Shown here: in pieces, positions 1 through 64,000 of the stretch
How positions within the stretch are numbered: position 1 is the first letter of the stretch
Layout of the letters: each line of letters starts with the position of its first letter
From: Deferribacter desulfuricans SSM1
GTDB lineage: Bacteria; Chrysiogenota; Deferribacteres; Deferribacterales; Deferribacteraceae
Direction of reading: 5' to 3'
DNA: 64,000 nucleotides
Assembly: GCF_000010985.1 (NCBI RefSeq)
Contig: NC_013939.1
Location: 186,001-250,000, forward strand
Notes under the pieces: generated by a model
Told to the model about the DNA's origin: nothing
Seen by the model: only the letters and a program-made list of their open reading frames with translations
Databases searched by the model: none
Position numbers and translations under genes: made by a program

Positions 1-119
1 TAATAAATATCTGTTCTTAAATAAGAATTCTTTAAATATTTTTATTAATAAAGGCTTAAGTTTGTTTGAGAGCATATGTTATTTATAAAAAAGTTAACTA
101 AAAGAGAAAACAAACACTG

Positions 120-383
120 TTATTTTTTACTTATGGTTATAAATTTTATCTTATCAGGGTTACCAAAAATTTCTTTTAGTTTATTCATGATAAATTCATA
201 GCTATTTTCGTCGTGATTTTTTGTACAATCTGAGCAGTCCTTATAACCGTTTGTAAATTTATAGTTTCCGCCACAGTCAGAGATAAAATATAATGGACAA
301 AAACAAAATAAACAATTTTGATTTTCCAATTTATGACAGGGATAAAATTCACAAGATTTATTACTGAAATGTTTATAACTCAT
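120..383 (-). CDS. Cysteine-rich small-domain protein (PF04071-like)
   Basis: An 87-residue protein with eight cysteines (residues 11, 16, 24, 27, 29, 37, 50, 53) and several histidines, including CxxCxC at 24-29 and CSDC at 50-53. This matches my memory of the 'cysteine-rich small domain' family, probably a metal or Fe-S binding module; its function is unknown. The start chosen is the ATG at 383, preceded by GAGG seven bases upstream. A longer version starting at 395 would add four residues. It begins inside the last codons of the upstream histidine kinase, so it is probably translationally coupled and the last gene of that operon. No signal peptide or membrane segment is visible, so it is likely cytoplasmic. 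It could be an accessory of the kinase, but that is inference from position only. Confidence 0.72.
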   Translation of the reverse strand: MSYKHFSNKSCEFYPCHKLENQNCLFCFCPLYFISDCGGNYKFTNGYKDCSDCTKNHDENSYEFIMNKLKEIFGNPDKIKFITISKK

Positions 384-3111
384 TTTTTTCCTCATCAGAT
401 AATTTTTCTAAAATTGCATAAATATCATCTATATTTATAGGTTTTTTGAGAGCTGCTGCAAAACCGTAAATTTGATAATTTGAGAGTAAATCATCCTCAG
501 AATAACCACTCATAACAACAGTTTTGACATCTATCTTATTTTTGATGAGATATTTTATTAAATCTCTTGCACCCATACCACCTTTAATTGTAACGTCAGC
601 AAATATTATATCAAATTTTTCTGTTTTTAACATTTCGATTGCTTCTTCACCTGTTGCAACCGATTTTACACTACACCCTATTGATTTCATTAGAAGGTTC
701 ATAGAATCTCTTATATAAAAATCGTCATCAACTACTAAAATACGCTTTCTTATCCGTCCTAAATGCATTATATTTTCATTTTGCGCTTTTTCATCTTGCT
801 TTCTTGCCAATGGGAGATAAATAATAAATTCTGTTCCTTCACCTTTTATTGATTTAATACTTATATGGCCATTATGGTTTTTAATGATGTTGTATGTTAT
901 AAAAAGTCCTAAACCACTTCCTCTTTCTTTTGTTGAAAAATATGGGTCGAAGATTTTATCTATAATACCTTCTTCAATTCCTGGGCCGTTATCTTTTACT
1001 CTTATAAGTGCATAGTCCCCTTTTGTTAATCCCATTAAGTTTTTACTTATGTATTTAGTTTCAATAGATAATGTGATTTTACCTTTATTTTTCATCGCTT
1101 CTTTAGCATTTATGAAAAGGTTTTGAAATACCTGAAAAATTTGTGTTTCATCCCCCTTGATATAAACATCATTTATCTTAGAGTTTATATCTAAAGTGAT
1201 ATTGCTTCCTGCAAGTGAAAGTTCTTTTGCAGTATTAATTACGTCTTTTAAATTTATTATATCATTTTTGATTATGTCGCCAGATGATAAAGTAAAAAGT
1301 TTGTTTGAAATATTTTTCCCCTGATCTACAATTTCGTCAATTTTATATATTACATCGATACTATCAGCACCAGATAGTTTTACCAAAGATATATAATTTT
1401 TTATTGATGCTAGTATATTGTTAAAGTCGTGGGCAATCCCTCCAGCTAACAAGCCAATTGATTCTAATTTGTTTTTTCTTAATTCTTCCATTTCTCGATG
1501 AACTTCATCAGTTATGTTGTAAAGAACAATTAAAAAACCTTCCCCTTTAGTATTAAAAAAGAGGGGAGCTTTGAAAATATTTAAAATATAAGTTTGATTT
1601 TTATTGTTGGTAAAATAGTACCTATTTGATAAATCTTGCAAATTTAATAGATTATATTTTTCACCGTTTGATTCCAGAATTAATTCATTGATTACGTTTG
1701 TATTGTTGTCAAAGCATGTGATATTATAAAATGCTTGATTAGCTAAATCTATTGAACCATCAAAGTTTATTAATGCAATCCCTTCTTTTACATTGTTGAT
1801 GACAGTTTCCAATTTTTCTTTTTCATATTGAATTTTTTTATTTAATTGCATAGTTACTGTATAGTCGTGTATTGCTATTAAGAAATTATCGGAAATTTTA
1901 TAACTTTTTATGACTGCATATTTTCTTAGGTCATTATTGTTTCTTAGTTTTGCTATATTGATAAAATCATTTGAAGTAGCTTCTATTTTGCTAATATAGT
2001 TACACCCTTCACACGGGGTATTTCTGTTTGCAAAGATTTGATAACATTTTTTATCAATTACTTCATTATCGGCATTGATAAAATGTTTTTCAGCTTCGTT
2101 TATAAATTTTAAGTTATAATCTTTATCAACAATATAAATACCCATCTCCAGTGTGTTTAAAATCTTTAGTAGGTTTTGTTCTGATTCCTTTAAAGATGCT
2201 AATTTCGCGTAATATTTTTTCAAAAAATCATTAAATTCTATAATTTTTGTATATGTTATCTCTTTTATACTTTTACCTTCTTCAATATCTTTTATTGAGT
2301 TTGAAAACTTATTTAGCGGAGCTAATAAATATTTTTTTAGTGTGTTAGAGATAAGAATAATTATAACAATCAAGGCTAAGATTATAGCAATAGCAAATTT
2401 TAAGTTGTTGTAAATATAGGGTGTAAAATAAGATTTATTTTTCTTTAAAACTATGAATACGTTAAAATCAGGTAAGTATTGTGTATAAAAATAGAAATTT
2501 TTATGTGAAACTATTTTATCAACATTAGATTTATTAAATGGGATAATTTCTGGAGTATAAAATGTTAAAAGTATATTGTTTTTGGAATACAGATAAATAT
2601 CTGACTCTATCTCCTTTTCCAAATCAAATAATAGTTGATTGATGTTGAATATTGAAATGATCTTTGAATCATCCAATTTTGTCACAAGAATATAGGAAAG
2701 AATACCTTTCTCCAATGAGATTTCATTTTTGTTAAATTTTAAAATTTCTTCTGGGCTTAGTATCCTTACTTTGCTAAAATTAAAAATTACCTCGTCTTTT
2801 TTTATTATAAAGAAATGTCTGAGTTTCTTTAGTTTATAAAGTTGATATTTAAAAAGATTTATATCTAAACTGTTTGGTTCTTTTAGGTAAATTTCTGCGA
2901 TATTTTCTAAATTTTTATGCTCACTTACAAATTTTGTTTTTGTTATTGTTTCTATTTTACTAATACTGTCTGCGAAATAATCTTTGATGAACTTATTGTA
3001 GTCACTTTTTAGGATAAAAAGTATATAAGCTATAAAAAATATTATAAAGATTAAAGCAATTAGTGAAAATCTTTTAAAAAGAAATGTTGAAAAGTGCTCA
3101 CTTTTTTTCAT
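373..3111 (-). CDS. Membrane-bound hybrid histidine kinase with PAS domains and receiver
   Basis: A 912-residue sensor kinase. Visible order: transmembrane helix about 16-35, periplasmic domain about 36-235, second helix about 236-256, linker/HAMP-like region, PAS about 315-420 and PAS about 430-540. Next come HisKA with phosphoacceptor His561 (GGIAHDFNN), an ATPase domain with an N-box near 668 and G-boxes DNGPGI near 707 and GSGLGL near 731, and a C-terminal receiver with phosphorylatable Asp839. The first PAS carries a CxxC pair (C367, C370) in a PCEGC motif plus C356, which could bind metal or sense redox state. No DNA-binding output is present, so the phosphoryl group probably passes to an unlinked partner or the receiver is autoregulatory. 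It overlaps the binding-protein gene upstream by 14 bases and the Cys-rich gene downstream, so the three are very likely one operon. Confidence 0.9.
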   Translation of the reverse strand: MKKSEHFSTFLFKRFSLIALIFIIFFIAYILFILKSDYNKFIKDYFADSISKIETITKTKFVSEHKNLENIAEIYLKEPNSLDINLFKYQLYKLKKLRHFFIIKKDEVIFNFSKVRILSPEEILKFNKNEISLEKGILSYILVTKLDDSKIISIFNINQLLFDLEKEIESDIYLYSKNNILLTFYTPEIIPFNKSNVDKIVSHKNFYFYTQYLPDFNVFIVLKKNKSYFTPYIYNNLKFAIAIILALIVIIILISNTLKKYLLAPLNKFSNSIKDIEEGKSIKEITYTKIIEFNDFLKKYYAKLASLKESEQNLLKILNTLEMGIYIVDKDYNLKFINEAEKHFINADNEVIDKKCYQIFANRNTPCEGCNYISKIEATSNDFINIAKLRNNNDLRKYAVIKSYKISDNFLIAIHDYTVTMQLNKKIQYEKEKLETVINNVKEGIALINFDGSIDLANQAFYNITCFDNNTNVINELILESNGEKYNLLNLQDLSNRYYFTNNKNQTYILNIFKAPLFFNTKGEGFLIVLYNITDEVHREMEELRKNKLESIGLLAGGIAHDFNNILASIKNYISLVKLSGADSIDVIYKIDEIVDQGKNISNKLFTLSSGDIIKNDIINLKDVINTAKELSLAGSNITLDINSKINDVYIKGDETQIFQVFQNLFINAKEAMKNKGKITLSIETKYISKNLMGLTKGDYALIRVKDNGPGIEEGIIDKIFDPYFSTKERGSGLGLFITYNIIKNHNGHISIKSIKGEGTEFIIYLPLARKQDEKAQNENIMHLGRIRKRILVVDDDFYIRDSMNLLMKSIGCSVKSVATGEEAIEMLKTEKFDIIFADVTIKGGMGARDLIKYLIKNKIDVKTVVMSGYSEDDLLSNYQIYGFAAALKKPINIDDIYAILEKLSDEEKNEL

Positions 3112-4024
3112 TTACAACCTTTTCCGATAGTAAATTACAAAGTGGATTTATCGTTAAGTTATATTTTTTTATTCTGTAGTTGTTTATGTAAAGTGATATT
3201 TTTTGGGGTTGTTGATAGGGGATAAGATTTATATCTACACCATTTAATATTGCACATACAATTAATGCAGTTTGTTCACCTATGTTGTAAAAATCAGGTG
3301 AATAGCTAAGTGTGGCACCTTTGTATACAAAAGAATTGTCCATTGGGATAACAGGTATGTTATGCTTATCTGCAACGGCCAAGATATTTTTAAAATTCTT
3401 AGCTAATTCAGGTATAGGTGCTAAAATTATCAATGAGTTATTTCTAAAATCATTTTTTTCCAATAACTCATTATAACCTAGAATAGTTGAGGGAGTTTTT
3501 ATATCTAAGTAATTCACTTTATTGAAATATTTAATATGTGATTTAAAAATGGGGTTATCGTAAGTTATGTAATAGGTATGTTTGATTTTTGGAAAGCAGT
3601 ATAAAGCCATTTCAACCCTTTTTGGAGTCAACTCGAACGCTTCGTGGGAAACACCTGTGATGTTTCTTCCTAAAACACCTAATTCTTTAGGGTCTGCTAC
3701 TTCATTGAAAACTATTTTGAAATTGTAATTGTTATTATATTTTTTTACTTCTTTAAGAACAGGTGTAGTTGTTGTAAAAACAATATCAACATTATTTTTT
3801 TTGAATGATTCTAATATACCTTTTATTAATGACAAGTTACCGTTTATATTTTCGATGAAAAATTTTGGATTGTAACCCAATTCAGTCAATCCATCTTTTA
3901 ATCCTAAATAAGCAGTTTCAAACTGTTTTGAAAAAAGTATGACACCTATACGGGTATTGTTTTCTTTGGCTAATGTTGATGAGCATACTATAAAAAGAAT
4001 AATTATCATTTTTATAAATTGCAT
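3098..4024 (-). CDS. Periplasmic ABC-type substrate-binding protein (ABC_sub_bind family)
   Basis: A 308-residue exported protein. Residues 1-19 form a signal peptide (hydrophobic stretch, then STLA before KENN). The mature part starts IGVILFSKQF and has the two-lobe pattern of PF04392/COG2984 proteins (GLKDGLTELGY, NVDIVFTTTTP, NITGVS, YNIGEQTA near the C-terminus). These proteins are usually the binding component of tryptophan/tyrosine-type ABC importers, but no permease or ATPase gene is here. Instead the gene overlaps a hybrid histidine kinase, so the protein more likely presents a ligand to the kinase's periplasmic domain. It is the first gene of the operon; the promoter upstream lies close to the ATG and no ribosome binding site is visible. 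The ligand is unknown. Confidence 0.85.
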   Translation of the reverse strand: MQFIKMIIILFIVCSSTLAKENNTRIGVILFSKQFETAYLGLKDGLTELGYNPKFFIENINGNLSLIKGILESFKKNNVDIVFTTTTPVLKEVKKYNNNYNFKIVFNEVADPKELGVLGRNITGVSHEAFELTPKRVEMALYCFPKIKHTYYITYDNPIFKSHIKYFNKVNYLDIKTPSTILGYNELLEKNDFRNNSLIILAPIPELAKNFKNILAVADKHNIPVIPMDNSFVYKGATLSYSPDFYNIGEQTALIVCAILNGVDINLIPYQQPQKISLYINNYRIKKYNLTINPLCNLLSEKVVNEKK

Positions 4025-4031
4025 AATGTTT

Positions 4032-4058
4032 TTTATATTAACACTACAAAATTTGCAA
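4032..4058 (-). promoter_or_regulatory. Candidate promoter, binding-protein/kinase operon
   Basis: On the minus strand TTGCAA (4058-4053) is followed after 15 bases by TATAAA (4037-4032), and the ATG lies 7 bases further at 4024. The spacer is short. Transcription would begin at or next to the start codon, and no Shine-Dalgarno is visible. Confidence 0.4.
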
Positions 4059-4116
4059 TAAATAAAATAAAAGCTGTTGCATAGGAAACTAATATGTTGA
4101 TAAAAATCAAATCATT

Positions 4117-4177
4117 AGATTACTTTGGCGACTTGACCCCAAAATGCTTTCATTGCGAGCGTCAGCGACTCAATCTC
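4117..4177. repeat. Dispersed palindromic repeat, copy A
   Basis: AGATTACTTTGGCGAC at 4117 and GTCAGCGACTCAATCT ending at 4177 form inverted ends; the inner part holds TCATTGCGAGCG. This is one member of an intergenic family also seen near 5.1, 20.1, 26.2, 29.7, 35.4 and 55.9 kb. The 314-base gap 4025-4338 holds this repeat, a promoter on each side and otherwise AT-rich sequence with no credible gene. Confidence 0.75.
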
Positions 4178-4303
4178 AGTGAACTTGAGCATTTATTGCA
4201 GTGCAACACCCTAGCTTTATATTAGATTATTTCATCGATTGCATGTCTTGCAAGGGTTATTTTTGTGATGTTATTAGTTCATTATTAAATTTTATTCTTT
4301 AAG

Positions 4304-4332
4304 TTGATTTAAAAATCATTTATTGTTATACA
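4304..4332 (+). promoter_or_regulatory. Promoter of the sirtuin operon, predicted leaderless
   Basis: TTGATT (4304-4309), a 17-base spacer and TATACA (4327-4332), with the ATG six bases later at 4339. Expected initiation is at the A of the start codon, and there is no ribosome binding site. Confidence 0.5.
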
Positions 4333-4338
4333 ACTGTT

Positions 4339-5091
4339 ATGAATACTGATAAAATTAATGAACTAAAAAATTTGATAAATTTATCTAACAAAATAGTGTT
4401 TTTTACTGGAGCTGGGATTAGTACTGAGAGCGGTATCCCTGATTTTAGGTCTCCAGAATCTGGGTTATGGAATAAATATTCAGATTTGGATTTTATTTCG
4501 ATTGATGGTTTCAAGAGAAATCCTGATAAATTTTATAATTTTGCTATAAATACCTTTGATATTATATTTAAGGCTGAGCCTAATATCGCTCACTATTATA
4601 TTGCAGAACTTGAAAAAAAAGGGAAAGTGTCAGCAGTTATTACTCAAAATATTGACGGTTTACATCAGAAAGCAGGCTCTCAGAATGTGTTACAATTGCA
4701 TGGTGATTTGACACATTCTATATGTTTAAAATGCAATGAAAAGTTTTCGACAAGAAGAATGTTTAAAATTGCAAAGGATACAGGTAAAGCGCCAAGTTGT
4801 CCTCAATGTGGTGGAATAATTAAGCCGGATGTTGTATTTTTTGGGGAATCTTTACCCGCAGATACTTTGGAAAAATCTGTAGAATATTCAAAAAATTGTG
4901 ATTTATTTATCGTTATGGGTTCTTCCCTTGTAGTAATGCCTGCAGCGTTACTCCCTGGGTATGCTAAAGGGGCTGGAGCAAAAGTTGTAATATTGAACAA
5001 AACTCCAACCCCATATGATTCTTTAGCAGATATAGTTATTTATGATAAATTGAGTAAGATAGTGGATGAAATAAGAGATGAGCAGCTGTAA
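4339..5091 (+). CDS. cobB: NAD-dependent protein deacylase, Sir2/CobB family
   Basis: A 250-residue sirtuin that removes acyl groups from protein lysines using NAD+, giving nicotinamide and O-acyl-ADP-ribose. Visible motifs are GAGIS (24-28) and GIPDFRS for NAD binding, TQNIDGLH (102-109), and catalytic His121 in LQLHGD. Zinc cysteines are C129/C132 and C154/C157, followed by FFGE. The length is that of class III/U bacterial sirtuins. It is the first gene of a plus-strand group followed by the HIT, LapA and LapB-like genes, with a 100-base gap before the HIT gene. Substrates are not deducible; acetyl-CoA synthetase is a common target in other bacteria. The start at 4339 has a promoter immediately upstream but no Shine-Dalgarno. 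Confidence 0.93.
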   Translation: MNTDKINELKNLINLSNKIVFFTGAGISTESGIPDFRSPESGLWNKYSDLDFISIDGFKRNPDKFYNFAINTFDIIFKAEPNIAHYYIAELEKKGKVSAVITQNIDGLHQKAGSQNVLQLHGDLTHSICLKCNEKFSTRRMFKIAKDTGKAPSCPQCGGIIKPDVVFFGESLPADTLEKSVEYSKNCDLFIVMGSSLVVMPAALLPGYAKGAGAKVVILNKTPTPYDSLADIVIYDKLSKIVDEIRDEQL

Positions 5092-5116
5092 CTCAATTAA
5101 GAAAGAGCGATTTGCT

Positions 5117-5130
5117 CAGATTGTTTCGCT
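5117..5130. repeat. Dispersed palindromic repeat, partial copy B
   Basis: CAGATTGTTTCGCT matches the end of the dispersed repeat family (AGATTGCTTCGCT) with one change. Only one end is recognisable, so this is a decayed or single-ended copy between cobB and the HIT gene. Confidence 0.45.
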
Positions 5131-5191
5131 AAAGTTTAAAGTGTCAAATAATAGAATAAGCTTGCTGACAATATTCATAATGAGGTGGTAG

Positions 5192-5683
5192 ATGGATAGA
5201 TTATGGGCTCCTTGGAGGATGACTTATATTTCAGGTGATCATATTGATGAGGGGTGTATCTTTTGCAACAAACCAAAAGAAACAAAAGATAAAGAGAACC
5301 TTATTTTGTTTAGAGGCGAATACTCTTTTATAATGATGAACCTGTTCCCTTATAATAATGGTCATCTTATGGTTGCTCCATACAAGCATACAGGGAATTT
5401 AGAGGATTTAAATGATAATGAGTTGTTGGAAATGATGAAATTGGTGCAAAAAAGTATAAAGGCTATGAAAAGGTGTATGAGGCCAGATGGTTTTAACACT
5501 GGATTTAATATTGGTAGAGCTGCAGGTGCTGGTATTGCTGATCATGTTCATTTTCACGTTGTTCCAAGATGGGTCGGGGATACAAATTTTATGCCCACAT
5601 TGGCTGGCACAAAGGTTATTTCAGAGCATATTTTAAAAACTTATGATAAAATATATAAAGAATTACATTTGGAGGATTTATGA
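5192..5683 (+). CDS. HIT-family nucleotide hydrolase/phosphorylase
   Basis: A 163-residue histidine-triad protein. The triad HVHFH (His118, His120, His122) sits in the usual position, and an N-terminal GCIFC pair (C22, C25) suggests a structural zinc as in the Ap4A phosphorylase-like branch. The N-terminus MDRLWAPWRM is typical of this bacterial HIT group, which acts on Ap4A or adenosine 5'-phosphosulfate-type substrates; the exact substrate is unknown. The start follows GAGGTGG. The stop codon overlaps the ATG of the next gene (ATGA), so it is coupled to the LapA-like gene. Confidence 0.9.
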   Translation: MDRLWAPWRMTYISGDHIDEGCIFCNKPKETKDKENLILFRGEYSFIMMNLFPYNNGHLMVAPYKHTGNLEDLNDNELLEMMKLVQKSIKAMKRCMRPDGFNTGFNIGRAAGAGIADHVHFHVVPRWVGDTNFMPTLAGTKVISEHILKTYDKIYKELHLEDL

Positions 5684-6003
5684 AAATTGTTGGGACAATC
5701 ATTAAAACATTAATTATAGCAGTAATTGCTTTGTTTGCAGCTTTTAATATGCAGCTTGTGGACATAAAATATTTCTTTAATCAGCCGCCTATACAGGTTC
5801 CCCTCTTCGTTGTTATCTTAGCATCTTTTATTTTAGGGATTTTGATTACAGCTTTTATCGCTTTTGTTGAAAAGATGAAAACTGGCAGGGAAATTAATAG
5901 ACTAAAAAAAGAGAAAAAAGAGTTAGAAAACGAGATTGCGAGGTTGAAAAACTTACCTTTAACTAAGGAGTTAGATAAAAAGAATAATGAAGATACTAAG
6001 TAA
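5680..6003 (+). CDS. lapA: LapA-like inner-membrane protein (DUF1049)
   Basis: A 107-residue protein with two hydrophobic helices (about residues 6-24 and 38-62) followed by a charged coiled coil (about 66-98). This is the layout of lipopolysaccharide assembly protein A. The signature NMQLVDIKYFF between the helices fits the DUF1049 family. LapA partners LapB in controlling LpxC turnover and hence LPS synthesis in enterobacteria; the next gene here is LapB-like, which supports the assignment. The start overlaps the HIT stop (ATGA), and its own end overlaps the start of the next gene by 17 bases. Confidence 0.82.
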   Translation: MKIVGTIIKTLIIAVIALFAAFNMQLVDIKYFFNQPPIQVPLFVVILASFILGILITAFIAFVEKMKTGREINRLKKEKKELENEIARLKNLPLTKELDKKNNEDTK

Positions 6004-7036
6004 GATATTTTCAAAGTTGAGGACAAATGTGGATGATAAAAGTAAAAAATATTTTTTAAAAGGATTTGGCCACTTAATTAATCAAGATTATGACAAAGCT
6101 CTTGAAGATCTCAAAGAAGTAGTGATGCAAAATACCCACATGGTAGAAATGTATGTAGCTTTGGGAACTTTGTACAGAAATAAAGGGGAATATTTAAAAG
6201 CAATTCATATTCATGAAAGTGCTGTAGGTGAAAAAAATATTAAAGATGATTTGAAAAAACAAATTTTACATGAGCTGGTTCTAGATTACAAACTTTCTGG
6301 ACAGTATGATAAGGCACTTTTCAATCTAAACAATCTCCTTAAAATGGATAAATCACCTGTATTGTTCAAACTTCTTGCTTCATTATATTTTGATAAAGGT
6401 GATTATGAGTCTGCTATAAAGAGTTATTTAAAATATTCAAAAATATCTAAAAAAGATGTGTCAAAAGAGGTTGCTAACTGTTATTATAAACTATCAGAAA
6501 ATCAGAGCGACATTAAGAAAAGGATAAAATTATTAAAAAAGAGTTTAGGTTATTTTGCGGCTTTCAGATTGGCAAATTATAAATTACTTGAAGAATATAC
6601 AACTTTGAAAAACAAAAAGCTAATTTATGAGCAAATAAAAAATATTATAAATTATGACATATTTTACTCTATGGAAGACCTTAATAAAGTTTCTAATATA
6701 TATTTTGATGATGAAAAACTAGATGTTTTTGTGAAAGAGTGTATTAAAAAAGTTTCTCAAAAAAATGAAAATCCGTTGTATTATTTATTCTTAGCAAATT
6801 ATTTTAGTAAAAAAGGTGAATTAGATAAGGCCAAAAGTTTGCTTGCAGATTATATTTCAGATGGTAAGAGGTACAATATTGTTTTAGAAAAATATTTAGA
6901 GCTTATAAATGAACCTGTTTTAAAAAGTGTGGTTAGTGACAGAAAGTATATATGTAAAAAATGTGAAGAGACTTATTTAGAGTATTATGATATTTGTCCA
7001 AAATGTGGTGCTATCCAGGCTATTTACTTTAATTAA
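5987..7036 (+). CDS. lapB: LapB-like TPR protein with C-terminal zinc ribbon
   Basis: A 349-residue tetratricopeptide protein. TPR-type helical repeats run from about residue 22 to 310 (for example HLINQDYDKALEDL and LYRNKGEYLKAI). The C-terminus is a four-cysteine ribbon, CKKC (323-326) and CPKC (337-340), as in LapB/YciM, where a rubredoxin-like domain binds metal. Unlike the E. coli protein there is no obvious N-terminal membrane anchor; the first 20 residues are basic. Membrane association may therefore depend on LapA, whose gene overlaps this one by 17 bases. The proposed role is regulating LPS amount through LpxC proteolysis. The family call is good; the role is by analogy. Confidence 0.82.
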   Translation: MKILSKIFSKLRTNVDDKSKKYFLKGFGHLINQDYDKALEDLKEVVMQNTHMVEMYVALGTLYRNKGEYLKAIHIHESAVGEKNIKDDLKKQILHELVLDYKLSGQYDKALFNLNNLLKMDKSPVLFKLLASLYFDKGDYESAIKSYLKYSKISKKDVSKEVANCYYKLSENQSDIKKRIKLLKKSLGYFAAFRLANYKLLEEYTTLKNKKLIYEQIKNIINYDIFYSMEDLNKVSNIYFDDEKLDVFVKECIKKVSQKNENPLYYLFLANYFSKKGELDKAKSLLADYISDGKRYNIVLEKYLELINEPVLKSVVSDRKYICKKCEETYLEYYDICPKCGAIQAIYFN

Positions 7037-7109
7037 TCATATTGTAAGTTTTAACGAGAGAGATAGAAGTTGTTTTTTGTATAGTTGAGATCATGGCTTG
7101 AAAAAATAC

Positions 7110-7138
7110 TTGATTTTAACTTTTTTTAAAACTATAGA
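7110..7138 (+). promoter_or_regulatory. Promoter of tig-clpP-clpX
   Basis: TTGATT (7110-7115), a 17-base spacer and TATAGA (7133-7138). Predicted initiation near 7145 leaves a leader of about 60 bases before the trigger factor start. Confidence 0.55.
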
Positions 7139-7159
7139 TACAGTTTACTGTAAAAAAAT

Positions 7160-7176
7160 GGTACAATTTCTGTACC
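7160..7176. promoter_or_regulatory. Perfect inverted repeat in tig leader
   Basis: GGTACA-ATTTC-TGTACC lies just downstream of the predicted transcription start. It could be a regulator operator or a 5' UTR hairpin. There is no T-run after it on the plus strand, so it is not a terminator for that strand. Confidence 0.4.
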
Positions 7177-7205
7177 AAAAAATCCTATAAAGAAAAGGGG
7201 AGAGT

Positions 7206-8618
7206 ATGAAAGTAGAAGTAAAAAATGCAGAGAAATCACAAAAAGAGTTATCTATTGAAATACCTGTGGAGAAGTATAACGAGGCTTTTGAGGCAGAATA
7301 TAAAAAGATTGCTCCAACAGTAAACATCCCAGGGTTTAGAAAAGGGAAAGCTCCAAAGAGTATAGTTTTAAAGCAGTTTAAGCATAGAATCAGTGTGAAT
7401 GCACTTGAAAAAGTTATAAATGATTCAATAATTCAAGCTTTGACAGAGCATAAGATAAATCCACTGAGTTCCCCTAATGTTAAAGATGTGAATTTTGAAG
7501 AGGGGGAGCCTATCACTTTTAAAGTTTATGTGGATGTTTTTCCTGAATATGATGTTGAAAAGATTGATGGGTTTGAGTTTGTAAAAGAGATAGATGAAGT
7601 TACTGAAGATGATGTAAACGAGGTTTTGGAAAAATTAAAAACTCAAAATATTTCTTATGAGCCTAAAGAGGACGCAACTGTAGAAAATGGGGACATGGTT
7701 GTGATTGATTTTGAAGGTTATGTTGATGGCGAACCTTTTGAAGGTGGCAGTGCTAAGGATTATTCCTTTGTTGTGGGCTCAAATACTCTTTTAAAAGATT
7801 TTGAGAATGGTTTAATTGGACACAAAAGTGGTGAAGAGTTTGAGATAGAGGTTAAATTTCCAGAAGACTATTATGAAAAAAATCTCGCTGGAAAAACTGC
7901 TACTTTTAAAATTAATTTAAAAGAGGTTAAGAAAAGGGTTGAGCCAAAATTAGATGATGAGTTTGCCAAAGATGTTGATGAAGAATGTGAAACATTAGAA
8001 GATCTCAAAAATAAAATCAGAAAAGAGTTAGAAGAAGAGGTTCAGCAGATTGCAAAAGAAAATCTGTATGAGCAAATAATTGAAAAACTTATAGAGGCTA
8101 ACTCTTTTGATATCCCAGATACTTTAATAAGAGAGCAGGCGGAAAGACTTGCTACACAAACCATGCAGCAATACCAGTATATGTATGGAGTAAGTGCAGA
8201 GCAACTTGGATTTGATAAAGAGAAACTTGTTGAGCATTATTGGAATTTAGCCGAAAAACAGGTTAAAAGTGGATTGATTTTAAATAAAATCGCTGAAAAA
8301 GAGAATATTGATGTGACTCAAGAAGAGATTGATAAGAAAATAGAAGAGCTTGCAAATAAGTTGAAAAGGAATGTTGATGATTACAAAAAGGAATTAGAAT
8401 CTTATGGCGGCATCAATAATATTAAAAATAATTTGCTAACAGATAAAATATTCAATTTTATAATCAGTAAGAATAAAGTTGAAGAGAAAGTTGTTACAAA
8501 AGAGGAGAGAGCTAGAAGGAAAAAAGAAGAAGAGGAAAAAGCTAAAAAAGCTGCGGAAGAAGCTATGAAGAAGAGTGAAAATAAAGAGAAAGATAAAGAA
8601 GAGAAAGATGGAGAGTAG
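7206..8618 (+). CDS. tig: Trigger factor, ribosome-associated chaperone
   Basis: A 470-residue trigger factor that binds ribosomal protein L23 at the tunnel exit and assists folding of nascent chains. The N-terminal ribosome-binding domain has the GFRKGKAPK signature (about 43-51). The FKBP-type PPIase domain follows (about 155-245, [14 protein letters not shown]), then the long helical C-terminal domain ending in a highly charged [11 protein letters not shown] tail, longer than usual. The start follows GGGGAG. clpP begins 4 bases after the stop and clpX follows, the conserved tig-clpP-clpX order. Confidence 0.97.
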
Positions 8619-8622
8619 TATT

Positions 8623-9210
8623 ATGAGTTTTTATGTGCCTTATGTGGTAGAGCAAACTGGTAGAGGTGAAAGAGTTTATGATATTTATTCAAGACTTTTA
8701 AAAGATAGAATTATATTCTTAGGTACAGCTATAGATGATAATGTTGCAAATGTTGTGATTGCTCAAATGTTATTTTTAGAAGCTGAGGACCCTGATAAAG
8801 ATATTTATCTTTATATTAACAGTCCAGGTGGTGTAATAACAAGTGGTTTGGCAATTTATGATACTATGAACTATATTAAACCAGATGTATCTACAATATG
8901 TATAGGTCAGGCTGCAAGTATGGCGGCTGTGCTTTTGTCAAGTGGGGCAAAAGGGAAACGTTTTGCTTTACCAAATGCTAGGATTATGATTCATCAACCT
9001 CTTGGTGGCTTTCAAGGGCAGGCAAAAGATATTGAAATCCATGCAAATGAGATATTAAGAATGAAAAAGATGTTGAATGAGATACTTTCAAAAAATACAG
9101 GTCAACCTATCGAAAAGATTGAAATGGATTCTGATAGAGATTTCTTTATGAGTGCAATGGAAGCTAAAGAGTATGGCTTGATTGACGATTGTATTGAAAA
9201 AAGAGGTTGA
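8623..9210 (+). CDS. clpP: ATP-dependent Clp protease proteolytic subunit
   Basis: A 195-residue serine peptidase forming the double-ring chamber served by ClpX. The triad is visible: Ser99 (QAASMAA), His124 (IMIHQP) and Asp173 (DRDFFM). The start at 8623 ([10 protein letters not shown]) matches the family N-terminus and has GGAGAG seven bases upstream; frames opening at 8575 or 8608 would run into tig. Only 4 bases separate it from the tig stop. Confidence 0.97.
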
Positions 9211-9274
9211 TAATATAGTTGATGAGTTTATTTTTGTTTAGGTGTAGGAGTAAAATTATAGAGGTGTTAATATT

Positions 9275-10507
9275 ATGAGTAAAAAGAATTCGTTGTTCTG
9301 TTCTTTCTGTGGAAAGAGTCAGGACGAAGTTAAGAAGTTGATAGCAGGACCAAGTGTCTATATTTGTGATGAGTGCGTAGAGCTATGCTCTGAAATCATA
9401 CAAGAAGATATGAAGGAAAATGCTGAAGATACCGAGATTAAATTAATAAAGCCTGCAGAGATTAAGGCAAAGCTTGATGAATATGTAATAGGGCAGGATG
9501 ATGCAAAGCGTGTTTTGAGTGTTGCGGTTTATAATCATTATAAAAGGATACTTTTTGGTAAGAAAACTGATGTTGAGATAGAGAAATCAAATATTTTAAT
9601 GATAGGCCCAACTGGGACGGGTAAAACCTTGCTCGCGAGAACTCTAGCTAAAATATTAAATGTACCGTTTGCTATTGCTGATGCTACCACTTTGACTGAA
9701 GCTGGTTATGTGGGTGAGGATGTTGAAAATGTAGTATTAAAACTGATTCAGGCAGCAGATTATGATATAGAAAGAGCGTCTAAAGGTATAATTTTCATTG
9801 ATGAAATCGATAAAATTTCTAGAAAAACAGATAGCCCTTCTATTACTCGTGATGTTAGTGGAGAAGGTGTACAGCAAGCACTTTTGAAAATTATTGAAGG
9901 GACTGTAGCAAATATCCCTCCTCAAGGTGGCAGAAAGCATCCTCATCAAGAGTACTTACAGATTGATACTACAAACATTTTGTTTATTTGTGGAGGAGCC
10001 TTTGCAGGCCTTGAAGAGGTAATAAAAAGAAGGATTGGTAAAAAATCGTTAGGTTTTAACTCTGAAATAGAAAATCAAAATAAATTATCAAGAGATGAGA
10101 TTTTAAGACAAGTTCAACCTGAAGATTTGATAAAATATGGATTAATCCCTGAATTCGTTGGAAGATTACCTGTTATTGCTACGCTTCATGATTTAGATGA
10201 AGAGGCACTTATAAAGATATTGACAGAGCCTAAAAACTCACTTGTTAAGCAATTTCAGGAAATATTTAAGCTTGATAATGTGAAGTTGACGTTTACACAA
10301 GGTGCTTTAAGAGCTATTGCTAAAAAGGCTATTGCGAGGAAAACTGGTGCAAGAGGTTTGAGATCAATTGTAGAAGAAGCTATGCTTGATCTAATGTATC
10401 AAATACCATCAATGGATGGTTTAAAAGAGTGTATTGTAAATGAAGATGTAATAAATAAGAAGGCTGAACCGATATTAATTTTTGAAAATAAAAAGGAGTC
10501 AGCATAA
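9275..10507 (+). CDS. clpX: ClpX unfoldase, ATP-binding subunit of ClpXP
   Basis: A 410-residue AAA+ unfoldase. The N-terminal C4 zinc-binding domain (CSFCGK ... CDECVELC, residues about 9-38) recognises substrates and adaptors. Walker A GPTGTGKT (about 110-117), Walker [10 protein letters not shown], and sensor/arginine motifs including [11 protein letters not shown] follow. It is the third gene of the tig-clpP-clpX set, 64 bases after clpP. The stop codon sits inside the stem of a strong terminator hairpin. Confidence 0.97.
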
Positions 10508-10525
10508 TTTATGCTGACCCCTTTT
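10491..10525 (+). terminator. Intrinsic terminator overlapping the clpX stop
   Basis: AAAAGGAGTCAGCAT / AATTT / ATGCTGACCCCTTTT is a 15-position stem with one A/C mismatch, ending in TTTT. The clpX TAA (10505-10507) lies at the top of the stem, so the last clpX codons double as terminator sequence. Confidence 0.8.
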
Positions 10526-10655
10526 CCATATATTTAACATTTTGATGTTCATAATACAAAAAGGATTTTGTGAATAAATTTAGTTGTTTGAGATACAAGG
10601 TTTAAATAATCTTATAATTAAAAAAATCATTAAAATAAAAAGATTGGGGTTTTAA

Positions 10656-12974
10656 ATGGTAAATATAGAACAGTATCCAATGATTCCACTTAGAGATTTG
10701 GTGGTTTTTCCATACATGATTGTTCCTGTTTTTGTGGGAAGGCCAAAATCGATATCTGCTGTTAAAGTAGCAGAAGATACAGATAGAAAAATATTTTTAT
10801 CTTTACAAAAAGATTCAAAAATTGATAAGCCTAAATTTGAAGATATCAATCAAGTAGGTGTTGTAGCTGAGATTCTTCAAGTTTTAAAACTTCCTGATAA
10901 TACAATTAAAATACTTGTTGAAGGTGTTAAAAGAGGGAAAGTAATAAATTTTATCGATGATGAGGAAACGGTTTTTGTTGAGATTGAAGAGTTAGAAGAT
11001 ATTATTACTACTGATGAGCATTTACATAACCCATTAAAAGAAACGTTGTTAAAAACTTTTGAAGAGTATATTAAGGTTTCTAAAAAAGTTCCTGCAGAAG
11101 TTTATGAAACGCTAAAAGATATTTCAAGCCTTAATAAAATAACATATCTAATAGCATCTAATTTGCAAATAAGATTAAATGATCTCCAAACTGTTTTAGA
11201 GATTGATTCTGTTGTGGAAAGAGCTGAAAAACTTATTGAACTTTTGCAAACAGAGATTGAAATTGCCAAAATCGATGAGAGAATAAAGCATAGAGTCAAA
11301 GCTCAAATGTCTAAAGCTCAAAGAGAATACTACCTAAATGAGCAAATTAAAGCAATTCAGAAAGAACTTGGTAGAGAGGATGATTTAAAAGCGGATATTG
11401 AAGAGATCGAAGCGAAAATTAACGAGCTTGAGATGCCTGAAGAGGTAAAAGAGAAAGCCGCAAGAGAGTTGAGAAAATTGAAAATTATGCCTCCAATGAG
11501 TGCTGAAACTACTGTAGTTAGAAATTATCTTGATTGGCTTGTTAATCTTCCTTGGGGTGTTTATACGGAGGACAAGATAGATATAAAAAAGGCTGAGGAG
11601 ATTCTTGATAGAGATCATTATGGGTTGGAAAAGGTTAAAGAGAGAATATTGGAGTTTTTGGCTGTTAGAAAAGTTTCTCCTGATATAAAAGGCCCAATTA
11701 TATGTTTTGTAGGTCCGCCAGGAGTTGGTAAAACATCTTTAGCAAAATCTATTGCTGAGGCCCTTGGTCGAAATTTTGTAAGGATTAGTCTCGGGGGTGT
11801 TAGAGACGAAGCGGAAATCAGAGGGCATAGAAGAACATATATAGGTGCGCTACCTGGCAAATTAATTCAGTCGATGAGAAAAGCAAAAAGTATGAATCCT
11901 GTATTTTTGCTAGATGAGATTGATAAATTGGGTTCTGATTTTAGAGGTGATCCATCTTCTGCATTATTAGAGGCGTTAGATCCAGAGCAAAATAGCTCTT
12001 TCATGGATCACTATTTAGAAGTTGAGTTTGATCTGTCAAAGGTATTTTTTATAACAACGGCAAATACAACAGAAACGATTCCCTCGGCTTTGCTTGATAG
12101 AATGGAAGTGATTTATATATCTGGATATACTGAAAAAGAGAAGTTTAATATAGCTAAGAAATTTTTAATTCCAAAACAGTTAAATGAACATAAAATTGAT
12201 GCGGAAAAAGTAAAGATTACTGATTCGGCGATTAATGAATTGATTTGGTATTATACCCGTGAAGCAGGTGTAAGGAATTTAGAAAGAGAAATTGCAGCTC
12301 TGGTAAGAAAAGGGGTGAAAAGGTTAGTTAGTGAAGAAAATATTAAAAGAGTTGTAATAAGTAGTAAAAATATAGAGAAATATTTAGGTATTAGGAAATA
12401 CAGGATTGAAGAGGTTGAAGAAGATTATGAGGTTGGAGTAGCAACTGGGCTTGCATGGACCCCTTATGGTGGTGAAATTTTACAAACAGAAGTAGCGATT
12501 TTCGAAGGTAATGGAAAAATGGCAATTACAGGGCAAATAGGTGAGGTGATGCAGGAATCAGCTCAAGCAGCATTGACTGTTGTTAAAAGCCGTGCCGGTA
12601 AGTATCAAATACCTGACTATAGGTTTAAAGAGTTTGATATGCATATTCATGTCCCTGAAGGTGCAGTTCCAAAAGATGGACCATCAGCAGGTATTACTAT
12701 TGCGACTGCTATTATGTCTGCTCTTACTGATAATCCTGTAAATTGTAGGGTTGCGATGACAGGTGAGATTACCTTGCGTGGTAAGGTATTTCCTGTTGGA
12801 GGTATCAAGGAAAAAGTGTTGGCAGCTCATAGAGCAAAATTAAAAGATGTTATTTTGCCAGCTGAGAATAATAAGGACTTGACAGAAATCCCAGCTGATG
12901 TTAAAAGAGACATCCGTTTTCACTTGGTGAAAGCGATTGATGAAGTTTTTGAAATAGTATTTAAAAAAAATTAG
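10656..12974 (+). CDS. lon: ATP-dependent protease Lon
   Basis: A 772-residue LonA protease that degrades misfolded and regulatory proteins in the cytoplasm. The N-terminal LAN substrate domain (about 1-200) is followed by a coiled coil and the AAA+ module with Walker A GPPGVGKT (353-360). The C-terminal protease domain has the Ser677 (DGPSAG)/Lys720 dyad. Length is standard. The start [19 protein letters not shown] matches the family, with GGGG 6-10 bases upstream. It is separated from clpX by a terminator, so it is an independent unit; TATAAT at 10613-10618 may be its -10. rpsU follows within 20 bases. Confidence 0.97.
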
Positions 12975-12990
12975 AAAAGGGGTGATTCCT

Positions 12991-13209
12991 TTGGCAGTTA
13001 ACGCTATTGTAAAGGTCGATGGTGATAACATCGACTATGCTTTGAAGCTTCTTAAGAAGAAGGTGGAAAGAGAAGGGCTTATTCGTGAAATTAAAAGGCA
13101 CACTTATTACGAAAAGCCTACAGAGGTTAGAAGAAAGAAGCTTCTAAAAGCAAGAAGGAAGCAGCAGAAGCTTGTTAGAAAGCTAAAAGAAAAATATAAG
13201 TATTATTAA
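12991..13209 (+). CDS. rpsU: 30S ribosomal protein S21
   Basis: A 72-residue basic protein with the S21 pattern (NIDYALKLLKKKVEREG, then YEKPTEVRRKK). It completes the 30S platform near the 16S 3' end. A TTG start at 12991 is preferred because AAGGGGTGAT, close to the full anti-Shine-Dalgarno complement, ends 4 bases before it. The GTG at 12982 lies inside that ribosome binding site and would add three residues. The gene lies just after lon and is followed at once by a strong terminator. Confidence 0.92.
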   Translation: MAVNAIVKVDGDNIDYALKLLKKKVEREGLIREIKRHTYYEKPTEVRRKKLLKARRKQQKLVRKLKEKYKYY

Positions 13210-13237
13210 AAAAAGCCCCTTTTATGGGGCTTTTTTT
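13209..13237. terminator. Terminator after rpsU, probably bidirectional
   Basis: AAAAAAGCCCC / TTTTAT / GGGGCTTTTTTT. It has a perfect stem with A-tract and T-tract on the two sides, so it can serve both rpsU (plus) and the minus-strand operon ending at 13236. Confidence 0.9.
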
Positions 13238-13409
13238 ATGATTTGCTATTTTTATCAGATTCAATTTGTTGGTATAAGTGATAAGCTGTATCGACTCCTA
13301 CTATTTTTTTAGCAGTATCCAGCGATTTTATCTTAATCTTTTTCTTTAATATTAGCTCTTTGTATTTATATTTTTTGGCTAAAATTTTTGCTTTTTCTTC
13401 TTGAGTCAT
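13236..13409 (-). CDS. 57-residue ORF resembling the N-terminus of endonuclease V
   Basis: A short reading frame starting one base after the stop of the mnmD-like gene, with TTGAGG upstream, so translation is plausible. The product is basic, begins MTQEEKAKILAKKY, and contains KIVGVDTAY near residues 35-43. That resembles the (V/I)AGVD(V/L)(A/S)(Y/F) motif around the first catalytic Asp of endonuclease V (Nfi), following an N-terminal helix as in that family. The frame then stops inside the rpsU terminator, so the remaining roughly 170 residues of a full enzyme are absent. I read it as a truncated remnant, or a small protein derived from it. The similarity is short and could be chance. Confidence 0.5.
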   Translation of the reverse strand: MTQEEKAKILAKKYKYKELILKKKIKIKSLDTAKKIVGVDTAYHLYQQIESDKNSKS

Positions 13410-13410
13410 T

Positions 13411-14112
13411 TTAGAGCCTCAACCTTTTGTAAAATACGGTCCCAGGTTGAAAAGCGTCTGGTAACTTTTTTGTTTCGTATGGGATTAATCCAACTTTATA
13501 AAAATCTTTTCTTATTTTATCTCTGCAAGAATATGTTACGATACAACCATCTTCATCCAATATTTCGTATAGTTTTTTATATACAGGGATTTGCCACATC
13601 TCTGGATTTTTAGAAATACTAAATGGGTCAAAATATATTATATCAAACTTACAGTTTATGTATTTTGTGGTTCTATAAAAATCGTCAATAATTAAAAATA
13701 GATTGTAGTTTTTGTAAGATTTATTATCGATGAGTTTTTTTAGTATTGAGTACCCTTTCTTAGGCCATAGGATATTGTAGGTTTTTACTAATTTTATTAA
13801 AGATTCATCCTTTTCAATGGATACAATATTTATTTTAGATTCTATATTTTTTCTCTCAAGGAATTCTATGGTAGTAGCAATATTGTAACCTAATCCAAAA
13901 AAAATATCTAACAACCATATTGAATGTTTTTCATTGCATTTTTTCCCGATTTCAGAAGGAATTACAAATTTATGCAAACTTTCCGTGTATGCACCGATAG
14001 ACTTTGCATGGTAGCCTTCTTTGTAATCGATATTGTAAAAACTTATTGAACCATCAGCTGTTGCAAAAGGTTTTTTATTATCTGATAATGGGATTAAATT
14101 CGCCATTTTCAA
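13411..14112 (-). CDS. MnmC-like SAM methyltransferase (MnmD type)
   Basis: A 233-residue protein of the Methyltransf_30 family, the methyltransferase half of MnmC, which makes 5-methylaminomethyl-uridine at tRNA wobble position 34. Visible signs are the opening with DNKKPFATADGSISFYN, a glycine-rich SAM site (LDIFFGLGYN, about 68-77), and the DIIYFDPFS motif near 155-163 where the family has FhxDxFxP. The FAD oxidase half of MnmC is missing, as in stand-alone MnmD proteins. The start overlaps the end of nadB by 35 bases; an ATG at 14106 is an alternative. It probably belongs to the minus-strand operon starting with the radical SAM gene. Confidence 0.8.
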   Translation of the reverse strand: MKMANLIPLSDNKKPFATADGSISFYNIDYKEGYHAKSIGAYTESLHKFVIPSEIGKKCNEKHSIWLLDIFFGLGYNIATTIEFLERKNIESKINIVSIEKDESLIKLVKTYNILWPKKGYSILKKLIDNKSYKNYNLFLIIDDFYRTTKYINCKFDIIYFDPFSISKNPEMWQIPVYKKLYEILDEDGCIVTYSCRDKIRKDFYKVGLIPYETKKLPDAFQPGTVFYKRLRL

Positions 14113-15625
14113 AAACTATATGCCAGTTTTCTTTGATTTTTTCTGGGTAGTCTTTTCTAAAATGTGCACCTCTACTACCTTTTCTATTTTTTGCTGCAAT
14201 TACCATTAACTTTGCTACCTGTAGCATATTAAAATATTCGAGACAGTTTCTACACACAGCATTTTTGCCGGTATTTTTTAATTTTAAATCAATAAAGTTT
14301 AGTGCTTCATTTAGTGAGTTTTCATCTCTTACAATACTTGCATTTTTCCACATTACTTCTTGTAATTCTGATTTATCTTTATCTATATTACAATCACTAT
14401 ACTTGTTGATAGGTATATCAAAGCTTGTTACCTTTTTGTTTTTTAAATCAATGGCTGCAGCCTTTGCAGACCTTGCACCGAAGACAACGCTTTCTAATAG
14501 AGAATTGCTTGCAAGCCTATTTGCTCCATGAACACCTGTACAAGCACATTCTCCACATGCATATAATCCTGTGATATTAGTTCTACCCCATATATCGGTT
14601 TCAATTCCACCCATATAATAGTGGGCAGCTGGGCTAACCGGGATTAAATCTTTAGTTATATCAATTCCATAATTTTTCAAAGTGTTGTAAATTTTTGGGA
14701 AACGATTTTTCACAAAATTGCAATCAAGATGAGTCATATCAAGATAAACATGCTCAGCATCCGTTTTTTGCATTTCAAAAAATATTGCTCTACTGACTAC
14801 ATCTCGAGGAGCTAATTCCCCTTTTTCGTGGTAGTTAAAACAAAATCTCTCTTTGTTTATATTTCTTAAAATGCCACCTTCGCCTCGCATTGATTCACTT
14901 AATAAGAAAGCAGGTGCACCTTTTAGATGCAAAGCTGTTGGATGAAACTGATAAAACTCTAAATCCTTAACAGTTGCCTTTGCTCTAAATGCTATGGCTA
15001 TTCCATCACCAGTTGCAACTTCTGGGTTTGTAGTCCTTTTAAATATTCTACCAGCACCACCGGTTGCTAAAATAACTCCTTTAGAGAAAATGGGGTATAT
15101 CTCTTTTGAGTTTTCGTCAATAACAGTTACACCAAAAACCTCGTTATTATTGACAATTAAATCTATTACAAAGGTATCTGGTATAAATGTTATATTTTTT
15201 ATCTTTGTAGAATATTCTTTTAATGCTCTAACTATTTCAAATCCTGTTGCATCACCATGAGCATGAATTATCCTGTTTACTGAGTGAGCAGCTTCTCTTG
15301 TAAAGTCTAAATGATCGCCAACCATATCAAATTTTGCTCCCCAGCCAATTAGCTCTTTGATATAGTGAGGTCCTTCATCCACTAAAGTCATTACGGCATT
15401 TTTATCACAGAGTCCATCTCCTGCTACTATAGTATCTTCGTAATGTAATACTATATCGTCTTCATCTGATAAAACTACTGCTACACCGCCCTGCGCATGT
15501 TCAGAACTGCCTTCACCTACGCTTGATTTTGTTATTAAAGCTACTGAGCCGTGTTGGGCAAGACCAACAGCGGCTCTTAATCCTGCAGCTCCACTACCGA
15601 TAACTAAAAAATCGTATTGTATCAT
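14078..15625 (-). CDS. nadB: L-aspartate oxidase
   Basis: A 515-residue flavoprotein that oxidises L-aspartate to iminoaspartate, the first step of de novo NAD synthesis with NadA. The FAD-binding GSGAAGLRAA (9-18), EHAQGGVA, and the QFHPTAL and ESMRGEGG motifs of the succinate dehydrogenase/NadB superfamily are present. The C-terminal helical domain ends with the SRGAHFRKDYP signature, which favours NadB or FrdA-type proteins. No nadA or nadC gene is nearby. The ATG follows directly on the TAA of the upstream outer-membrane-like gene. Confidence 0.92.
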   Translation of the reverse strand: MIQYDFLVIGSGAAGLRAAVGLAQHGSVALITKSSVGEGSSEHAQGGVAVVLSDEDDIVLHYEDTIVAGDGLCDKNAVMTLVDEGPHYIKELIGWGAKFDMVGDHLDFTREAAHSVNRIIHAHGDATGFEIVRALKEYSTKIKNITFIPDTFVIDLIVNNNEVFGVTVIDENSKEIYPIFSKGVILATGGAGRIFKRTTNPEVATGDGIAIAFRAKATVKDLEFYQFHPTALHLKGAPAFLLSESMRGEGGILRNINKERFCFNYHEKGELAPRDVVSRAIFFEMQKTDAEHVYLDMTHLDCNFVKNRFPKIYNTLKNYGIDITKDLIPVSPAAHYYMGGIETDIWGRTNITGLYACGECACTGVHGANRLASNSLLESVVFGARSAKAAAIDLKNKKVTSFDIPINKYSDCNIDKDKSELQEVMWKNASIVRDENSLNEALNFIDLKLKNTGKNAVCRNCLEYFNMLQVAKLMVIAAKNRKGSRGAHFRKDYPEKIKENWHIVFENGEFNPIIR

Positions 15626-16348
15626 TTAAAACCTCAACCCTATTTTTATTCCGTATTGATTAACAGTACCCATACTAGCTTCTGCATTTATAACGAATAG
15701 TGGAAATGGTGAAAATTGTAAACCAACAAAACCTCTGTATATTGTGTTGTGTTCATCATCAAGATCAACGAGGTCTGAATGCTCTTTTGTATTTACCCTT
15801 AAAGCAGTTATCCCCGCATACGGTGTAAGCATCAAAAAACCTTTACTAATCATCAGGTCTAAAGATTGTGTATTTACATCAAGTTCGTCAACACCTTCGA
15901 GCTTTGAAAAAGCGCCTCTTATTGCGATAGCAGGCATTGCCATATTACCTTTTAAAATTGCATATTTAAGTTCGAGTCCCCAAAGTCTTATATTTGTATT
16001 TGGCACGTAAGTGTACATACCTCCAACATCAATACCGAATGGTAACCCTTTTTGGACATGAATTCTAGGTACAGGGATGTATGAGTAAGGGTCTTTATCA
16101 GAAAATATAGCTTTCCAATATTTTTTCCCATCATCAATATCAGTTAATACCAATTCTGCAGCCACATCAAACCCAGTTATTCCTAATGGTTCGGCAGGTG
16201 ACATTGGGTTAAATTGCAAAGCAACACCAAGTTCTTTAGAGAGATCCTTAAAATCATCTTGGTCGATTGGGATTGTAAATTCGAGGTCTTTAGCATAAGA
16301 GCTTATAACAAAAAGTGCTAAGAACATAAAAACAAAAAACTTTTTCAT
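15626..16348 (-). CDS. Exported beta-barrel-like protein, family not recognised
   Basis: A 240-residue protein with a clear signal peptide (about 1-19, ending SSYA before KDLEF). The mature part alternates hydrophobic and polar residues in short strands separated by Gly/Asn turns, and the last residue is Phe (KIGLRF), as in outer-membrane beta-barrels. Twelve or fewer strands would fit its size. I do not recognise a family. It is sandwiched with overlapping or touching ends between a radical SAM gene (4-base overlap) and nadB (0-base gap), which implies co-expression without revealing function. Confidence 0.7.
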   Translation of the reverse strand: MKKFFVFMFLALFVISSYAKDLEFTIPIDQDDFKDLSKELGVALQFNPMSPAEPLGITGFDVAAELVLTDIDDGKKYWKAIFSDKDPYSYIPVPRIHVQKGLPFGIDVGGMYTYVPNTNIRLWGLELKYAILKGNMAMPAIAIRGAFSKLEGVDELDVNTQSLDLMISKGFLMLTPYAGITALRVNTKEHSDLVDLDDEHNTIYRGFVGLQFSPFPLFVINAEASMGTVNQYGIKIGLRF

Positions 16349-17643
16349 TTTTTCCTCCTCGTTTTTAAGTTTGGCAGACCAAAATCTTTATAAAAATCTT
16401 TTTTTGGTCTATTAAAATAGCCAAACTTTATATGTTTAAACTTCTTCTTAATTAATTTTAGCATATTTTTTAGCCCAATTATCTCTTCGGTTTTAAATTT
16501 TAGTTTGGAAAATAAATAATCCGGATCGATATTTAGATTTCTTAACTGAATTAATTCTACTTTGTATGCTGATAAAAAGTCTATCAATGCGTTTATTTCA
16601 CTTTCTCTATCATTTATCCCAGGCATCATTAGGTAATTTAGCGATACATAGACATTGTATTTATTTGCAAGTTCGATACTTTTTAAAACGTCATCTAATT
16701 TATAACCAACAGGATTGTAATAAGAATTATAGGTGGTTTCTACAAAGCTGTTTATACTTACTCTAATACTATCAACACCAGCATCGTAAATCATTTTCAT
16801 TTTTTCAGGGTTACTGCAGTTGGAGTTAAAGTTTATTGTGAGATCGGGTGCTTTTTTCTTGATAATAGATATTGCCTTAGCTATTATATCAGCAACCATT
16901 ATTGGATCTCCTTCACACCCCTGGCCAAAACTGATGATTGGATCTTCAGCTACTTCATAATGATTTAAAGCTACTTCTACAATTTCATCAACTGTAGGGA
17001 TAAAATCAATCCTTTGTTGAGGTGAAGGGCAACATTCGGCTGGTTGAAGTGAAATACATCCTACACATCGACTGTTACAGGTAGGGGAAGTAGGCATTGG
17101 GCATTCCCATCTCCCGTAAAATACATTTTTTGCAGCTGTGCAATGATATTCTAACGCACATTTTGATAACTGTTTATAAAGTCTATTGTCGGGATACTTT
17201 TGTATTACTGCGTCTACTTTAGATTTTAATCTATTTGTAAAGTCAAAAAGTTTTGGATTCCATTTGTTATCTTTGTCCACTTTAATTGCAGGGACTACAA
17301 ATTTTCCGTTTAGCCAGCCTACTGCTGTGTATGCGTATAAAGGAAATATCTGATCGGTATATTTTTTATAAGCTGGCAAAAATAATCTTAAATACCCAGG
17401 GGGTAAAAAAACTGATAATGCATACCCTCTAGTAAATTCTTCTAAAGAAGCTTTTTCTTGGTTGTAAGCTATTGGATGAGTCCCAGGTAAGTAATAAAAG
17501 GTCGTACAATCTGGGATCTCTATTAACTCTAACTCATATGGAACAAAATTATAATTTTCACTTCTAACCACCATTTTAAGTTCAGGGTGGTCATAAATAT
17601 TTCCGTTTTTATCGGCATATACTAAATTAGGGATTTCGTACAA
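16345..17643 (-). CDS. Radical SAM protein of unknown substrate
   Basis: A 432-residue protein with the cluster motif CNSRCVGC (CxxxCxxC) near residues 188-195, followed by FGQGCEGDP (SAM-binding GGE-like region) and a TIM-barrel continuing to about 400. Extra cysteines just before and after the motif (ECPMP, ECCPS) and C-rich GCIS could bind an auxiliary cluster. The first 180 residues are a separate N-terminal domain with no family I can name. It is the first gene of the minus-strand group that continues with the exported barrel-like protein, nadB and the mnmD-like gene. The reaction is unknown; a molybdopterin/PQQ-type 'SPASM-less' protein or a tRNA modification enzyme are both possible. 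Confidence 0.8.
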   Translation of the reverse strand: MYEIPNLVYADKNGNIYDHPELKMVVRSENYNFVPYELELIEIPDCTTFYYLPGTHPIAYNQEKASLEEFTRGYALSVFLPPGYLRLFLPAYKKYTDQIFPLYAYTAVGWLNGKFVVPAIKVDKDNKWNPKLFDFTNRLKSKVDAVIQKYPDNRLYKQLSKCALEYHCTAAKNVFYGRWECPMPTSPTCNSRCVGCISLQPAECCPSPQQRIDFIPTVDEIVEVALNHYEVAEDPIISFGQGCEGDPIMVADIIAKAISIIKKKAPDLTINFNSNCSNPEKMKMIYDAGVDSIRVSINSFVETTYNSYYNPVGYKLDDVLKSIELANKYNVYVSLNYLMMPGINDRESEINALIDFLSAYKVELIQLRNLNIDPDYLFSKLKFKTEEIIGLKNMLKLIKKKFKHIKFGYFNRPKKDFYKDFGLPNLKTRRKK

Positions 17644-17688
17644 TTATAACTCCTTTTAAAAAATTTGATTTTAAGTGGGTAAATAATA

Positions 17689-17717
17689 TTGTGTTTTTGT
17701 TAAATTTTCAATATAAA
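17689..17717 (+). promoter_or_regulatory. Promoter of eno
   Basis: TTGTGT (17689-17694), a 17-base spacer and TATAAA (17712-17717). Initiation near 17724 leaves a short leader containing the AGGGGG ribosome binding site. Confidence 0.5.
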
Positions 17718-17727
17718 TAAAATGTAA

Positions 17728-19035
<1,308 letters not shown>

Positions 19036-19038
19036 ACA

Positions 19039-19064
19039 ATGGGGGGTATTCCCCCTATTTTTTT
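19039..19064 (+). terminator. Terminator after eno
   Basis: ATGGGGGG / TATT / CCCCCTAT followed by a run of T, directly after the eno stop. Confidence 0.8.
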
Positions 19065-19096
19065 GTTTTTGTTTATGCAAGCTTTTTAATAAGTTA

Positions 19097-19123
19097 TTGA
19101 CAACTTAATATAAATGGTATAGT
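19097..19123 (+). promoter_or_regulatory. Promoter of the M23 peptidase gene, nearly leaderless
   Basis: TTGACA (19097-19102), a 15-base spacer and TATAGT (19118-19123). Initiation would fall around 19130, one or two bases before the ATG at 19132. No ribosome binding site is present. Confidence 0.45.
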
Positions 19124-19131
19124 TCTTGGTT

Positions 19132-20061
19132 ATGTCCAAAAAGAATAAAAAATTAACTTTATTAGTATTTGATGAAGCAGGGCAAAAAGAGGTAAGGTCT
19201 TTTTCCTTTAAGAAAAAGACTTTAAGTACTGCTATAATTTCATTAGTTATTGTTTTTACTATTACTATTATATCGTTAGGACTCTTATCTAAACTGTACT
19301 CTGAAAGAAAGCAGATGCTTTCTTATAAGAGTGAGAATGAACTTCTCAAAATTAGATTAACTGAATATGCAAAAAAAGTGAATGAGATTGAATCAAAACT
19401 TGTTTATCTTGAGGATCTTGAAAAACAGGTTAGAGAATTAGCAAAATATGCCGATGAAAAAACCAAAAAGCTTGCTGTAGGTGGTAAAGAGATAGATATT
19501 TTGAGGGATTACTCAGCAACTGCAGAAAGAAAAGAGAGCGAATTTTTTAACGATTTGAATAATACGTTGCTATCATTATCAACAGAGATTGAAAAGAAAC
19601 AGAATAGTCTTTCTGAGCTTATAAACTTTTTAGAAGAACAAAGGCTTATGACGCTTTCTACTCCATCTATTTGGCCAGTTAGAGGCTGGATATCAAGTAA
19701 GTTTGGTTATCGTATATCACCATTTACAGGTAGAAGAGTCTTCCATGAAGGGATTGATATAGCTGCAAGATATGGTGCTCCTGTTAGAGCTACAGCAAAA
19801 GGTATCGTAATATATGCAGGTTATAAACCTGGGTATGGTAAGCTGGTTACTATAGATCATGGTTTTGGGTATGTGACAAGATATGCTCACAATAGTAAAG
19901 TTCTTGTCAAGGTAGGACAACGCGTTGAAAAGGGTGATATTATAGCAAAAGTTGGTAGCTCTGGGCATAGCACAGGCCCCCATGTACATTATGAAGTTCT
20001 TGTAAACGGCGTGCCGGTAAATCCATTGGAATTTATTAACGAAGCTGCAAACGATCAATAA
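19132..20061 (+). CDS. Membrane-anchored M23 metallopeptidase (peptidoglycan hydrolase or activator)
   Basis: A 309-residue protein with a basic N-terminus, one transmembrane helix (about 31-53), a coiled coil (about 55-175) and a C-terminal LytM/M23 domain (about 185-300). Zinc ligands are visible: HEGID (HxxxD) and HVHYEV (HxH), so the domain looks catalytically competent, unlike EnvC or NlpD. It would cleave peptidoglycan cross-links in the periplasm during growth or division. The ATG at 19132 is preferred over the in-frame TTG at 19126 because the promoter ends just upstream and no Shine-Dalgarno exists for either. Confidence 0.9.
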   Translation: MSKKNKKLTLLVFDEAGQKEVRSFSFKKKTLSTAIISLVIVFTITIISLGLLSKLYSERKQMLSYKSENELLKIRLTEYAKKVNEIESKLVYLEDLEKQVRELAKYADEKTKKLAVGGKEIDILRDYSATAERKESEFFNDLNNTLLSLSTEIEKKQNSLSELINFLEEQRLMTLSTPSIWPVRGWISSKFGYRISPFTGRRVFHEGIDIAARYGAPVRATAKGIVIYAGYKPGYGKLVTIDHGFGYVTRYAHNSKVLVKVGQRVEKGDIIAKVGSSGHSTGPHVHYEVLVNGVPVNPLEFINEAANDQ

Positions 20062-20113
20062 TTATAATTTTAATATCAATAGAAAGCTTTGAATATATTT
20101 GTTTAAGTTAATA

Positions 20114-20185
20114 AGATTGCTTCGCTGCACTTGCAATGACTGCATTTAGGGGTTATTGCAATGAACAGAAGCAACGAAGCAATCT
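20114..20185. repeat. Dispersed palindromic repeat, copy C (best preserved ends)
   Basis: A 72-base element beginning AGATTGCTTCGCTGC and ending GCAACGAAGCAATCT; the two ends are reverse complements at 14 of 15 positions. The interior holds TTGCAATGAC and a partly symmetric GTTATTGCAATGA. It lies between the convergent M23 and usp genes. Confidence 0.85.
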
Positions 20186-20252
20186 ATTATAGAGTAATTT
20201 ACTCAATAAGCATCGAAGATGAAATTTAATACAATCTAAAAATTATTCGTTA

Positions 20253-20702
20253 TCAATTTTTTCTTGTGACTAATACGCTTATTGGGGCCCTTCTAACTAT
20301 TTTTTCAGCAGTACTTCCATAGAAAAATTTCTTTATGCTAGTTTTACCATGAGAACCGATTACTACGAGGTCGTAGTCACCTTTTTCTATTTCTAAAAGC
20401 CCTTCCACGTATGGTATCCCTCTTCTTATTATATACGAAACGTCTAATTCATTTAATAAAGGGACTGATTTATTTAGTTCTTTAAGTTGATTATTAATTT
20501 CTTCATCGAGACGTTTACGTATATTTTCAAATTCTTTTTCGTTAACATATAACTTTAACTGGCTTTCGTCGTGTGCAACATGAAGTATTGTCAGTTTACT
20601 TTTACATGATTTAGCTAAATTTGCTGCCACTCTAATAGCGTTTAATGAATCATCACTAAAATCTGTCATTACTAAAATATGTTTATAGATACATTCGTTC
20701 AT
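20253..20702 (-). CDS. Universal stress protein (UspA family)
   Basis: A 149-residue single-domain Usp. The N-terminal strand HILVMTDFS and the C-terminal GSHGKTSIKKFFYGSTAEKIV carry the ATP-binding G2xG9xG(S/T) pattern, so this is probably an ATP-binding type. It lies 27 bases downstream of the pyrophosphatase gene on the same strand and may be co-transcribed. The specific stress or partner is unknown. Confidence 0.9.
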   Translation of the reverse strand: MNECIYKHILVMTDFSDDSLNAIRVAANLAKSCKSKLTILHVAHDESQLKLYVNEKEFENIRKRLDEEINNQLKELNKSVPLLNELDVSYIIRRGIPYVEGLLEIEKGDYDLVVIGSHGKTSIKKFFYGSTAEKIVRRAPISVLVTRKN

Positions 20703-20729
20703 AAATCACCTCCATGATTATATTCTATT

Positions 20730-22388
20730 TTATTTTTTATTTAAACTCAACTCTTCTAAAACTCTTAAAACTTCAGGTAATAATTGTTTTTTTCTTGAAA
20801 GCACATTTTTTAGATAAAATACTGAGTCATCAATCTTTTGATAAATAAACAAATTTTCTGCAGGTTTGAAATTTGATGTTACTAAGATACTGTTACCACT
20901 TATAATATCAGTGATAAGCAACATCGTCCAGTCTAAAGCTTTTTCAGACTTAACATTTTGCAGATTTTCCTTTATTTTATCCTTTATATTTTCAAATCCA
21001 TCCAAGGTTACAACCTCTATTTGCCCAATTCCAAAATTTACATTATATTCATTATATGTTTTAAAATCAGTTAATATAGCTTTTTCCACATCTAAATTAT
21101 CAAAATTTGCTGTAACACTAAATATTTCTTTTCCATAATCGTTTATATCTAAGTGAGCTATTTTTGCTAACTGTTTAGCAATTTCTATATCTCTTTTTGT
21201 CGTTGTGGGTGATTTTAATACCACAGTATCTGAAAGGATTCCACTCAAAAGTAGAGTTGCTGTAATTTCATCTACATGTTGTTTGTGATGTTCGAAAAGT
21301 TCATAAACTAAGGAGCACGTACTCCCAAGAGGTTTTGCATAAAAGAAAATCGGAGTGTTAGTTTTGATTGTACCGAGTCTGTGGTGGTCAATTATTTCAA
21401 TTATTTCTGCGGTTTCTGCACCATCTACTGCTTGGCTAAGCTCATTATGATCCATCAGAATCAATTTTTGTTTAAATCTCTTAATAAGATCAGATCTAGT
21501 TAGAATCCCAACTAATTTTCCGTTATCATCAACGACAGGCAAACCCCTACGATTTTCATTGATTAAAATATCCTTTGCTTCATCTAAATACATCTCTTTT
21601 TTTAATACGGGGAAATTGCTACTCATCACATATTTTGCTGGGACACTAAAAATGGTTTTTCTAACAGTTTCAGCAGTGTCATGATATGATATGATTATTG
21701 ACCCTTGATAGTTGTCTATATTTATCCCTTCAAGTTCAGATCTGTCTTTTAAGCCGGTTATTATAATTGCAGGGATCTGTTTGCTTGCAGCATATTCTAT
21801 AATATCAACTCTTCTACCTACTATTAATACAATATTTTCAGGATTGAGTGCATCAAATTGCTCTTTAAATCTATTAAAAGGCATCGCACCTACTAAAATA
21901 TGTGCATTAAATTCTTTATTACGACCTTCTTTTATAAGCTCACAATTTAGTACTTTTTGGAAATTTTCTATTCTAAAAAGATAACTTGGTCTTATGTTTA
22001 TTTCTTGTTTACCTATATAAAAATCTGTAATTTCTAGGATACTTACAATACCTTTTAAATCGTTTTCGTCATTTAATATTGGTGTAAGTCGAATTTTTAA
22101 TTTATTTATATTGTTCATAACATCAAAGATAGGATCGTTTATATTTGAATAAATAACTTTTTTGGTCATACAATCGCTTACTTTTGGATAAACATCTTTT
22201 ATTAACACTGGAGGGGTTAAATTGAGTCGATTAAAAATATATTTAGTTTGATCGTTTAAATTCCCACATCTTGCCGGTATATAGCTGCGAGATTTATCAA
22301 TTTGATTTTTTAATTTTGCATAGCAGTAAGCAGAACAAATTGAATCAGTGTCTGGATTTTTATGCCCTATAACATATACAGTTTCCAT
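20730..22388 (-). CDS. Manganese-dependent inorganic pyrophosphatase with CBS-DRTGG-CBS insert
   Basis: A 552-residue family II pyrophosphatase (DHH superfamily) that hydrolyses PPi to phosphate. The N-terminal catalytic half begins GHKNPDTDSICSA (8-20). A regulatory insert of about 240 residues follows, with a CBS motif (about 70-125), a DRTGG domain and a second CBS (about 250-305). The catalytic DHH motif (IDHHRLGT) and the DHHA2 domain with KSPTTTKRD come after the insert. Related CBS-PPases are inhibited by AMP/ADP and activated by ATP or diadenosine polyphosphates. The usp gene follows on the same strand. Confidence 0.93.
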   Translation of the reverse strand: METVYVIGHKNPDTDSICSAYCYAKLKNQIDKSRSYIPARCGNLNDQTKYIFNRLNLTPPVLIKDVYPKVSDCMTKKVIYSNINDPIFDVMNNINKLKIRLTPILNDENDLKGIVSILEITDFYIGKQEINIRPSYLFRIENFQKVLNCELIKEGRNKEFNAHILVGAMPFNRFKEQFDALNPENIVLIVGRRVDIIEYAASKQIPAIIITGLKDRSELEGINIDNYQGSIIISYHDTAETVRKTIFSVPAKYVMSSNFPVLKKEMYLDEAKDILINENRRGLPVVDDNGKLVGILTRSDLIKRFKQKLILMDHNELSQAVDGAETAEIIEIIDHHRLGTIKTNTPIFFYAKPLGSTCSLVYELFEHHKQHVDEITATLLLSGILSDTVVLKSPTTTKRDIEIAKQLAKIAHLDINDYGKEIFSVTANFDNLDVEKAILTDFKTYNEYNVNFGIGQIEVVTLDGFENIKDKIKENLQNVKSEKALDWTMLLITDIISGNSILVTSNFKPAENLFIYQKIDDSVFYLKNVLSRKKQLLPEVLRVLEELSLNKK

Positions 22389-22493
22389 TTTTAATCCTCA
22401 TTTTTTATTTGTATTATATAATGATAAATAAATTTAACAATAAAATTAATTCATTTTATGAAAAAATTGGGGGATACCAGCATTATAATTGGC

Positions 22494-22521
22494 TTGATTA
22501 ATAGCTATATAGTGATATAAT
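22494..22521 (+). promoter_or_regulatory. Promoter of the STAS/anti-sigma pair
   Basis: TTGATT (22494-22499), a 16-base spacer and TATAAT (22516-22521), then a 20-25 base leader with AAGGGGG before the ATG. Confidence 0.55.
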
Positions 22522-22546
22522 TAAAATATACTAAGGGGGCTAAGAT

Positions 22547-22891
22547 ATGGATATATTAAGAAAAGAAGAAAACGGTATTATAACATTTAAAGTAAATTCT
22601 CTGCGTATAGATGCTTCGGTTGTGGGAGAATTGAAAGATGTTGTTGTTAAAGATATTGTTGAAGGTGCAAAGATTATTTTGGACTTAAATAATGTTGAAT
22701 ATATGGATAGTACATCATTGAGCGTCCTTGTATTTTTCTATAAAGAGGCCAAGCAGAAAGGTGCTATTTTTAAAATAGTTACTAATAATGATAAGGTACT
22801 GTCAATATTTATAACCACAGGGCTTATTAGAGCATTAGAAATTGTAAAAGATTATGATGAAGCAGTAAAAGAAATTTTGGAGGGGAGTTAA
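22547..22891 (+). CDS. STAS-domain anti-sigma factor antagonist
   Basis: A 114-residue SpoIIAA/RsbV-type protein. The conserved loop VEYMDSTSLSVL (about 50-61) holds the phosphoacceptor region; aligned with SpoIIAA (DSSG), the acceptor position is Thr56 between two serines. In partner-switching modules the unphosphorylated form binds the anti-sigma kinase and frees its target. The next gene encodes such a kinase domain, and the STAS stop is one base before its likely initiation codon. No sigma factor or PP2C phosphatase is in the window. Confidence 0.88.
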   Translation: MDILRKEENGIITFKVNSLRIDASVVGELKDVVVKDIVEGAKIILDLNNVEYMDSTSLSVLVFFYKEAKQKGAIFKIVTNNDKVLSIFITTGLIRALEIVKDYDEAVKEILEGS

Positions 22892-22892
22892 A

Positions 22893-23324
22893 ATAAATCT
22901 AACTTTTGAAATTGAATCAGATCTTAGAAAAGTAAATAAGGTAGCTGAGAAAATTTGTGAAAATTTAAAAAGTTATGGTTTAGGTGATAAGGAATTATAT
23001 TTTATAAGGTTGATTATCGCTGAGTTATTGAATAATGCAGTAATTCATGGAAATCAAAATGACCCAAAGAAGAACGTCTCTATAAGTTGCAAAGTTGAAA
23101 ATGAAAATTTAATTGTAGAAGTTTCTGATGAAGGGGATTTATTTAATTTAAAAATTCCAGAAAAACCTGATCTTTTTTTAGATTACGGTAGAGGACTTTA
23201 TCTCGTATCAAAATTAGTGGATTTTATTGATGTCATAAAAGATAATCGCAAAAAAGTTGTAATACATAAAAAATTAAATAAAAAGAATAACAAGTTAGAG
23301 GATAACCCCCTAACTTGCTGTTAA
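22893..23324 (+). CDS. Anti-sigma regulatory factor, RsbW-like kinase, apparent AUA start
   Basis: A 143-residue GHKL ATPase-type protein. It has LIIAELLNNAVIHGN (N-box, about 38-52), VSDEG (G1-type box, about 76) and a YGRGLYLV motif (about 99-106), as in serine kinases of partner-switching modules. The reading frame is open from 22869 but has no ATG, GTG or TTG until a TTG at 23010, which would remove the first helix and strand of the domain. The codon ATA at 22893 (INLTFEIESD) gives a family-like N-terminus and lies 9 bases after GGAGGGGAG, so I place the start there. Its end overlaps the convergent cysK by 4 bases. Confidence 0.78.
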   Translation: MNLTFEIESDLRKVNKVAEKICENLKSYGLGDKELYFIRLIIAELLNNAVIHGNQNDPKKNVSISCKVENENLIVEVSDEGDLFNLKIPEKPDLFLDYGRGLYLVSKLVDFIDVIKDNRKKVVIHKKLNKKNNKLEDNPLTCC

Positions 23325-23330
23325 ATTTTT
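23291..23330. terminator. Convergent terminator between anti-sigma gene and cysK
   Basis: CAAGTTAG (23291-23298) pairs with CTAACTTG (23310-23317), with GG/CC pairs inside and TTAAATTTTTT after it. The hairpin lies inside the end of the anti-sigma coding region and just past the cysK stop, so it can serve both strands. Confidence 0.6.
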
Positions 23331-24271
23331 TGAAATAGGTCTGTACTGAGATATCTTTCACCAGTATCACAAACAATGAAAACTATGCTTAGATCTTTGT
23401 TCTCTTTTTTTTGTGCTATTTTATAAGCAGCAGCAAAATTTGCTCCCGATGAAATGCCAGCCATAATACCTTCTTCTTTAAATAACCTTCTTGCAAAGTC
23501 TATAGCTTCTTCATCTTCAATGGTAATTACGTCGTCAACGATGCTTAAATCCAAATTTTTAGGGATAAAACCTGCTCCTATTCCCTGTATTTTATGGGGT
23601 GCAGGTGTGAAATCTTTTTTATTTAAAAAGTATGAGATTGCAGGGTTATTTGCTGGCTCAACAGCAATAGATTTAATTTTGTTAAAGGTTACCCGCTTTA
23701 AAAATCTACTTGTTCCACTAAGAGTCCCGCCAGTTCCAACACCTGCAACAAAATAATCGATTTTGCCGTTTAAAGCATAGTATATTTCAGGTCCCGTAGT
23801 TGCTTCATGAATCTTTGGGTTTGCAGGGTTGTCAAATTGTGATGGCATAAAAAATTTATCTGGTTCATTTTTCAGTAATTCATTTGCTGCATCAATTGCC
23901 CCTTTCATCCCTTTTTCTGCTGGTGTCAGTAAAAGTTCAGCGCCATACATTTGCATAATTGCACGTCTTTCGATACTCATTGATTCTGGCATTGCAAGCA
24001 TAACCTTGAAACCAAGAGATGCGCCCATCATTGCAAGGGCTATACCTGTGTTGCCGCTTGTTGGTTCAATTATTGTCATCTCCTCTTTAAGTTTTTTGTT
24101 GAATAAAGCGTCCATAATCATGGAATAACCTATTCTATCTTTTACAGAAAAGGATGGGTTTCTATTTTCTAATTTTGCGTATAATTTACCGTTTAGATTT
24201 TTATTTATATTTTTTAGCTCGACAGTAGGTGTATTGCCAATAGATTGGAAGTTTGATTCAAAAAATTTCAT
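23321..24271 (-). CDS. cysK: Cysteine synthase (O-acetylserine sulfhydrylase)
   Basis: A 316-residue PLP enzyme of the beta family that makes cysteine from O-acetylserine and sulfide. Lys44 in NPSFSVKDR is the PLP lysine; TSGNTG binds PLP phosphate and substrate, and GTGGTLSGTSR is the second glycine-rich loop. Length fits CysK/CysM. The gene is third in an Rrf2 regulator-metY-cysK operon (10-base gap), so it likely shares sulfur-responsive control. A cystathionine beta-synthase-like specificity cannot be excluded by eye. Confidence 0.93.
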   Translation of the reverse strand: MKFFESNFQSIGNTPTVELKNINKNLNGKLYAKLENRNPSFSVKDRIGYSMIMDALFNKKLKEEMTIIEPTSGNTGIALAMMGASLGFKVMLAMPESMSIERRAIMQMYGAELLLTPAEKGMKGAIDAANELLKNEPDKFFMPSQFDNPANPKIHEATTGPEIYYALNGKIDYFVAGVGTGGTLSGTSRFLKRVTFNKIKSIAVEPANNPAISYFLNKKDFTPAPHKIQGIGAGFIPKNLDLSIVDDVITIEDEEAIDFARRLFKEEGIMAGISSGANFAAAYKIAQKKENKDLSIVFIVCDTGERYLSTDLFQKI

Positions 24272-24281
24272 TATTTCCCCC

Positions 24282-25568
24282 TTAAATTTGGTTTAATGCT
24301 TGGCCAATATCCTCAATTATATCTTCAACATTTTCAATCCCAACGGATAGACGTATAAAATCATCTGTTACACCTGTTGCTAATCTTTGCTCAGGTGTAA
24401 GCTGTTGGTGGGTTGTGCTTGCAGGATGAATTACAAGAGATCTAGCATCACCTATATTGGCTAAATGAGAAATCATTTTGATAGAATTTATAAATATTTT
24501 CCCTGCTTCATATCCACCTTTAACACCAAAACCTATTATAGCGCCAAAACCATTTTTTAAATATTTTTTGGCATTTTTATGATCAGGGTGACTTTCTAAT
24601 CCTGGATAATTAACCCAGCTGATTTTTGGGTGTTTTTCAAGAAATTTTGCTACTTCTAAAGCATTTTCACAATGTTTTTTCATCCTTAAAGGTAGAGTTT
24701 CAAGCCCTTCGATTATCATAAAGGCATTAAAAGGGCTAATGCAGGCACCCATATCTCTCAAAAGCTGAAGTCTTATTTTTGAGGTAAAAGCAGCACCTTT
24801 AGCTATAGCATCATTATGATTGCCAAATGCATCCCAGTAAACAAGTCCGTGGTAAGACTCATCTGGATTAGTAAATTCTGGGAAATTTCCGTTTGCCCAG
24901 TTAAAATCGCCCTTTTCCACTATAGCTCCACCAATACTTGTACCATTTCCAGTAATAAATTTGGTGAGCGAATAAACAACTATATCAGCACCGTGATCAA
25001 AAGGGTTAAAGATGTATGGTGCTACTGTATTGTCAATTATTAGAGGTACACCTAGTTCGTGAGCAATTTTAGCTATTTCCTCAAAATCGTTCACATTATT
25101 TTTTGGATTACCGATTGATTCTAAGTAAAAGGCTTTTGTTTTTTTATCTGCAGCTTTTTTAAAGTTTTCGGGATTTGATGAATCTACAAACTTTACTTCT
25201 CTTCCAAGTTTTTTCAATGTGTAGTTAAACAAGTTAAAAGTTCCCCCATAGAGATAAGAGCCCGATACGATATTGTCACCTAAATTAGTAATATTTAAAA
25301 TTGCATAACTAATAGCTGCCTGGCCTGATGATACTGCTAAAGCAGAAGTTCCTCCATGGAGGGCAGCTAGCCTATGCTCTAAAACTTCTTGTGTGGGGTT
25401 CATTAATCTAGTGTAAATATAGCCAGGTTCTTTTAATTCAAAAAGGTTTGCAGCGTGTTCAGTGTCTCTAAATACATATGATGAAGTTTGGTATATGGGT
25501 ACTGCTCTTGCTCCGGTGCTATCAGGTCTGTAACCGTGATGCAAAAGTAAACTTTCAATATTTTTCAT
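24282..25568 (-). CDS. metY: O-acetylhomoserine sulfhydrylase
   Basis: A 428-residue PLP enzyme of the Cys/Met metabolism gamma family. The N-terminal [22 protein letters not shown] pattern, the PLP lysine in [12 protein letters not shown], and the long insert around [11 protein letters not shown] are typical of the large O-acetylhomoserine sulfhydrylases (MetY/Met17), not of cystathionine gamma-synthase. It converts O-acetylhomoserine plus sulfide to homocysteine. Middle gene of the Rrf2-metY-cysK operon. Confidence 0.92.
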
Positions 25569-25602
25569 TTTATCATCCTCCTATAATTTTTTTACTTAGC
25601 TT

Positions 25603-26022
25603 CTAAATTATAAATGTTGTGGTAAAGTTAATCGTGTTTTCGTTGATAATGTCTTGAATTGTTTTGTTTTTTAACAAGCTAATTATTTCCGTGTTTAGAT
25701 TTTCAAAAACAGTAAAAGTGTTGCATGTGGATTTTTCTAAAAATTTTGAACAATTAAATACTTTTAAATCGTTTTCTGTGATAGTGATTATATCAAAAAT
25801 AGATATTTCTTCAGGAAGCTTTTTAAGGGCAAATCCACCTCCGCCACCTTTTTTAGATATGACTATTCCGTTTGTTTTTAGTTCAGAAAGGGTTATTTCA
25901 AGGAATCTTTTTGGAATATTGTATTTTTTTGCAATGACATCACTTTTAATAAATTTATCTTTGTTTAAAGCCAATTCATAAACTGCTATAATTGCATATA
26001 TGGATTTAGATGTTACATTCAT
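25603..26022 (-). CDS. Rrf2-family transcriptional regulator (CymR-like by context)
   Basis: A 139-residue winged-helix protein beginning MNVTSKSIYAIIAVYELA, with the family's helix-turn-helix (KYNIPKRFLEITLSELKTNG) and the Gly-rich wing KKGGGGGFAL. Only two cysteines (NCSKFLEKSTC, spaced C-x8-C) occur where IscR/NsrR have three, so an Fe-S cluster is less certain. First gene upstream of metY and cysK, which fits the role of CymR, the Rrf2 repressor of cysteine metabolism that works with CysK. The ATG follows AGAGGTGA. Confidence 0.87.
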   Translation of the reverse strand: MNVTSKSIYAIIAVYELALNKDKFIKSDVIAKKYNIPKRFLEITLSELKTNGIVISKKGGGGGFALKKLPEEISIFDIITITENDLKVFNCSKFLEKSTCNTFTVFENLNTEIISLLKNKTIQDIINENTINFTTTFII

Positions 26023-26041
26023 TGTTCACCTCTTAAGTGAA

Positions 26042-26070
26042 GTTGTAACAGAGATATTAAAGAATGTCAA
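26042..26070 (-). promoter_or_regulatory. Promoter of Rrf2-metY-cysK
   Basis: On the minus strand TTGACA (26070-26065), a 17-base spacer and TACAAC (26047-26042), about 20 bases upstream of the ATG. An autoregulatory operator would be expected here but I cannot define one. Confidence 0.6.
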
Positions 26071-26136
26071 TAAAAATCATGATATTAGTGATAAATAAAT
26101 ACTCAAGCTATACTATAATTGTTGACAAAATCATCC

Positions 26137-26288
26137 AGATTGCTTCGCTGACGCTCGCAATGGCAAATTTTGTGGTTATTATGACCCCGCCATTTAGTGA
26201 GATTTACTAAGTTTAAAAATTTTTTAGTATATTATTGTTAAATAGATAATTATCAAGATGTAAACGTTAATGGCGAGGTAAGCAATCT
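26137..26288. repeat. Dispersed palindromic repeat, copy D (long form)
   Basis: AGATTGCTTCGCTGACGCTCGCAATGGC at 26137 faces ATGGCGAGGTAAGCAATCT ending at 26288, so the ends are inverted repeats about 150 bases apart. It is longer than copies A, C and G because of an AT-rich interior. The 308-base gap 26023-26330 holds the operon promoter and this element, with no gene visible. Confidence 0.65.
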
Positions 26289-26330
26289 CAAATTTATTGA
26301 ATTTTTTAAACATAAGCACTAAACAGTTTG

Positions 26331-27329
26331 TTAAATTAATGCGGTACTTTCTTTTAAGTTTAGTAATAAATTCATATTTTGAACTGCCTGTCCGCTTGCT
26401 CCCTTTATGAGATTATCAATACATGATACAATTATTAGAGTTTCTCTTCTTTTAAACAGTGCTATATCGATGAAGTTTGTGTATTGAACATTTTTTATTG
26501 AAGGGATGCTGTTTTCATAGATTCTGACAAATTTTTTATTTTTATAATATTCTTTTAAACAGTCATATAGTTGTTCTAAGCTTTTATCAGACTTTGTATA
26601 GATTGTAGATTCAATTCCTCTATTGATAGGTAAAAGATGAGGGGTAAATATTACTTTACTATTTTTATCAGCTAATTTTAATATCGATGATATCTCAGAC
26701 TCGTGTCTGTGGGATAGTATGGAATAAGGCTTAAAATCTTCATTAACCTCACAAAAATGTGTTTTTTCTGTAGGTTTTTTCCCCGCGCCACTAACACCAG
26801 ATTTAGAATCAGCAATTATTTCTGGTGATATTAGACCTTCTTTTAATAATGGATAAGTGGGGATGATTATGCTTGTAGGATAACATCCGGGATTTCCTAT
26901 AATTTTTGCACTTTTGATATTTTTTTCAAATAATTCAGGTATTCCGTACGCAGTAAAATCTAATAGTTCTGGATATTTATGATTTATTTTATAAGTTTTT
27001 TCATAAAGTGAAATATCTTGATATCTAAAATCGGCGCTTAGGTCTATACAAATTTTACCTTTAACAAAAAAATATTTTACTGCATCCATTGATGCTGCGT
27101 GCGGAAGGCATAGGAAAATAATGTCACTTTTTGAGGCGATTTGTTCGAAATTGTTAGGTTCGATTGTTTTGTCAAATATGTTGGTAAGCTGAGGATATAT
27201 TTCAGAAAAATTTTTGCCAGCATAGCTATCACTTGTCACTGCTGATATTTCTATGTGTGGGTGTTTTATGAGAATCTTAACTAGCTCAAAACCAGTATAT
27301 CCTGTAGAACCTATTATAGAAACTTTCAT
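26331..27329 (-). CDS. argC: N-acetyl-gamma-glutamyl-phosphate reductase
   Basis: A 332-residue NADPH-dependent reductase, third step of arginine synthesis, making N-acetylglutamate semialdehyde. The NADP-binding GSTGYTG (7-13) and the catalytic Cys149 in GNPGCYPTS are visible, as is KSGVSGAGKKP. It stands alone; no other arg gene is in the window. Length and N-terminus match the family's long form. Confidence 0.95.
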   Translation of the reverse strand: MKVSIIGSTGYTGFELVKILIKHPHIEISAVTSDSYAGKNFSEIYPQLTNIFDKTIEPNNFEQIASKSDIIFLCLPHAASMDAVKYFFVKGKICIDLSADFRYQDISLYEKTYKINHKYPELLDFTAYGIPELFEKNIKSAKIIGNPGCYPTSIIIPTYPLLKEGLISPEIIADSKSGVSGAGKKPTEKTHFCEVNEDFKPYSILSHRHESEISSILKLADKNSKVIFTPHLLPINRGIESTIYTKSDKSLEQLYDCLKEYYKNKKFVRIYENSIPSIKNVQYTNFIDIALFKRRETLIIVSCIDNLIKGASGQAVQNMNLLLNLKESTALI

Positions 27330-27443
27330 CTATTCCTCCACTTGTATTTTATATTATAGAGTATGCAACAATCCTCTTTATTTTTATTTATTATAGCAAT
27401 TTTTTATAAATTTATAAGCGCTAATTTTATTTTAAAACTTAAT

Positions 27444-27472
27444 TTGAAAAGTTATAAATTGTATGTTAATGT
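27444..27472 (+). promoter_or_regulatory. Promoter of the MinD-PilZ fusion gene, predicted leaderless
   Basis: TTGAAA (27444-27449), a 17-base spacer and TAATGT (27467-27472), then ATAAGT and the ATG at 27479. No ribosome binding site is present. Confidence 0.45.
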
Positions 27473-27478
27473 ATAAGT

Positions 27479-29410
27479 ATGGAAAAAACTAAAGTTATTA
27501 CTGTTACAAGTGGAAAAGGTGGGGTTGGGAAGAGTAATTTTTCTTTAAATTTAGCATTATCAATTTCTAAACTTGGGAAAAAGGTTGCACTTCTTGATGC
27601 GGACTTAGCGTTGGGGAATGCAGACCTTTTGATTGGTAAAAAGCCTGAAAAGACTATTGCTGATATTGTTCTTAATGATTTTAAAATAGAAGATGTTTTG
27701 ATCGAAGATAAGCATTATCCAAATTTTGCTTTAATACCTGCAGGTAGTGGAATATTTGAGTTGACAAAATTATCTGGGAAAAAACGAAATCATTTATTAG
27801 GTGAAATAAAAAGATTAAGAGACCGTTTTGAATACTTAATTATTGATACTGGAGCTGGTATATCAAATGAGATATTATCCTTTGTGAAACTTGCAGATGA
27901 AGTTGTTGTTGTTATCTTGCCTGAAGTAACATCTATTAAGGATAGTTATTCTACGTTGAAGATTTTAAAAGAGAAGAATATTGTTAGAGAATTTAAGATC
28001 CTTATAAACAGAGCAAAATCAAAGGCTCAGGTACATAGTGTTTTTGAAAAATTCAGGGATACAGTAAAAAAGTTTTTACATTTAGATATAAATTTGCTTG
28101 GTTTTTTGCCAGAAGATGAGAATTTTGCAGAATCTGTCAACAGGCAAATACCTATTATCACTTTATATCCAAACTCCCCTACGTCAAAACTTTTTAAACA
28201 TTATGCAGAATATTTTGTTAACAATTCAAATCTAAAAGGTGTTGAAATAGATGCTTTATTTGATGATTTGATAAAGGAAAGTGCTGATAAGGAGTTTGTT
28301 TCAAGTAAAAATGAAGATAAGAAAGAGGTCGGGGAAGCTGTAGAGTCCAATTTTTTAGATTTTTATGTGGCTGAGAGTGAAAAGAAGATTGGTGATATAT
28401 TATATCAGTTAAATGAATTAAATAAGATAGTGAAAATACTTAAAAGGAAGGTTAAGTCAGAAGCGGTAACTGATAGTTATTTTGAAAATTTTTATATTGG
28501 TAAAGAACTTATTTTTGTTGAGAATAATATCAAACATTACACTTCAAAAATTGTAGGTTATGAGTTTGGAAAGTATCTGATTTGTACGACCAATAAGGAT
28601 ATTGATAAGCTTTTTGAAATTTATGATTATGTGACGGCAAGATATAGCTATGAAGATTATATTATAGAGTTTAAAGCTAAAATTTATGGTGAGTTAGAGT
28701 CTGTAAATTTGATATTGATAACGTATCCAAAAGATTATTTAATAACTAAACTTAGAGACTCAAAACGCATCAGCGTTCAAATACCTTGTAAAATAATATA
28801 CAAAAAGATTAAGCCACTTAATGGTATGATTCATGATTTAAGTTTAAATGGTGCATTGATTAGCACAAATTACCCATGTGATATTGGTGATATTTTAGAG
28901 CTAAATTTTGTATTACCAAATGGTAAAGAGATCAAAAATGTAAAAGCGATAATTAGAAATATAAGAGAGAAGAATCGCTATGGTGTATCCTTTGATGAGA
29001 TAGTTGGTATTAATAAGAAGAGATTGGAGCAGTTTATTGAATCGTATAGAAAACTATTTTCTAATCAGTACTTAGAAGATGGTAGAGATAAAATTAGTGG
29101 AGATTTGAAGGATTTTTCTTTCTTTGATTTAATACAGTTAACTTCTTCTTCTGCTAAAGACTATGTGATTGAAGTTTATTCAGATGATGTTGAAGGGAAA
29201 ATTTACATTAAAAATGGTGAAGTGATACATGCTACATGCAACGAAAAAATAGGTATAGATGCGTTTTATGAGCTTTCTTTGCTGAAAAGTGGTGAATTTT
29301 ATATGAGTGAATTTATGGGTGATGTGGATAGGACTATTAGTGAAAAAACAGATGTGCTATTATTGAATGCAGCTTATTACAACGATTCTGGGCAGAAAGA
29401 TGGGGGTTAG
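27479..29410 (+). CDS. MinD/FlhG-like ATPase fused to YcgR-N, PilZ and DUF4388 (PATAN-like) domains
   Basis: A 643-residue multidomain protein. Residues 1-250 are a MinD/ParA ATPase with deviant Walker A SGKGGVGKS (11-19), DADLALGNADLL and IIDTGAG; the style is that of FlhG/FleN rather than cell-division MinD. Residues about 255-330 are a charged linker with coiled coil. About 335-420 looks like the YcgR N-terminal domain. About 425-515 is PilZ with both c-di-GMP motifs, RDSKR (R426, R430) and DLSLNG (D453, S455, G458). About 535-625 matches DUF4388/PATAN (SGDLKDFSFFDLIQL, GKIYIKNGEVIHA). It probably links nucleotide-dependent membrane positioning to c-di-GMP. It is monocistronic or paired with the overlapping DUF167 gene; no flagellar or pilus genes are adjacent. 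Confidence 0.82.
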   Translation: MEKTKVITVTSGKGGVGKSNFSLNLALSISKLGKKVALLDADLALGNADLLIGKKPEKTIADIVLNDFKIEDVLIEDKHYPNFALIPAGSGIFELTKLSGKKRNHLLGEIKRLRDRFEYLIIDTGAGISNEILSFVKLADEVVVVILPEVTSIKDSYSTLKILKEKNIVREFKILINRAKSKAQVHSVFEKFRDTVKKFLHLDINLLGFLPEDENFAESVNRQIPIITLYPNSPTSKLFKHYAEYFVNNSNLKGVEIDALFDDLIKESADKEFVSSKNEDKKEVGEAVESNFLDFYVAESEKKIGDILYQLNELNKIVKILKRKVKSEAVTDSYFENFYIGKELIFVENNIKHYTSKIVGYEFGKYLICTTNKDIDKLFEIYDYVTARYSYEDYIIEFKAKIYGELESVNLILITYPKDYLITKLRDSKRISVQIPCKIIYKKIKPLNGMIHDLSLNGALISTNYPCDIGDILELNFVLPNGKEIKNVKAIIRNIREKNRYGVSFDEIVGINKKRLEQFIESYRKLFSNQYLEDGRDKISGDLKDFSFFDLIQLTSSSAKDYVIEVYSDDVEGKIYIKNGEVIHATCNEKIGIDAFYELSLLKSGEFYMSEFMGDVDRTISEKTDVLLLNAAYYNDSGQKDGG

Positions 29411-29648
29411 AATTACATTTTATATTCAGCCTGGTGCGAAAAAGACTGAAGTAGCCGGGGAATTTAATAATATGACAAAAATAAAGGTGGCTTCACCACC
29501 AGTTGATGGAGCAGCAAATAAGGAGCTTATAAAATTTTTGGCAAAGAAATTAGGTGTTTCAAAATCATCAGTTAAAATCGTTAGTGGTGAGAAAAGTAGG
29601 ATTAAAACGGTTGAATTTTTAGAAGACATTGATTTGTCTAAATTATAA
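29400..29648 (+). CDS. DUF167 family protein (YggU-like)
   Basis: An 82-residue protein of the UPF0235/DUF167 family: ITFYIQPGAKKTEV near the N-terminus, PPVDGAANKELIKFLAK in the middle and IVSGEKSRIKTV near the end. The ATG at 29400 gives the family N-terminus; it overlaps the end of the fusion gene by 11 bases. In proteobacteria the family often sits beside YggT, which is not here. Its function is not established. Confidence 0.88.
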   Translation: MGVRITFYIQPGAKKTEVAGEFNNMTKIKVASPPVDGAANKELIKFLAKKLGVSKSSVKIVSGEKSRIKTVEFLEDIDLSKL

Positions 29649-29699
29649 TTTGGGAATATTGTACAACATACCATCGTGTGGACAATTATCATAATCATG

Positions 29700-29735
29700 A
29701 GATTACTTCGGCAACTTTTGTCGCCAAAGCAATTA
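29700..29735. repeat. Dispersed palindromic repeat, short copy E
   Basis: ATTACTTCGGC (29702-29712) faces GCCAAAGCAAT (29722-29732), a hairpin resembling the ends of the dispersed family without the interior. Confidence 0.5.
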
Positions 29736-29808
29736 TTATTATGCAACGTCCTCAATTTTATAAAAAAATTAATTTTGTAAAAATGAGTGAATTTTGTTAG
29801 GCTTTAGC

Positions 29809-29836
29809 TTTGACAAACATAATTATTAATGTTAAA
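29809..29836 (+). promoter_or_regulatory. Candidate promoter of lysA-dapFAB
   Basis: A perfect TTGACA at 29809-29814 is followed 16-17 bases later by TTAAAT/TAAATG, a weak -10. A leader of about 25-30 bases with AAAGGGG precedes lysA. Confidence 0.4.
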
Positions 29837-29865
29837 TGATATGAAAAAAAATAAAGGGGTATTGT

Positions 29866-31119
29866 ATGCATCACTTTCACTACAAAGATGGGGAGATGTT
29901 TTGTGAGGAAGTTCCTCTAAAAAAGATTGCAGCAGAGGTTGGGACACCTTTTTATGTTTATAGTGCTGCTACACTGAAAAGACATTTTGAGGTTTTTGAC
30001 GCAAGTTTTGAAGAGGTACCGCATATTATCTGTTTTGCTGTAAAGGCAAATTCTAATCTTGCTGTTTTAAATTTATTGGGAAAACTTAGTTGTGGTGCTG
30101 ATATTGTTTCTGGTGGAGAGTTATATCGAGCACTTAAAGCAGGTATTGATCCTAAAAAGATTGTTTATGCTGGGGTTGGAAAAACTGAAGAAGAAATAGA
30201 GTTTGCATTAAAATCCGATATTTTAATGTTTAATATTGAGTCTTTCCAAGAGCTTGAAAAGATAAATGAGGTAGCAGGTAGATTAAAGAAAAAAGCTAGA
30301 ATAGCTTTAAGGGTTAATCCAAATGTTGACCCTAAAACACATCCATATATATCAACTGGTTTGAAAAAGAATAAGTTTGGTATCCCAATAGAAAATGCTT
30401 ATCAGGAGTATGAGTACGCAGCTTCTCTTGATAATATTGAAGTGGTGGGTGCTCACTGTCACATAGGTTCTCAACTTACTGAGATTTCACCTTTTGTGGA
30501 TGCAACTAAAATTATGGTTGATATGATTAAAACTCTCAAAAGTAAAGGGATTAATATTAAATACTTGGATTTAGGTGGTGGGCTCGGTATTAAGTACAAC
30601 GAAGAAATGCCACCTTCACCGAAAGAATATGCTGATAAAATAATTGATGTTATTAGAGGGTTAGATGTTACTTTAGTGTTTGAACCTGGAAGAGTTATAG
30701 CTGGCAATGCAGGTGTTCTTGTTACAAGAGTTCTTTACACTAAAGAAACTGAGTTAAAACATTTCAAAATTGTTGATGCAGCAATGAACGATCTTATGAG
30801 ACCTATTTTGTATGGTTCTTTCCATGATATAAAGCCAGTTAAAGAAGGGCATTATAAAACTGTTTATGGTGATATTGTGGGACCAATTTGTGAGACTGGT
30901 GATTTCCTTGCAAAGGATAGAAACCTTCCTGATTTTCAGCAAGGGGACTTGATAGCAGTTATGAGTGCAGGTGCATATGGTTTTACTATGAGTTCTAACT
31001 ATAACTCTAGACCAAGAGTGCCTGAAATATTGGTAAATAAAGATAAATATTATATTGTTAGAAGAAGAGAAACCTATGATGATTTGATAGGTCCAGAATC
31101 TATACCAGAGGATTTATAA
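29866..31119 (+). CDS. lysA: Diaminopimelate decarboxylase
   Basis: A 417-residue fold-type III PLP enzyme that decarboxylates meso-diaminopimelate to lysine. PLP lysine in CFAVKANSN (about 56-64), HIGSQ, the GGGLG phosphate loop and the EPGR motif are visible. The C-terminal CETGDFLAKDR holds the active-site Cys of the opposing subunit. The start follows AAAGGGG. First gene of lysA-dapF-dapA-dapB, with 10 bases to dapF. Confidence 0.97.
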   Translation: MHHFHYKDGEMFCEEVPLKKIAAEVGTPFYVYSAATLKRHFEVFDASFEEVPHIICFAVKANSNLAVLNLLGKLSCGADIVSGGELYRALKAGIDPKKIVYAGVGKTEEEIEFALKSDILMFNIESFQELEKINEVAGRLKKKARIALRVNPNVDPKTHPYISTGLKKNKFGIPIENAYQEYEYAASLDNIEVVGAHCHIGSQLTEISPFVDATKIMVDMIKTLKSKGINIKYLDLGGGLGIKYNEEMPPSPKEYADKIIDVIRGLDVTLVFEPGRVIAGNAGVLVTRVLYTKETELKHFKIVDAAMNDLMRPILYGSFHDIKPVKEGHYKTVYGDIVGPICETGDFLAKDRNLPDFQQGDLIAVMSAGAYGFTMSSNYNSRPRVPEILVNKDKYYIVRRRETYDDLIGPESIPEDL

Positions 31120-31129
31120 GGGGTTGTTT

Positions 31130-31945
31130 ATGAATATACCATTTTATAAAATGACCGGTAGCGGTAACGATTTTATAATTATAGATAACCGTGATGGTAA
31201 AATGAATGATTTCAATTTGAAAGACTTTATTCCAAAAGTTTGTGCAAGATGTGTATCAGTTGGTGCAGATGGGCTTATTTTGATAGAAAATTCTGATAAA
31301 GTTGATTTTAAATGGCAATTTTTTAATGCTGATGGTTCTTCTGCTGAAATGTGTGGAAACGGTTCAAGATGTGCAGCAAGATTTGCCTATTTAAATGGTA
31401 TTGCTGGAAAAAAAATGAAATTTGAGACAATAGCTGGGATTATAGAAGCTGAAATAATGGATGGTTTTAATGTTAAAGTTCAGTTGACTGAGCCATTTGA
31501 TGAGAAGATAGATTACGAAATTGAAGTTTTAGGAGAAAAATTAACAGTTTCCAGTATAAATACGGGTGTACCTCATGTTGTTGTTGAGGTTAAAGATGAT
31601 ATTTACAGTTTTGATGTAGTAAAATACGGTAGAGAAATTAGATTCCATGATGTATATAAACCAGCTGGTACAAATGTAAACTTTTTCAAAAAGATAGGTG
31701 AGAATAAGCTAAAAGTTCGAACCTATGAGCGCGGTGTAGAGAATGAAACAATGGCCTGTGGAACAGGTTCAGTGGCAACTTCTATAATTGCAGTAAAGAA
31801 AGGGATTGTTAACTCCCCTGTTGAAATTGAAACAAGTAGTGGTTTAATTTTAAAAGTCTATTTAGAAGATAAAAAAGTATTTTTAGAAGGGGAGGCAAGG
31901 GTTGTTTATACAGGCAATTTAAATAAAGAAGCTTTAGAGTATTAA
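31130..31945 (+). CDS. dapF: Diaminopimelate epimerase
   Basis: A 271-residue cofactor-free epimerase converting LL- to meso-diaminopimelate for lysine and peptidoglycan. The two catalytic cysteines are visible in AEMCGNGSRC and ETMACGTGSVA. The ATG at 31130 (MNIPFYKMTGSGNDF) fits the family and follows AAGGGG by six bases; an in-frame TTG at 31124 would add two residues inside the spacer. Second gene of the lysine operon. Confidence 0.96.
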   Translation: MNIPFYKMTGSGNDFIIIDNRDGKMNDFNLKDFIPKVCARCVSVGADGLILIENSDKVDFKWQFFNADGSSAEMCGNGSRCAARFAYLNGIAGKKMKFETIAGIIEAEIMDGFNVKVQLTEPFDEKIDYEIEVLGEKLTVSSINTGVPHVVVEVKDDIYSFDVVKYGREIRFHDVYKPAGTNVNFFKKIGENKLKVRTYERGVENETMACGTGSVATSIIAVKKGIVNSPVEIETSSGLILKVYLEDKKVFLEGEARVVYTGNLNKEALEY

Positions 31946-31958
31946 AGAGGAGGATGTC

Positions 31959-32840
31959 ATGTTTAAAGGGAGTATTGTAGCTATAGTTACACCTATGAAA
32001 GATGGTAAGGTTGATGAAGCTAAACTTAGAGAGTTGGTAGAGTTTCAAATTGAAAAAGGGACTGATGGAATAGTTCCTTGTGGAACGACTGGTGAATCTG
32101 CAACGCTGACTTATGAAGAACATTGTCAGGTTATTGATTTAGTAATTGACCAGGTTAAAGGTAGGGTGCCTGTTATTGCTGGTACTGGTTCAAACAGCAC
32201 CCATGAAACAATATTTTTGACAAAACATGCAAAAGAGGCTGGTGCGGACGCTGCTTTAGTTATTACACCTTATTATAACAAACCTACTCAAAAAGGGCTT
32301 TATGAGCATTTTAAAGCTGTTGCTGAAGCTGTTGATATACCAATAATTTTATATAATGTTCCAGGTAGAACTGCTGTAAATATGTTGCCTGAGACTGTAA
32401 TTGAGCTTTCAAAAATTAAAAACATTGTTGGTGTAAAAGAGGCGAGTGGTTCTCTTGATCAGGCTGCTGAGATAATTGCAGGGACAGATGACAGTTTCGC
32501 ATTATTAAGTGGCGAGGATTCATTGACTTACCCTCTTTTATGCCTTGGTGCTAAAGGGGTAATATCTGTTGCCACTAATATCGTTCCTGAACTTATGGCT
32601 GAACTTGTAGATAGCTTCTTTGCTGGTGATATAAATAAAGCTAAAGAACTGCATTATAAACTTTTCCCACTTTTTAAAGCTATATTCTTTGAAACTAATC
32701 CAATACCTGTGAAAAAGGCATTGTATCTTATGGGGTTAATAGAGGATGAAATAAGATTACCACTTGTTCCAATGACTGAGGCAAATACTGAAAGACTAAG
32801 AAAAGTATTACTTGATTTAGGACTTAGTTTAAAAAATTGA
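31959..32840 (+). CDS. dapA: 4-hydroxy-tetrahydrodipicolinate synthase
   Basis: A 293-residue class I aldolase that condenses pyruvate with aspartate semialdehyde. The Schiff-base lysine lies in VGVKEASGS; CGTTGES and YNVPGRT complete the active site. The ribosome binding site GAGGAGGATGT is strong and overlaps a 9-base stretch complementary to the candidate small RNA at 41.3 kb. Third gene of the lysine operon. Confidence 0.97.
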   Translation: MFKGSIVAIVTPMKDGKVDEAKLRELVEFQIEKGTDGIVPCGTTGESATLTYEEHCQVIDLVIDQVKGRVPVIAGTGSNSTHETIFLTKHAKEAGADAALVITPYYNKPTQKGLYEHFKAVAEAVDIPIILYNVPGRTAVNMLPETVIELSKIKNIVGVKEASGSLDQAAEIIAGTDDSFALLSGEDSLTYPLLCLGAKGVISVATNIVPELMAELVDSFFAGDINKAKELHYKLFPLFKAIFFETNPIPVKKALYLMGLIEDEIRLPLVPMTEANTERLRKVLLDLGLSLKN

Positions 32841-32851
32841 TGAGGTAATTT

Positions 32852-33658
32852 ATGAGTAAAACAGCTATTTGTATGGTTGGTGCTGCAGGTAAAATGGGTA
32901 GAAGGATTATAGCGCTTGGTTTAGATGATAATGATATAGAAATTGGCGGTGCAGTTGAATCAAAAGAATCATCTTTTTTAGGTAAAGATATTGGAGAGGT
33001 TATTGGTGTAGGTAATCTTGGAGTGAAGATCTCTGATAATATTGTTGAAACTGCAAAAGATTCTGATGTTTTGATAGATTTTACATTTAAAACAGCTACA
33101 TTATCAAACCTTGATGCTTATTTAGAAGCAGGTAAACCTATAGTAATTGGCACAACAGGTTTTGAAGATAGCGAAGTTGAAGAGATCAAAAAATTGTCAG
33201 AAAAAATACCCGTTTTGTTGGCTCCTAATATGAGCCTTGGGGTTAATCTGACTTTCAAAGTGCTTGAGATGGTAGCTAAGGCTATTGGGAATATTTATGA
33301 TATAGAGATTATTGAGGCTCATCACAGAATGAAGAAAGATGCTCCAAGTGGTACTGCCATGAAGATGGCAGAAGTTGTGGCAAAAGCAACTGGAAGGAAT
33401 CTTGATAGCGATGCAGTTTATTGCAGAAGAGGCTTGATTGGTGAAAGAACAGATAAAGAGATAGGGATTCAGACTATTAGAGCAGGTGATATTGTTGGTG
33501 AGCACACTGTAATGTTTTGTGGTAATGGAGAAAGGATTGAAATTACTCATAAAGCTCATACGAGAGATACCTTTGCAAAAGGTGCACTTTCTGCTGCTAA
33601 ATGGATAAAGGATAAGCCAGCTGGTTTCTATTCAATGTTCGATGTGTTGAACTTATAA
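32852..33658 (+). CDS. dapB: 4-hydroxy-tetrahydrodipicolinate reductase
   Basis: A 268-residue NAD(P)H-dependent reductase, next step after DapA. NAD-binding GAAGKMGRRI (about 8-17), the catalytic HHRMKKDAPSGTA and the C-terminal AHTRDTFAKGA motif are visible. Last gene of lysA-dapF-dapA-dapB and followed by a hairpin. lysC, asd and the acyl-transfer or aminotransferase branch genes are not in the window. Confidence 0.97.
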   Translation: MSKTAICMVGAAGKMGRRIIALGLDDNDIEIGGAVESKESSFLGKDIGEVIGVGNLGVKISDNIVETAKDSDVLIDFTFKTATLSNLDAYLEAGKPIVIGTTGFEDSEVEEIKKLSEKIPVLLAPNMSLGVNLTFKVLEMVAKAIGNIYDIEIIEAHHRMKKDAPSGTAMKMAEVVAKATGRNLDSDAVYCRRGLIGERTDKEIGIQTIRAGDIVGEHTVMFCGNGERIEITHKAHTRDTFAKGALSAAKWIKDKPAGFYSMFDVLNL

Positions 33659-33666
33659 AGTTTTTT

Positions 33667-33700
33667 TATGGCACTGCATATTTGCGGTGCCATATCTTAT
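33667..33700 (+). terminator. Hairpin after dapB, probable terminator
   Basis: TATGGCACTGCA / TATT / TGCGGTGCCATA forms a 12-pair stem with one wobble (33667-33694), followed by T-rich but interrupted TCTTATTTTTATT. Confidence 0.6.
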
Positions 33701-33705
33701 TTTTA

Positions 33706-33733
33706 TTGAAAATTATTTTTCTTAATTTATAAT
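33706..33733 (+). promoter_or_regulatory. Promoter of the rhomboid gene, predicted leaderless
   Basis: TTGAAA (33706-33711), a 16-base spacer and TATAAT (33728-33733), then seven bases to the ATG at 33741. A second overlapping TATAAT begins at 33733. No ribosome binding site is present. Confidence 0.5.
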
Positions 33734-33740
33734 ATAATTT

Positions 33741-34466
33741 ATGTTGCCGATAAAAGATATTATACCGCGTAGAGAAACCCCTTTTGTTAATTATGCTTTG
33801 ATTTTTATAAATGTTATTGTGTTTCTGTATGAGGTTTCTTTGCCACCAGATTTATTAAATCGGTTTTTTTACTTATTTGGTTTAGTGCCTGCAAGATATA
33901 CTCATCCTGAGTGGGCTTATTTTGCTGGATTACATGTGGATAACTATTGGCCATTTTTCACCAATATGTTTCTTCATGGCAGCTGGTTTCACTTAATTAG
34001 CAATATGTGGACGCTTTATATTTTTGGTGATAATGTTGAGGATAGATTAGGTCATTTCAGATATCTAATTTTTTATTTATTGTCAGGTATTGCTGCAAGT
34101 ATTACGCATTTTGTGTTTAATGCAGATTCTGTTGTTCCTGCAGTGGGTGCATCTGGAGCTATTGCTGGAGTGATGGGTGCATATTTCGTGATGTTCCCAT
34201 TTTCAAAAATTATAACGCTTATACCAATTTTCTTTATTCCTCTATTTTTTGAAATTCCTGCAGTGGTGTTTTTAGGTTTCTGGTTTTTCTCTCAAGTTGT
34301 TTCAGGTACATTTACTTTAGTGGCAAATCAAAATGCCACAGGTATTGCTTGGTGGGCGCATATTGGTGGTTTTGTTTTTGGTATGATTTTCCATCGAATT
34401 TTTAAAAAGAAAGATGATTATAGAGATTTTTATCCAGATGAAGTTTTGATGAGATACTTTAGGTAG
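33741..34466 (+). CDS. Rhomboid-family intramembrane serine protease
   Basis: A 241-residue polytopic membrane protein with about six helices. The catalytic dyad is visible: Ser138 in GASGAIAG and His207 in WWAHIGGF. Conserved HGSWFHLISNMW lies in helix 2. The family cleaves single-pass substrates within the membrane; the substrate is unknown. It is first in a pair with the ClpP-like membrane protease gene 9 bases downstream. Confidence 0.93.
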   Translation: MLPIKDIIPRRETPFVNYALIFINVIVFLYEVSLPPDLLNRFFYLFGLVPARYTHPEWAYFAGLHVDNYWPFFTNMFLHGSWFHLISNMWTLYIFGDNVEDRLGHFRYLIFYLLSGIAASITHFVFNADSVVPAVGASGAIAGVMGAYFVMFPFSKIITLIPIFFIPLFFEIPAVVFLGFWFFSQVVSGTFTLVANQNATGIAWWAHIGGFVFGMIFHRIFKKKDDYRDFYPDEVLMRYFR

Positions 34467-34475
34467 GGGTGAATT

Positions 34476-35291
34476 ATGACATTTAATGAGCTTTTCTGGC
34501 TCTTCTTTATGCTTGCAGCAATGCAGCCAGTCTTGAAACAGAGAATGATAGAAGCTGCTAGGCAAAAATTGATTGCGAAAATAGAGAAAAAAAGAGGCTC
34601 AAGAGTAATTTTGCTTGTTCATAGGCAGGAAACTATGAGTTTTTTGGGTTTTCCTGTTTATAAATTTATAAATGTGGATGACTCTGAAGAGGTTTTAAGG
34701 GCAATTCAGATGACAGATAAAGATGTGCCTATTGATTTAATTTTACATACACCTGGTGGATTGGTTTTGGCATCTTTGCAGATTGCAAGAGCTCTCAAAA
34801 AACATAAAGGGAAAGTAACAGTTTTTGTTCCCCATTGTGCAATGAGTGGTGGGACATTAATCTCTTTGGCTGCTGATGAGATTGTGATGAGTGAAAATGC
34901 AGTGCTCGGTCCAGTTGATCCACAATTAGGGGAATATCCTGCTGCATCTATTTTAAAACTTTTAGAGCAAAAAGATGTAAATAAAATTGATGACAAGACT
35001 CTTATTATGGCTGATGTAGCAAAGAAGGCTGTTTCTCAACTTGAAAGTGCAGTATATGAACTTTTAGTAGATAAATATGAAGAGGAGAAAGCTAAAGAAC
35101 TTGCTCATTTACTTTCAACCGGTACCTGGACACACGATTATCCAATTACCTTTGAAGAGGCTAAAAAACTTGGATTAAATGTTTCCTCTGATATCCCTGA
35201 GGAAGTAATGCAGTTGATGAGTTTGTATCCTCAGCCTGTTAAAAAAATGCCAAGCGTTGAGTATCTCCCTGTCCCAAAACATAAGAGTTAA
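34476..35291 (+). CDS. Membrane-associated ClpP-like serine protease (SDH_sah family)
   Basis: A 271-residue protein of the ClpP/crotonase fold, PF01972. An N-terminal hydrophobic helix (about 5-17) probably anchors it. HTPGGLVLAS (about 91-100) is the oxyanion region, and the nucleophile is Ser124 in CAMSGGT; ADEIVMSENAVLGPVDPQLG is typical of SppA/SDH proteins. Families of this kind cleave membrane or membrane-near peptides. The 9-base gap to the rhomboid gene suggests joint expression and a shared role in membrane protein turnover. Confidence 0.88.
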   Translation: MTFNELFWLFFMLAAMQPVLKQRMIEAARQKLIAKIEKKRGSRVILLVHRQETMSFLGFPVYKFINVDDSEEVLRAIQMTDKDVPIDLILHTPGGLVLASLQIARALKKHKGKVTVFVPHCAMSGGTLISLAADEIVMSENAVLGPVDPQLGEYPAASILKLLEQKDVNKIDDKTLIMADVAKKAVSQLESAVYELLVDKYEEEKAKELAHLLSTGTWTHDYPITFEEAKKLGLNVSSDIPEEVMQLMSLYPQPVKKMPSVEYLPVPKHKS

Positions 35292-35373
35292 AAAGCGATA
35301 ACGTTAAATTACAAAAACTGTTTAGCTAATAATTTATTGATTTAAATCATTTTATAGTAAGGTTTAATATGCT

Positions 35374-35389
35374 CAGATTGCTCCGCTGA
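35374..35389. repeat. Dispersed palindromic repeat, partial copy F
   Basis: CAGATTGCTCCGCTGA matches one end of the dispersed family with one change; no opposite end is recognisable. Confidence 0.45.
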
Positions 35390-35447
35390 TTTATGTAATT
35401 ACAAAATGAAACGGTCTATGCTATATCTATTTTTCTAATCATATTGA

Positions 35448-35475
35448 TTGAAATTAGGAGTAAAAGGGGTATAAT
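35448..35475 (+). promoter_or_regulatory. Promoter of the CBS protein-thiGH group
   Basis: TTGAAA (35448-35453), a 16-base spacer and TATAAT (35470-35475), with a leader of about 20 bases carrying GGGAG before the ATG at 35504. I see no TPP riboswitch in this short leader. Confidence 0.55.
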
Positions 35476-35503
35476 ATCATAAAAAAGATTGGGAGATGAT
35501 GTT

Positions 35504-35974
35504 ATGTATGCAAAACAGATTATGTTTTCTCCAAAATTTGTTGTAAAACCTAATGATAAGTTTGAAACGGTAGTAGAAAAATGGAAAGATGAACCTTGTG
35601 ATATACCTGTTATTGATGATGAAGGGCATGCTGTTGGCTTGATTACTGCAAAGCAGTTAATAAGAAAAGTGTTACCTCAATATTTAGTAAATGGTATGTT
35701 GGATAATGTAATTGGTTTTTCTGATTTGCCCAATTTTTCAGAAAAACTTTGTGAATTATTGGAGTTGAAAGTTGAAGATGTGATGAAGAAAGATTTTAAT
35801 TGGGCTTATGATGATGAAAGTACTCTTTCTGTGGCTTTGAAGCTTATTAACGATAAAAAGTGCGTGAGAACTATTGTAGTGATCGATAGAAATAAAAAAC
35901 TTGTTGGTTTGCTTGATGCATGGGCAGTTGTAAAAAGGATGTTAAGAGAAATAAACTGTGATTTGGAATGGTAA
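35504..35974 (+). CDS. CBS-domain pair protein
   Basis: A 156-residue protein made of two CBS motifs (about 5-60 and 90-150), with DIPVIDDEGHAVGLIT and TIVVIDRNKKLVGLLD strands. Such Bateman modules bind adenine nucleotides or SAM. No catalytic domain is attached. The ATG at 35504 follows GGGAGATGAT; an in-frame TTG at 35489 lies upstream of that site. It lies 18 bases before thiG and may be in the same transcript, but a role in thiamine synthesis is not known. Confidence 0.85.
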   Translation: MYAKQIMFSPKFVVKPNDKFETVVEKWKDEPCDIPVIDDEGHAVGLITAKQLIRKVLPQYLVNGMLDNVIGFSDLPNFSEKLCELLELKVEDVMKKDFNWAYDDESTLSVALKLINDKKCVRTIVVIDRNKKLVGLLDAWAVVKRMLREINCDLEW

Positions 35975-35992
35975 TATCTTATAGGAGAAGAG

Positions 35993-36769
35993 ATGTTTAA
36001 AAATGAGATCGTAATAGCAAATAGAAAATTTAGAAGTAGATTATTTGTAGGTACTGGTAAATTTCCAAATAGTCAGGTGATGAAAGAAGCTTTAGAGGCT
36101 TCTGGTGCAGAGATTGTGACTGTTGCTTTAAGAAGGGTGGATATAGAGAACCCTTCAGATGATATCCTTTCACATATTGATAGAGAAAAGTATTTATTAC
36201 TTCCTAATACATCTGGAGCGAGGGATGCTTTAGAAGCTGTTAGGCTTGCTAAAATAGCAAGAGCAGCAGGTTGTGAGCCATGGGTAAAACTAGAGGTAAC
36301 TCCTGATCCTTATTATCTTTTACCTGATCCTATAGAAACATTTAAAGCTGCTGAGATTCTTGTAAAAGAAGGTTTTTATGTAATGCCTTATATTAATGCG
36401 GACCCAGTTCTTGCAAAAAGATTGGAGGAGATAGGTTGTGTAACAGTTATGCCTCTTGGTGCGCCTATTGGAACAAATAAAGGGATTAAGACTGAAGAGA
36501 ATTTAAAGATAATTATAGAGCAGAGTTCTGTTCCTGTGGTTGTGGATGCTGGGCTTGGAGCACCAAGTCATGCTGCTTTGGCTATTGAGCTTGGAGCTGA
36601 TGCAGTTTTGGTAAATACAGCCATTGCTACAGCAAAGGATCCGGTGAAGATGGCTATTTCTTTTAAATTGGCAGTTGAAGCTGCATGTATGGCTAGAGAT
36701 GCTGGTATGCCGCCTGTTAGAGAAAAAGCTGAAGCTTCCAGCCCTTTGACAGGTTTTTTAAGAGGTTAA
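35993..36769 (+). CDS. thiG: Thiazole synthase
   Basis: A 258-residue TIM-barrel enzyme that forms the thiazole ring of thiamine from 1-deoxyxylulose 5-phosphate, dehydroglycine and ThiS thiocarboxylate. Lys99 in PWVKLEV is the Schiff-base lysine; GAPIGTN(K)G and [12 protein letters not shown] are conserved. thiH follows after 4 bases. No thiS, thiF or thiE adjoins. Confidence 0.97.
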
Positions 36770-36773
36770 ATAA

Positions 36774-37892
36774 ATGAGTTTTTATGATATATACAAAGAA
36801 TACAACTGGGAAGAAATAAAGGATTTTATTTATAGCCGAAGGGAAAATGATGTAATAGATATATTGTTTAAGGAAAATCTATCAGTAGAGGATTTTGCTA
36901 CGCTTTTATCACCAGCTGCAGAAAAGTTTTTAGAAGATATGGCTCAAAAAGCTCATAAAATTACTGTGATGCGATTTGGAAAAACGATTAAACTCTATGC
37001 TCCTCTTTATCTTTCAAATGTGTGCCAAAATGCTTGTACTTACTGTGGTTTTAATGTCTTTCACAAAATACCAAGAATCACCTTAAAGAAAGATGAGATA
37101 GAAAGGGAAGCAAAAGCAGTGGCTGATACTGGGATAAAACACATTTTATTGTTGACTGGTGAAGCTCCGAATGTAGCAACCCTTGAGTATCTTAAAGAAG
37201 CTGTTTCAATATGTAATAAATATTTTTCATCAATAGGGATAGAGATTTATCCATTGGATATAAATGGTTATAAAGAGCTGATAGATGTAGGGGTGGATTA
37301 TCTTACAATTTATCAAGAAACATATAACAGAGAAACTTATGATAAAATACATCCAAAAGGGAAAAAGAAAGATTTATTATGGAGACTTGAAACGCCTGAA
37401 AGAGGTGCCATAGCTGGGATGAGGACAGTTGGGATTGGAGCTTTGATGGGGTTAGAGGATTTTAGAGTGGATGAATTTTTTGTTGGTCTTCATGCTAAGT
37501 ACTTGATGAAAAAGTATTGGAAAACGCATATTACAGTTTCTTTTCCAAGAATGAGGAAGGCTCCAGGTGTAGATACACCCTTTGTAGAGGTTAGCGATAA
37601 AAATCTTGTGCAGTCTATGCTTGCGATGAGGATATTCTTACACGATGTGGGGATAGTAATTTCAACAAGGGAACCTGCAAATTTGAGAGATAACTTAATA
37701 CCTCTTGGTGTTACCCAAATGAGTGCAGGTTCTAAAACAGAGCCTGGTGGATATTCGCTCAAAGAAGATGAAAACGCTGAACAGTTTCACATTGAGGATA
37801 ATAGATCTGTAGATGAGATTATAAATGTCATTAGATCAAAAGGGTATGACCCAGTCTTGAAGGATTGGGATAGAGCTTTTGTGATTGCATGA
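36774..37892 (+). CDS. thiH: 2-iminoacetate synthase (radical SAM tyrosine lyase)
   Basis: A 372-residue radical SAM enzyme that cleaves tyrosine to dehydroglycine (2-iminoacetate) and p-cresol for thiazole formation. The cluster motif CQNACTYCGF (C84, C88, C91) and the C-terminal ThiH/BATS region (SAGSKTEPGGY) are visible. It is directly downstream of thiG, and the use of ThiH rather than the oxygen-dependent ThiO fits an anaerobic lifestyle. Confidence 0.96.
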   Translation: MSFYDIYKEYNWEEIKDFIYSRRENDVIDILFKENLSVEDFATLLSPAAEKFLEDMAQKAHKITVMRFGKTIKLYAPLYLSNVCQNACTYCGFNVFHKIPRITLKKDEIEREAKAVADTGIKHILLLTGEAPNVATLEYLKEAVSICNKYFSSIGIEIYPLDINGYKELIDVGVDYLTIYQETYNRETYDKIHPKGKKKDLLWRLETPERGAIAGMRTVGIGALMGLEDFRVDEFFVGLHAKYLMKKYWKTHITVSFPRMRKAPGVDTPFVEVSDKNLVQSMLAMRIFLHDVGIVISTREPANLRDNLIPLGVTQMSAGSKTEPGGYSLKEDENAEQFHIEDNRSVDEIINVIRSKGYDPVLKDWDRAFVIA

Positions 37893-37898
37893 TATTTT

Positions 37899-39080
37899 AT
37901 GATTTATAAAAATGTTGAGATTATAGATACCGCTTATGGTGGCTATGGCGTAGCAAAGGTTGATGGCGGTTTTACAGTTTTTATTCCTCAAACAGTTGAA
38001 GGGGATGTAGTAGATTTTGAAATATTTGAAAAAAAGAAAACCCATTCTTTCGCTAAACTGATCAAAATTCATAAGCCTTCAAAATTAAGAAGAGAGTTCC
38101 CTTGTAAATTTTTTAATGAATGTGGCGGATGTCAATTTGGCCATATCGATTATGATTACCAAATCGAAATAAAAAAGAGATTAATTAACAACTTTTTTAG
38201 AAAGGTAGAAGGGTTTAAGATTGATAGTGTAATTACTTCGCCAGAGTTTAGATACAGGTTTAGAGCTACTTTTAGGCTAAAAAATGGTAAATTTGGTTTT
38301 TTAGGTTTTAAAAGTAATAAATTTATCCCTATTACCGACTGTCTTATTTGCAAAGAAACAGTTGTAGAGAAGATATCAAAAATCGCAAATGAATATAAAG
38401 GTAGTGAGATTAATAAGTGTTATATTATTGAAAATGAAAAAGGTGAAGCTTTGTTAAATACTGATATTAAATTGGGAAATTTGGAGGATTTTAAAGATAT
38501 TATAGGATTAAAAACTAAAAATAAGATTTTAGGGGATAGTTTACTAAAAATAGATGTGGGTGATTTTTATTATTATGTAGGATTTGATTCTTTTAGTCAG
38601 TCAAATAGATTTTTGTTGAGAGAGTTTGCTGAGGTAGTTGTTAGTTTTGTAGATGAAAATGATTCTGTCTTAGAGTTATATGCTGGAAGTGGCTTTTTTA
38701 CTCATAAAGTTGCTAAAAAAGCAAAAGCTGTATTGGCCATTGAAGAAAATAGAGAAGCTATTAGTTTGTTGAAAAAGTTGAATGTTGAAAATGTTGATAT
38801 AATTTACAGTAAAGCAGAAAATATAAAAAGGATAGATATTAACCCTTATAATACACTATTGGTTGATCCACCAAGAACTGGGCTTTCAAAACCTGTAATT
38901 GATGCTATTTCAAACAGATTTGAAAAAATAGTTTATGTATCCTGCAACCCTTCCACAATGGCTAGAGACATTTTAAGGCTTTCTAATAATTACGATCTGA
39001 AAAAATATCTGTTTATAGATATGTTTCCAAATACTTATCATATTGAAAGTATAGCTTTATTAGAAAGAAAAGAGGGATAA
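37899..39080 (+). CDS. Class I RNA m5U methyltransferase (RlmD/TrmA-like)
   Basis: A 393-residue SAM-dependent uracil-5 methyltransferase. An N-terminal TRAM-like domain (about 1-55) and a Fe-S motif C69-x5-C75-x2-C78 with a fourth cysteine near 143 place it in the cluster-bearing RumA/RlmD-type branch. LELYAGSGFFTH is the SAM loop, and the catalytic Cys is in YVSCNPST. Substrate could be 23S U1939, U747 or tRNA U54; the cluster favours 23S rRNA. It lies six bases after thiH. Confidence 0.88.
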   Translation: MIYKNVEIIDTAYGGYGVAKVDGGFTVFIPQTVEGDVVDFEIFEKKKTHSFAKLIKIHKPSKLRREFPCKFFNECGGCQFGHIDYDYQIEIKKRLINNFFRKVEGFKIDSVITSPEFRYRFRATFRLKNGKFGFLGFKSNKFIPITDCLICKETVVEKISKIANEYKGSEINKCYIIENEKGEALLNTDIKLGNLEDFKDIIGLKTKNKILGDSLLKIDVGDFYYYVGFDSFSQSNRFLLREFAEVVVSFVDENDSVLELYAGSGFFTHKVAKKAKAVLAIEENREAISLLKKLNVENVDIIYSKAENIKRIDINPYNTLLVDPPRTGLSKPVIDAISNRFEKIVYVSCNPSTMARDILRLSNNYDLKKYLFIDMFPNTYHIESIALLERKEG

Positions 39081-39533
39081 GTGAGTGTTATAAGAATTAC
39101 AGATTTTTTTAGTGCAGAAGTTAGTTTTGATAAAACGGTAGAGAAAATAATAAAGGTTAAAATATTATTTGGAGATTATGATAATTATGAAACGGAAAAG
39201 CTGCCTGCTGATATTGTGAGATATTTTAAAAAGTATCCTTTTGAAAATATTGATGTTTTTAGTTTGGTTGAAACGGAAAAAATTAATTCAACTTTTTTAA
39301 AGATTTATAAAAATCTTTTAGATGTGAGTTATGGTAAGACGATCACTTATGGAGAACTTGCTGAAAAATCTGGAATAAAAAATGGGGCAAGAGTTGTGGG
39401 TAATGCGATGGCAAAAAATAATTACCCTTTGATTATCCCTTGTCACAGAGTGGTGGCTAAAAATGGCTTAGGTGGTTTTTATTATGGTTTAGATAACAAA
39501 CAAAAACTTCTTAATTGGGAGAGAAGTTTATGA
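39081..39533 (+). CDS. ogt: Methylated-DNA--protein-cysteine methyltransferase
   Basis: A 150-residue suicide repair protein that transfers alkyl groups from O6-alkylguanine to Cys121 in the IPCHRVV motif. The helix-turn-helix (YGELAEKSG) and the Asn hinge (GNAMAKNN) are present. A GTG start directly follows the TAA of the preceding methyltransferase gene. Its stop overlaps the next ATG (ATGA). Confidence 0.95.
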   Translation: MSVIRITDFFSAEVSFDKTVEKIIKVKILFGDYDNYETEKLPADIVRYFKKYPFENIDVFSLVETEKINSTFLKIYKNLLDVSYGKTITYGELAEKSGIKNGARVVGNAMAKNNYPLIIPCHRVVAKNGLGGFYYGLDNKQKLLNWERSL

Positions 39534-41122
39534 GATTATGGGATATTTCTGATTATCAAGATTTAAAAGCGGATGGATTTGAAAGCAATTTTAACTATTT
39601 TAAAAATCTAATTGAATCTTTGTTTAAGCTTCAGATGAATCCAGCGATGGCAAAATCGATAGCAAAAAGCTTGAAGATTTCAACAAAGCTTTTTTGGAAA
39701 AAGTTGAGTGATGATTATAAATATTTTTTGGAAAAATATGCAGTTATAAATGGTATATCAAGGACTGAATTGTTATATGCCATCATGTTTCCAGATATTT
39801 TGTCATATTTTATGGTTAAAGCTGGGAAGATGAACTTTAGGAATATTCCTGATATATTTTTAGGGTGTACTACCTCTTTATTGAAAAGTGATGAAAATTC
39901 AACAATGCACTGCAGGAATTTGGATTATTTTGGTGGTTCTTTTTGGACAGCACAACATACTATTATGACTTATAGATTAGCAAATGTTGTTCCAAGTGTG
40001 AATATTACGACATGGGGGTTGCCTGTAATAGGTATTACTGCAGTGAATGAAGCAGGTATTTCTCAATCTGTTCATATGCTTTTTACTCAGGATGTAAGTC
40101 TGAAGGGTAGTTTTATTATGGATCTCGCATATCAGGTAATAACTAAGGCAGAATGTATTGAGGATGTGAAAAAGATTTTAAAAAAAAGAAGGACTGTCTC
40201 TGGTTGGACAATAATTAACTACAGTCATAGAGAAAATAAAGGGGTTATTTCTGAGATTAGTGCAAAAGATATTGATTTTATTGAAATAGATAAGCCTGTT
40301 TTCCATTATAATAATTTTTACATTTCTGAAAAATTGAAGAAATCAGAATTTTATCCGTCTTACATTTGGATTCAGAACAACCATTACAGGAATAAAAGAC
40401 TTTATGAATTAACAAAGAATAAAGATATTTTTAATGAAAATGATGCGGTAAAATTGATTTCTGATAATAATGACTATTTTTTGAAAGATAATGATATTTT
40501 TGGACATACTGTGGCAAACAGTTTTACAGTTTCCTCTACAGTAATCGATTTTAATAAAGATTGTATTTTGGTTGGTGATAATCCACCTCCAGCTTCAATT
40601 GGTGTATTTAAAAAATATAATTTAACCGATTTGTTTAAAGGTAAATTAGAAGAGGTAGGTAGGAATAAAACAAATCATGATGAAGAAACTTATAGAATTT
40701 ATGAATTGGTTGTAAAGGTTATGGATAATTTATATTCAGGGAAAGGGTATTATTCCAGCTTGGAACTTATCAATAAATCTGATTTAGAAATTGAAAATAG
40801 TTACTTTTTACAATTGTTAAAATCAGTTTTGCTGATAAAAGTTGAAGATTATATTGGAGCGAAGAAAATTTTAAAAAGAATTATAGAATCAAATAAACTC
40901 GATACTTATAGAAATGGAAATGTGAAACTTTTATTAGGTATGATTTATGATGTAATTGGGGAGAGGGGGAAAGCGATAAAAATTTATAAAGAGATTTTAG
41001 CGCAGAACAGTTTTTTTGACCTTTTAGATTATGCTTGGAAATTTTATAATAAAAGATGCTGTAAAAGTAAGCTGCAAAAGATTGTGCCAAACTTTTTCCT
41101 CTCTTTTTATTTGTTGGTTTAG
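39530..41122 (+). CDS. C45/acyltransferase-like Ntn hydrolase with TPR-like C-terminus
   Basis: A 530-residue protein. The middle part (about 105-365) resembles the AAT/C45 family (acyl-CoA:isopenicillin N acyltransferase and relatives). LGCTTS holds the probable autocatalytic nucleophile Cys113, followed by HCRNLDY where the family has (A/G)RNxD(W/Y), and NEAGISQS. The N-terminal 100 residues would form the pre-piece. The last 120 residues are helical and read as two or three TPR-like repeats (YIGAKKILKRI, ERGKAIKIYKEIL), an unusual addition. The start at 39530 follows GGGAGAG and overlaps the ogt stop; an in-frame ATG at 39515 is less likely. The substrate is unknown; amide bonds or acyl peptides are typical. 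Confidence 0.75.
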   Translation: MRLWDISDYQDLKADGFESNFNYFKNLIESLFKLQMNPAMAKSIAKSLKISTKLFWKKLSDDYKYFLEKYAVINGISRTELLYAIMFPDILSYFMVKAGKMNFRNIPDIFLGCTTSLLKSDENSTMHCRNLDYFGGSFWTAQHTIMTYRLANVVPSVNITTWGLPVIGITAVNEAGISQSVHMLFTQDVSLKGSFIMDLAYQVITKAECIEDVKKILKKRRTVSGWTIINYSHRENKGVISEISAKDIDFIEIDKPVFHYNNFYISEKLKKSEFYPSYIWIQNNHYRNKRLYELTKNKDIFNENDAVKLISDNNDYFLKDNDIFGHTVANSFTVSSTVIDFNKDCILVGDNPPPASIGVFKKYNLTDLFKGKLEEVGRNKTNHDEETYRIYELVVKVMDNLYSGKGYYSSLELINKSDLEIENSYFLQLLKSVLLIKVEDYIGAKKILKRIIESNKLDTYRNGNVKLLLGMIYDVIGERGKAIKIYKEILAQNSFFDLLDYAWKFYNKRCCKSKLQKIVPNFFLSFYLLV

Positions 41123-41278
41123 TGAAGCTAAAATTTAAAGATATTATAAAAAAGTTATAAAATTAGGGTAAAAATTATTTTTTTAAATGTAATGAATATA
41201 TAAAACTTTTAATACCAAGAAGTTAGATTTACTACTAAACTAAATGCTTTTATTTATTAGTTATAGTTAATATTTTTA

Positions 41279-41306
41279 TTGACAAATGTAAATTAATTAT
41301 TATTGT
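41279..41306 (+). promoter_or_regulatory. Promoter of the candidate small RNA
   Basis: Perfect TTGACA (41279-41284), a 16-base spacer and TATTGT (41301-41306); initiation expected near 41312-41314. The nearest downstream terminator is at 41357-41383 and no start codon with an open frame lies between. Confidence 0.6.
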
Positions 41307-41311
41307 ACACC

Positions 41312-41384
41312 CATCAATTATGGACATCCTCCCATAGTAATAGATAACTCCCCCACAAAAAGGGACCGAAAGGTCCCTTTTTTA
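41312..41384 (+). ncRNA. Candidate C-rich small regulatory RNA
   Basis: A predicted transcript of about 72 bases in the 310-base gap 41123-41432, which has no gene. Strand-specific signals frame it: a TTGACA promoter and an ideal terminator. Inside, ATTATGG (41317-41323) pairs with CCATAGT (41332-41338), one wobble, presenting the 8-base loop ACAUCCUC. An unpaired stretch then contains ACUCCCCCAC (41347-41356), followed by the terminator stem. Exposed CCUCC and CUCCCCC are complementary to Shine-Dalgarno sequences, the usual property of C-rich bacterial sRNAs. The loop plus the next C is a perfect 9-base complement of the dapA ribosome binding site. No family is recognised; the 5' end is uncertain by a few bases. 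Confidence 0.6.
41357..41383 (+). terminator. Terminator of the small RNA
   Basis: AAAAAGGGACC / GAAA / GGTCCCTTTTTT: a perfect stem with a GNRA tetraloop and a six-T tail. Confidence 0.92.
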
Positions 41385-41397
41385 TTTTATAAATTCA

Positions 41398-41426
41398 TTG
41401 CAATCGGTAATAGTATTTATTATAAT
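41398..41426 (+). promoter_or_regulatory. Promoter of the diiron-GGDEF gene, predicted leaderless
   Basis: TTGCAA (41398-41403), a 17-base spacer and TATAAT (41421-41426), then TTAAGT and the ATG at 41433. The expected initiation point is the A of the ATG, and there is no ribosome binding site. Confidence 0.65.
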
Positions 41427-41432
41427 TTAAGT

Positions 41433-43157
41433 ATGAATGATAAGTTGATTGATCCAGTTGAGATTGCTGAGGATATTTTTTGGGTTGGACATGAATTGCC
41501 AGATGACCCTTTTCAATGCCATGTATATTTAATATTAAATGGGAAAGGTTCTATTTTAATCGATCCTGGTTCTAAGATAACTTTTAAATATGCATTAGAG
41601 AAGATTGAGCAGATAATACCCTTTTCGTATATAAAGTATTTTATATGTCAGCATCAAGATCCTGACATTACAGCATCCTTGGAAATCATAAGAGATCTTT
41701 TGATTAGAGATGATGCAGTTATTGTTAGCCATTGGAGAGCTATTGCTCTCTTAAAACATTACAACCTAAACATCCCTATGATATGTGTGGAAAAGGAAAA
41801 TTGGAAGTTAAACGCAGGTGGGAGAGAATTAGAGTTTATCTTTACACCATATTGTCATTTTCCTGGTGCTTTTTGTACTTATGATAAAAAAAGCAAAGTC
41901 CTATTTTCAAGTGATTTGTTTGGTGGATTTACAGATAGGTTCAAACTTTTTGCAGAAGATATTAATTATTTTGATTCAATAGCTGCCTTTCATGAACCCT
42001 ATATGCCATCAAAAGAGATTTTAGTACATAGTTTAAAAAAAATTGAACAGTATGATATTGATTTAATCGCTCCTCAACATGGATCAATTATTAGGAGAGA
42101 TTTGATAAAACCTATAATAAATAAAATGAAAAATCTTGATTGTGGGCTTTTTTTGCTTACGCAATCAAGTACTGAGTTGGAAAAGCTTAGAAAGCTGAAT
42201 AAATTCTTAAACGCTTTTTTGGAAACAATGGCAACTTATAAAGATTTTACCGAGCTTATTAGAGAGTTTGTTATAGAATTAAGGAGTGCTTTTGATTTTG
42301 ATAGTATTGAATTTTATACAGATTATAAAGGGACACTTTTATATTTTTTAGCTGAGACTCCATCAATATGGGAAAAAATCAAACAGCAAGAATATGTTAA
42401 AGATATTTTACAAATAAAAATGAGTGAGTACTATGAAAAGTACCCTAACTACTTATATGTAAGAAATGTTCTATATATTCCTATCCCTGAAATTGAAAGT
42501 GATAAAATTATTGCTGTTATGAAGTTATATTTAAAAGAGTCTATTGTGATTGATAATGATATTTTAGAAATTCTGAAAGAGGTTATAAATTTCTTAAGTA
42601 TAGCTTTTGAAAGAGAGTTTATCAGAAGAAAATTGATTGAAGAGCGAGAAAAATTTTATGAGATCTCTATACATGATACTTTAACAGGGTGTTATTCTAG
42701 ATATTATTTGAAAGAAACAATAAAGAGAGTTTTAGCGATACATGATAGAGGGGAAATAAGAAATGTTGGTATTGTAATGCTTGATATAGATGACTTTAAA
42801 AATATAAATGACACTTATGGGCACGATGTTGGGGATGAAGTGTTAAAAGTTATTGCAGATATTATTAAAAATGAGGTTAGAGTGGGTGACATCCCTGTTA
42901 GATATGGTGGTGAAGAGTTTATGATTGTTGCGGTGGTAAATGATATCAAAAGTGTTTATATGGTTGCAGAGAGGATTAGAACAAAACTTGAAGAATACAA
43001 ATGGGATGCACCGTTAGATAAGGAAAGAATTACTGCGAGTTTTGGTGTAGTACTTAGGAAAAAAGGGGAATCTTTTGAAGATGTAATTAAAAGAGTGGAT
43101 ATTAATTTGTATAAGGCTAAATCTGCTGGGAAAAATACTGTTATTTGCGAAGAATAA
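41433..43157 (+). CDS. Diguanylate cyclase with N-terminal flavodiiron-type metallo-beta-lactamase domain
   Basis: A 574-residue signalling protein. Residues 1-230 form an MBL-fold domain of the flavodiiron/ODP type. HQDPD (H74, D76, D78), H142 in PYCHFPG, D161 in SSDLFGG and H216 in PQHG match the diiron ligand spacing, while the flavodoxin domain of true FDPs is absent. Residues about 255-395 look like a GAF-type domain. Residues 405-572 are GGDEF with the intact active site GGEEF (492-496) and an RVGD inhibitory site (483-486) five residues before it, so c-di-GMP synthesis with product inhibition is expected. The diiron site could sense O2, NO or peroxide. No membrane segment is visible. 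Confidence 0.87.
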   Translation: MNDKLIDPVEIAEDIFWVGHELPDDPFQCHVYLILNGKGSILIDPGSKITFKYALEKIEQIIPFSYIKYFICQHQDPDITASLEIIRDLLIRDDAVIVSHWRAIALLKHYNLNIPMICVEKENWKLNAGGRELEFIFTPYCHFPGAFCTYDKKSKVLFSSDLFGGFTDRFKLFAEDINYFDSIAAFHEPYMPSKEILVHSLKKIEQYDIDLIAPQHGSIIRRDLIKPIINKMKNLDCGLFLLTQSSTELEKLRKLNKFLNAFLETMATYKDFTELIREFVIELRSAFDFDSIEFYTDYKGTLLYFLAETPSIWEKIKQQEYVKDILQIKMSEYYEKYPNYLYVRNVLYIPIPEIESDKIIAVMKLYLKESIVIDNDILEILKEVINFLSIAFEREFIRRKLIEEREKFYEISIHDTLTGCYSRYYLKETIKRVLAIHDRGEIRNVGIVMLDIDDFKNINDTYGHDVGDEVLKVIADIIKNEVRVGDIPVRYGGEEFMIVAVVNDIKSVYMVAERIRTKLEEYKWDAPLDKERITASFGVVLRKKGESFEDVIKRVDINLYKAKSAGKNTVICEE

Positions 43158-43244
43158 AGATTTTTATCTTTTAAGTCTAGATTATAATTCCCAATATTCA
43201 TATTTTTTGTTATAAGTAAGTTAATATAACAATTGGGGTGAGCA

Positions 43245-44543
43245 ATGATAAATTATGTTTTTGATACAAATGTGCTACTTTATGATCCGATGTCAATTTT
43301 TACTTTTGAAAACAGTGTTATTAATATACCGATTACAGTTATTGAAGAGATAGATATTTTTAAAAAGCACATGGATCAAACAGGTTATAATGCAAGGTTT
43401 GTAGCAAGAAAGCTTGATGAGCTAAGAAGTTTGGGAGAACTAAATAAAGGGGTTAAGATAGAAAATGGCTCTATAATAAGGGTTAATGTCTGTAATCATC
43501 ATTTAAAAGATTTGATACCAGATGAGCTGATTAGTGATAAAGCTGATAACCTTATACTTTCTGTGGCTAAGTACTTGCAGGAAAAAGAGGATAAAGAGGT
43601 TATTTTTGTTACCAAGGATGCTAATTTAAGGATTAAGGCTGATGTATTGGGAATAAAATCAATAGATTATGAAAAAGATAAGGTAGAAATAGAAAGTTTT
43701 TTTGAGGGTGCTAAAAAGGTTGTGGTTAGTGATGACATAATAAATAGATTTTATCAAGATGGGGAGCTTGAAATAGAAATTGATGCAGCTGAAAACGAGT
43801 ATCTGTTTTTGGTTTCAGAAATAAATGAGAAACATACTGCTCTTGGAAGGTATTCTAAGAAAAATGGGAAAGTTGTTAAAATTAAAGAGTTCAAAGAAGG
43901 GGTTTGGGGGATATTTGCTAGAAATGCCGAGCAAAAGTTTGCTTTTGATGCATTGATGGATGATTCTATCAAGCTTGTCTGTTTGATGGGGATTGCGGGC
44001 ACAGGGAAAACACTACTGGCAATAGCAGCAGGACTTAAAAAGGTTGCAGATGATAGGGTTTATAAAAAACTCCTTGTGGCAAGGCCTATTTTCCCTATGG
44101 GAAAAGATTTGGGTTATTTGCCAGGAGAATTGAAAGAGAAATTAAACCCTTGGATGCAACCTGTCTATGATAATTTACAGCTAATTTTATCCAGTGAAGA
44201 TGGTGGTTATTCTTACAAGGCACTTCTTGAGCAAAATATTGTGGAAATTGAAGCTCTTACTTATATCAGAGGAAGGAGTATGCCAAACCAATATTTTATA
44301 GTGGATGAAGCCCAAAATTTAACCCCTCATGAGATAAAAACAATACTTACAAGGGCAGGTGAGAATACAAAGGTTATTTTGACAGGTGATCCTTATCAGA
44401 TAGACAATCCGTATATAGATTATCATTCAAATGGATTGACTTATGTTGTGGATAAATTTAAAGATGACGAAATCGCTGCTGTGGTAACTTTGATAAAAGG
44501 GGAAAGATCTGAGCTTGCCACAAAGGCAGCTAAAAAGTTGTAG
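43245..44543 (+). CDS. PIN-PhoH fusion protein (PhoH2/YlaK type)
   Basis: A 432-residue protein. The N-terminal PIN nuclease domain (about 1-140) has acidic residues in VFDTNVLLYD (Asp7), VIEEID and SDKADNLIL. The C-terminal PhoH ATPase (about 220-430) has GIAGTGKT Walker A and FIVDEAQNLTP Walker B. PhoH2-type proteins are reported as ATP-dependent RNA helicase/ribonucleases, sometimes with an antitoxin-like upstream gene; none is visible here. The ATG follows GGGGTGA. gmhA follows after 9 bases. Confidence 0.92.
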   Translation: MINYVFDTNVLLYDPMSIFTFENSVINIPITVIEEIDIFKKHMDQTGYNARFVARKLDELRSLGELNKGVKIENGSIIRVNVCNHHLKDLIPDELISDKADNLILSVAKYLQEKEDKEVIFVTKDANLRIKADVLGIKSIDYEKDKVEIESFFEGAKKVVVSDDIINRFYQDGELEIEIDAAENEYLFLVSEINEKHTALGRYSKKNGKVVKIKEFKEGVWGIFARNAEQKFAFDALMDDSIKLVCLMGIAGTGKTLLAIAAGLKKVADDRVYKKLLVARPIFPMGKDLGYLPGELKEKLNPWMQPVYDNLQLILSSEDGGYSYKALLEQNIVEIEALTYIRGRSMPNQYFIVDEAQNLTPHEIKTILTRAGENTKVILTGDPYQIDNPYIDYHSNGLTYVVDKFKDDEIAAVVTLIKGERSELATKAAKKL

Positions 44544-44552
44544 AGGTAAAAG

Positions 44553-45149
44553 ATGGAATCTTTTGTAGAAAATATATTTGAAGAGATGAAAGAAACATTA
44601 AACAAATTTACTGCAAAAAATAAGAATCTACTTATTGCAATAGCTCAAGAGATTGCGGATTGCTTTATGGAAGAGGGTAAATTGCTTATTTTTGGTAATG
44701 GTGGAAGTGCTGCTGATGCCCAGCATATTGCTGCAGAGTTTATAAATAGATTCAAGATTGAAAGACCATCGCTTCCTGCAATAGCTTTGACTACTGATAC
44801 TTCTGTGCTAACATCTATCAGTAACGATTACGATTTTAATCAGGTATTTTTAAAACAAGTAATGGCATTGGCTGATGAAAGGGATATCGTTTGGGGTATT
44901 TCTACCAGTGGTAACTCAGAGAATGTAATAAATGCCCTTAGGTTTGCTGCAACAAATGATATCAAAACAATCGGCTTTACTGGTAAAGATGGTGGTAAAA
45001 TGAATGGGCTTTGCGATTTACTTTTAGTGGTGGATTCAGATAATACTGCAAGGATACAAGAGATGCATATTGCTGCAGCACATATAATTTGTGAGCTCGT
45101 TGATGAGATTATGTTTGGTAGATTTTCAGATATGTTAGAGGATGAATGA
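44553..45149 (+). CDS. gmhA: Sedoheptulose 7-phosphate isomerase
   Basis: A 198-residue SIS-domain enzyme that makes D-glycero-D-manno-heptose 7-phosphate, the first step to ADP-heptose of LPS inner core. FGNGGSAADAQHIAAEF (about 49-65) is the GmhA signature; STSGNSENV and the C-terminal QEMHIAAAHIICE with a metal/catalytic His are present. It overlaps the adenylyltransferase gene by 4 bases. Confidence 0.95.
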   Translation: MESFVENIFEEMKETLNKFTAKNKNLLIAIAQEIADCFMEEGKLLIFGNGGSAADAQHIAAEFINRFKIERPSLPAIALTTDTSVLTSISNDYDFNQVFLKQVMALADERDIVWGISTSGNSENVINALRFAATNDIKTIGFTGKDGGKMNGLCDLLLVVDSDNTARIQEMHIAAAHIICELVDEIMFGRFSDMLEDE

Positions 45150-45622
45150 TGGAAAATATCATTTTTGATGTGGATAAATTAGTTAATATTATTGATAGAA
45201 AAGGTAAAAAAGTTGTTTTTACGAATGGATGTTTTGATATAGTGCATTATGGACATATATCTTATCTTTATAAAGCAAAAGAACTTGGAGATATTTTAGT
45301 TGTGGCATTAAATAGCGATGAATCTGTAAAGAGGTTAAAAGGGGAGAAAAGACCTATAAATAGTTTAAAAGAACGAGCAGCTTTAATTGCTTCTTTAAAA
45401 CCTGTGGACTATGTGACTATGTTTGAAGAGGATACACCTTATAACATTATTAAAAAGATAAAACCTGATGTGCTTGTAAAGGGTGGTGATTGGAAAGAGG
45501 ATGAAATTGTTGGCTCTGATATTGTAAAAAGCTATGGTGGAGAGGTTTATTCTTTAAATTTTGTGGAAGGGTTTGCAACAACAAATATTATAGAAAAGAT
45601 TATTGATTTATATTGTAAATAA
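45146..45622 (+). CDS. rfaE2: D-glycero-beta-D-manno-heptose 1-phosphate adenylyltransferase
   Basis: A 158-residue nucleotidyltransferase corresponding to the C-terminal domain of HldE. NGCFDIVHYGHISYL (HxGH, about 26-40) and VKGGDWKEDEIVG are diagnostic. The kinase domain (HldA/RfaE1) is not fused and not in the window, nor is the epimerase HldD. ATGATGG at the start overlaps the gmhA stop, and the TAA overlaps the mfd ATG (TAATG). Confidence 0.94.
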   Translation: MMENIIFDVDKLVNIIDRKGKKVVFTNGCFDIVHYGHISYLYKAKELGDILVVALNSDESVKRLKGEKRPINSLKERAALIASLKPVDYVTMFEEDTPYNIIKKIKPDVLVKGGDWKEDEIVGSDIVKSYGGEVYSLNFVEGFATTNIIEKIIDLYCK

Positions 45623-48600
45623 TGGATAGATCTGTTTTTTCGTCACTTTGGGGATCATCAAAATCATTTTTATTAAGGATGTTACTTAAAGAAAGTCAAA
45701 ATAGCAGTCTTATTATCTGTGAAAACAGAAATGAAATGGAAAAAGTTGTTCAGGAGTTAAACTTTTTTTTGCCAGATACGGAAATATTGAGTTTTCCAGA
45801 ATACACACATGAGCCTTTTGATGAAGTAAAGATTGAATCAAATATTTTATCAGAAAGGGTAACATCTCTAAAAAAGTTGATAACTGATAATGATCAAAAG
45901 GTTGTTGTTGGAACATTCTATTCAATTTTAAAAAAAATTTTTTCTAAAAGTGATTTTAAAAATTCCATTTATTCATTGAAAGTTGGAGATAGTATCAGTT
46001 TTGATGAGCTAAGATATATTTTAGGATATTTAGGATATGTTGAAGTTGAATATGTAGGGGATAAAGGGGAATTTATACAAAGAGGCGATTTTTTTGAGAT
46101 TTTCCTTATAGACAAGGAATATCCTGTAAGATGTGAGTTTTTTGATGATGAATTAGAAGCTATTTATTATTTTGATCCTGTGACAATAAAAAAGGTAAAA
46201 GATGTTGATGCTATTGATATTTTACCTGCAAATGAGATTTTATGTGATGAAGAGGATTTAATAAAAAATATTAAAGATGAAACAGTAAGAGAAAGAATTA
46301 AAGAATTTGGTAAATTTGCCGGTGTTCATTGGTATGCCCCTTATGTACAAAAGCTTACCCCTTTTTGGGAATACTTGGGGGAAGTTGAATCAGTTTATTT
46401 TTTAGGGGATGGTTTTCAAAATAAAATAGAAAATTATTTTGATTACCTTTTAGATAAATTTGAGGAATCTCATCATTTTTATAATTATAAAGAAATTTTT
46501 GCTTCTAAAAATGAATTAGAAGCATTTTTGGATAAACATGAGTTTGTTATATTAAGTGAAGTTGATGAGAGCTCAGAAAAACTCCCCTTTAGAGTATCTT
46601 CCTCTATTAATTTTTTTACACCTGAAGGGACAAATGTTTATAACAATGCTGAAAGGTTTATCGATAGGCTAAAAAGCTTAATAAAAGATGGATATTCTGC
46701 TGTTATTTCTTTTAATAATAAGCGGTTTAAAGAAATTTTTACACAATTTTTGAAAGAGCATGAAATAGCATTTGTTGAGGGGAGTAAATTTTACGATTTA
46801 GATAAATGTGGTGTTTTGATAATTGATGCAAACTTTTCAGGTGGTTTTATCAGCGAAAACTATAAGTTGGCTGTTTTTACGGATTATGAGATATTCGGTT
46901 TTCAAAAGAAAGCAAAAAAAACTAAGAAAAAAGAGGTATTTAAGACCAATATCTCTGATTTAGAAGAAGGGGATTATGTAGTTCATGTTGATTATGGTAT
47001 TGGAATATATCGAGGTATTGAAAATAAAGAGATAGGTGGGATAAAGGGAGATTATATAAAAGTAGAATTTGAAAATGGGGAAAACCTTTATATACCTATT
47101 TCAAATATTGGACTTTTGCAAAAATATATCGGTACAAAAGGTGGTACTCCAAAGCTGAGCAACCTTCAGTCAAATAGATGGAAAAAATTAAAAGAGCAGG
47201 CATATAAAAGTGCTAAAAAACTCGCTGTTGATATTTTAAAAATTTATGCGGAGAGAAAGAGTAGGAGAGGTTTTGCTTTTACAAAGAGTGGGGAGATTTT
47301 AAAAACGGTTGAACTTAGATTTCCTTATGAAGAAACAGAGGATCAAATAGTTGTTATCAATGAAGTATTTAATGATATGGAAAGTGAAACCCCTATGGAA
47401 AGACTCGTTTGTGGAGATGTGGGCTTTGGAAAGACAGAGGTGGCAATAAGGGCAGCTGCAAAAGCTGTGGAAAATTATAAGCAGGTAGCGATTTTGGCTC
47501 CAACGACTGTTTTAGTAAGACAGCACTATCAAAATTTCATAGAAAGATTTAAAGATATGCCTGTTGAAATAGATTATATTTCGAGATTTAAAACATCAAG
47601 AGAGATAAAAAGGGCTCTGGAAAGGTTAAAAAAAGGGGAGATAGATATAATTATAGGGACACATAGATTGCTTTCTAAAGATGTAGAATTTTATGATTTA
47701 GGTTTACTAATTGTGGATGAGGAGCAGCGTTTTGGTGTAAATCATAAAGAGAAAATAAAGGCATTAAAAAGTAATATAGATGTTTTGACATTGACAGCCA
47801 CACCAATTCCAAGAACATTACAGCTTTCTCTAAGCGGTTTAAGGGATATGAGCATAATTAACACTCCTCCGCAAGATAGAGAACCTGTTTCGATAAAGAT
47901 TATTAAAAACGATGAAGAGTTAAATAATGCAATTTTAAAAGAATTAAAAAGGGGTGGGCAGGTCTATTTTTTACATAATAAAGTTGAAGATATAGAAAAA
48001 ATAGCCTATATGCTCAAAGAAAAATTCCCACTATCAAATACTTCTATTGCACATGGGCAGATGGATGCAAAAGTGTTAGATGAGGTCTTTGAAAAGTTTT
48101 ATCAAGGTGATGTGGATATTTTGGTATGTACAACAATTATCGAAAATGGTCTTGATATAGCAAATGCAAATACAATTGTTATAAATAATGCTCACACCTT
48201 TGGGCTTGCTCAGCTTTATCAATTGAAAGGGAGAGTTGGTAGGGGTAATAAGAGAGGGTATTGTTATTTACGAATTCCTCAAAATGCAAAAATCAATGAA
48301 GTGGCAAGGAAAAGGTTAAAAATCATAAGCCAACTGTCTGATTTAGGTAGTGGTTTTAAGATTTCAACTTATGATTTACAGATTAGAGGTGCTGGAGATC
48401 TGTTAGGTGCAGAGCAATCAGGTTTTGTGGTAAATGTTGGTTATGAGCTTTATGTGCAGATGATAAATGAAGCGATAAATGAGTTAAAAGGGCATAAAAC
48501 TGATTTAAATAAAACTGAGATAAATTCTAATTTCCCTCATTATATCCCCGCATCTTATATCCCTTCACACAGAGAGAGAATAGAATACTATAGAAAGATT

Positions 48601-48957
48601 TCTAAACTAATAACTAAGGAAGACATCGATAACATAAAAGAGGATTTATCTGTTTTTTATGGAGACATACCAGAAGAGACAATGAACTTAATTTATTTAA
48701 TGTGTTTGAAAAATATATTTTCGGTTTTAGGTGTTAAAACGGCAACATTTTTTAAAAATAGCGTTAATATGGTTTTTCTTGATAAAAATGATTTTGACGT
48801 AAATATTTTCTTATCAAAATTAAAAAATAATGATAAGTTAGTGGCAAACTTTAAGAACGGTAATATAATGAGTATTGTTTATAAAGGGGAGGAAAGTTTT
48901 TTGGTAGCGCTGTTTAGCTTTTTTGAAGATTATATGAGAGTTGCTGAAAAGGTATGA
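45622..48957 (+). CDS. mfd: Transcription-repair coupling factor
   Basis: An 1111-residue translocase that removes RNA polymerase stalled at DNA lesions and recruits UvrA. Order: UvrB-homology modules (about 1-300), the RNA polymerase-interacting CarD-like domain (about 440-540, DYVVHVDYGIGIYRG), helicase motor with Walker A GDVGFGKTEVAIRAA and DEEQ (VDEEQRFGV), TRG motif (RTLQLSLSG) and the C-terminal D7 domain. Length is normal for Mfd. It overlaps rfaE2 at TAATG and the PpiC lipoprotein gene by 4 bases. Confidence 0.97.
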   Translation: MDRSVFSSLWGSSKSFLLRMLLKESQNSSLIICENRNEMEKVVQELNFFLPDTEILSFPEYTHEPFDEVKIESNILSERVTSLKKLITDNDQKVVVGTFYSILKKIFSKSDFKNSIYSLKVGDSISFDELRYILGYLGYVEVEYVGDKGEFIQRGDFFEIFLIDKEYPVRCEFFDDELEAIYYFDPVTIKKVKDVDAIDILPANEILCDEEDLIKNIKDETVRERIKEFGKFAGVHWYAPYVQKLTPFWEYLGEVESVYFLGDGFQNKIENYFDYLLDKFEESHHFYNYKEIFASKNELEAFLDKHEFVILSEVDESSEKLPFRVSSSINFFTPEGTNVYNNAERFIDRLKSLIKDGYSAVISFNNKRFKEIFTQFLKEHEIAFVEGSKFYDLDKCGVLIIDANFSGGFISENYKLAVFTDYEIFGFQKKAKKTKKKEVFKTNISDLEEGDYVVHVDYGIGIYRGIENKEIGGIKGDYIKVEFENGENLYIPISNIGLLQKYIGTKGGTPKLSNLQSNRWKKLKEQAYKSAKKLAVDILKIYAERKSRRGFAFTKSGEILKTVELRFPYEETEDQIVVINEVFNDMESETPMERLVCGDVGFGKTEVAIRAAAKAVENYKQVAILAPTTVLVRQHYQNFIERFKDMPVEIDYISRFKTSREIKRALERLKKGEIDIIIGTHRLLSKDVEFYDLGLLIVDEEQRFGVNHKEKIKALKSNIDVLTLTATPIPRTLQLSLSGLRDMSIINTPPQDREPVSIKIIKNDEELNNAILKELKRGGQVYFLHNKVEDIEKIAYMLKEKFPLSNTSIAHGQMDAKVLDEVFEKFYQGDVDILVCTTIIENGLDIANANTIVINNAHTFGLAQLYQLKGRVGRGNKRGYCYLRIPQNAKINEVARKRLKIISQLSDLGSGFKISTYDLQIRGAGDLLGAEQSGFVVNVGYELYVQMINEAINELKGHKTDLNKTEINSNFPHYIPASYIPSHRERIEYYRKISKLITKEDIDNIKEDLSVFYGDIPEETMNLIYLMCLKNIFSVLGVKTATFFKNSVNMVFLDKNDFDVNIFLSKLKNNDKLVANFKNGNIMSIVYKGEESFLVALFSFFEDYMRVAEKV

Positions 48958-49943
48958 AAAAATATTTAAGTGTTTTTGCCATTTTTTTTATTTTTGTTAT
49001 TTTTAGCTGTAACAGTGAAAAGGTAGAAAAAAAAAGTTTAGACAATAATAGTGCACAACTTGTAAAAAAAGTAGTGAATTTAGATGAAGCAGTTGTTGTA
49101 ATTAATAATAACGCTTATTATCGTAATGATGTGATGAATTTTATATACTTCAATTTTCCAGGCGTTACAGAAGATGATTTTAATAAGGATAATCTAACCC
49201 AGTTATTTATAAACGAGTTTATTAAATTTCAATTATTATTGAGTGATGTTAAAAAAAATAATGTTAAGGTTAGTAGTGAGAAACTTAATAGTATTATGAA
49301 TAAAATAGAGAAAATTGGGGAAGATTCTTTTGTTATTGATTTTCCAATTTCTTTAGAAGAATATAAGAAGCTTTTAAAAGAAAGCTTGATTGTAAAAGAA
49401 TGGCTAAACAGATTGATAGAAAAAAATATTACAGTTAGTGAGGATGAGGTAAAAAATAAATATAATAAAATTGATAAAACTAAAAAATCCATAGTAAAGT
49501 ATCATGTTTTACATATTGTAACAGCAAACTATAAAGATGCTTTAAATGCTAGAAGAGCTTTACTTCGAGGAAAAAGTTTTAAAGAGGTTGCTTTGAAATA
49601 TTCTGTGGGGCCAGAGAAAGACCAAGGAGGAGATTTAGGATATATTGTATTGGACGATATGCCAGTTATTTTCCAGAAGATTAAAAGGCTAAGGATAAAA
49701 AGGATAAGTCCTGTTTATAAATCTGACTATGGTTATCATATATTCCAAGTATTGGATAAAAAAAAGGAAGTAGAAGTAGGATATGAGGTTTTAAAACCTA
49801 GATTATATCAAGAAATATTTGCAGAAAAAGTAGAAAAATTTATAAATGACTATGTGGAGGTACTTAAGAAAAATGCGAAAATTACCATTAATATTGATAA
49901 TCTTAATATTGTTAGTGACAATAGCTCAGTCAAAAATAATTGA
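48954..49943 (+). CDS. PpiC-type peptidyl-prolyl isomerase lipoprotein
   Basis: A 329-residue lipoprotein: hydrophobic signal with lipobox VIFSC (Cys19), a SurA/PrsA-like helical N-terminal part (about 45-175), then one parvulin domain (about 178-280, VLHIVTANYKDALNARRALLRGKSF, GGDLGYI, YGYHIFQVLD). It probably acts in the periplasm on outer-membrane or secreted proteins. It overlaps mfd by 4 bases and the next PpiC gene by 71 bases in another frame. Confidence 0.9.
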   Translation: MKKYLSVFAIFFIFVIFSCNSEKVEKKSLDNNSAQLVKKVVNLDEAVVVINNNAYYRNDVMNFIYFNFPGVTEDDFNKDNLTQLFINEFIKFQLLLSDVKKNNVKVSSEKLNSIMNKIEKIGEDSFVIDFPISLEEYKKLLKESLIVKEWLNRLIEKNITVSEDEVKNKYNKIDKTKKSIVKYHVLHIVTANYKDALNARRALLRGKSFKEVALKYSVGPEKDQGGDLGYIVLDDMPVIFQKIKRLRIKRISPVYKSDYGYHIFQVLDKKKEVEVGYEVLKPRLYQEIFAEKVEKFINDYVEVLKKNAKITINIDNLNIVSDNSSVKNN

Positions 49944-50787
49944 TAAAGTTGTTGCTATTGTTGGTGATAAAATAATCACCCAGTATGATGTGGAAAGTTT
50001 TAATCCAAAACAGGTAAAAAAGATTTATTCAATAAAAGATGAAGCAACTAGAGAAAAGTTACTTAAAAAATATTATAAAGAGGTTTTGGACTTTTTGGTA
50101 AATCAATATGTGCTGGAAATTGCTGCGGAAAGAGAAGGTATTAAAGTGAGTGAGTCAGAAGTTGAGAACGCTTTAAATGAAGTTTTAACTAAAAATAATA
50201 TTACTATTGAGCAACTGGAAAAGGTATTGGAAGAAAACAATTTGACACTTGCTAAATATAAGTATCAGCTCAAAAATGAGATTTTAAATGCAAGAATCCG
50301 TAATGCATTGATTTTACCAAAACTTGTTGTTACAGAAGAGGATATTAAGCATTATATTGATGAGCATAACAAGGAATTGAAACTTGATGACCAGTTTGAG
50401 CTGAGGATAATAAAGATTAAAGATAAAAACAGGTTAGATGAAATAGAAAAATTTTTAAAGAAAGGTGGTTCTTTTGCTGATGCTGCTATAAAGTATTCTG
50501 TTGATAAAACAGCAAAATCTGGAGGTTATATTGGTTGGATTAAGCTGAATCATTTACCAGAAAAAATTAGAGAAAAAGTTAAGGGGTATAAAGAAGGTGA
50601 TATTGTAAAAATAGAAGATAATGGTGAAATTACTTTGTTGTTTATAGAAAATTTTAAGAGTAAATATGATATTGATGATAAGATGAAAGATGAAATAGTT
50701 AAAAAAATAAAAGAAAAGATGTATCCTGATGTTGTTAAAAACTGGCTTGAAAAGCATAAGGCAACAATTTTTATAAAGTATATGTAA
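49873..50787 (+). CDS. SurA-like periplasmic peptidyl-prolyl isomerase
   Basis: A 304-residue protein with a signal peptide (MRKLPLILIILILLVTIAQS, about 1-20). The SurA N-terminal chaperone motif IIDKVVAIVGDKIIT follows, then a single parvulin domain (about 175-270, FELRIIKIKDKNRL, SGGYIGWI). SurA of enterobacteria has two parvulin domains; this is the short form. The ATG at 49873 is chosen for the signal peptide; GGAGG lies 12 bases upstream, further than usual. It begins 71 bases before the end of the upstream PpiC gene. Confidence 0.87.
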   Translation: MRKLPLILIILILLVTIAQSKIIDKVVAIVGDKIITQYDVESFNPKQVKKIYSIKDEATREKLLKKYYKEVLDFLVNQYVLEIAAEREGIKVSESEVENALNEVLTKNNITIEQLEKVLEENNLTLAKYKYQLKNEILNARIRNALILPKLVVTEEDIKHYIDEHNKELKLDDQFELRIIKIKDKNRLDEIEKFLKKGGSFADAAIKYSVDKTAKSGGYIGWIKLNHLPEKIREKVKGYKEGDIVKIEDNGEITLLFIENFKSKYDIDDKMKDEIVKKIKEKMYPDVVKNWLEKHKATIFIKYM

Positions 50788-50788
50788 T

Positions 50789-51070
50789 ATGAGACTGGAT
50801 AAGTTTTTAAAAGTAACAATGCTGATTAAAAGAAGGTCGGTTGCCAATGAGGCTGCAGATGAAGGGTTTATTTATGTAAATGGCAGAAAAGCTAAGGCCT
50901 CAACTAAAATTAAAGTGGGTGATAAAATATTGCTTGATATGTGGAATTATAAAAAAGAAGTATTTGTAAAAGCTTTACCTGAGACAAAGGGGGGTATTCC
51001 TAAAAAAGATGTCGATAAATATATCGAAGTTTTAAGCTATGAGCCAAAGCATACAGACGATTTCATTTAA
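50789..51070 (+). CDS. S4-domain RNA-binding protein (RqcP/Hsp15-like)
   Basis: A 93-residue single S4 domain, MRLDKFLKVTMLIKRRS at the N-terminus and EGFIYVNGRKAKAST in the middle, as in Hsp15 and YabO/RqcP. These bind 50S subunits with stalled peptidyl-tRNA and aid quality control. It is the last gene of the gmhA-rfaE2-mfd-ppiC-surA group, one base after the previous stop. Confidence 0.9.
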   Translation: MRLDKFLKVTMLIKRRSVANEAADEGFIYVNGRKAKASTKIKVGDKILLDMWNYKKEVFVKALPETKGGIPKKDVDKYIEVLSYEPKHTDDFI

Positions 51071-51086
51071 ATATTTTAACAACTGT

Positions 51087-51183
51087 TGGCGGGAGTGGGA
51101 AGGGATCGAACCTTCCGCCCGCTAAGATAACGGGCCAATCGGCTTTGAAGGCCGCGGGGAGCACCAGCTTCCCAACCACTCCC
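51087..51183 (-). tRNA. selC: tRNA-Sec (anticodon UCA)
   Basis: Read on the minus strand: an 8-pair acceptor stem GGGAGTGG/CCACTCCC, discriminator G and encoded CCA. The anticodon stem CGGC/GCCG has loop CTTCAAA (anticodon TCA), and a long variable arm contains GCCCG/CGGGC. The T arm is GAAGG-TTCGATC-CCTTC. The 8-pair acceptor, long variable arm and UGA-reading anticodon together are specific to selenocysteine tRNA. The gene begins 5 bases after the stop of the cNMP-binding protein gene on the same strand. Its presence implies SelA, SelB, SelD and at least one selenoprotein elsewhere in the genome. Confidence 0.95.
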
Positions 51184-51188
51184 AACTT

Positions 51189-51671
51189 TTAGATTATATC
51201 TTTTATTAAAGAAGCTTTTAAAATCAACTTTATTCTTTCTTCTACTTTGTATAACCTTTCAGCTAATGTTACTGCAAATATAGAATTTAGTTTAGAAAAT
51301 AACAATTTATTTTCTCTTTTCAAGGTGTCATATGCTATTGAATCAAAGCTGAGGAGAGTGATATCTGTTTTTGCAAAAACATTTGCGGATCTTGGGTGGT
51401 TTGTAAGTATTGCCATTTCACCAAAAAACTCTCCTTCATTGAGAGTTGTGATGAAAAAAACAACTTCTTCAGTAATAGATTTACTGACACCAGCCTGACC
51501 TTCCACGATTATATAAAATTTGTCCCCTTTTGAACCTTCTTTAATAATCATTTCTCCCTTTTCAAATGTTTCCACTTTACAATATGATACAAACTCTTCT
51601 AATTCTTCCTTTGTAAAGTCTATAAATTTGGGATTTAATTTGATTTTGGCTAAATAATTGCTTGCATCCAT
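51189..51671 (-). CDS. Stand-alone cyclic-nucleotide-binding-domain protein
   Basis: A 160-residue cNMP-binding (CRP-like) domain with strands around MIIKEGSKGDKFYIIVEG and the phosphate-binding cassette GEFFGEMAILTNHPRSANV (about 88-106). It lacks the DNA-binding helix-turn-helix of CRP; the last 35 residues are one amphipathic helix. It may sense cAMP or c-di-GMP-like ligands, or have lost ligand binding, and act through protein contacts. Divergent from fumC, 60 bases away. Confidence 0.88.
   Translation of the reverse strand: MDASNYLAKIKLNPKFIDFTKEELEEFVSYCKVETFEKGEMIIKEGSKGDKFYIIVEGQAGVSKSITEEVVFFITTLNEGEFFGEMAILTNHPRSANVFAKTDITLLSFDSIAYDTLKRENKLLFSKLNSIFAVTLAERLYKVEERIKLILKASLIKDII
51193..51221 (-). 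promoter_or_regulatory. Candidate tRNA-Sec promoter inside the cNMP gene end
   Basis: On the minus strand TTAAAA (51221-51216), a 17-base spacer and TATAAT (51198-51193), placed nine bases before the tRNA 5' end. The -10 overlaps the last codons of the upstream coding region. Confidence 0.5.
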
Positions 51672-51731
51672 CTAAACCCTCCTTATATTTCAAAGTATAT
51701 TATAAAAAATATATTTTGAAAAGGGGTAGTT

Positions 51732-53111
51732 ATGAAGTACAGAGAAGAAAAAGATAGTATGGGGATTATGAAAGTTCCTGAAAATGCTTATTATGGGGCT
51801 CAGACTGCAAGAGCAGTTGAAAATTTTAAAATCAGTGGAAAAGGGCTTCCTAAAGAGTTTATTTATGCTGTTTGTGAAATAAAAAGAGGTGCAGCAATAG
51901 CAAACAGGAAGTTAGGATTATTAGATGAGAAAATTGCAGATGCTATAGTTCTTGCAGCAGAAGAGGTTATTGCAGGAAAACTTGATGATCAATTTCCTGT
52001 TGATGTATATCAGACAGGTTCAGGGACTTCAACAAATATGAATGTAAATGAAGTAATTGCTAATAGAGCATGCGAAATATTAGATGGTAAAAAGGGGGAC
52101 AAACATTTGTGCCATCCAAATGATCATATTAATAAAGGGCAATCAAGTAATGATGTAATTCCATCTGCCATTCATATCTCTGCTGCGATTCTAACAAAAA
52201 ATAATTTATTGCCTGCATTAACAAAGCTAAAAGATAGCTTATTAATGAAAGAGATAGAATTTAAAGATATTATAAAGATAGGTAGGACTCATTTGATGGA
52301 TGCAGTCCCTGTTACATTGGGACAGGAGTTTTCCGGTTATAGAACTCAGATAGAAAAGGGGATTAAAAGAGTTGAAATAGGGTTAATGGAGCTTTTAGAG
52401 CTACCTTTAGGAGGAACTGCACTGGGAACAGGTCTCAATACGCATAAAGATTTTGGAAAAATTGCAATAGAAGAGATAAGTAAAAATACAAAATTAAGTT
52501 TTAGGCAAGCTGATAATCTGTTTGAGGGGATTGCAGCTAAGGATGGAGTAGTAAATTTTTGTGGTGCATTAAATACATTAGCTGTCTCTTTAATGAAAAT
52601 TGCAAACGATTTGAGGCTACTCAATTCTGGGCCAAGATGCGGTATCGCAGAAATTACTTTACCATCGCTTCAGCCAGGAAGCTCCATTATGCCTGGAAAA
52701 GTAAATCCTGTAATCCCTGAAGCAGTAATACAAGTGGCTGCAAGGGTAATGGGGAATATGCAAACTATTACAATTGCAGGTAGTAGCGGTCTTTTGGATT
52801 TAAATGTGATGATGCCGTTGATTGCAGATACCTTGATAGAGTCGATTAAGTTGCTTACCAATGCTTCAATTTCATTGGCAGAAAAGTGTGTTGATGGAAT
52901 TGTAGCAAATGTTGATAGGTGTGATGAGCTTGTGGAATGGTCGATGGCACTTGTAACACCTTTAGCACTTAAAATTGGTTATGATGAAGCTGCAAAGATA
53001 GCTTATGAGGCTTTTAATAGAAAAATGAAAGTTAAAGATGTAGTAAAAGAGAAGAAGATTTTAAGTGATGAAGAGATAAAAGAGATTTTTGACCCAAGAA
53101 AAATGGTATAA
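51732..53111 (+). CDS. fumC: Class II fumarase
   Basis: A 459-residue member of the fumarase/aspartase superfamily, interconverting fumarate and malate. TGSGTSTNMNVNEVIANRA (about 97-115), GRTHLMDAVPVTLGQEFSGY and the flexible-loop signature GSSIMPGKVNP (catalytic Ser) are visible. The VNEV and PGKVNP forms favour fumarase over aspartate ammonia-lyase (PAKVNP), although SLQPGSS and NPVIPE are somewhat aspartase-like; argininosuccinate lyase is excluded. Followed by a terminator shared with ppdK. Confidence 0.88.
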   Translation: MKYREEKDSMGIMKVPENAYYGAQTARAVENFKISGKGLPKEFIYAVCEIKRGAAIANRKLGLLDEKIADAIVLAAEEVIAGKLDDQFPVDVYQTGSGTSTNMNVNEVIANRACEILDGKKGDKHLCHPNDHINKGQSSNDVIPSAIHISAAILTKNNLLPALTKLKDSLLMKEIEFKDIIKIGRTHLMDAVPVTLGQEFSGYRTQIEKGIKRVEIGLMELLELPLGGTALGTGLNTHKDFGKIAIEEISKNTKLSFRQADNLFEGIAAKDGVVNFCGALNTLAVSLMKIANDLRLLNSGPRCGIAEITLPSLQPGSSIMPGKVNPVIPEAVIQVAARVMGNMQTITIAGSSGLLDLNVMMPLIADTLIESIKLLTNASISLAEKCVDGIVANVDRCDELVEWSMALVTPLALKIGYDEAAKIAYEAFNRKMKVKDVVKEKKILSDEEIKEIFDPRKMV

Positions 53112-53136
53112 AAAAGAGGGGGTAGCCCCCTCTTTT
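53111..53136. terminator. Bidirectional terminator between fumC and ppdK
   Basis: AAAAGAGGGGG / TAG / CCCCCTCTTTT: a near-perfect palindrome with A and T tracts on either side, placed between convergent stop codons. Confidence 0.9.
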
Positions 53137-55762
53137 AATTTTCTTCCAATAATGCCGCGTGTGCTGCTGCAAGTCTTGCAACAGGAACTCTATATGGAGA
53201 ACAACTTACATAGTTTAACCCAACCTTGTGGCAGAAGAATATTGAGTCAGGGTCTCCACCATGCTCGCCACAAATACCTGTTTTTAGTTCAGGTCTTGTA
53301 CTTCTACCTTTTTTAACACCCATTTCTACAAGCTGGCCAACACCTGTCTGATCGAGAGAAACAAATGGGTCCTCTTTGTAGATACCTTTTTCCACATAAA
53401 GTGGTAGGAACTTACCAGAGTCATCTCTTGATAATCCAAGAGTTGTTTGAGTAAGGTCATTTGTTCCAAATGAGAAAAATTCTGCATACTGTGCCACTTC
53501 GTCAGCAGTTAAAGCAGCTCTTGGTAATTCGATCATTGTTCCTACAAGATAATCGATATTTACACCATAACTTTCCATAACTTCTTTTGCAACTCTATCA
53601 ACCATTTCTCTCAAAATAGCTAATTCTTTGTAATGCCCAACAAGTGGGATCATTATCTCTGGTTTTACATCAACCCCTTCTTTTTTACATTCACAGGCAG
53701 CTTCCATAATTGCATAAACTTGCATTTCATAAACTTCTGGATATGTGATACCAAGACGACAACCTCTATGACCTAGCATTGGGTTGAACTCTTTTAATTC
53801 TTCAACTTTTGCTTTCAATTTATCAGCAGGTATACCTGATGCTTTTGAAACTTTTTCTATGTCTTCATCAGTATGTGGTAAAAATTCATGTAAAGGTGGA
53901 TCAAGTAAACGTATAGTTACTGGAAGTCCATCCATTACTTTAAAGATACCAATAAAATCTTCTTTTTGGTAAGGTTTAATTTTTTCTAAAGCTTTTCTTC
54001 TACCTTCCTCAGTATCGCTTAAAATCATTTCTCTTACTGCATCAATTCTATCGCCTTCAAAGAACATATGTTCTGTCCTACAAAGTCCTATCCCTTCTGC
54101 ACCAAAGTCTCTTGCTACCTGAGAATCTTTTGGTGTGTCAGCGTTTGTCCTTACTCCTAGTTTTCTAAATTCATCAGCCCATTTGAGGATTTCAGCAAAT
54201 TCACCAGAAAGCTCAGGCATAATAAGTTTTACTTTACCAAGAATTACTTCACCAGTAGAACCATTGATAGTGATATAATCACCTTCTTTTATTACTTTTC
54301 CATCAACCTCAAACTGTTTTTTCTCTTCATCTATCTTAATTGCACCACAACCAGCGACACATGTTTTACCCATACCTCTTGCTACAACTGCTGCGTGGCT
54401 TGTCATACCACCTGTAGCTGTTAATATACCTTTTGCTGCGTTCATACCACCAATATCTTCAGGAGATGTTTCAGTTCTTACCAAAATAACATCTTCACCT
54501 CTTTCAGCCCAACTTTCTGCATCTTCTGCAGTAAAGACTACTTTACCTACTGCAGCTCCTGGGGATGCTGGCAAACCTTTTGCCAAAACTTCATATTTTT
54601 CTTTTGGGTCAATCATTGGGTGCAGAAGTTGATCAACTTGCTCTGGTTGAACCCTTAAAACAGCAGTTTTCTTATCAATTAAACCTTCTTTATACATATC
54701 GTAAGCTATTTTTACAGCTGCTCTTGCAGTTCTTTTACCACTTCTTGTTTGAAGTAGATACAGTTTACCTTTTTCAACTGTAAATTCTATATCCTGCATA
54801 TCTTTGTAATGTGTTTCAAGCTTTTTATAAACTTCTTCTAACTGCTTAAATACTTCTGGCATTTCTTCTTTTAATTTCGCAATTGGTTCTGGTGTTCTGA
54901 TACCTGCAACAACATCTTCACCTTGTGCATTTATTAAAAATTCACCAAAGAATTCTTTTTCACCTGTAGAGGGGTTTCTTGTAAAAGCAACACCAGTACC
55001 AGAGTCATTGCCCATATTACCAAATACCATCGCTACTATATTTACTGCTGTTCCCCAATCATCAGGAATTTTATTGATTTTTCTGTAAGTGATTGCTCTT
55101 TGATTATTCCATGAGTCAAATACTGCATTAATTGCAAGTTTTAACTGCTCCATTGTATCTTGAGGGAATGGCTTACCTAACTCTTGCTCAACTAATTTTT
55201 TATAAAGCTCTACAACTTTTTTGAAATCTTCTGCATCCAAATCAGTATCGAATTTTACACCTTTTTCTTCTTTAACTTTATCAAGTATCCTCTCAAATTT
55301 ACCGTGCTCAATACCTAAAACAACATCTGAGAACATCTGGATGAATCTTCTGTATGAGTCATAAGCGAATCTTTCATTGTTTGATACTTCAGCAAGACCT
55401 TTAACTGTTTCATCATTTAAGCCAAGGTTTAATACGGTGTCCATCATCCCTGGCATTGAAACTCTTGCCCCTGATCTTACAGAAACCAAAAGAGGATTTT
55501 TTGGATCGCCAAATTTTTTACCTACAGTTTCTTCAAGTTTTTTGAGAGCTTCTAAAGCCTGCTCCCACATCCCTTCTGGGTATTGCTTATTGTTGTTGTA
55601 ATATTCAATACATGCTTCTGTTGTAATTGTGAAACCAGGAGGGACTGGAATACCAAGATTTGTCATTTCTGCTAGCCCTGCTCCTTTCCCCCCTAAAAGC
55701 TCTTTCATGGAGCCAGAGCCTTCGGCTTTACCATTTCCAAAAAAGTAAACATACTTTTTCAT
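53135..55762 (-). CDS. ppdK: Pyruvate, phosphate dikinase
   Basis: An 875-residue enzyme interconverting pyruvate + ATP + Pi and PEP + AMP + PPi. It has the N-terminal ATP-grasp domain (about 1-340), a swivelling domain with catalytic His in [18 protein letters not shown], and a C-terminal TIM barrel with the proton-relay Cys in [11 protein letters not shown]. It fits glycolytic or gluconeogenic flux with PPi; the Mn pyrophosphatase elsewhere in the window could pull the PEP-forming direction. The start MKKYVYFFG is typical. Confidence 0.97.
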
Positions 55763-55834
55763 TTATGCTACCCCCTTCTCTCATTAAGTTTATTAAATAA
55801 TACCCACTCTCAACAGTGGTTAATAACCTCAATT

Positions 55835-55897
55835 AGATCGCTTTGTTTTCTCGCGATGACTGCCTATCTGTCATTGCGAGCGTTAGTGAAGCAATCT
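55835..55897. repeat. Dispersed palindromic repeat, copy G
   Basis: A 63-base element: AGATCGCTTTGTTTTCTCGCGATGAC at the left faces GTCATTGCGAGCGTTAGTGAAGCAATCT in two halves around TGCCTATCT. The arms match as reverse complements at most positions, so the RNA would form one long hairpin. It lies between glyS and ppdK on a stretch transcribed from the minus strand. Confidence 0.85.
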
Positions 55898-55929
55898 GTA
55901 GATTATACAAAATTTATGTCTAACGCCTC

Positions 55930-57978
55930 CTAATTTATTAAGCTCAATTCACCTATTTTTTCAAAAAGCGTTTTTAGTTTAGCTAATAGGCTAAGTCTGT
56001 TATTTCTAATTTCTTCATTTTTATCCATAACAAGTACATTATCAAAGAAGTTATCTACAGGTTTGCTAAAGCTTAGTAAAACATTTATAGCGTCATTATA
56101 TTTTTCTTCAGATAAAAGCTGATTTAGTTTTTCTTCATTTTCTTTGATGAGTTTGTTTAGCTCTTTTTCTTCTGATTCAACCAGTAAATCCTCTTTATAT
56201 TCTGTGTTGTTCCAATTATTTTTATTTAATATGTTTGATATTCTTTTGTAGCTTGTTGAAAGTGTTACAAACTCAGGTTTTTCATAAACTTCATTTAACG
56301 CTTTTGCAGCATTAAATATTTGAACGATATCATCAAATACTGCCACTACAGCTTCAAATACATCTGCTCTGATGTTGTACTGGGATGTGGCAATTTGCTT
56401 TGCCCTGGTTAAAATAAACTCTTTTGTTTTTTCAAGTATTTCTTCTTTTTGGTATGAGAGTTTATCTTTGTAGTTATCTATAGCTTTTTCTAGCAGTTCA
56501 GTTAATGATAAGCGATAGTTTTTATTTAATATGATATTTATTATACCTATTGCGTTTCTCCTTAGAGCATAAGGGTCATTGTTCCCTGTAGGGATTAAAC
56601 CGATAATAAAACAACCAGTTATAGTGTCAATTTTATCAGCGATAGATATAAATGCTCCTTCATCAGTTTTTGGTAGCTCATCACCAGAAAATCTTGGAAG
56701 ATAATGCTCAAATATAGCATCAGCGACAAGTTGTTCTTCACCTTGGATAAGTGCGTATTCTCTACCCATCACACCCTGAAGCTCAGGGAATTCATATACC
56801 ATTTCTGTCATAAGGTCAGCTTTACATAAAAAGGCTGCCCTATCAGTAGTAGTTGCTTTGTTTGGAGCTAACTTTTTTGCAAGGAAGAGAGCTATTTCAC
56901 GAAATCTCTCCATCTTTTCATAAGATGTGCCAAGTTGTTCCTGATAGACAACCTTTTTCAGTTGCTCCATCCTTTCTTCAAGTGGAACTTTTTTATCATT
57001 TTCGAAAAAGAACATAGCATCATTTAATCTTGCTTTTAAAACACGCTCATAACCAGATTTAATTAATGAATCATCTTTAGGTTTAGTGTTAGAGATTCCA
57101 ACGAAGCTGTTTAAAATTTTGCCATCTTTTTCTCTATAAAAATATTTTTGATGGTTTTTCATCGATGTTATAAGTACTTCTTTTGGCAGTTGTAAAAAGT
57201 GTTCAGGGAATTCACCTAATATTGGGTGAGGGTATTCAACTAAATTTGCAACAGTATCAAGTAGGTCTTCATCTATAAAAACGTTACCAATATTGTTTAG
57301 AAAAGACCTTATAATCTCTTTTCTTTCATTAAAATCTACTATCACAAAGTTTTCTTTAAGTTTTGCTTTGTATTCATCAAAAGAGCTGATTTTAATTTGC
57401 TTATTAGCCATAAATCTGTGACCAAATGTATAATTACCGGCTTTAATCCCCTCAATTTCAAATTCTAAAACCTTACCATTATATATAGAAAGAAACCAGT
57501 GGATTGGTCTTGCGAATCTAAGGTTTTTATCCCCCCATTTCATACTTTTTGGAAAAGGGAAATTTTTTATTGTTTGAACAACCAAGTTTTTTAGAATATT
57601 TACAGTATCTTCACCTTTTACCTTTTTTGTACCAACTAAATATTCACCTTTATCAGTTTTAACACTTCTTAATGTATTGACATCAAGCCCTTTTGATTTA
57701 GCAAAACCCAATGCTGTTTTTGTCAAATTTCCATTTTCATCAAAAGCTATATTTGCAGGGGGGCCTTTTATCTCTTCTTCTAGATCAGCTTGTCTATCTG
57801 AAATATTTTCTATATAAAGGAACAACCTTCTTGGAGTTCCACCAGATTCAATGGATGAATAGTTTATTCTGTTTTTTTCTAACTCATTTTTAAAATGTTC
57901 TTTTAAGAAATTTGCTGCAGGATTAATAAATGACGCAGGTATCTCCTCAGTTCCTATTTCTAATATATAAAAAGACAT
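55930..57978 (-). CDS. glyS: Glycyl-tRNA synthetase beta subunit
   Basis: A 682-residue beta chain of the bacterial alpha2beta2 glycyl-tRNA synthetase, which charges tRNA-Gly. The N-terminus LEIGTEEIPASFINPA, GPPANIAFDENG, MKWG and PHPILGEFPEHFL, plus the HD-like region and C-terminal anticodon-binding domain, are typical. The catalytic alpha subunit gene glyQ, usually directly upstream, is missing here: leuD precedes it. It must be elsewhere for the protein to work. It has its own apparent promoter inside the leuD terminator. Confidence 0.96.
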   Translation of the reverse strand: MSFYILEIGTEEIPASFINPAANFLKEHFKNELEKNRINYSSIESGGTPRRLFLYIENISDRQADLEEEIKGPPANIAFDENGNLTKTALGFAKSKGLDVNTLRSVKTDKGEYLVGTKKVKGEDTVNILKNLVVQTIKNFPFPKSMKWGDKNLRFARPIHWFLSIYNGKVLEFEIEGIKAGNYTFGHRFMANKQIKISSFDEYKAKLKENFVIVDFNERKEIIRSFLNNIGNVFIDEDLLDTVANLVEYPHPILGEFPEHFLQLPKEVLITSMKNHQKYFYREKDGKILNSFVGISNTKPKDDSLIKSGYERVLKARLNDAMFFFENDKKVPLEERMEQLKKVVYQEQLGTSYEKMERFREIALFLAKKLAPNKATTTDRAAFLCKADLMTEMVYEFPELQGVMGREYALIQGEEQLVADAIFEHYLPRFSGDELPKTDEGAFISIADKIDTITGCFIIGLIPTGNNDPYALRRNAIGIINIILNKNYRLSLTELLEKAIDNYKDKLSYQKEEILEKTKEFILTRAKQIATSQYNIRADVFEAVVAVFDDIVQIFNAAKALNEVYEKPEFVTLSTSYKRISNILNKNNWNNTEYKEDLLVESEEKELNKLIKENEEKLNQLLSEEKYNDAINVLLSFSKPVDNFFDNVLVMDKNEEIRNNRLSLLAKLKTLFEKIGELSLIN

Positions 57979-58009
57979 AATACCCCCTTTAAAAAAACGT
58001 TTGAGGAGT

Positions 58010-58037
58010 TATATATTAGAAAAGTGCAAATTTTCAA
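58010..58037 (-). promoter_or_regulatory. Candidate glyS promoter overlapping the leuD terminator
   Basis: On the minus strand TTGAAA (58037-58032) lies in the loop/stem of the terminator hairpin, followed after 16 bases by TATATA (58015-58010). This leaves about 30 bases including AAAGGGGG before the glyS ATG at 57978. Confidence 0.4.
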
Positions 58038-58052
58038 GGAAAATTTGCACTT
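58018..58052 (-). terminator. Terminator after leuC-leuD
   Basis: AAGTGCAAATTTTC / CTT / GAAAATTTGCACTT on the minus strand: a perfect 14-pair stem followed by TTCT. The stem begins in the leuD stop codon. Confidence 0.8.
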
Positions 58053-58653
58053 ATACAAATCTATAAGGTAGATTCTTTTCTAATTCTATTATTTTAGGTT
58101 TGTTTTTTAACAGTTCTAATAAGCTATCGTATGTACCAGTTAAAAAAGCCTGCCTGTTTGTTTCTTTCATATCAAAATTATATGTTTTGTTTCCAACTGT
58201 TAAGGTATTATTTTCTAGATCTATAACAACTTTTATATCTGGTGTGTTATTAACGGTTTTGTATATTTTTTCGATTTTTTCTTTAGGTAATGTTATGCAC
58301 ACTATACCTAATGTGGTTGAATTTCCTAAGAAAATCTCAGCAAAACTTTCAGCAATTATAGCATCTATCCCTGCTCGTTTTAGAGCCTGAGGAGCGTGTT
58401 CTCTTGAAGAACCGCAACCAAAATTTTTCCCTGTTAAAATAATATTTGAACCTTTGAACTTTTCATCATCTAAAGGATGCCCAAGAGAGTTCCCTTCTTT
58501 ATCAAATCTTTCATCATAAAAAGCAAATTCCCCTAAACCGTCAAATGTAACACATTTTAAATATCTTGCAGGAATTATTCTGTCTGTATCTATATCATCA
58601 CCTAAAATTGGTACTATTCTGCCTTCAACCTTTTTTATATGCCCAGATTGCAT
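58051..58653 (-). CDS. leuD: 3-isopropylmalate dehydratase small subunit
   Basis: A 200-residue aconitase swivel-domain protein, partner of LeuC in isomerising 2- to 3-isopropylmalate for leucine synthesis. GDDIDTDRIIPARYL (about 18-32) and GKNFGCGSSREHAPQAL (about 75-91) are diagnostic. It is slightly longer than the archaeal-type small subunits (about 165), with a C-terminal extension. The gene follows leuC after 13 bases. Homoaconitase is a less likely alternative. Confidence 0.93.
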   Translation of the reverse strand: MQSGHIKKVEGRIVPILGDDIDTDRIIPARYLKCVTFDGLGEFAFYDERFDKEGNSLGHPLDDEKFKGSNIILTGKNFGCGSSREHAPQALKRAGIDAIIAESFAEIFLGNSTTLGIVCITLPKEKIEKIYKTVNNTPDIKVVIDLENNTLTVGNKTYNFDMKETNRQAFLTGTYDSLLELLKNKPKIIELEKNLPYRFV

Positions 58654-58666
58654 TATGCCCTCCTAA

Positions 58667-60058
58667 TTATTTTATGTTAAGAAGCTTTCTTGCGTCAATT
58701 ACTTCACCAGCTATTGCAGCTGCTGCTACCATAACAGGACTCATTAATAGAGTTCTACCGTTTGGAGAGCCTTGTCTCCCTTTAAAATTTCTGTTTGAAC
58801 TGGAGGCTGAAATCTGATCTCCCACAAGTTTATCAGGATTCATTGCAAGACACATGGAACAACCAGGATTTCTCCATTCAAAACCTGCTTCCATGAAAAT
58901 TTCATGTAGGCCTTCAGCTTCCGCCTGTTTTTTGACTCCCATAGATCCTGGAGCAATAAAAGCTTTTACCCCTTTTGCGACTTTGTTCCCTTTTATGTAT
59001 TTTGCAACTTCTCTTAAATCTTCTATTCTTCCATTTGTGCAACTACCTATGAAAGCAACATCTATTTTTGTCCCTTCTATTTTTTGACCCGGTTTAAATT
59101 TCATATATTCTAATGCTTCTTTATCTATATCATTTTTAGGTTCAGGTATTTTCTCTGTTACAGGGATACATTGCTCAGGAGTGATCCCCCAAGTTACCAT
59201 CGGTTCTATATCATGTGCATCAAAGTTTGCAACATCATCATAGTTTGCATCAGGATCAGATTTTATACTTTCCCAGTATTGCAAACGTTTATCCCACTCC
59301 TTTCCTTTTGGAGCGTATTCTCGCCCTTTTATATAATCATAGGTTGTTTGGTCAGGATTTATATATCCAACTCTTGCCCCTCCTTCAATTGCCATGTTAC
59401 AGACTGTCATTCTTCCTTCCAGTGACAGTGATTCAATGGCTTCTCCAGCGAATTCATAAGCATAACCGATACCACCTTTGACACCAAGTCTATTTATAAG
59501 ATAAAGGATAATATCTTTTGCATAGACACCAGGTTTTAATTTGTTTTTTATATCTATTTTTCTGACTTTCAGTGGTGTTAAAGCAAGTGTTTGAGTTGCA
59601 AGGACATCTCTTACCTGTGATGTCCCAATACCAAAAGCTATTGAGCCAAAGGCACCATGAGTGGCTGTGTGTGAATCACCACATGCAATTGTCATCCCTG
59701 GTTGTGTGAGACCTAACTCTGGCCCCACAATATGCACAATCCCCTGTTTCCCTGATTCAGGTGAGAAAAAGGTGATACCAAATTCTTTTATATTTTTTTC
59801 TATAGCTTGCATCATCTCTTCTGCTAAAGGATCAGCAAATGGTCTCGATATATCATCTGTTGGAATAATATGGTCGCATGTAGCAAAAGTTCTTTCTGGG
59901 AAAAGTACTTTGAGCCCCATTTCTCTAAGCATTGCAAATGCCTGAGGGCTAGTTACTTCATGTATTAGATGAAGTCCTATGAAAATTTGATCTCTTCCTC
60001 CAGAAATTGAGCCAACTTTATGAATTTCCCATACTTTTTCTAATAATGTTTTGCCCAT
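58667..60058 (-). CDS. leuC: 3-isopropylmalate dehydratase large subunit
   Basis: A 463-residue aconitase-family [4Fe-4S] protein. Cluster cysteines are visible in GSCTNGR (about 342) and [12 protein letters not shown] (about 402-405); [14 protein letters not shown] is the family substrate loop. The start chosen is the ATG at 60058 ([10 protein letters not shown]), with GAGGT seven bases before it; the frame is open 11 codons further but lacks a signal there. It pairs with leuD; no leuA or leuB is in the window. Confidence 0.95.
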
Positions 60059-60185
60059 ATCTTTACCTCTTTTTATTAATTTATAAAACATACATTACTA
60101 AAAAAGATGAAAAAAGCAAGAAAAAGTTTAATCAAACTATAAAAAGTTTAGTGAATTTGTAAAATATTTAATATTAAAAAAACTC

Positions 60186-60217
60186 TTGATTTTTTGAAAA
60201 GAGAATATATATATAAT
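60186..60217 (+). promoter_or_regulatory. Promoter region of groES-groEL
   Basis: TTGATT (60186-60191) with TATATA at 60208-60213 (16-base spacer) or TATAAT at 60212-60217. Transcription would start just before the CIRCE element. Confidence 0.5.
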
Positions 60218-60224
60218 ATCGCTG

Positions 60225-60251
60225 TTAGCACTCGACAACGATGGTTGCTAA
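60225..60251 (+). promoter_or_regulatory. CIRCE operator (HrcA site)
   Basis: TTAGCACTC (60225-60233), nine bases, GGTTGCTAA (60243-60251). The left half is the exact consensus; the right half differs from GAGTGCTAA at two positions. Position just downstream of the promoter fits repression of groESL by HrcA, relieved on heat shock. Confidence 0.85.
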
Positions 60252-60276
60252 TAATAAAATATATAAGGAGGGTAAC

Positions 60277-60570
60277 ATGGCTAACATTAAACCTCTTCAG
60301 GACAGAGTTCTTGTAAAAAGGATTGAAGTTGAGGAGAAAACAGAGTCTGGAATTATTATACCTGACACTGCAAGAGAAAAATCTCAAGAAGGTGAAGTAA
60401 TTGCTGTTGGTCCAGGTAAAGTATTAGAAAATGGTACTAAAATTGAATTAACAGTAAAACCTGGTGACAGAATATTGTTTAGCAAATATGCTGGTACTGA
60501 AGTTAAAATCGATGGTGAAGAATATCTGATTATGAGAGAAGACGATATTCTTGGTATTATTCAGAAATAA
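60277..60570 (+). CDS. groES: Co-chaperonin GroES (Hsp10)
   Basis: A 97-residue GroES forming the lid of Gro[19 protein letters not shown], the mobile loop around [14 protein letters not shown], and [21 protein letters not shown] are typical. The ATG at 60277 follows AAGGAGGG; a frame open from 60241 lies in the CIRCE element and is not used. groEL follows after 28 bases. Confidence 0.98.
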
Positions 60571-60574
60571 TTAA

Positions 60575-62229
<1,655 letters not shown>

Positions 62230-62230
<1 letters not shown>

Positions 62231-62256
62231 AAAAGCGGGCTTCATGCCCGCTTTTT
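62230..62256. terminator. Terminator after groEL, probably bidirectional
   Basis: AAAAAGCGGGC / TTCAT / GCCCGCTTTTT: a perfect stem flanked by A and T tracts, between the convergent groEL and FAD oxidoreductase genes. Confidence 0.92.
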
Positions 62257-62260
62257 TTTA

Positions 62261-63490
62261 TTAAGAAATGAAATTAGTGGCATAAAGTATTTTTGGAAAT
62301 GTATAAAATTTATTAGGTTTGTAAAATGAATCAAACTTAACTCTTCTCTTTATTAAACCATAGTAAATGCCAGCATCATTTGATTCTCCAACCATAGTAC
62401 AGCCGATGATAACCCCATTTTCATCCAAAAAGAGTTTTCTGAAATACCTTCTTGATTGATCATAAAAAGTAACTGTTTTTACATCATCTTTGAAATATCC
62501 GACAACTGCTACTTCGACACCGAAAACTTCAGTTGTGTTATTTTTTATACTTCCATCATATTTTTCTTTAATACCAAGTATGTGTTTTGCAGCAATTTCA
62601 CCGTGTTCAACAGCTGTTATCCAGTTTCCTTGAGTTGTGTATTCCTTTGTGATAAAATCTAAATCTTCAGCAATATCTCCTCCAGCATATACGTTTTCGA
62701 TATTTGTTTGACAATATTCATTAACCAATATACCCCAGTTAATATTTAATGAAGAATCTTTAAAGATGTGGGTATTTTGTGTGACACCTTTACCAATTAT
62801 TGCAAAATCAGCGACTAATGAGTTTCCGCTTTCTAATTCTACAGATATATTTTCTTTGTTTGTCTTAATAGATTTTATATTATCTTTTTTGTATATTTTT
62901 ACACCTTTATTTTTCATGGTGTCTTCAATTATAGATGCTGCATCCTTATCTACCACTCTTGAAAAAACTCTATCAGAGGAAATAACAAGGTATTTTTCTA
63001 CATCATCTTTTAAATGGGAAAGTAAAGGTATGGTAACAAGTCCAGCTCCAAATCCGACAACGCTTTTTGCAGTTTTATAAAGTTCATGTAATTTATCTGC
63101 ATCATTTAAGTGTCTTAAATTTAGAACTCGGTCAGATTCTAAACCAATTTTGGTTGCTTCAGCACCAAGCCCTATGAAAAGATATTTATAGTTGATGATT
63201 TCACCATCATCCAAATGCACATATCTTTTATCAAAATCAACCGAAACTACAGTTTTACCAAATATAGTATCAATCCCTTTCGATTTATAAAATTCACTGT
63301 TAACTATAAATATTCCATCCCTATCTGTTTTATTAGCAACATAATAAGGGGTTAAAACTCTCGAATAAGCAGGCAAATTTTCTCTATCCACCATTAAAAT
63401 GGATTTATCATTATTAAATTTTCTCAAAGTAGTTACAAAACTAAGTGATGCTGCACTGTTTCCTAAAGCAACAATATCATAATGTTTCAT
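62261..63490 (-). CDS. FAD-dependent pyridine-nucleotide oxidoreductase (AOR-associated)
   Basis: A 409-residue two-dinucleotide-fold flavoprotein: FAD-binding IVALGNSAASLSF at the N-terminus, a second Rossmann motif VVGFGAGLVTIP in the middle, and VYAGGDIAED near 290 (ATG/GGD motif). It resembles NADH-dependent nitrite reductase/rubredoxin reductase-type proteins and the FAD subunit of complexes with aldehyde oxidoreductase. The ATG at 63490 follows GGAGG by six bases. It is third after AOR and the MoaD-like gene, so it likely moves electrons between AOR and NAD(H). No Cys pair for disulfide chemistry is evident. Confidence 0.82.
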   Translation of the reverse strand: MKHYDIVALGNSAASLSFVTTLRKFNNDKSILMVDRENLPAYSRVLTPYYVANKTDRDGIFIVNSEFYKSKGIDTIFGKTVVSVDFDKRYVHLDDGEIINYKYLFIGLGAEATKIGLESDRVLNLRHLNDADKLHELYKTAKSVVGFGAGLVTIPLLSHLKDDVEKYLVISSDRVFSRVVDKDAASIIEDTMKNKGVKIYKKDNIKSIKTNKENISVELESGNSLVADFAIIGKGVTQNTHIFKDSSLNINWGILVNEYCQTNIENVYAGGDIAEDLDFITKEYTTQGNWITAVEHGEIAAKHILGIKEKYDGSIKNNTTEVFGVEVAVVGYFKDDVKTVTFYDQSRRYFRKLFLDENGVIIGCTMVGESNDAGIYYGLIKRRVKFDSFYKPNKFYTFPKILYATNFIS

Positions 63491-63491
63491 A

Positions 63492-63731
63492 TTAGCCTCC
63501 GGGGTATCCTGTCCCACCAATGATATAAATAGTTACAATATCATCCTCTTTTAATGTGAGATTTTTTTCTTTGCCAATATTTTTACCATTTACAAGGACA
63601 TTTAAATATTTATTGTTAACTTCATCTGGATCTAAAATATCATTCAATAATGCTTCTAGGTTTGTGTTTTGGTTGTATTTTTTTAATCCATATTTTTCTT
63701 GTAGTTCTCCTAAAAATTTAATGAAGGGCAT
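63492..63731 (-). CDS. MoaD/ThiS-like beta-grasp sulfur-carrier protein
   Basis: A 79-residue ubiquitin-like protein ending in GG (GGTGYPGG), the feature needed for C-terminal adenylation and thiocarboxylation. LNVLVNGKNIG and LKEDDIVTIYIIGG match MoaD/ThiS/AOR-associated MoaD-like proteins. Placed directly between an AOR gene (15 bases) and the FAD oxidoreductase (1-base gap), it most likely serves tungsto- or molybdopterin assembly for AOR, although ThiS activity for the thiG-thiH pair at 36 kb cannot be excluded. Its start codon is buried in a hairpin. Confidence 0.82.
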   Translation of the reverse strand: MPFIKFLGELQEKYGLKKYNQNTNLEALLNDILDPDEVNNKYLNVLVNGKNIGKEKNLTLKEDDIVTIYIIGGTGYPGG

Positions 63732-63752
63732 AGGAGGTAATCCCCCCTATGC
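63728..63752 (-). promoter_or_regulatory. Hairpin spanning the AOR stop and MoaD-like start
   Basis: On the minus strand GCATAGGGGG / GATTA / CCTCCTATGC: ten pairs with one G-U. It contains the AOR UAG, the GGGGGG ribosome binding site and the AUG of the MoaD-like gene, so a ribosome finishing AOR would be needed to open it. Confidence 0.6.
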
Positions 63753-64000
63753 AAGCTGCAATTCTTTTAGTTTATCTTCAGATGGGATACCATCTTTTGT
63801 CCAGCCCCTTACGGCATAATATTCTGGTAAAATTTCTGATAATCTTGCAACGCTACCTTTATGCGGTCCATCTGGTACAGGTTCTTCTAAAATTCTCTTT
63901 GGAAGAGTATCCTTAGATGGATCTATTCCAGCATTTAGGTTAAACAGTCTTTCAAGATTATAAACTCTTTCTCCGCACTGGACATAATATTCTTCACTAA
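63747..64000 (-). CDS. Aldehyde:ferredoxin oxidoreductase, C-terminal part (cut by window end)
   Basis: Only the last 84 codons are present. The translated end contains CGERVYNLERLFN, DTLPKRILEEPVPDGPHKG, and RGWTKDGIPSEDKLKELQLA before TAG, which is the typical C-terminus of tungsten- or molybdenum-dependent aldehyde oxidoreductases (GERVxNLERxFN; GWDxxGxPT). It oxidises aldehydes to acids with reduction of ferredoxin, or the reverse. The start lies beyond position 64000. It is upstream of the MoaD-like and FAD oxidoreductase genes in the same operon. Confidence 0.88.
   Translation of the reverse strand, partial: SEEYYVQCGERVYNLERLFNLNAGIDPSKDTLPKRILEEPVPDGPHKGSVARLSEILPEYYAVRGWTKDGIPSEDKLKELQLA

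Follow-up and report, generated by a model that had tools for sequence, protein, structure and literature searches.

FlhG carries an FlhF-activating motif, DQAxxLR, and ends in a C-terminal amphipathic helix, while YcgR and MotI are flagellar brakes. Control by c-di-GMP of the ParA/MinD ATPases that place cell-surface machines is known mainly via separate proteins, FleQ with FleN and BcsE with BcsQ. BcsQ is reported to be a MinD/FlhG-like subunit required for cellulose secretion, to form a complex with the c-di-GMP sensor BcsE (PMC7439463) and to localise to the pole (PMC9178275). The window analysed here, a 64,000-nucleotide stretch of the Deferribacter desulfuricans SSM1 genome (2,542,933 bases, of which the chromosome makes up 2,234,389), encodes a 643-residue protein (27479..29410, + strand) in which an FlhG-type ATPase, a YcgR-N/PilZ module and a DUF4388 domain are joined in one chain. 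Each of these domains is known; the single chain of all four is not described in the literature searched, where coverage was partial and searches for the domain combination returned nothing relevant; nor was it familiar to the earlier note as a characterised protein.

Domain architecture of the fusion

The fusion is a continuous open frame with full-length homologues, and is neither a chance product nor a frame artefact since its full length is conserved in ten other copies, at 37-61% identity to the window protein. It begins with a deviant Walker ATPase domain of FlhG/FleN type (residues 2-245; 27482..28213, +), to which the Pfam families AAA_31 (4-155, E=5e-19) and CbiA (7-226, E=1.5e-16) match above their curated cut-offs. 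The deviant Walker A, SGKGGVGKS, occupies residues 11-19 (27509..27535, +) and reads SGKGGVGK[ST] in 10/10 copies covering the site; like the DADLxLGN, ID-xAG and PE[VI]TSIKD blocks, it is intact in every copy that covers it. There follows a poorly conserved linker (residues 246-290; 28214..28348, +; mean identity to the window protein 19%), where pLDDT is mostly low and falls below 50 at 264-294, and then a long helix, a possible stalk or coiled coil (residues ~291-328; 28349..28462, +), which the AlphaFold2 model places at 293-328 with moderate confidence. Relative to FlhG/FleN, the fusion holds about 390 extra residues, which include the c-di-GMP module and DUF4388.

The c-di-GMP module consists of a YcgR-N (PilZNR-like) barrel (residues 335-424; 28481..28750, +) and a PilZ barrel with its C-terminal helix (residues 425-527; 28751..29059, +), both present in the model and in its fold matches. 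PilZ is found by Pfam at 425-521 (E=7.3e-13), above the curated cut-off. YcgR-N is the sole part that is weak by the window sequence alone, its PilZNR match at 347-417 (E=0.044) lying under the Pfam cut-off, but the domain is matched in 10/11 homologues (best E=1.9e-5), and the profile of the fusion family aligns with c-di-GMP-bound VCA0042 (E=1.3e-6) across both barrels and both ligand motifs. Among solved structures, the best fold matches of the model of residues 330-643 (mean pLDDT 81) are VCA0042, MotI/DgrA, PP4397 and YcgR, so that homologues and fold together support the domain. The chain closes with a DUF4388 (PATAN-like) domain (residues 538-637; 29090..29389, +), PATAN and DUF4388 being, we assume, the same domain; the match to PF14332 at 540-636 (E=5.1e-15) scores 56 bits against a curated cut-off of 25, and the domain is present in 10/11 homologues, the eleventh being cut by a contig end. 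The full model has a pTM of 0.43, at which the arrangement of the domains relative to one another cannot be read from it.

These results bear out the four-part architecture proposed in the earlier note, which had predicted PilZ near 425-515 and DUF4388 near 535-625 and had named an intact deviant Walker A, RDSKR and DLSLNG; these begin at residues 11, 426 and 453. The last two are the predicted c-di-GMP motifs. RxxxR (RDSKR, residues 426-430; 28754..28768, +) keeps R426 and R430 invariant in all eleven copies. DxSxxG (DLSLNG, residues 453-458; 28835..28852, +) is canonical in seven, including the window protein and the two Calditerrivibrio copies that lie in pel operons; N replaces S (DxNxxG) in the remaining four, the Calditerrivibrio copy-1 sequences (L031, L034, L035 and L036), while both copy-2 sequences are canonical. 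Judged from sequence, this substitution may possibly have changed ligand affinity after duplication. The window genome has 18 GGDEF and 4 PilZ matches, which indicates that c-di-GMP signalling is present and that the ligand can be supplied. Within the window itself, 12 kb from the fusion, a 574-residue open frame (41433-43157, +) contains a GGDEF domain (G000:C1:228669-229136) and is likely a diguanylate cyclase.

Relation to FlhG and distribution

A profile built from the eleven copies matches the FleN structure 5j1j best (E=2.6e-60), followed by Geobacillus FlhG (2.6e-54), with MinD weaker (about 1e-30), and Foldseek ranks the partners of the ATPase domain likewise, FleN 5j1j standing on top (E=4e-21). 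The NCBIfam MinD equivalog is not reached (148 bits, cut-off 212.9), nor is that for BcsQ (45 bits, cut-off 157.9). Identity as the cell-division protein MinD is thus rejected, and the ATPase, labelled 'MinD/FlhG-like' in the earlier note, lies closer to FlhG/FleN than to MinD.

Nor is the fusion the organism's only FlhG, as a separate FlhG is present in 9/9 genomes that carry the fusion. In the window genome the gene for this second protein (G000:C1:404231) comes after flhA- and flhF-like genes and before those for a flagellar-type sigma factor and chemotaxis; the protein bears DQAxxLR at its N-terminus, as do the FlhGs read from relatives in the order. The motif was not found in any fusion whose start is covered, the fusion opening directly at the first strand. 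Nor does the fusion end in a C-terminal amphipathic membrane helix: its ATPase runs instead into the linker, the long helix and YcgR-N, among which there may be an internal equivalent. The window copy lies between argC-like and lysA-like genes and not beside flhF. With three of the four FlhG features sought (DQAxxLR, the membrane helix and an flhF neighbour) not found, we refer to an FlhG-derived ATPase, not to FlhG. The loss of the motif and of the terminal helix indicates a repurposed FlhG paralogue and not a regulator of flagellar number, one that, on sequence grounds, has probably left the FlhF partnership behind; any positioning by the fusion would, for the same reason, need another anchor. 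In a tree of the ATPases a single branch separates the fusions from the FlhGs, but this branch is weakly supported (76/98) and joins long branches, so that the tree is only a loose guide to the exact origin of the fusion ATPase.

The fusion occurs in 9/51 genomes of the phylum, comprising all sampled members of three Deferribacterales families (two genomes in f1, four in f2 and three in f8), and in none of the other 42. The search across genomes for the same architecture, proposed in the earlier note, recovered the whole chain in eleven copies, of which two are truncated where their contigs end; two Calditerrivibrio genomes have two copies each. Beyond these families, searches of about 1,000 genomes, including 385 relatives across many families, gave no complete chain; matches in other phyla were to DUF4388 alone or to YcgR-N/PilZ proteins some 220 residues long, never the combination. 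On plasmids every match covered less than 80% of the query, and the best one was to the ATPase only. A scan of GTDB with two conserved peptides returned Deferribacterales alone. The architecture is therefore likely restricted to this order, a restriction that is not proved because the scan, being made with two short patterns, is narrow and can miss distant members and because the sampled phyla are not named. In two genomes of family f3 (G003 and G010) no FlhG-grade ATPase was found, the best match having an E of about 1e-13 to 1e-14, and flagella have possibly been lost there; a third f3 genome, G017, differs.

Genomic neighbourhoods and the Pel operon

The window copy is flanked by a divergent argC-like gene and by lysA-dapF-dapA-dapB. 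Its end is overlapped by 11 nt by a yggU-like gene (29400..29648, +), identified from its sequence and from a Pfam DUF167 match in the L029 orthologue. A yggU neighbour follows the fusion in 5/5 copies of families f1 and f8, and the gene is likely a co-translated partner. No bcs genes were found among the neighbours of the window copy, and these neighbours, being amino-acid genes and yggU, are uninformative as to a target. A second DUF4388 protein, of 342 residues, is encoded in the same genome as a fusion (L074:7999-9027), adjoining genes for FtsX-like, M23 peptidase, S41 peptidase and polysaccharide deacetylase proteins.

A different setting, the operon for the secreted biofilm exopolysaccharide Pel, is found in Calditerrivibrio. 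In one genome (L033 in G009) the gene order is PAS histidine kinase, fusion, pelC-like lipoprotein, pelD, pelE-like, pelF, pelG and pelA-like GH114. Starting with the fusion, adjacent genes overlap or lie less than 20 bases apart. Of these, pelF was recognised as DUF3492 (E=4e-80) and pelG at E=2e-131, and the names pelC and pelE are given from position and from the resemblance that these genes share with those of two other pel operons. In Calditerrivibrio sp. W28 (L032) a TPR protein, the fusion, pelC and pelD precede a contig end. Only these two fusion copies, both Calditerrivibrio copy 2, are linked to pel. Pel operons are seen in Calditerrivibrio (L032, L033) and in family f8 (L072, L073); those of the two f8 genomes, G008 and G021, have no fusion inside, and a mechanosensitive-channel-like gene precedes pelC in that of G008 (L072). 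Scored by pelD and pelG, pel genes are present in three genomes of the phylum, all of which carry the fusion somewhere. In four other fusion genomes, that of the window (G000), G001, G002 and G015, pelD and pelG were not found, which rules out a general Pel role as the sole role of the fusion.

The Pel-operon copy is the strongest functional clue. It suggests a link to a machine for exopolysaccharide or of the envelope, and need not imply a function in placing anything at the pole. It further suggests that c-di-GMP directly steers a cell-surface machine. In an alignment with the P. aeruginosa PelD structure (E=0.005), the PelD encoded at L033 has an RxxD conserved at the inhibitory site. Pel does not strictly require a further c-di-GMP sensor if PelD retains such a site of its own.

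A proposed c-di-GMP-responsive ATPase for an envelope machine

In our best reading, to which we give a probability of roughly one half, the fusion is an FlhG-type ATPase that was duplicated and repurposed; it would sense c-di-GMP directly and place or activate a cell-envelope machine. The conserved Walker residues suggest that the ATPase would dimerise with ATP and switch off upon hydrolysis, as FlhG/FleN do. Motifs and fold predict that c-di-GMP would bind the LRxxxR hinge and the DxSxxG surface where the YcgR-N and PilZ barrels face each other, and would reorient the two, as in VCA0042/YcgR. Transmitted through the long helix, this reorientation could set the state of the ATPase dimer or expose the C-terminal DUF4388, which, by analogy with the PATAN regulators, would dock on the envelope machine. 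High c-di-GMP would then lead the fusion to place or activate that machine. For Calditerrivibrio copy 2 the machine would most likely be the Pel exopolysaccharide exporter, in a role like that of BcsQ and BcsE in cellulose secretion, while the candidate targets of the Deferribacter copy are type IV pili, the flagellum and other envelope complexes. The earlier note had suggested that c-di-GMP directly controls positioning at the pole or membrane, which is likewise a hypothesis.

The FlhG/FleN ancestry of the ATPase clade and the resemblance of the sensor module to YcgR would suit a second flagellar regulator under c-di-GMP control, in which an FlhG paralogue acts on flagellar number or placement or as a brake in the manner of YcgR. 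We consider this unlikely, as flagellar genes are absent from the examined neighbours of every copy, the FlhF-activating motif is missing and each genome already has its separate FlhG. Pilus genes too are absent from the neighbours examined around every copy, and this weighs on the proposal, about as doubtful, that the fusion regulates type IV pili, in which DUF4388 would dock on PilB, the motor for extension, while the ATPase places the complex and PilZ reads c-di-GMP. That proposal draws on the reported action of PATAN regulators on the pilus motor PilB1 in cyanobacteria (PMC7690835) and on the pilA reported in Deferribacter (PMC13186404), although the link runs through one domain type only. 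It is improbable that the sensory domains are carried passively, c-di-GMP binding having been lost and the protein acting as a signal-independent assembly factor: the divergence of YcgR-N and the N for S in four Calditerrivibrio copies could be read so, yet RxxxR is kept throughout and the complete DxSxxG is retained in most copies, the window protein and both pel-linked ones among them.

A repurposed ATPase that would place or activate an envelope machine under c-di-GMP can be set beside several known systems. With FlhG/FleN, its best profile and fold match, the fusion shares the ATPase domain, the deviant Walker A and the IIDTGAG and PEVTSI-D blocks, but it has neither the DQAxxLR N-terminus nor the C-terminal membrane helix and lies outside the flagellar operon. 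Its YcgR-N and PilZ pair, with LRxxxR and DxSxxG, is that of YcgR, VCA0042 (PlzD) and MotI, which however are stand-alone flagellar brakes or receptors, whereas in the fusion the pair sits behind an ATPase. A DUF4388-type domain in a signalling output protein is likewise seen in the PATAN/DUF4388 response regulators PixE, PixG and LsiR, in which the partner is a CheY-like receiver and there is no ATPase or PilZ; our genome search found DUF4388 with a receiver-like partner in another phylum as well. PelD, encoded two genes downstream of the Calditerrivibrio fusion, is also a c-di-GMP receptor, that of Pel, but as a membrane protein with GAF and degenerate GGDEF domains its fold is unrelated. 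Since one chain from a thermophile carries the sensor, the ATPase and a probable docking domain, the coupling between them would be measurable directly in vitro, and the Pel-linked copy offers a testable output for it. A further parallel, by analogy only, is the E. coli-type cellulose system, in which a MinD/FlhG-like NTPase, BcsQ, works beside a c-di-GMP sensor, BcsE, in exopolysaccharide secretion (PMC7439463); there the two are separate proteins, the sensor is GGDEF-derived, the product is cellulose and not Pel, and the fusion's own Pfam match to BcsQ is weak. More tentatively than the general reading, the fusion might be the Deferribacterales counterpart of BcsQ/BcsE, an FlhG-type ATPase turned into a one-polypeptide, c-di-GMP-gated switch that selects the site at which Pel secretion or some other envelope machine is placed or licensed.

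Follow-up and report, generated by a model that had tools for sequence, protein, structure and literature searches.

The closest described counterparts of the RNA considered here are AbcR1 and AbcR2 (alpha-r15) of the Rhizobiales, two homologous small RNAs that carry two anti-Shine-Dalgarno motifs, one in the loop of the 5' hairpin and one in the stretch between the hairpins. Passages of the work on Sinorhizobium (PMC8844928) assign CUCCUCCC to the loop at the 5' side and UUCCCCUC to the stretch separating the stem-loops, and name as targets livK, other mRNAs of ABC-transporter binding proteins and metabolic enzymes. The RNA encoded in the genome of Deferribacter desulfuricans SSM1 shares this two-motif layout, although its hairpin is not conserved in the family f8, and ABC-transporter binding-protein genes are among its predicted targets as well. 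No sequence relation to AbcR1/2 was detected. Furthermore, a single gene of about 72 nt with one hairpin and a terminator, found here in Deferribacterota only, stands in place of two homologues, and the AbcR motifs, as the same passages present them, act independently whereas some predicted targets of this RNA match both seeds at once.

In Neisseria, the excerpts of PMC9973317 describe NmsR (NgncR_162/163) as forming duplexes that obstruct the ribosome-binding site and as acting on genes of branched-chain amino-acid transport and of central metabolism; these are, by contrast, two sibling RNAs with several stem-loops in another phylum, and no relation to them was detected. In Firmicutes, according to parts of PMC8216469, the C-rich regions of RoxS/RsaE and FsrA pair with central-metabolism mRNAs, including their Shine-Dalgarno sequences, whereas their sequence, structure and phylum are unlike those of the present RNA.

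No Rfam family matches the segment at its gathering score, in agreement with the initial annotation, which had recognised no known family. Permissive scans gave weak scores only, the best on the + strand being that of Atu_C8 (RF02502), with 23.5 bits against a gathering score of 50 and a match made mainly of the terminator and the U tail. AbcR itself presumably has an Rfam model. The RNA thus appears, from its sequence, to form a new family of a type of regulator that is already known, and it most likely works like the rhizobial AbcR1/2, as a close functional parallel without detectable kinship. Our preferred explanation, which we hold to be probable, is that of a trans-acting anti-Shine-Dalgarno small RNA by which branched-chain amino-acid uptake and propionyl/methylmalonyl-CoA breakdown would be repressed via Hfq. 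The design looks like that of AbcR, NmsR and RoxS arisen separately, with C-rich stretches directed at ribosome-binding sites and governing amino-acid uptake and catabolism; a separate origin, if so, would make such a C-rich design against ribosome-binding sites a recurrent bacterial solution. A literature search, also by small RNA with Hfq and by D. desulfuricans transcriptome, found no paper describing small RNAs of Deferribacter or Deferribacteres, and the excerpts of a 2026 Deferribacter genome paper (PMC13186404) mention transcriptomics as future work only. This RNA would therefore be the first conserved riboregulator of Deferribacter and Deferribacteres, and one with named, testable targets.

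Locus and conservation of the segment

The segment lies within the window, which is the whole stretch of DNA analysed (64,000 nucleotides), in a gap of 310 bases that separates a 535-aa ORF, ending at 41122, from the ATG at 41433 (Table 1). The initial annotation had described this gap as gene-free, with a TTGACA promoter followed by a segment of ~72 bases ending in a GNRA-loop terminator, and each of these points was borne out. Taken alone, the promoter score is not above chance (37 such sites in 5 kb versus 28.4 +/- 5.5 in shuffles), and terminator-like sites numbered 4 versus 1.3 expected; it is conservation that lifts the segment above chance.

Table 1. Features of the small RNA locus, in window coordinates
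Feature	Position	Strand	Remarks
Promoter, TTGACA - 16 nt - TATTGT	41279..41306	+	TTGACA at 41279-41284, TATTGT at 41301-41306; 10/12 consensus positions
Small RNA gene, about 72-73 nt	41312..41384	+	predicted 5' end about 41312-41314; from conservation, BLAST and fold
Hairpin with seed A in its loop	41317..41338	+	predicted fold; without covariation support
Seed A, CAUCCUCCC	41325..41333	+	complement of GGGAGGAUG (Shine-Dalgarno plus spacer); invariant in 7/7 copies
Linker, AUAGUAAUAGAU	41334..41345	+	12 nt; holds (ARN)3, candidate Hfq distal-face site
Seed B, AACUCCCCCA	41346..41355	+	complement of GGGGGAGUU; in 7/7 copies
Intrinsic terminator, GAAA loop, U tail	41357..41382	+	11 pairs and T run; a terminator in every copy
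PhoH-like gene	43245..44543	+	neighbour of the small RNA in two families; outside the proposed mechanism

A BLAST search with 126 bases against 59 genomes returned four strong matches besides the window, the weaker ones being short pieces. The first was in G001, of the same genus (E 1.2e-25; both G001 and the window's genome, G000, are taken by us to be Deferribacter), and the three others were in G021, G008 and G015 of another family (1.4e-13, 3.4e-9 and 7.7e-8 as a set). Two further copies, in G010 and G017 of a third family, came from running a 14-letter pattern for both C-rich stretches over 50 genomes of the phylum. The sequence model built from the seven copies (R1) reached E < 1e-15 in 7 of the 50 genomes of the phylum, with 0.004 as the next best value. 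The carriers comprise both genomes of f1, all three of f8 and two of the three of f3; with the same model, no copy was found in the Hfq-bearing genome G003 of f3 or in the families f2 and f6, and no convincing second copy was found in the window's own genome. Weak R1 matches in other families (E 0.004-1), where their loci were read, looked by eye mostly like coding sequence or terminator-only matches; in one set of twelve this reading covered nine, the other three matches lying near a contig end. A separate observation concerns G038, where an AU-rich block, UUUUCCCCAC and a terminator occur in an sRNA-like order around 1501-1557 of L066, on the minus strand (model E 0.008); the match sits in a family without Hfq and is possibly an unrelated small RNA. 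An exact pattern gave two stretches in a genome contig collection, both Deferribacteraceae MAGs, and no match in viral contigs; since this search returned two of the seven known copies, it is insensitive outside the phylum, and records near the window may be omitted from it.

The core of the RNA, CAUCCUCCC-A(A)-UAG(U/C)AAUAGAU-(U)AACUCCCCCA, spans 33 bases and is 94-100% identical to the window copy in the six relatives, which cover three families, while in the same relatives the flanking blocks, upstream of the promoter and downstream of the terminator, have drifted to about 40-72% identity. Between families, the core differs by one substitution and by two single-base indels at the linker edges. 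All seven copies retain TTGAC and a 16-nt spacer to the -10-like hexamer, with the core following this hexamer at a distance of 17-19 bases, and all seven have a terminator; the stem sequences of the terminators are unrelated between families. The comparison of seven copies thus supports the initial interpretation, that of a small RNA which has a promoter and a terminator of its own as well as C-rich anti-Shine-Dalgarno stretches.

Sequence elements, predicted fold and Hfq

The initial annotation had proposed a hairpin exposing a C-rich loop, followed by a second C-rich stretch left unpaired, and the fold predicted for the window copy matches this description. In the 73-nt RNA, a stem of 41317-41323 with 41332-41338 closes the loop ACAUCCUC at 41324-41331, and ACUCCCCCAC at 41347-41356 is unpaired. 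The last bases of seed A lie inside the stem in f1, the C-rich seeds being otherwise largely unpaired. The fold has an energy of -23.3 kcal/mol (z -5.85); as the 54-nt segment without the terminator reaches only z -1.97, with 8 of 200 shuffles as good, this strength is mostly the terminator's.

The hairpin itself fared less well. A check of the 41317-41338 stem for compensatory changes found none of its seven pairs changed on both sides, and its pairing is no better than in shuffled sequences (79.5% of cells paired versus 81.5%). Both f1 copies form the stem; the one f3 copy folded has a version of it with 3 pairs, and in the one f8 copy folded another structure takes its place. Double changes were placed by RNAalifold in the terminator only, where the alignment matches the terminators loosely. 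The promoter and the C-rich loops anticipated by the initial annotation are conserved among relatives, seeds A and B being present in all seven copies and in three families, and the stem is not. For seed B this count was read from the sequences themselves, the MAFFT alignment being one base off there. Over the seven copies the linker varies by one substitution, U to C, with single-base indels at its two edges only. Judged from these aligned sequences, it is the nucleotide sequence of both seeds and of the linker that selection keeps, rather than the hairpin.

The linker triplets AGU-AAU-AGA fit (ARN)3-4, and the one substitution falls at an N position; the distal face of Hfq favours ARN motifs, according to passages of PMC7237705. 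A U-rich 3' tail, an internal ARN stretch and a genomic Hfq are all present, three ARN triplets being not rare in AT-rich DNA. Hfq is encoded in 31 of the 50 genomes, including all seven carriers, and since 24 Hfq-bearing genomes are without the RNA, the link is suggestive only. The families f4 and f7 (19 genomes) have no Hfq match at all, and every other family has Hfq. In most genomes of the order that have Hfq, the canonical protein (~79-83 aa) is accompanied by a second one of ~166-200 aa in which Hfq is matched twice in tandem, such as the 166-aa ORF at G000:C1:152329-152829 (L304:330-830, minus), outside the window; a literature search by phrases for a tandem Hfq protein found nothing relevant.

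Predicted targets and proposed mode of action

Any C-rich RNA is by its nature complementary to Shine-Dalgarno sequences, a point that weighs against target predictions of this kind. The best-supported candidates for targets are the leader of an epimerase-like gene and leaders of ABC-transporter binding-protein genes, some of which would be paired by both seeds. In the seven carriers, the two-seed form GGGAGTT-n-GGAGGATG has four matches outside the RNA gene, and all four lie at the ribosome-binding site of ABC-transporter binding-protein genes (two in G001, one each in the close relatives G008 and G015), ending 2-4 bases before the ATG; the 43 non-carriers hold six matches, none of them at a start. 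The looser form GGGGAG-n-GGAGGATG is at starts in 3 of 4 cases in carriers versus 0 of 18 elsewhere, and adds the epimerase-like gene of G001; in these comparisons, carriers and controls are unmatched for composition and kinship, because many control matches come from one family (f6). The two-seed sites are held by three of the seven carriers, and the window's genome has no match of the searched forms beyond the RNA gene. For the binding-protein target of G008 and G015, the second site seems, as read from the sequence, to consist of coding sequence at the 3' end of the gene that lies upstream.

The epimerase-like gene, looked up in nine genomes and matching Glyoxalase_4 in Pfam, reads from its sequence as a methylmalonyl-CoA epimerase gene. 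Its leader was compared with the RNA by duplex energy, which counts pairing without target folding, and against shuffled RNAs that keep base composition only; as a baseline, a set of 35 start regions from the window gave a mean of -16.4 (sd 4.6) and a best value of -26.8. In the window's genome, the ribosome-binding site is covered by 16 contiguous pairs, of which three read as G-U in the predicted structure (-32.2 kcal/mol), and in G001 the leader pairs at both seeds (-38.1 kcal/mol); in neither case did any of 300 shuffled RNAs do as well. In G008 and G015, GGGGGAGTT stands directly before the ATG (-20.2 kcal/mol, 7 of 300 each). Nothing notable was found at this site in the carriers G021, G010 and G017 (248, 104 and 96 of 300 shuffles as good), and the leaders of the non-carriers G003 and G002 were likewise unremarkable (170 and 40 of 300).

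A single-seed search gave a result limited to one genus. In this search and in the two-seed one, each carrier's own match in the RNA gene was left out; in a separate look-up of 30 loci, one gave no start. The complement of seed A, GGGAGGATG, occurs seven times outside the RNA gene in the window's genome, and six of these sites are 11-12 bases before a start codon. Three of the six genes encode, by Pfam, a Peripla_BP_6 binding protein, an enoyl-CoA hydratase and a B12-binding protein; of the remaining three, one was named by eye as a symporter gene and two have no Pfam match. The seventh site is early in an aminotransferase class IV gene, and the same site is seen in G001. Across the two Deferribacter genomes, 13 of 23 sites are 10-14 bases before a start, versus 3 of 25 in G002 and G003, which are without the RNA (Fisher p 0.0018; the count takes sites at the queried position only). 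Pfam names binding proteins, enoyl-CoA hydratase, B12-binding and biotin carboxylase among these Deferribacter genes. In the five carriers of f8 and f3 the proportion was 4 of 44, no better than in controls (p 0.70), so that the test links the RNA with its putative targets no further than one genus, and the enrichment, being confined to Deferribacter, may simply reflect how ribosome-binding sites tend to be built in this genus. Counts of GGGGGAGTT alone did not differ clearly from the reversed control.

Taken as a whole, complementarity at ribosome-binding sites is therefore found for the epimerase-like leader in four of the seven carriers and for the two-seed matches in four of four cases at starts, and the single-seed search is negative in f8 and f3. 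It is possible, if less probable, that the RNA is an anti-Shine-Dalgarno regulator with a different or much broader regulon, and that the metabolic theme is an accident of long G-rich ribosome-binding sites: the lack of single-seed enrichment in f8 and f3 and the three carriers missing the epimerase site would fit such a regulon, whereas the exclusive placing of the two-seed matches at binding-protein starts, in two families, and the repeated complementarity of the epimerase-like leader argue for the narrower set.

Under the preferred explanation, that of repression of branched-chain amino-acid uptake and propionyl/methylmalonyl-CoA breakdown, the trans-acting RNA of ~72 nt would be made from its own promoter and ended by its own terminator, and Hfq would bind the U tail and the ARN linker. 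The seeds would then pair with Shine-Dalgarno and start regions that have the form GGGAGGAUG-n-AUG or GGGGGAGUU, blocking ribosome binding. The putative regulon would include the mRNA of the methylmalonyl-CoA epimerase-like protein and binding-protein mRNAs of the branched-chain amino-acid type and PotD-like, to which further acyl-CoA and branched-chain genes may be added in Deferribacter, and the cell would as a result take up and break down less of the branched-chain amino acids and of propionyl-CoA. A more specific and rather doubtful proposal is that of a two-point clamp, in which both seeds would sit on one leader with the ARN linker looped out on Hfq, and the spacing of the G-boxes would help to select targets; the branched-chain binding-protein mRNA of G001, with 13-14 and 8 contiguous pairs, gives an example. 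If this is true, the RNA would found a family of Deferribacterota riboregulators devoted to branched-chain amino-acid and methylmalonyl-CoA metabolism.

Gene neighbourhoods and other readings of the segment

Judging by the genomic context of its copies, the segment is a stand-alone gene, found in at least three gene neighbourhoods and in three families. A PhoH-like gene lies downstream in f1 and f3, and pheA and other genes adjoin the small RNA in f8, where a prepilin-like ORF follows about 220 bases downstream in G021. As both the terminator stems and the gene neighbours differ, the segment is better regarded as an independent, trans-acting RNA gene than as a leader. Indeed, its own promoter and terminator, its intergenic position and its independence of neighbours are, at the level of sequence, those by which a trans-encoded anti-Shine-Dalgarno small RNA is recognised.

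It is accordingly very unlikely that the segment is a 5' leader or attenuator with signal-dependent read-through into the downstream gene, be it the PhoH-like gene or the diguanylate cyclase gene of the window. The terminator does end roughly 60-80 bases before the PhoH-like gene in G001 and G010, and G003 misses both the RNA and a close PhoH homologue (47% one only), which suggests loss of the locus. However, the flanking ORFs on both sides lie on the opposite strand in G008 and G015, a PhoH gene is found elsewhere in f8 genomes without the RNA beside it, and f2 has a close homologue without the RNA. Furthermore, another gene intervenes before the PhoH-like gene in the window, the terminator stems are not conserved, and no alternative antiterminator was seen.

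That the arrangement is due to chance and non-functional, or is a short coding sequence, is highly improbable: the ordinary promoter score would allow it, whereas the core stayed conserved as the flanks drifted, and the two single-base indels between families leave no reading frame through the core. An RNA titrating a protein of the CsrA type through GGA motifs, instead of base-pairing, can hardly be entertained, since the GGA directly before seed A in f1 and f8 is absent from the f3 copies, which read UGGCAUCC, and the invariant letters are C-rich and AU-rich. The coding, leader and CsrA-sponge readings were thus set aside on the indels, on the neighbours and terminator stems, and on the f3 copies without GGA, respectively.

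The intervening gene, which separates the small RNA from the PhoH-like gene in the window and not in G001, encodes a 574-aa protein (41433-43157) with what looks like a metallo-beta-lactamase-type (ODP-like) domain fused to a GGDEF diguanylate cyclase domain, both named by eye. A further PhoH-like match, of 46% identity, is present on the second contig of the genome (G000:C2:72839-73579). Elsewhere in the window, a selenocysteine tRNA is encoded at 51091-51183 on the minus strand (RF01852, 67.4 bits).
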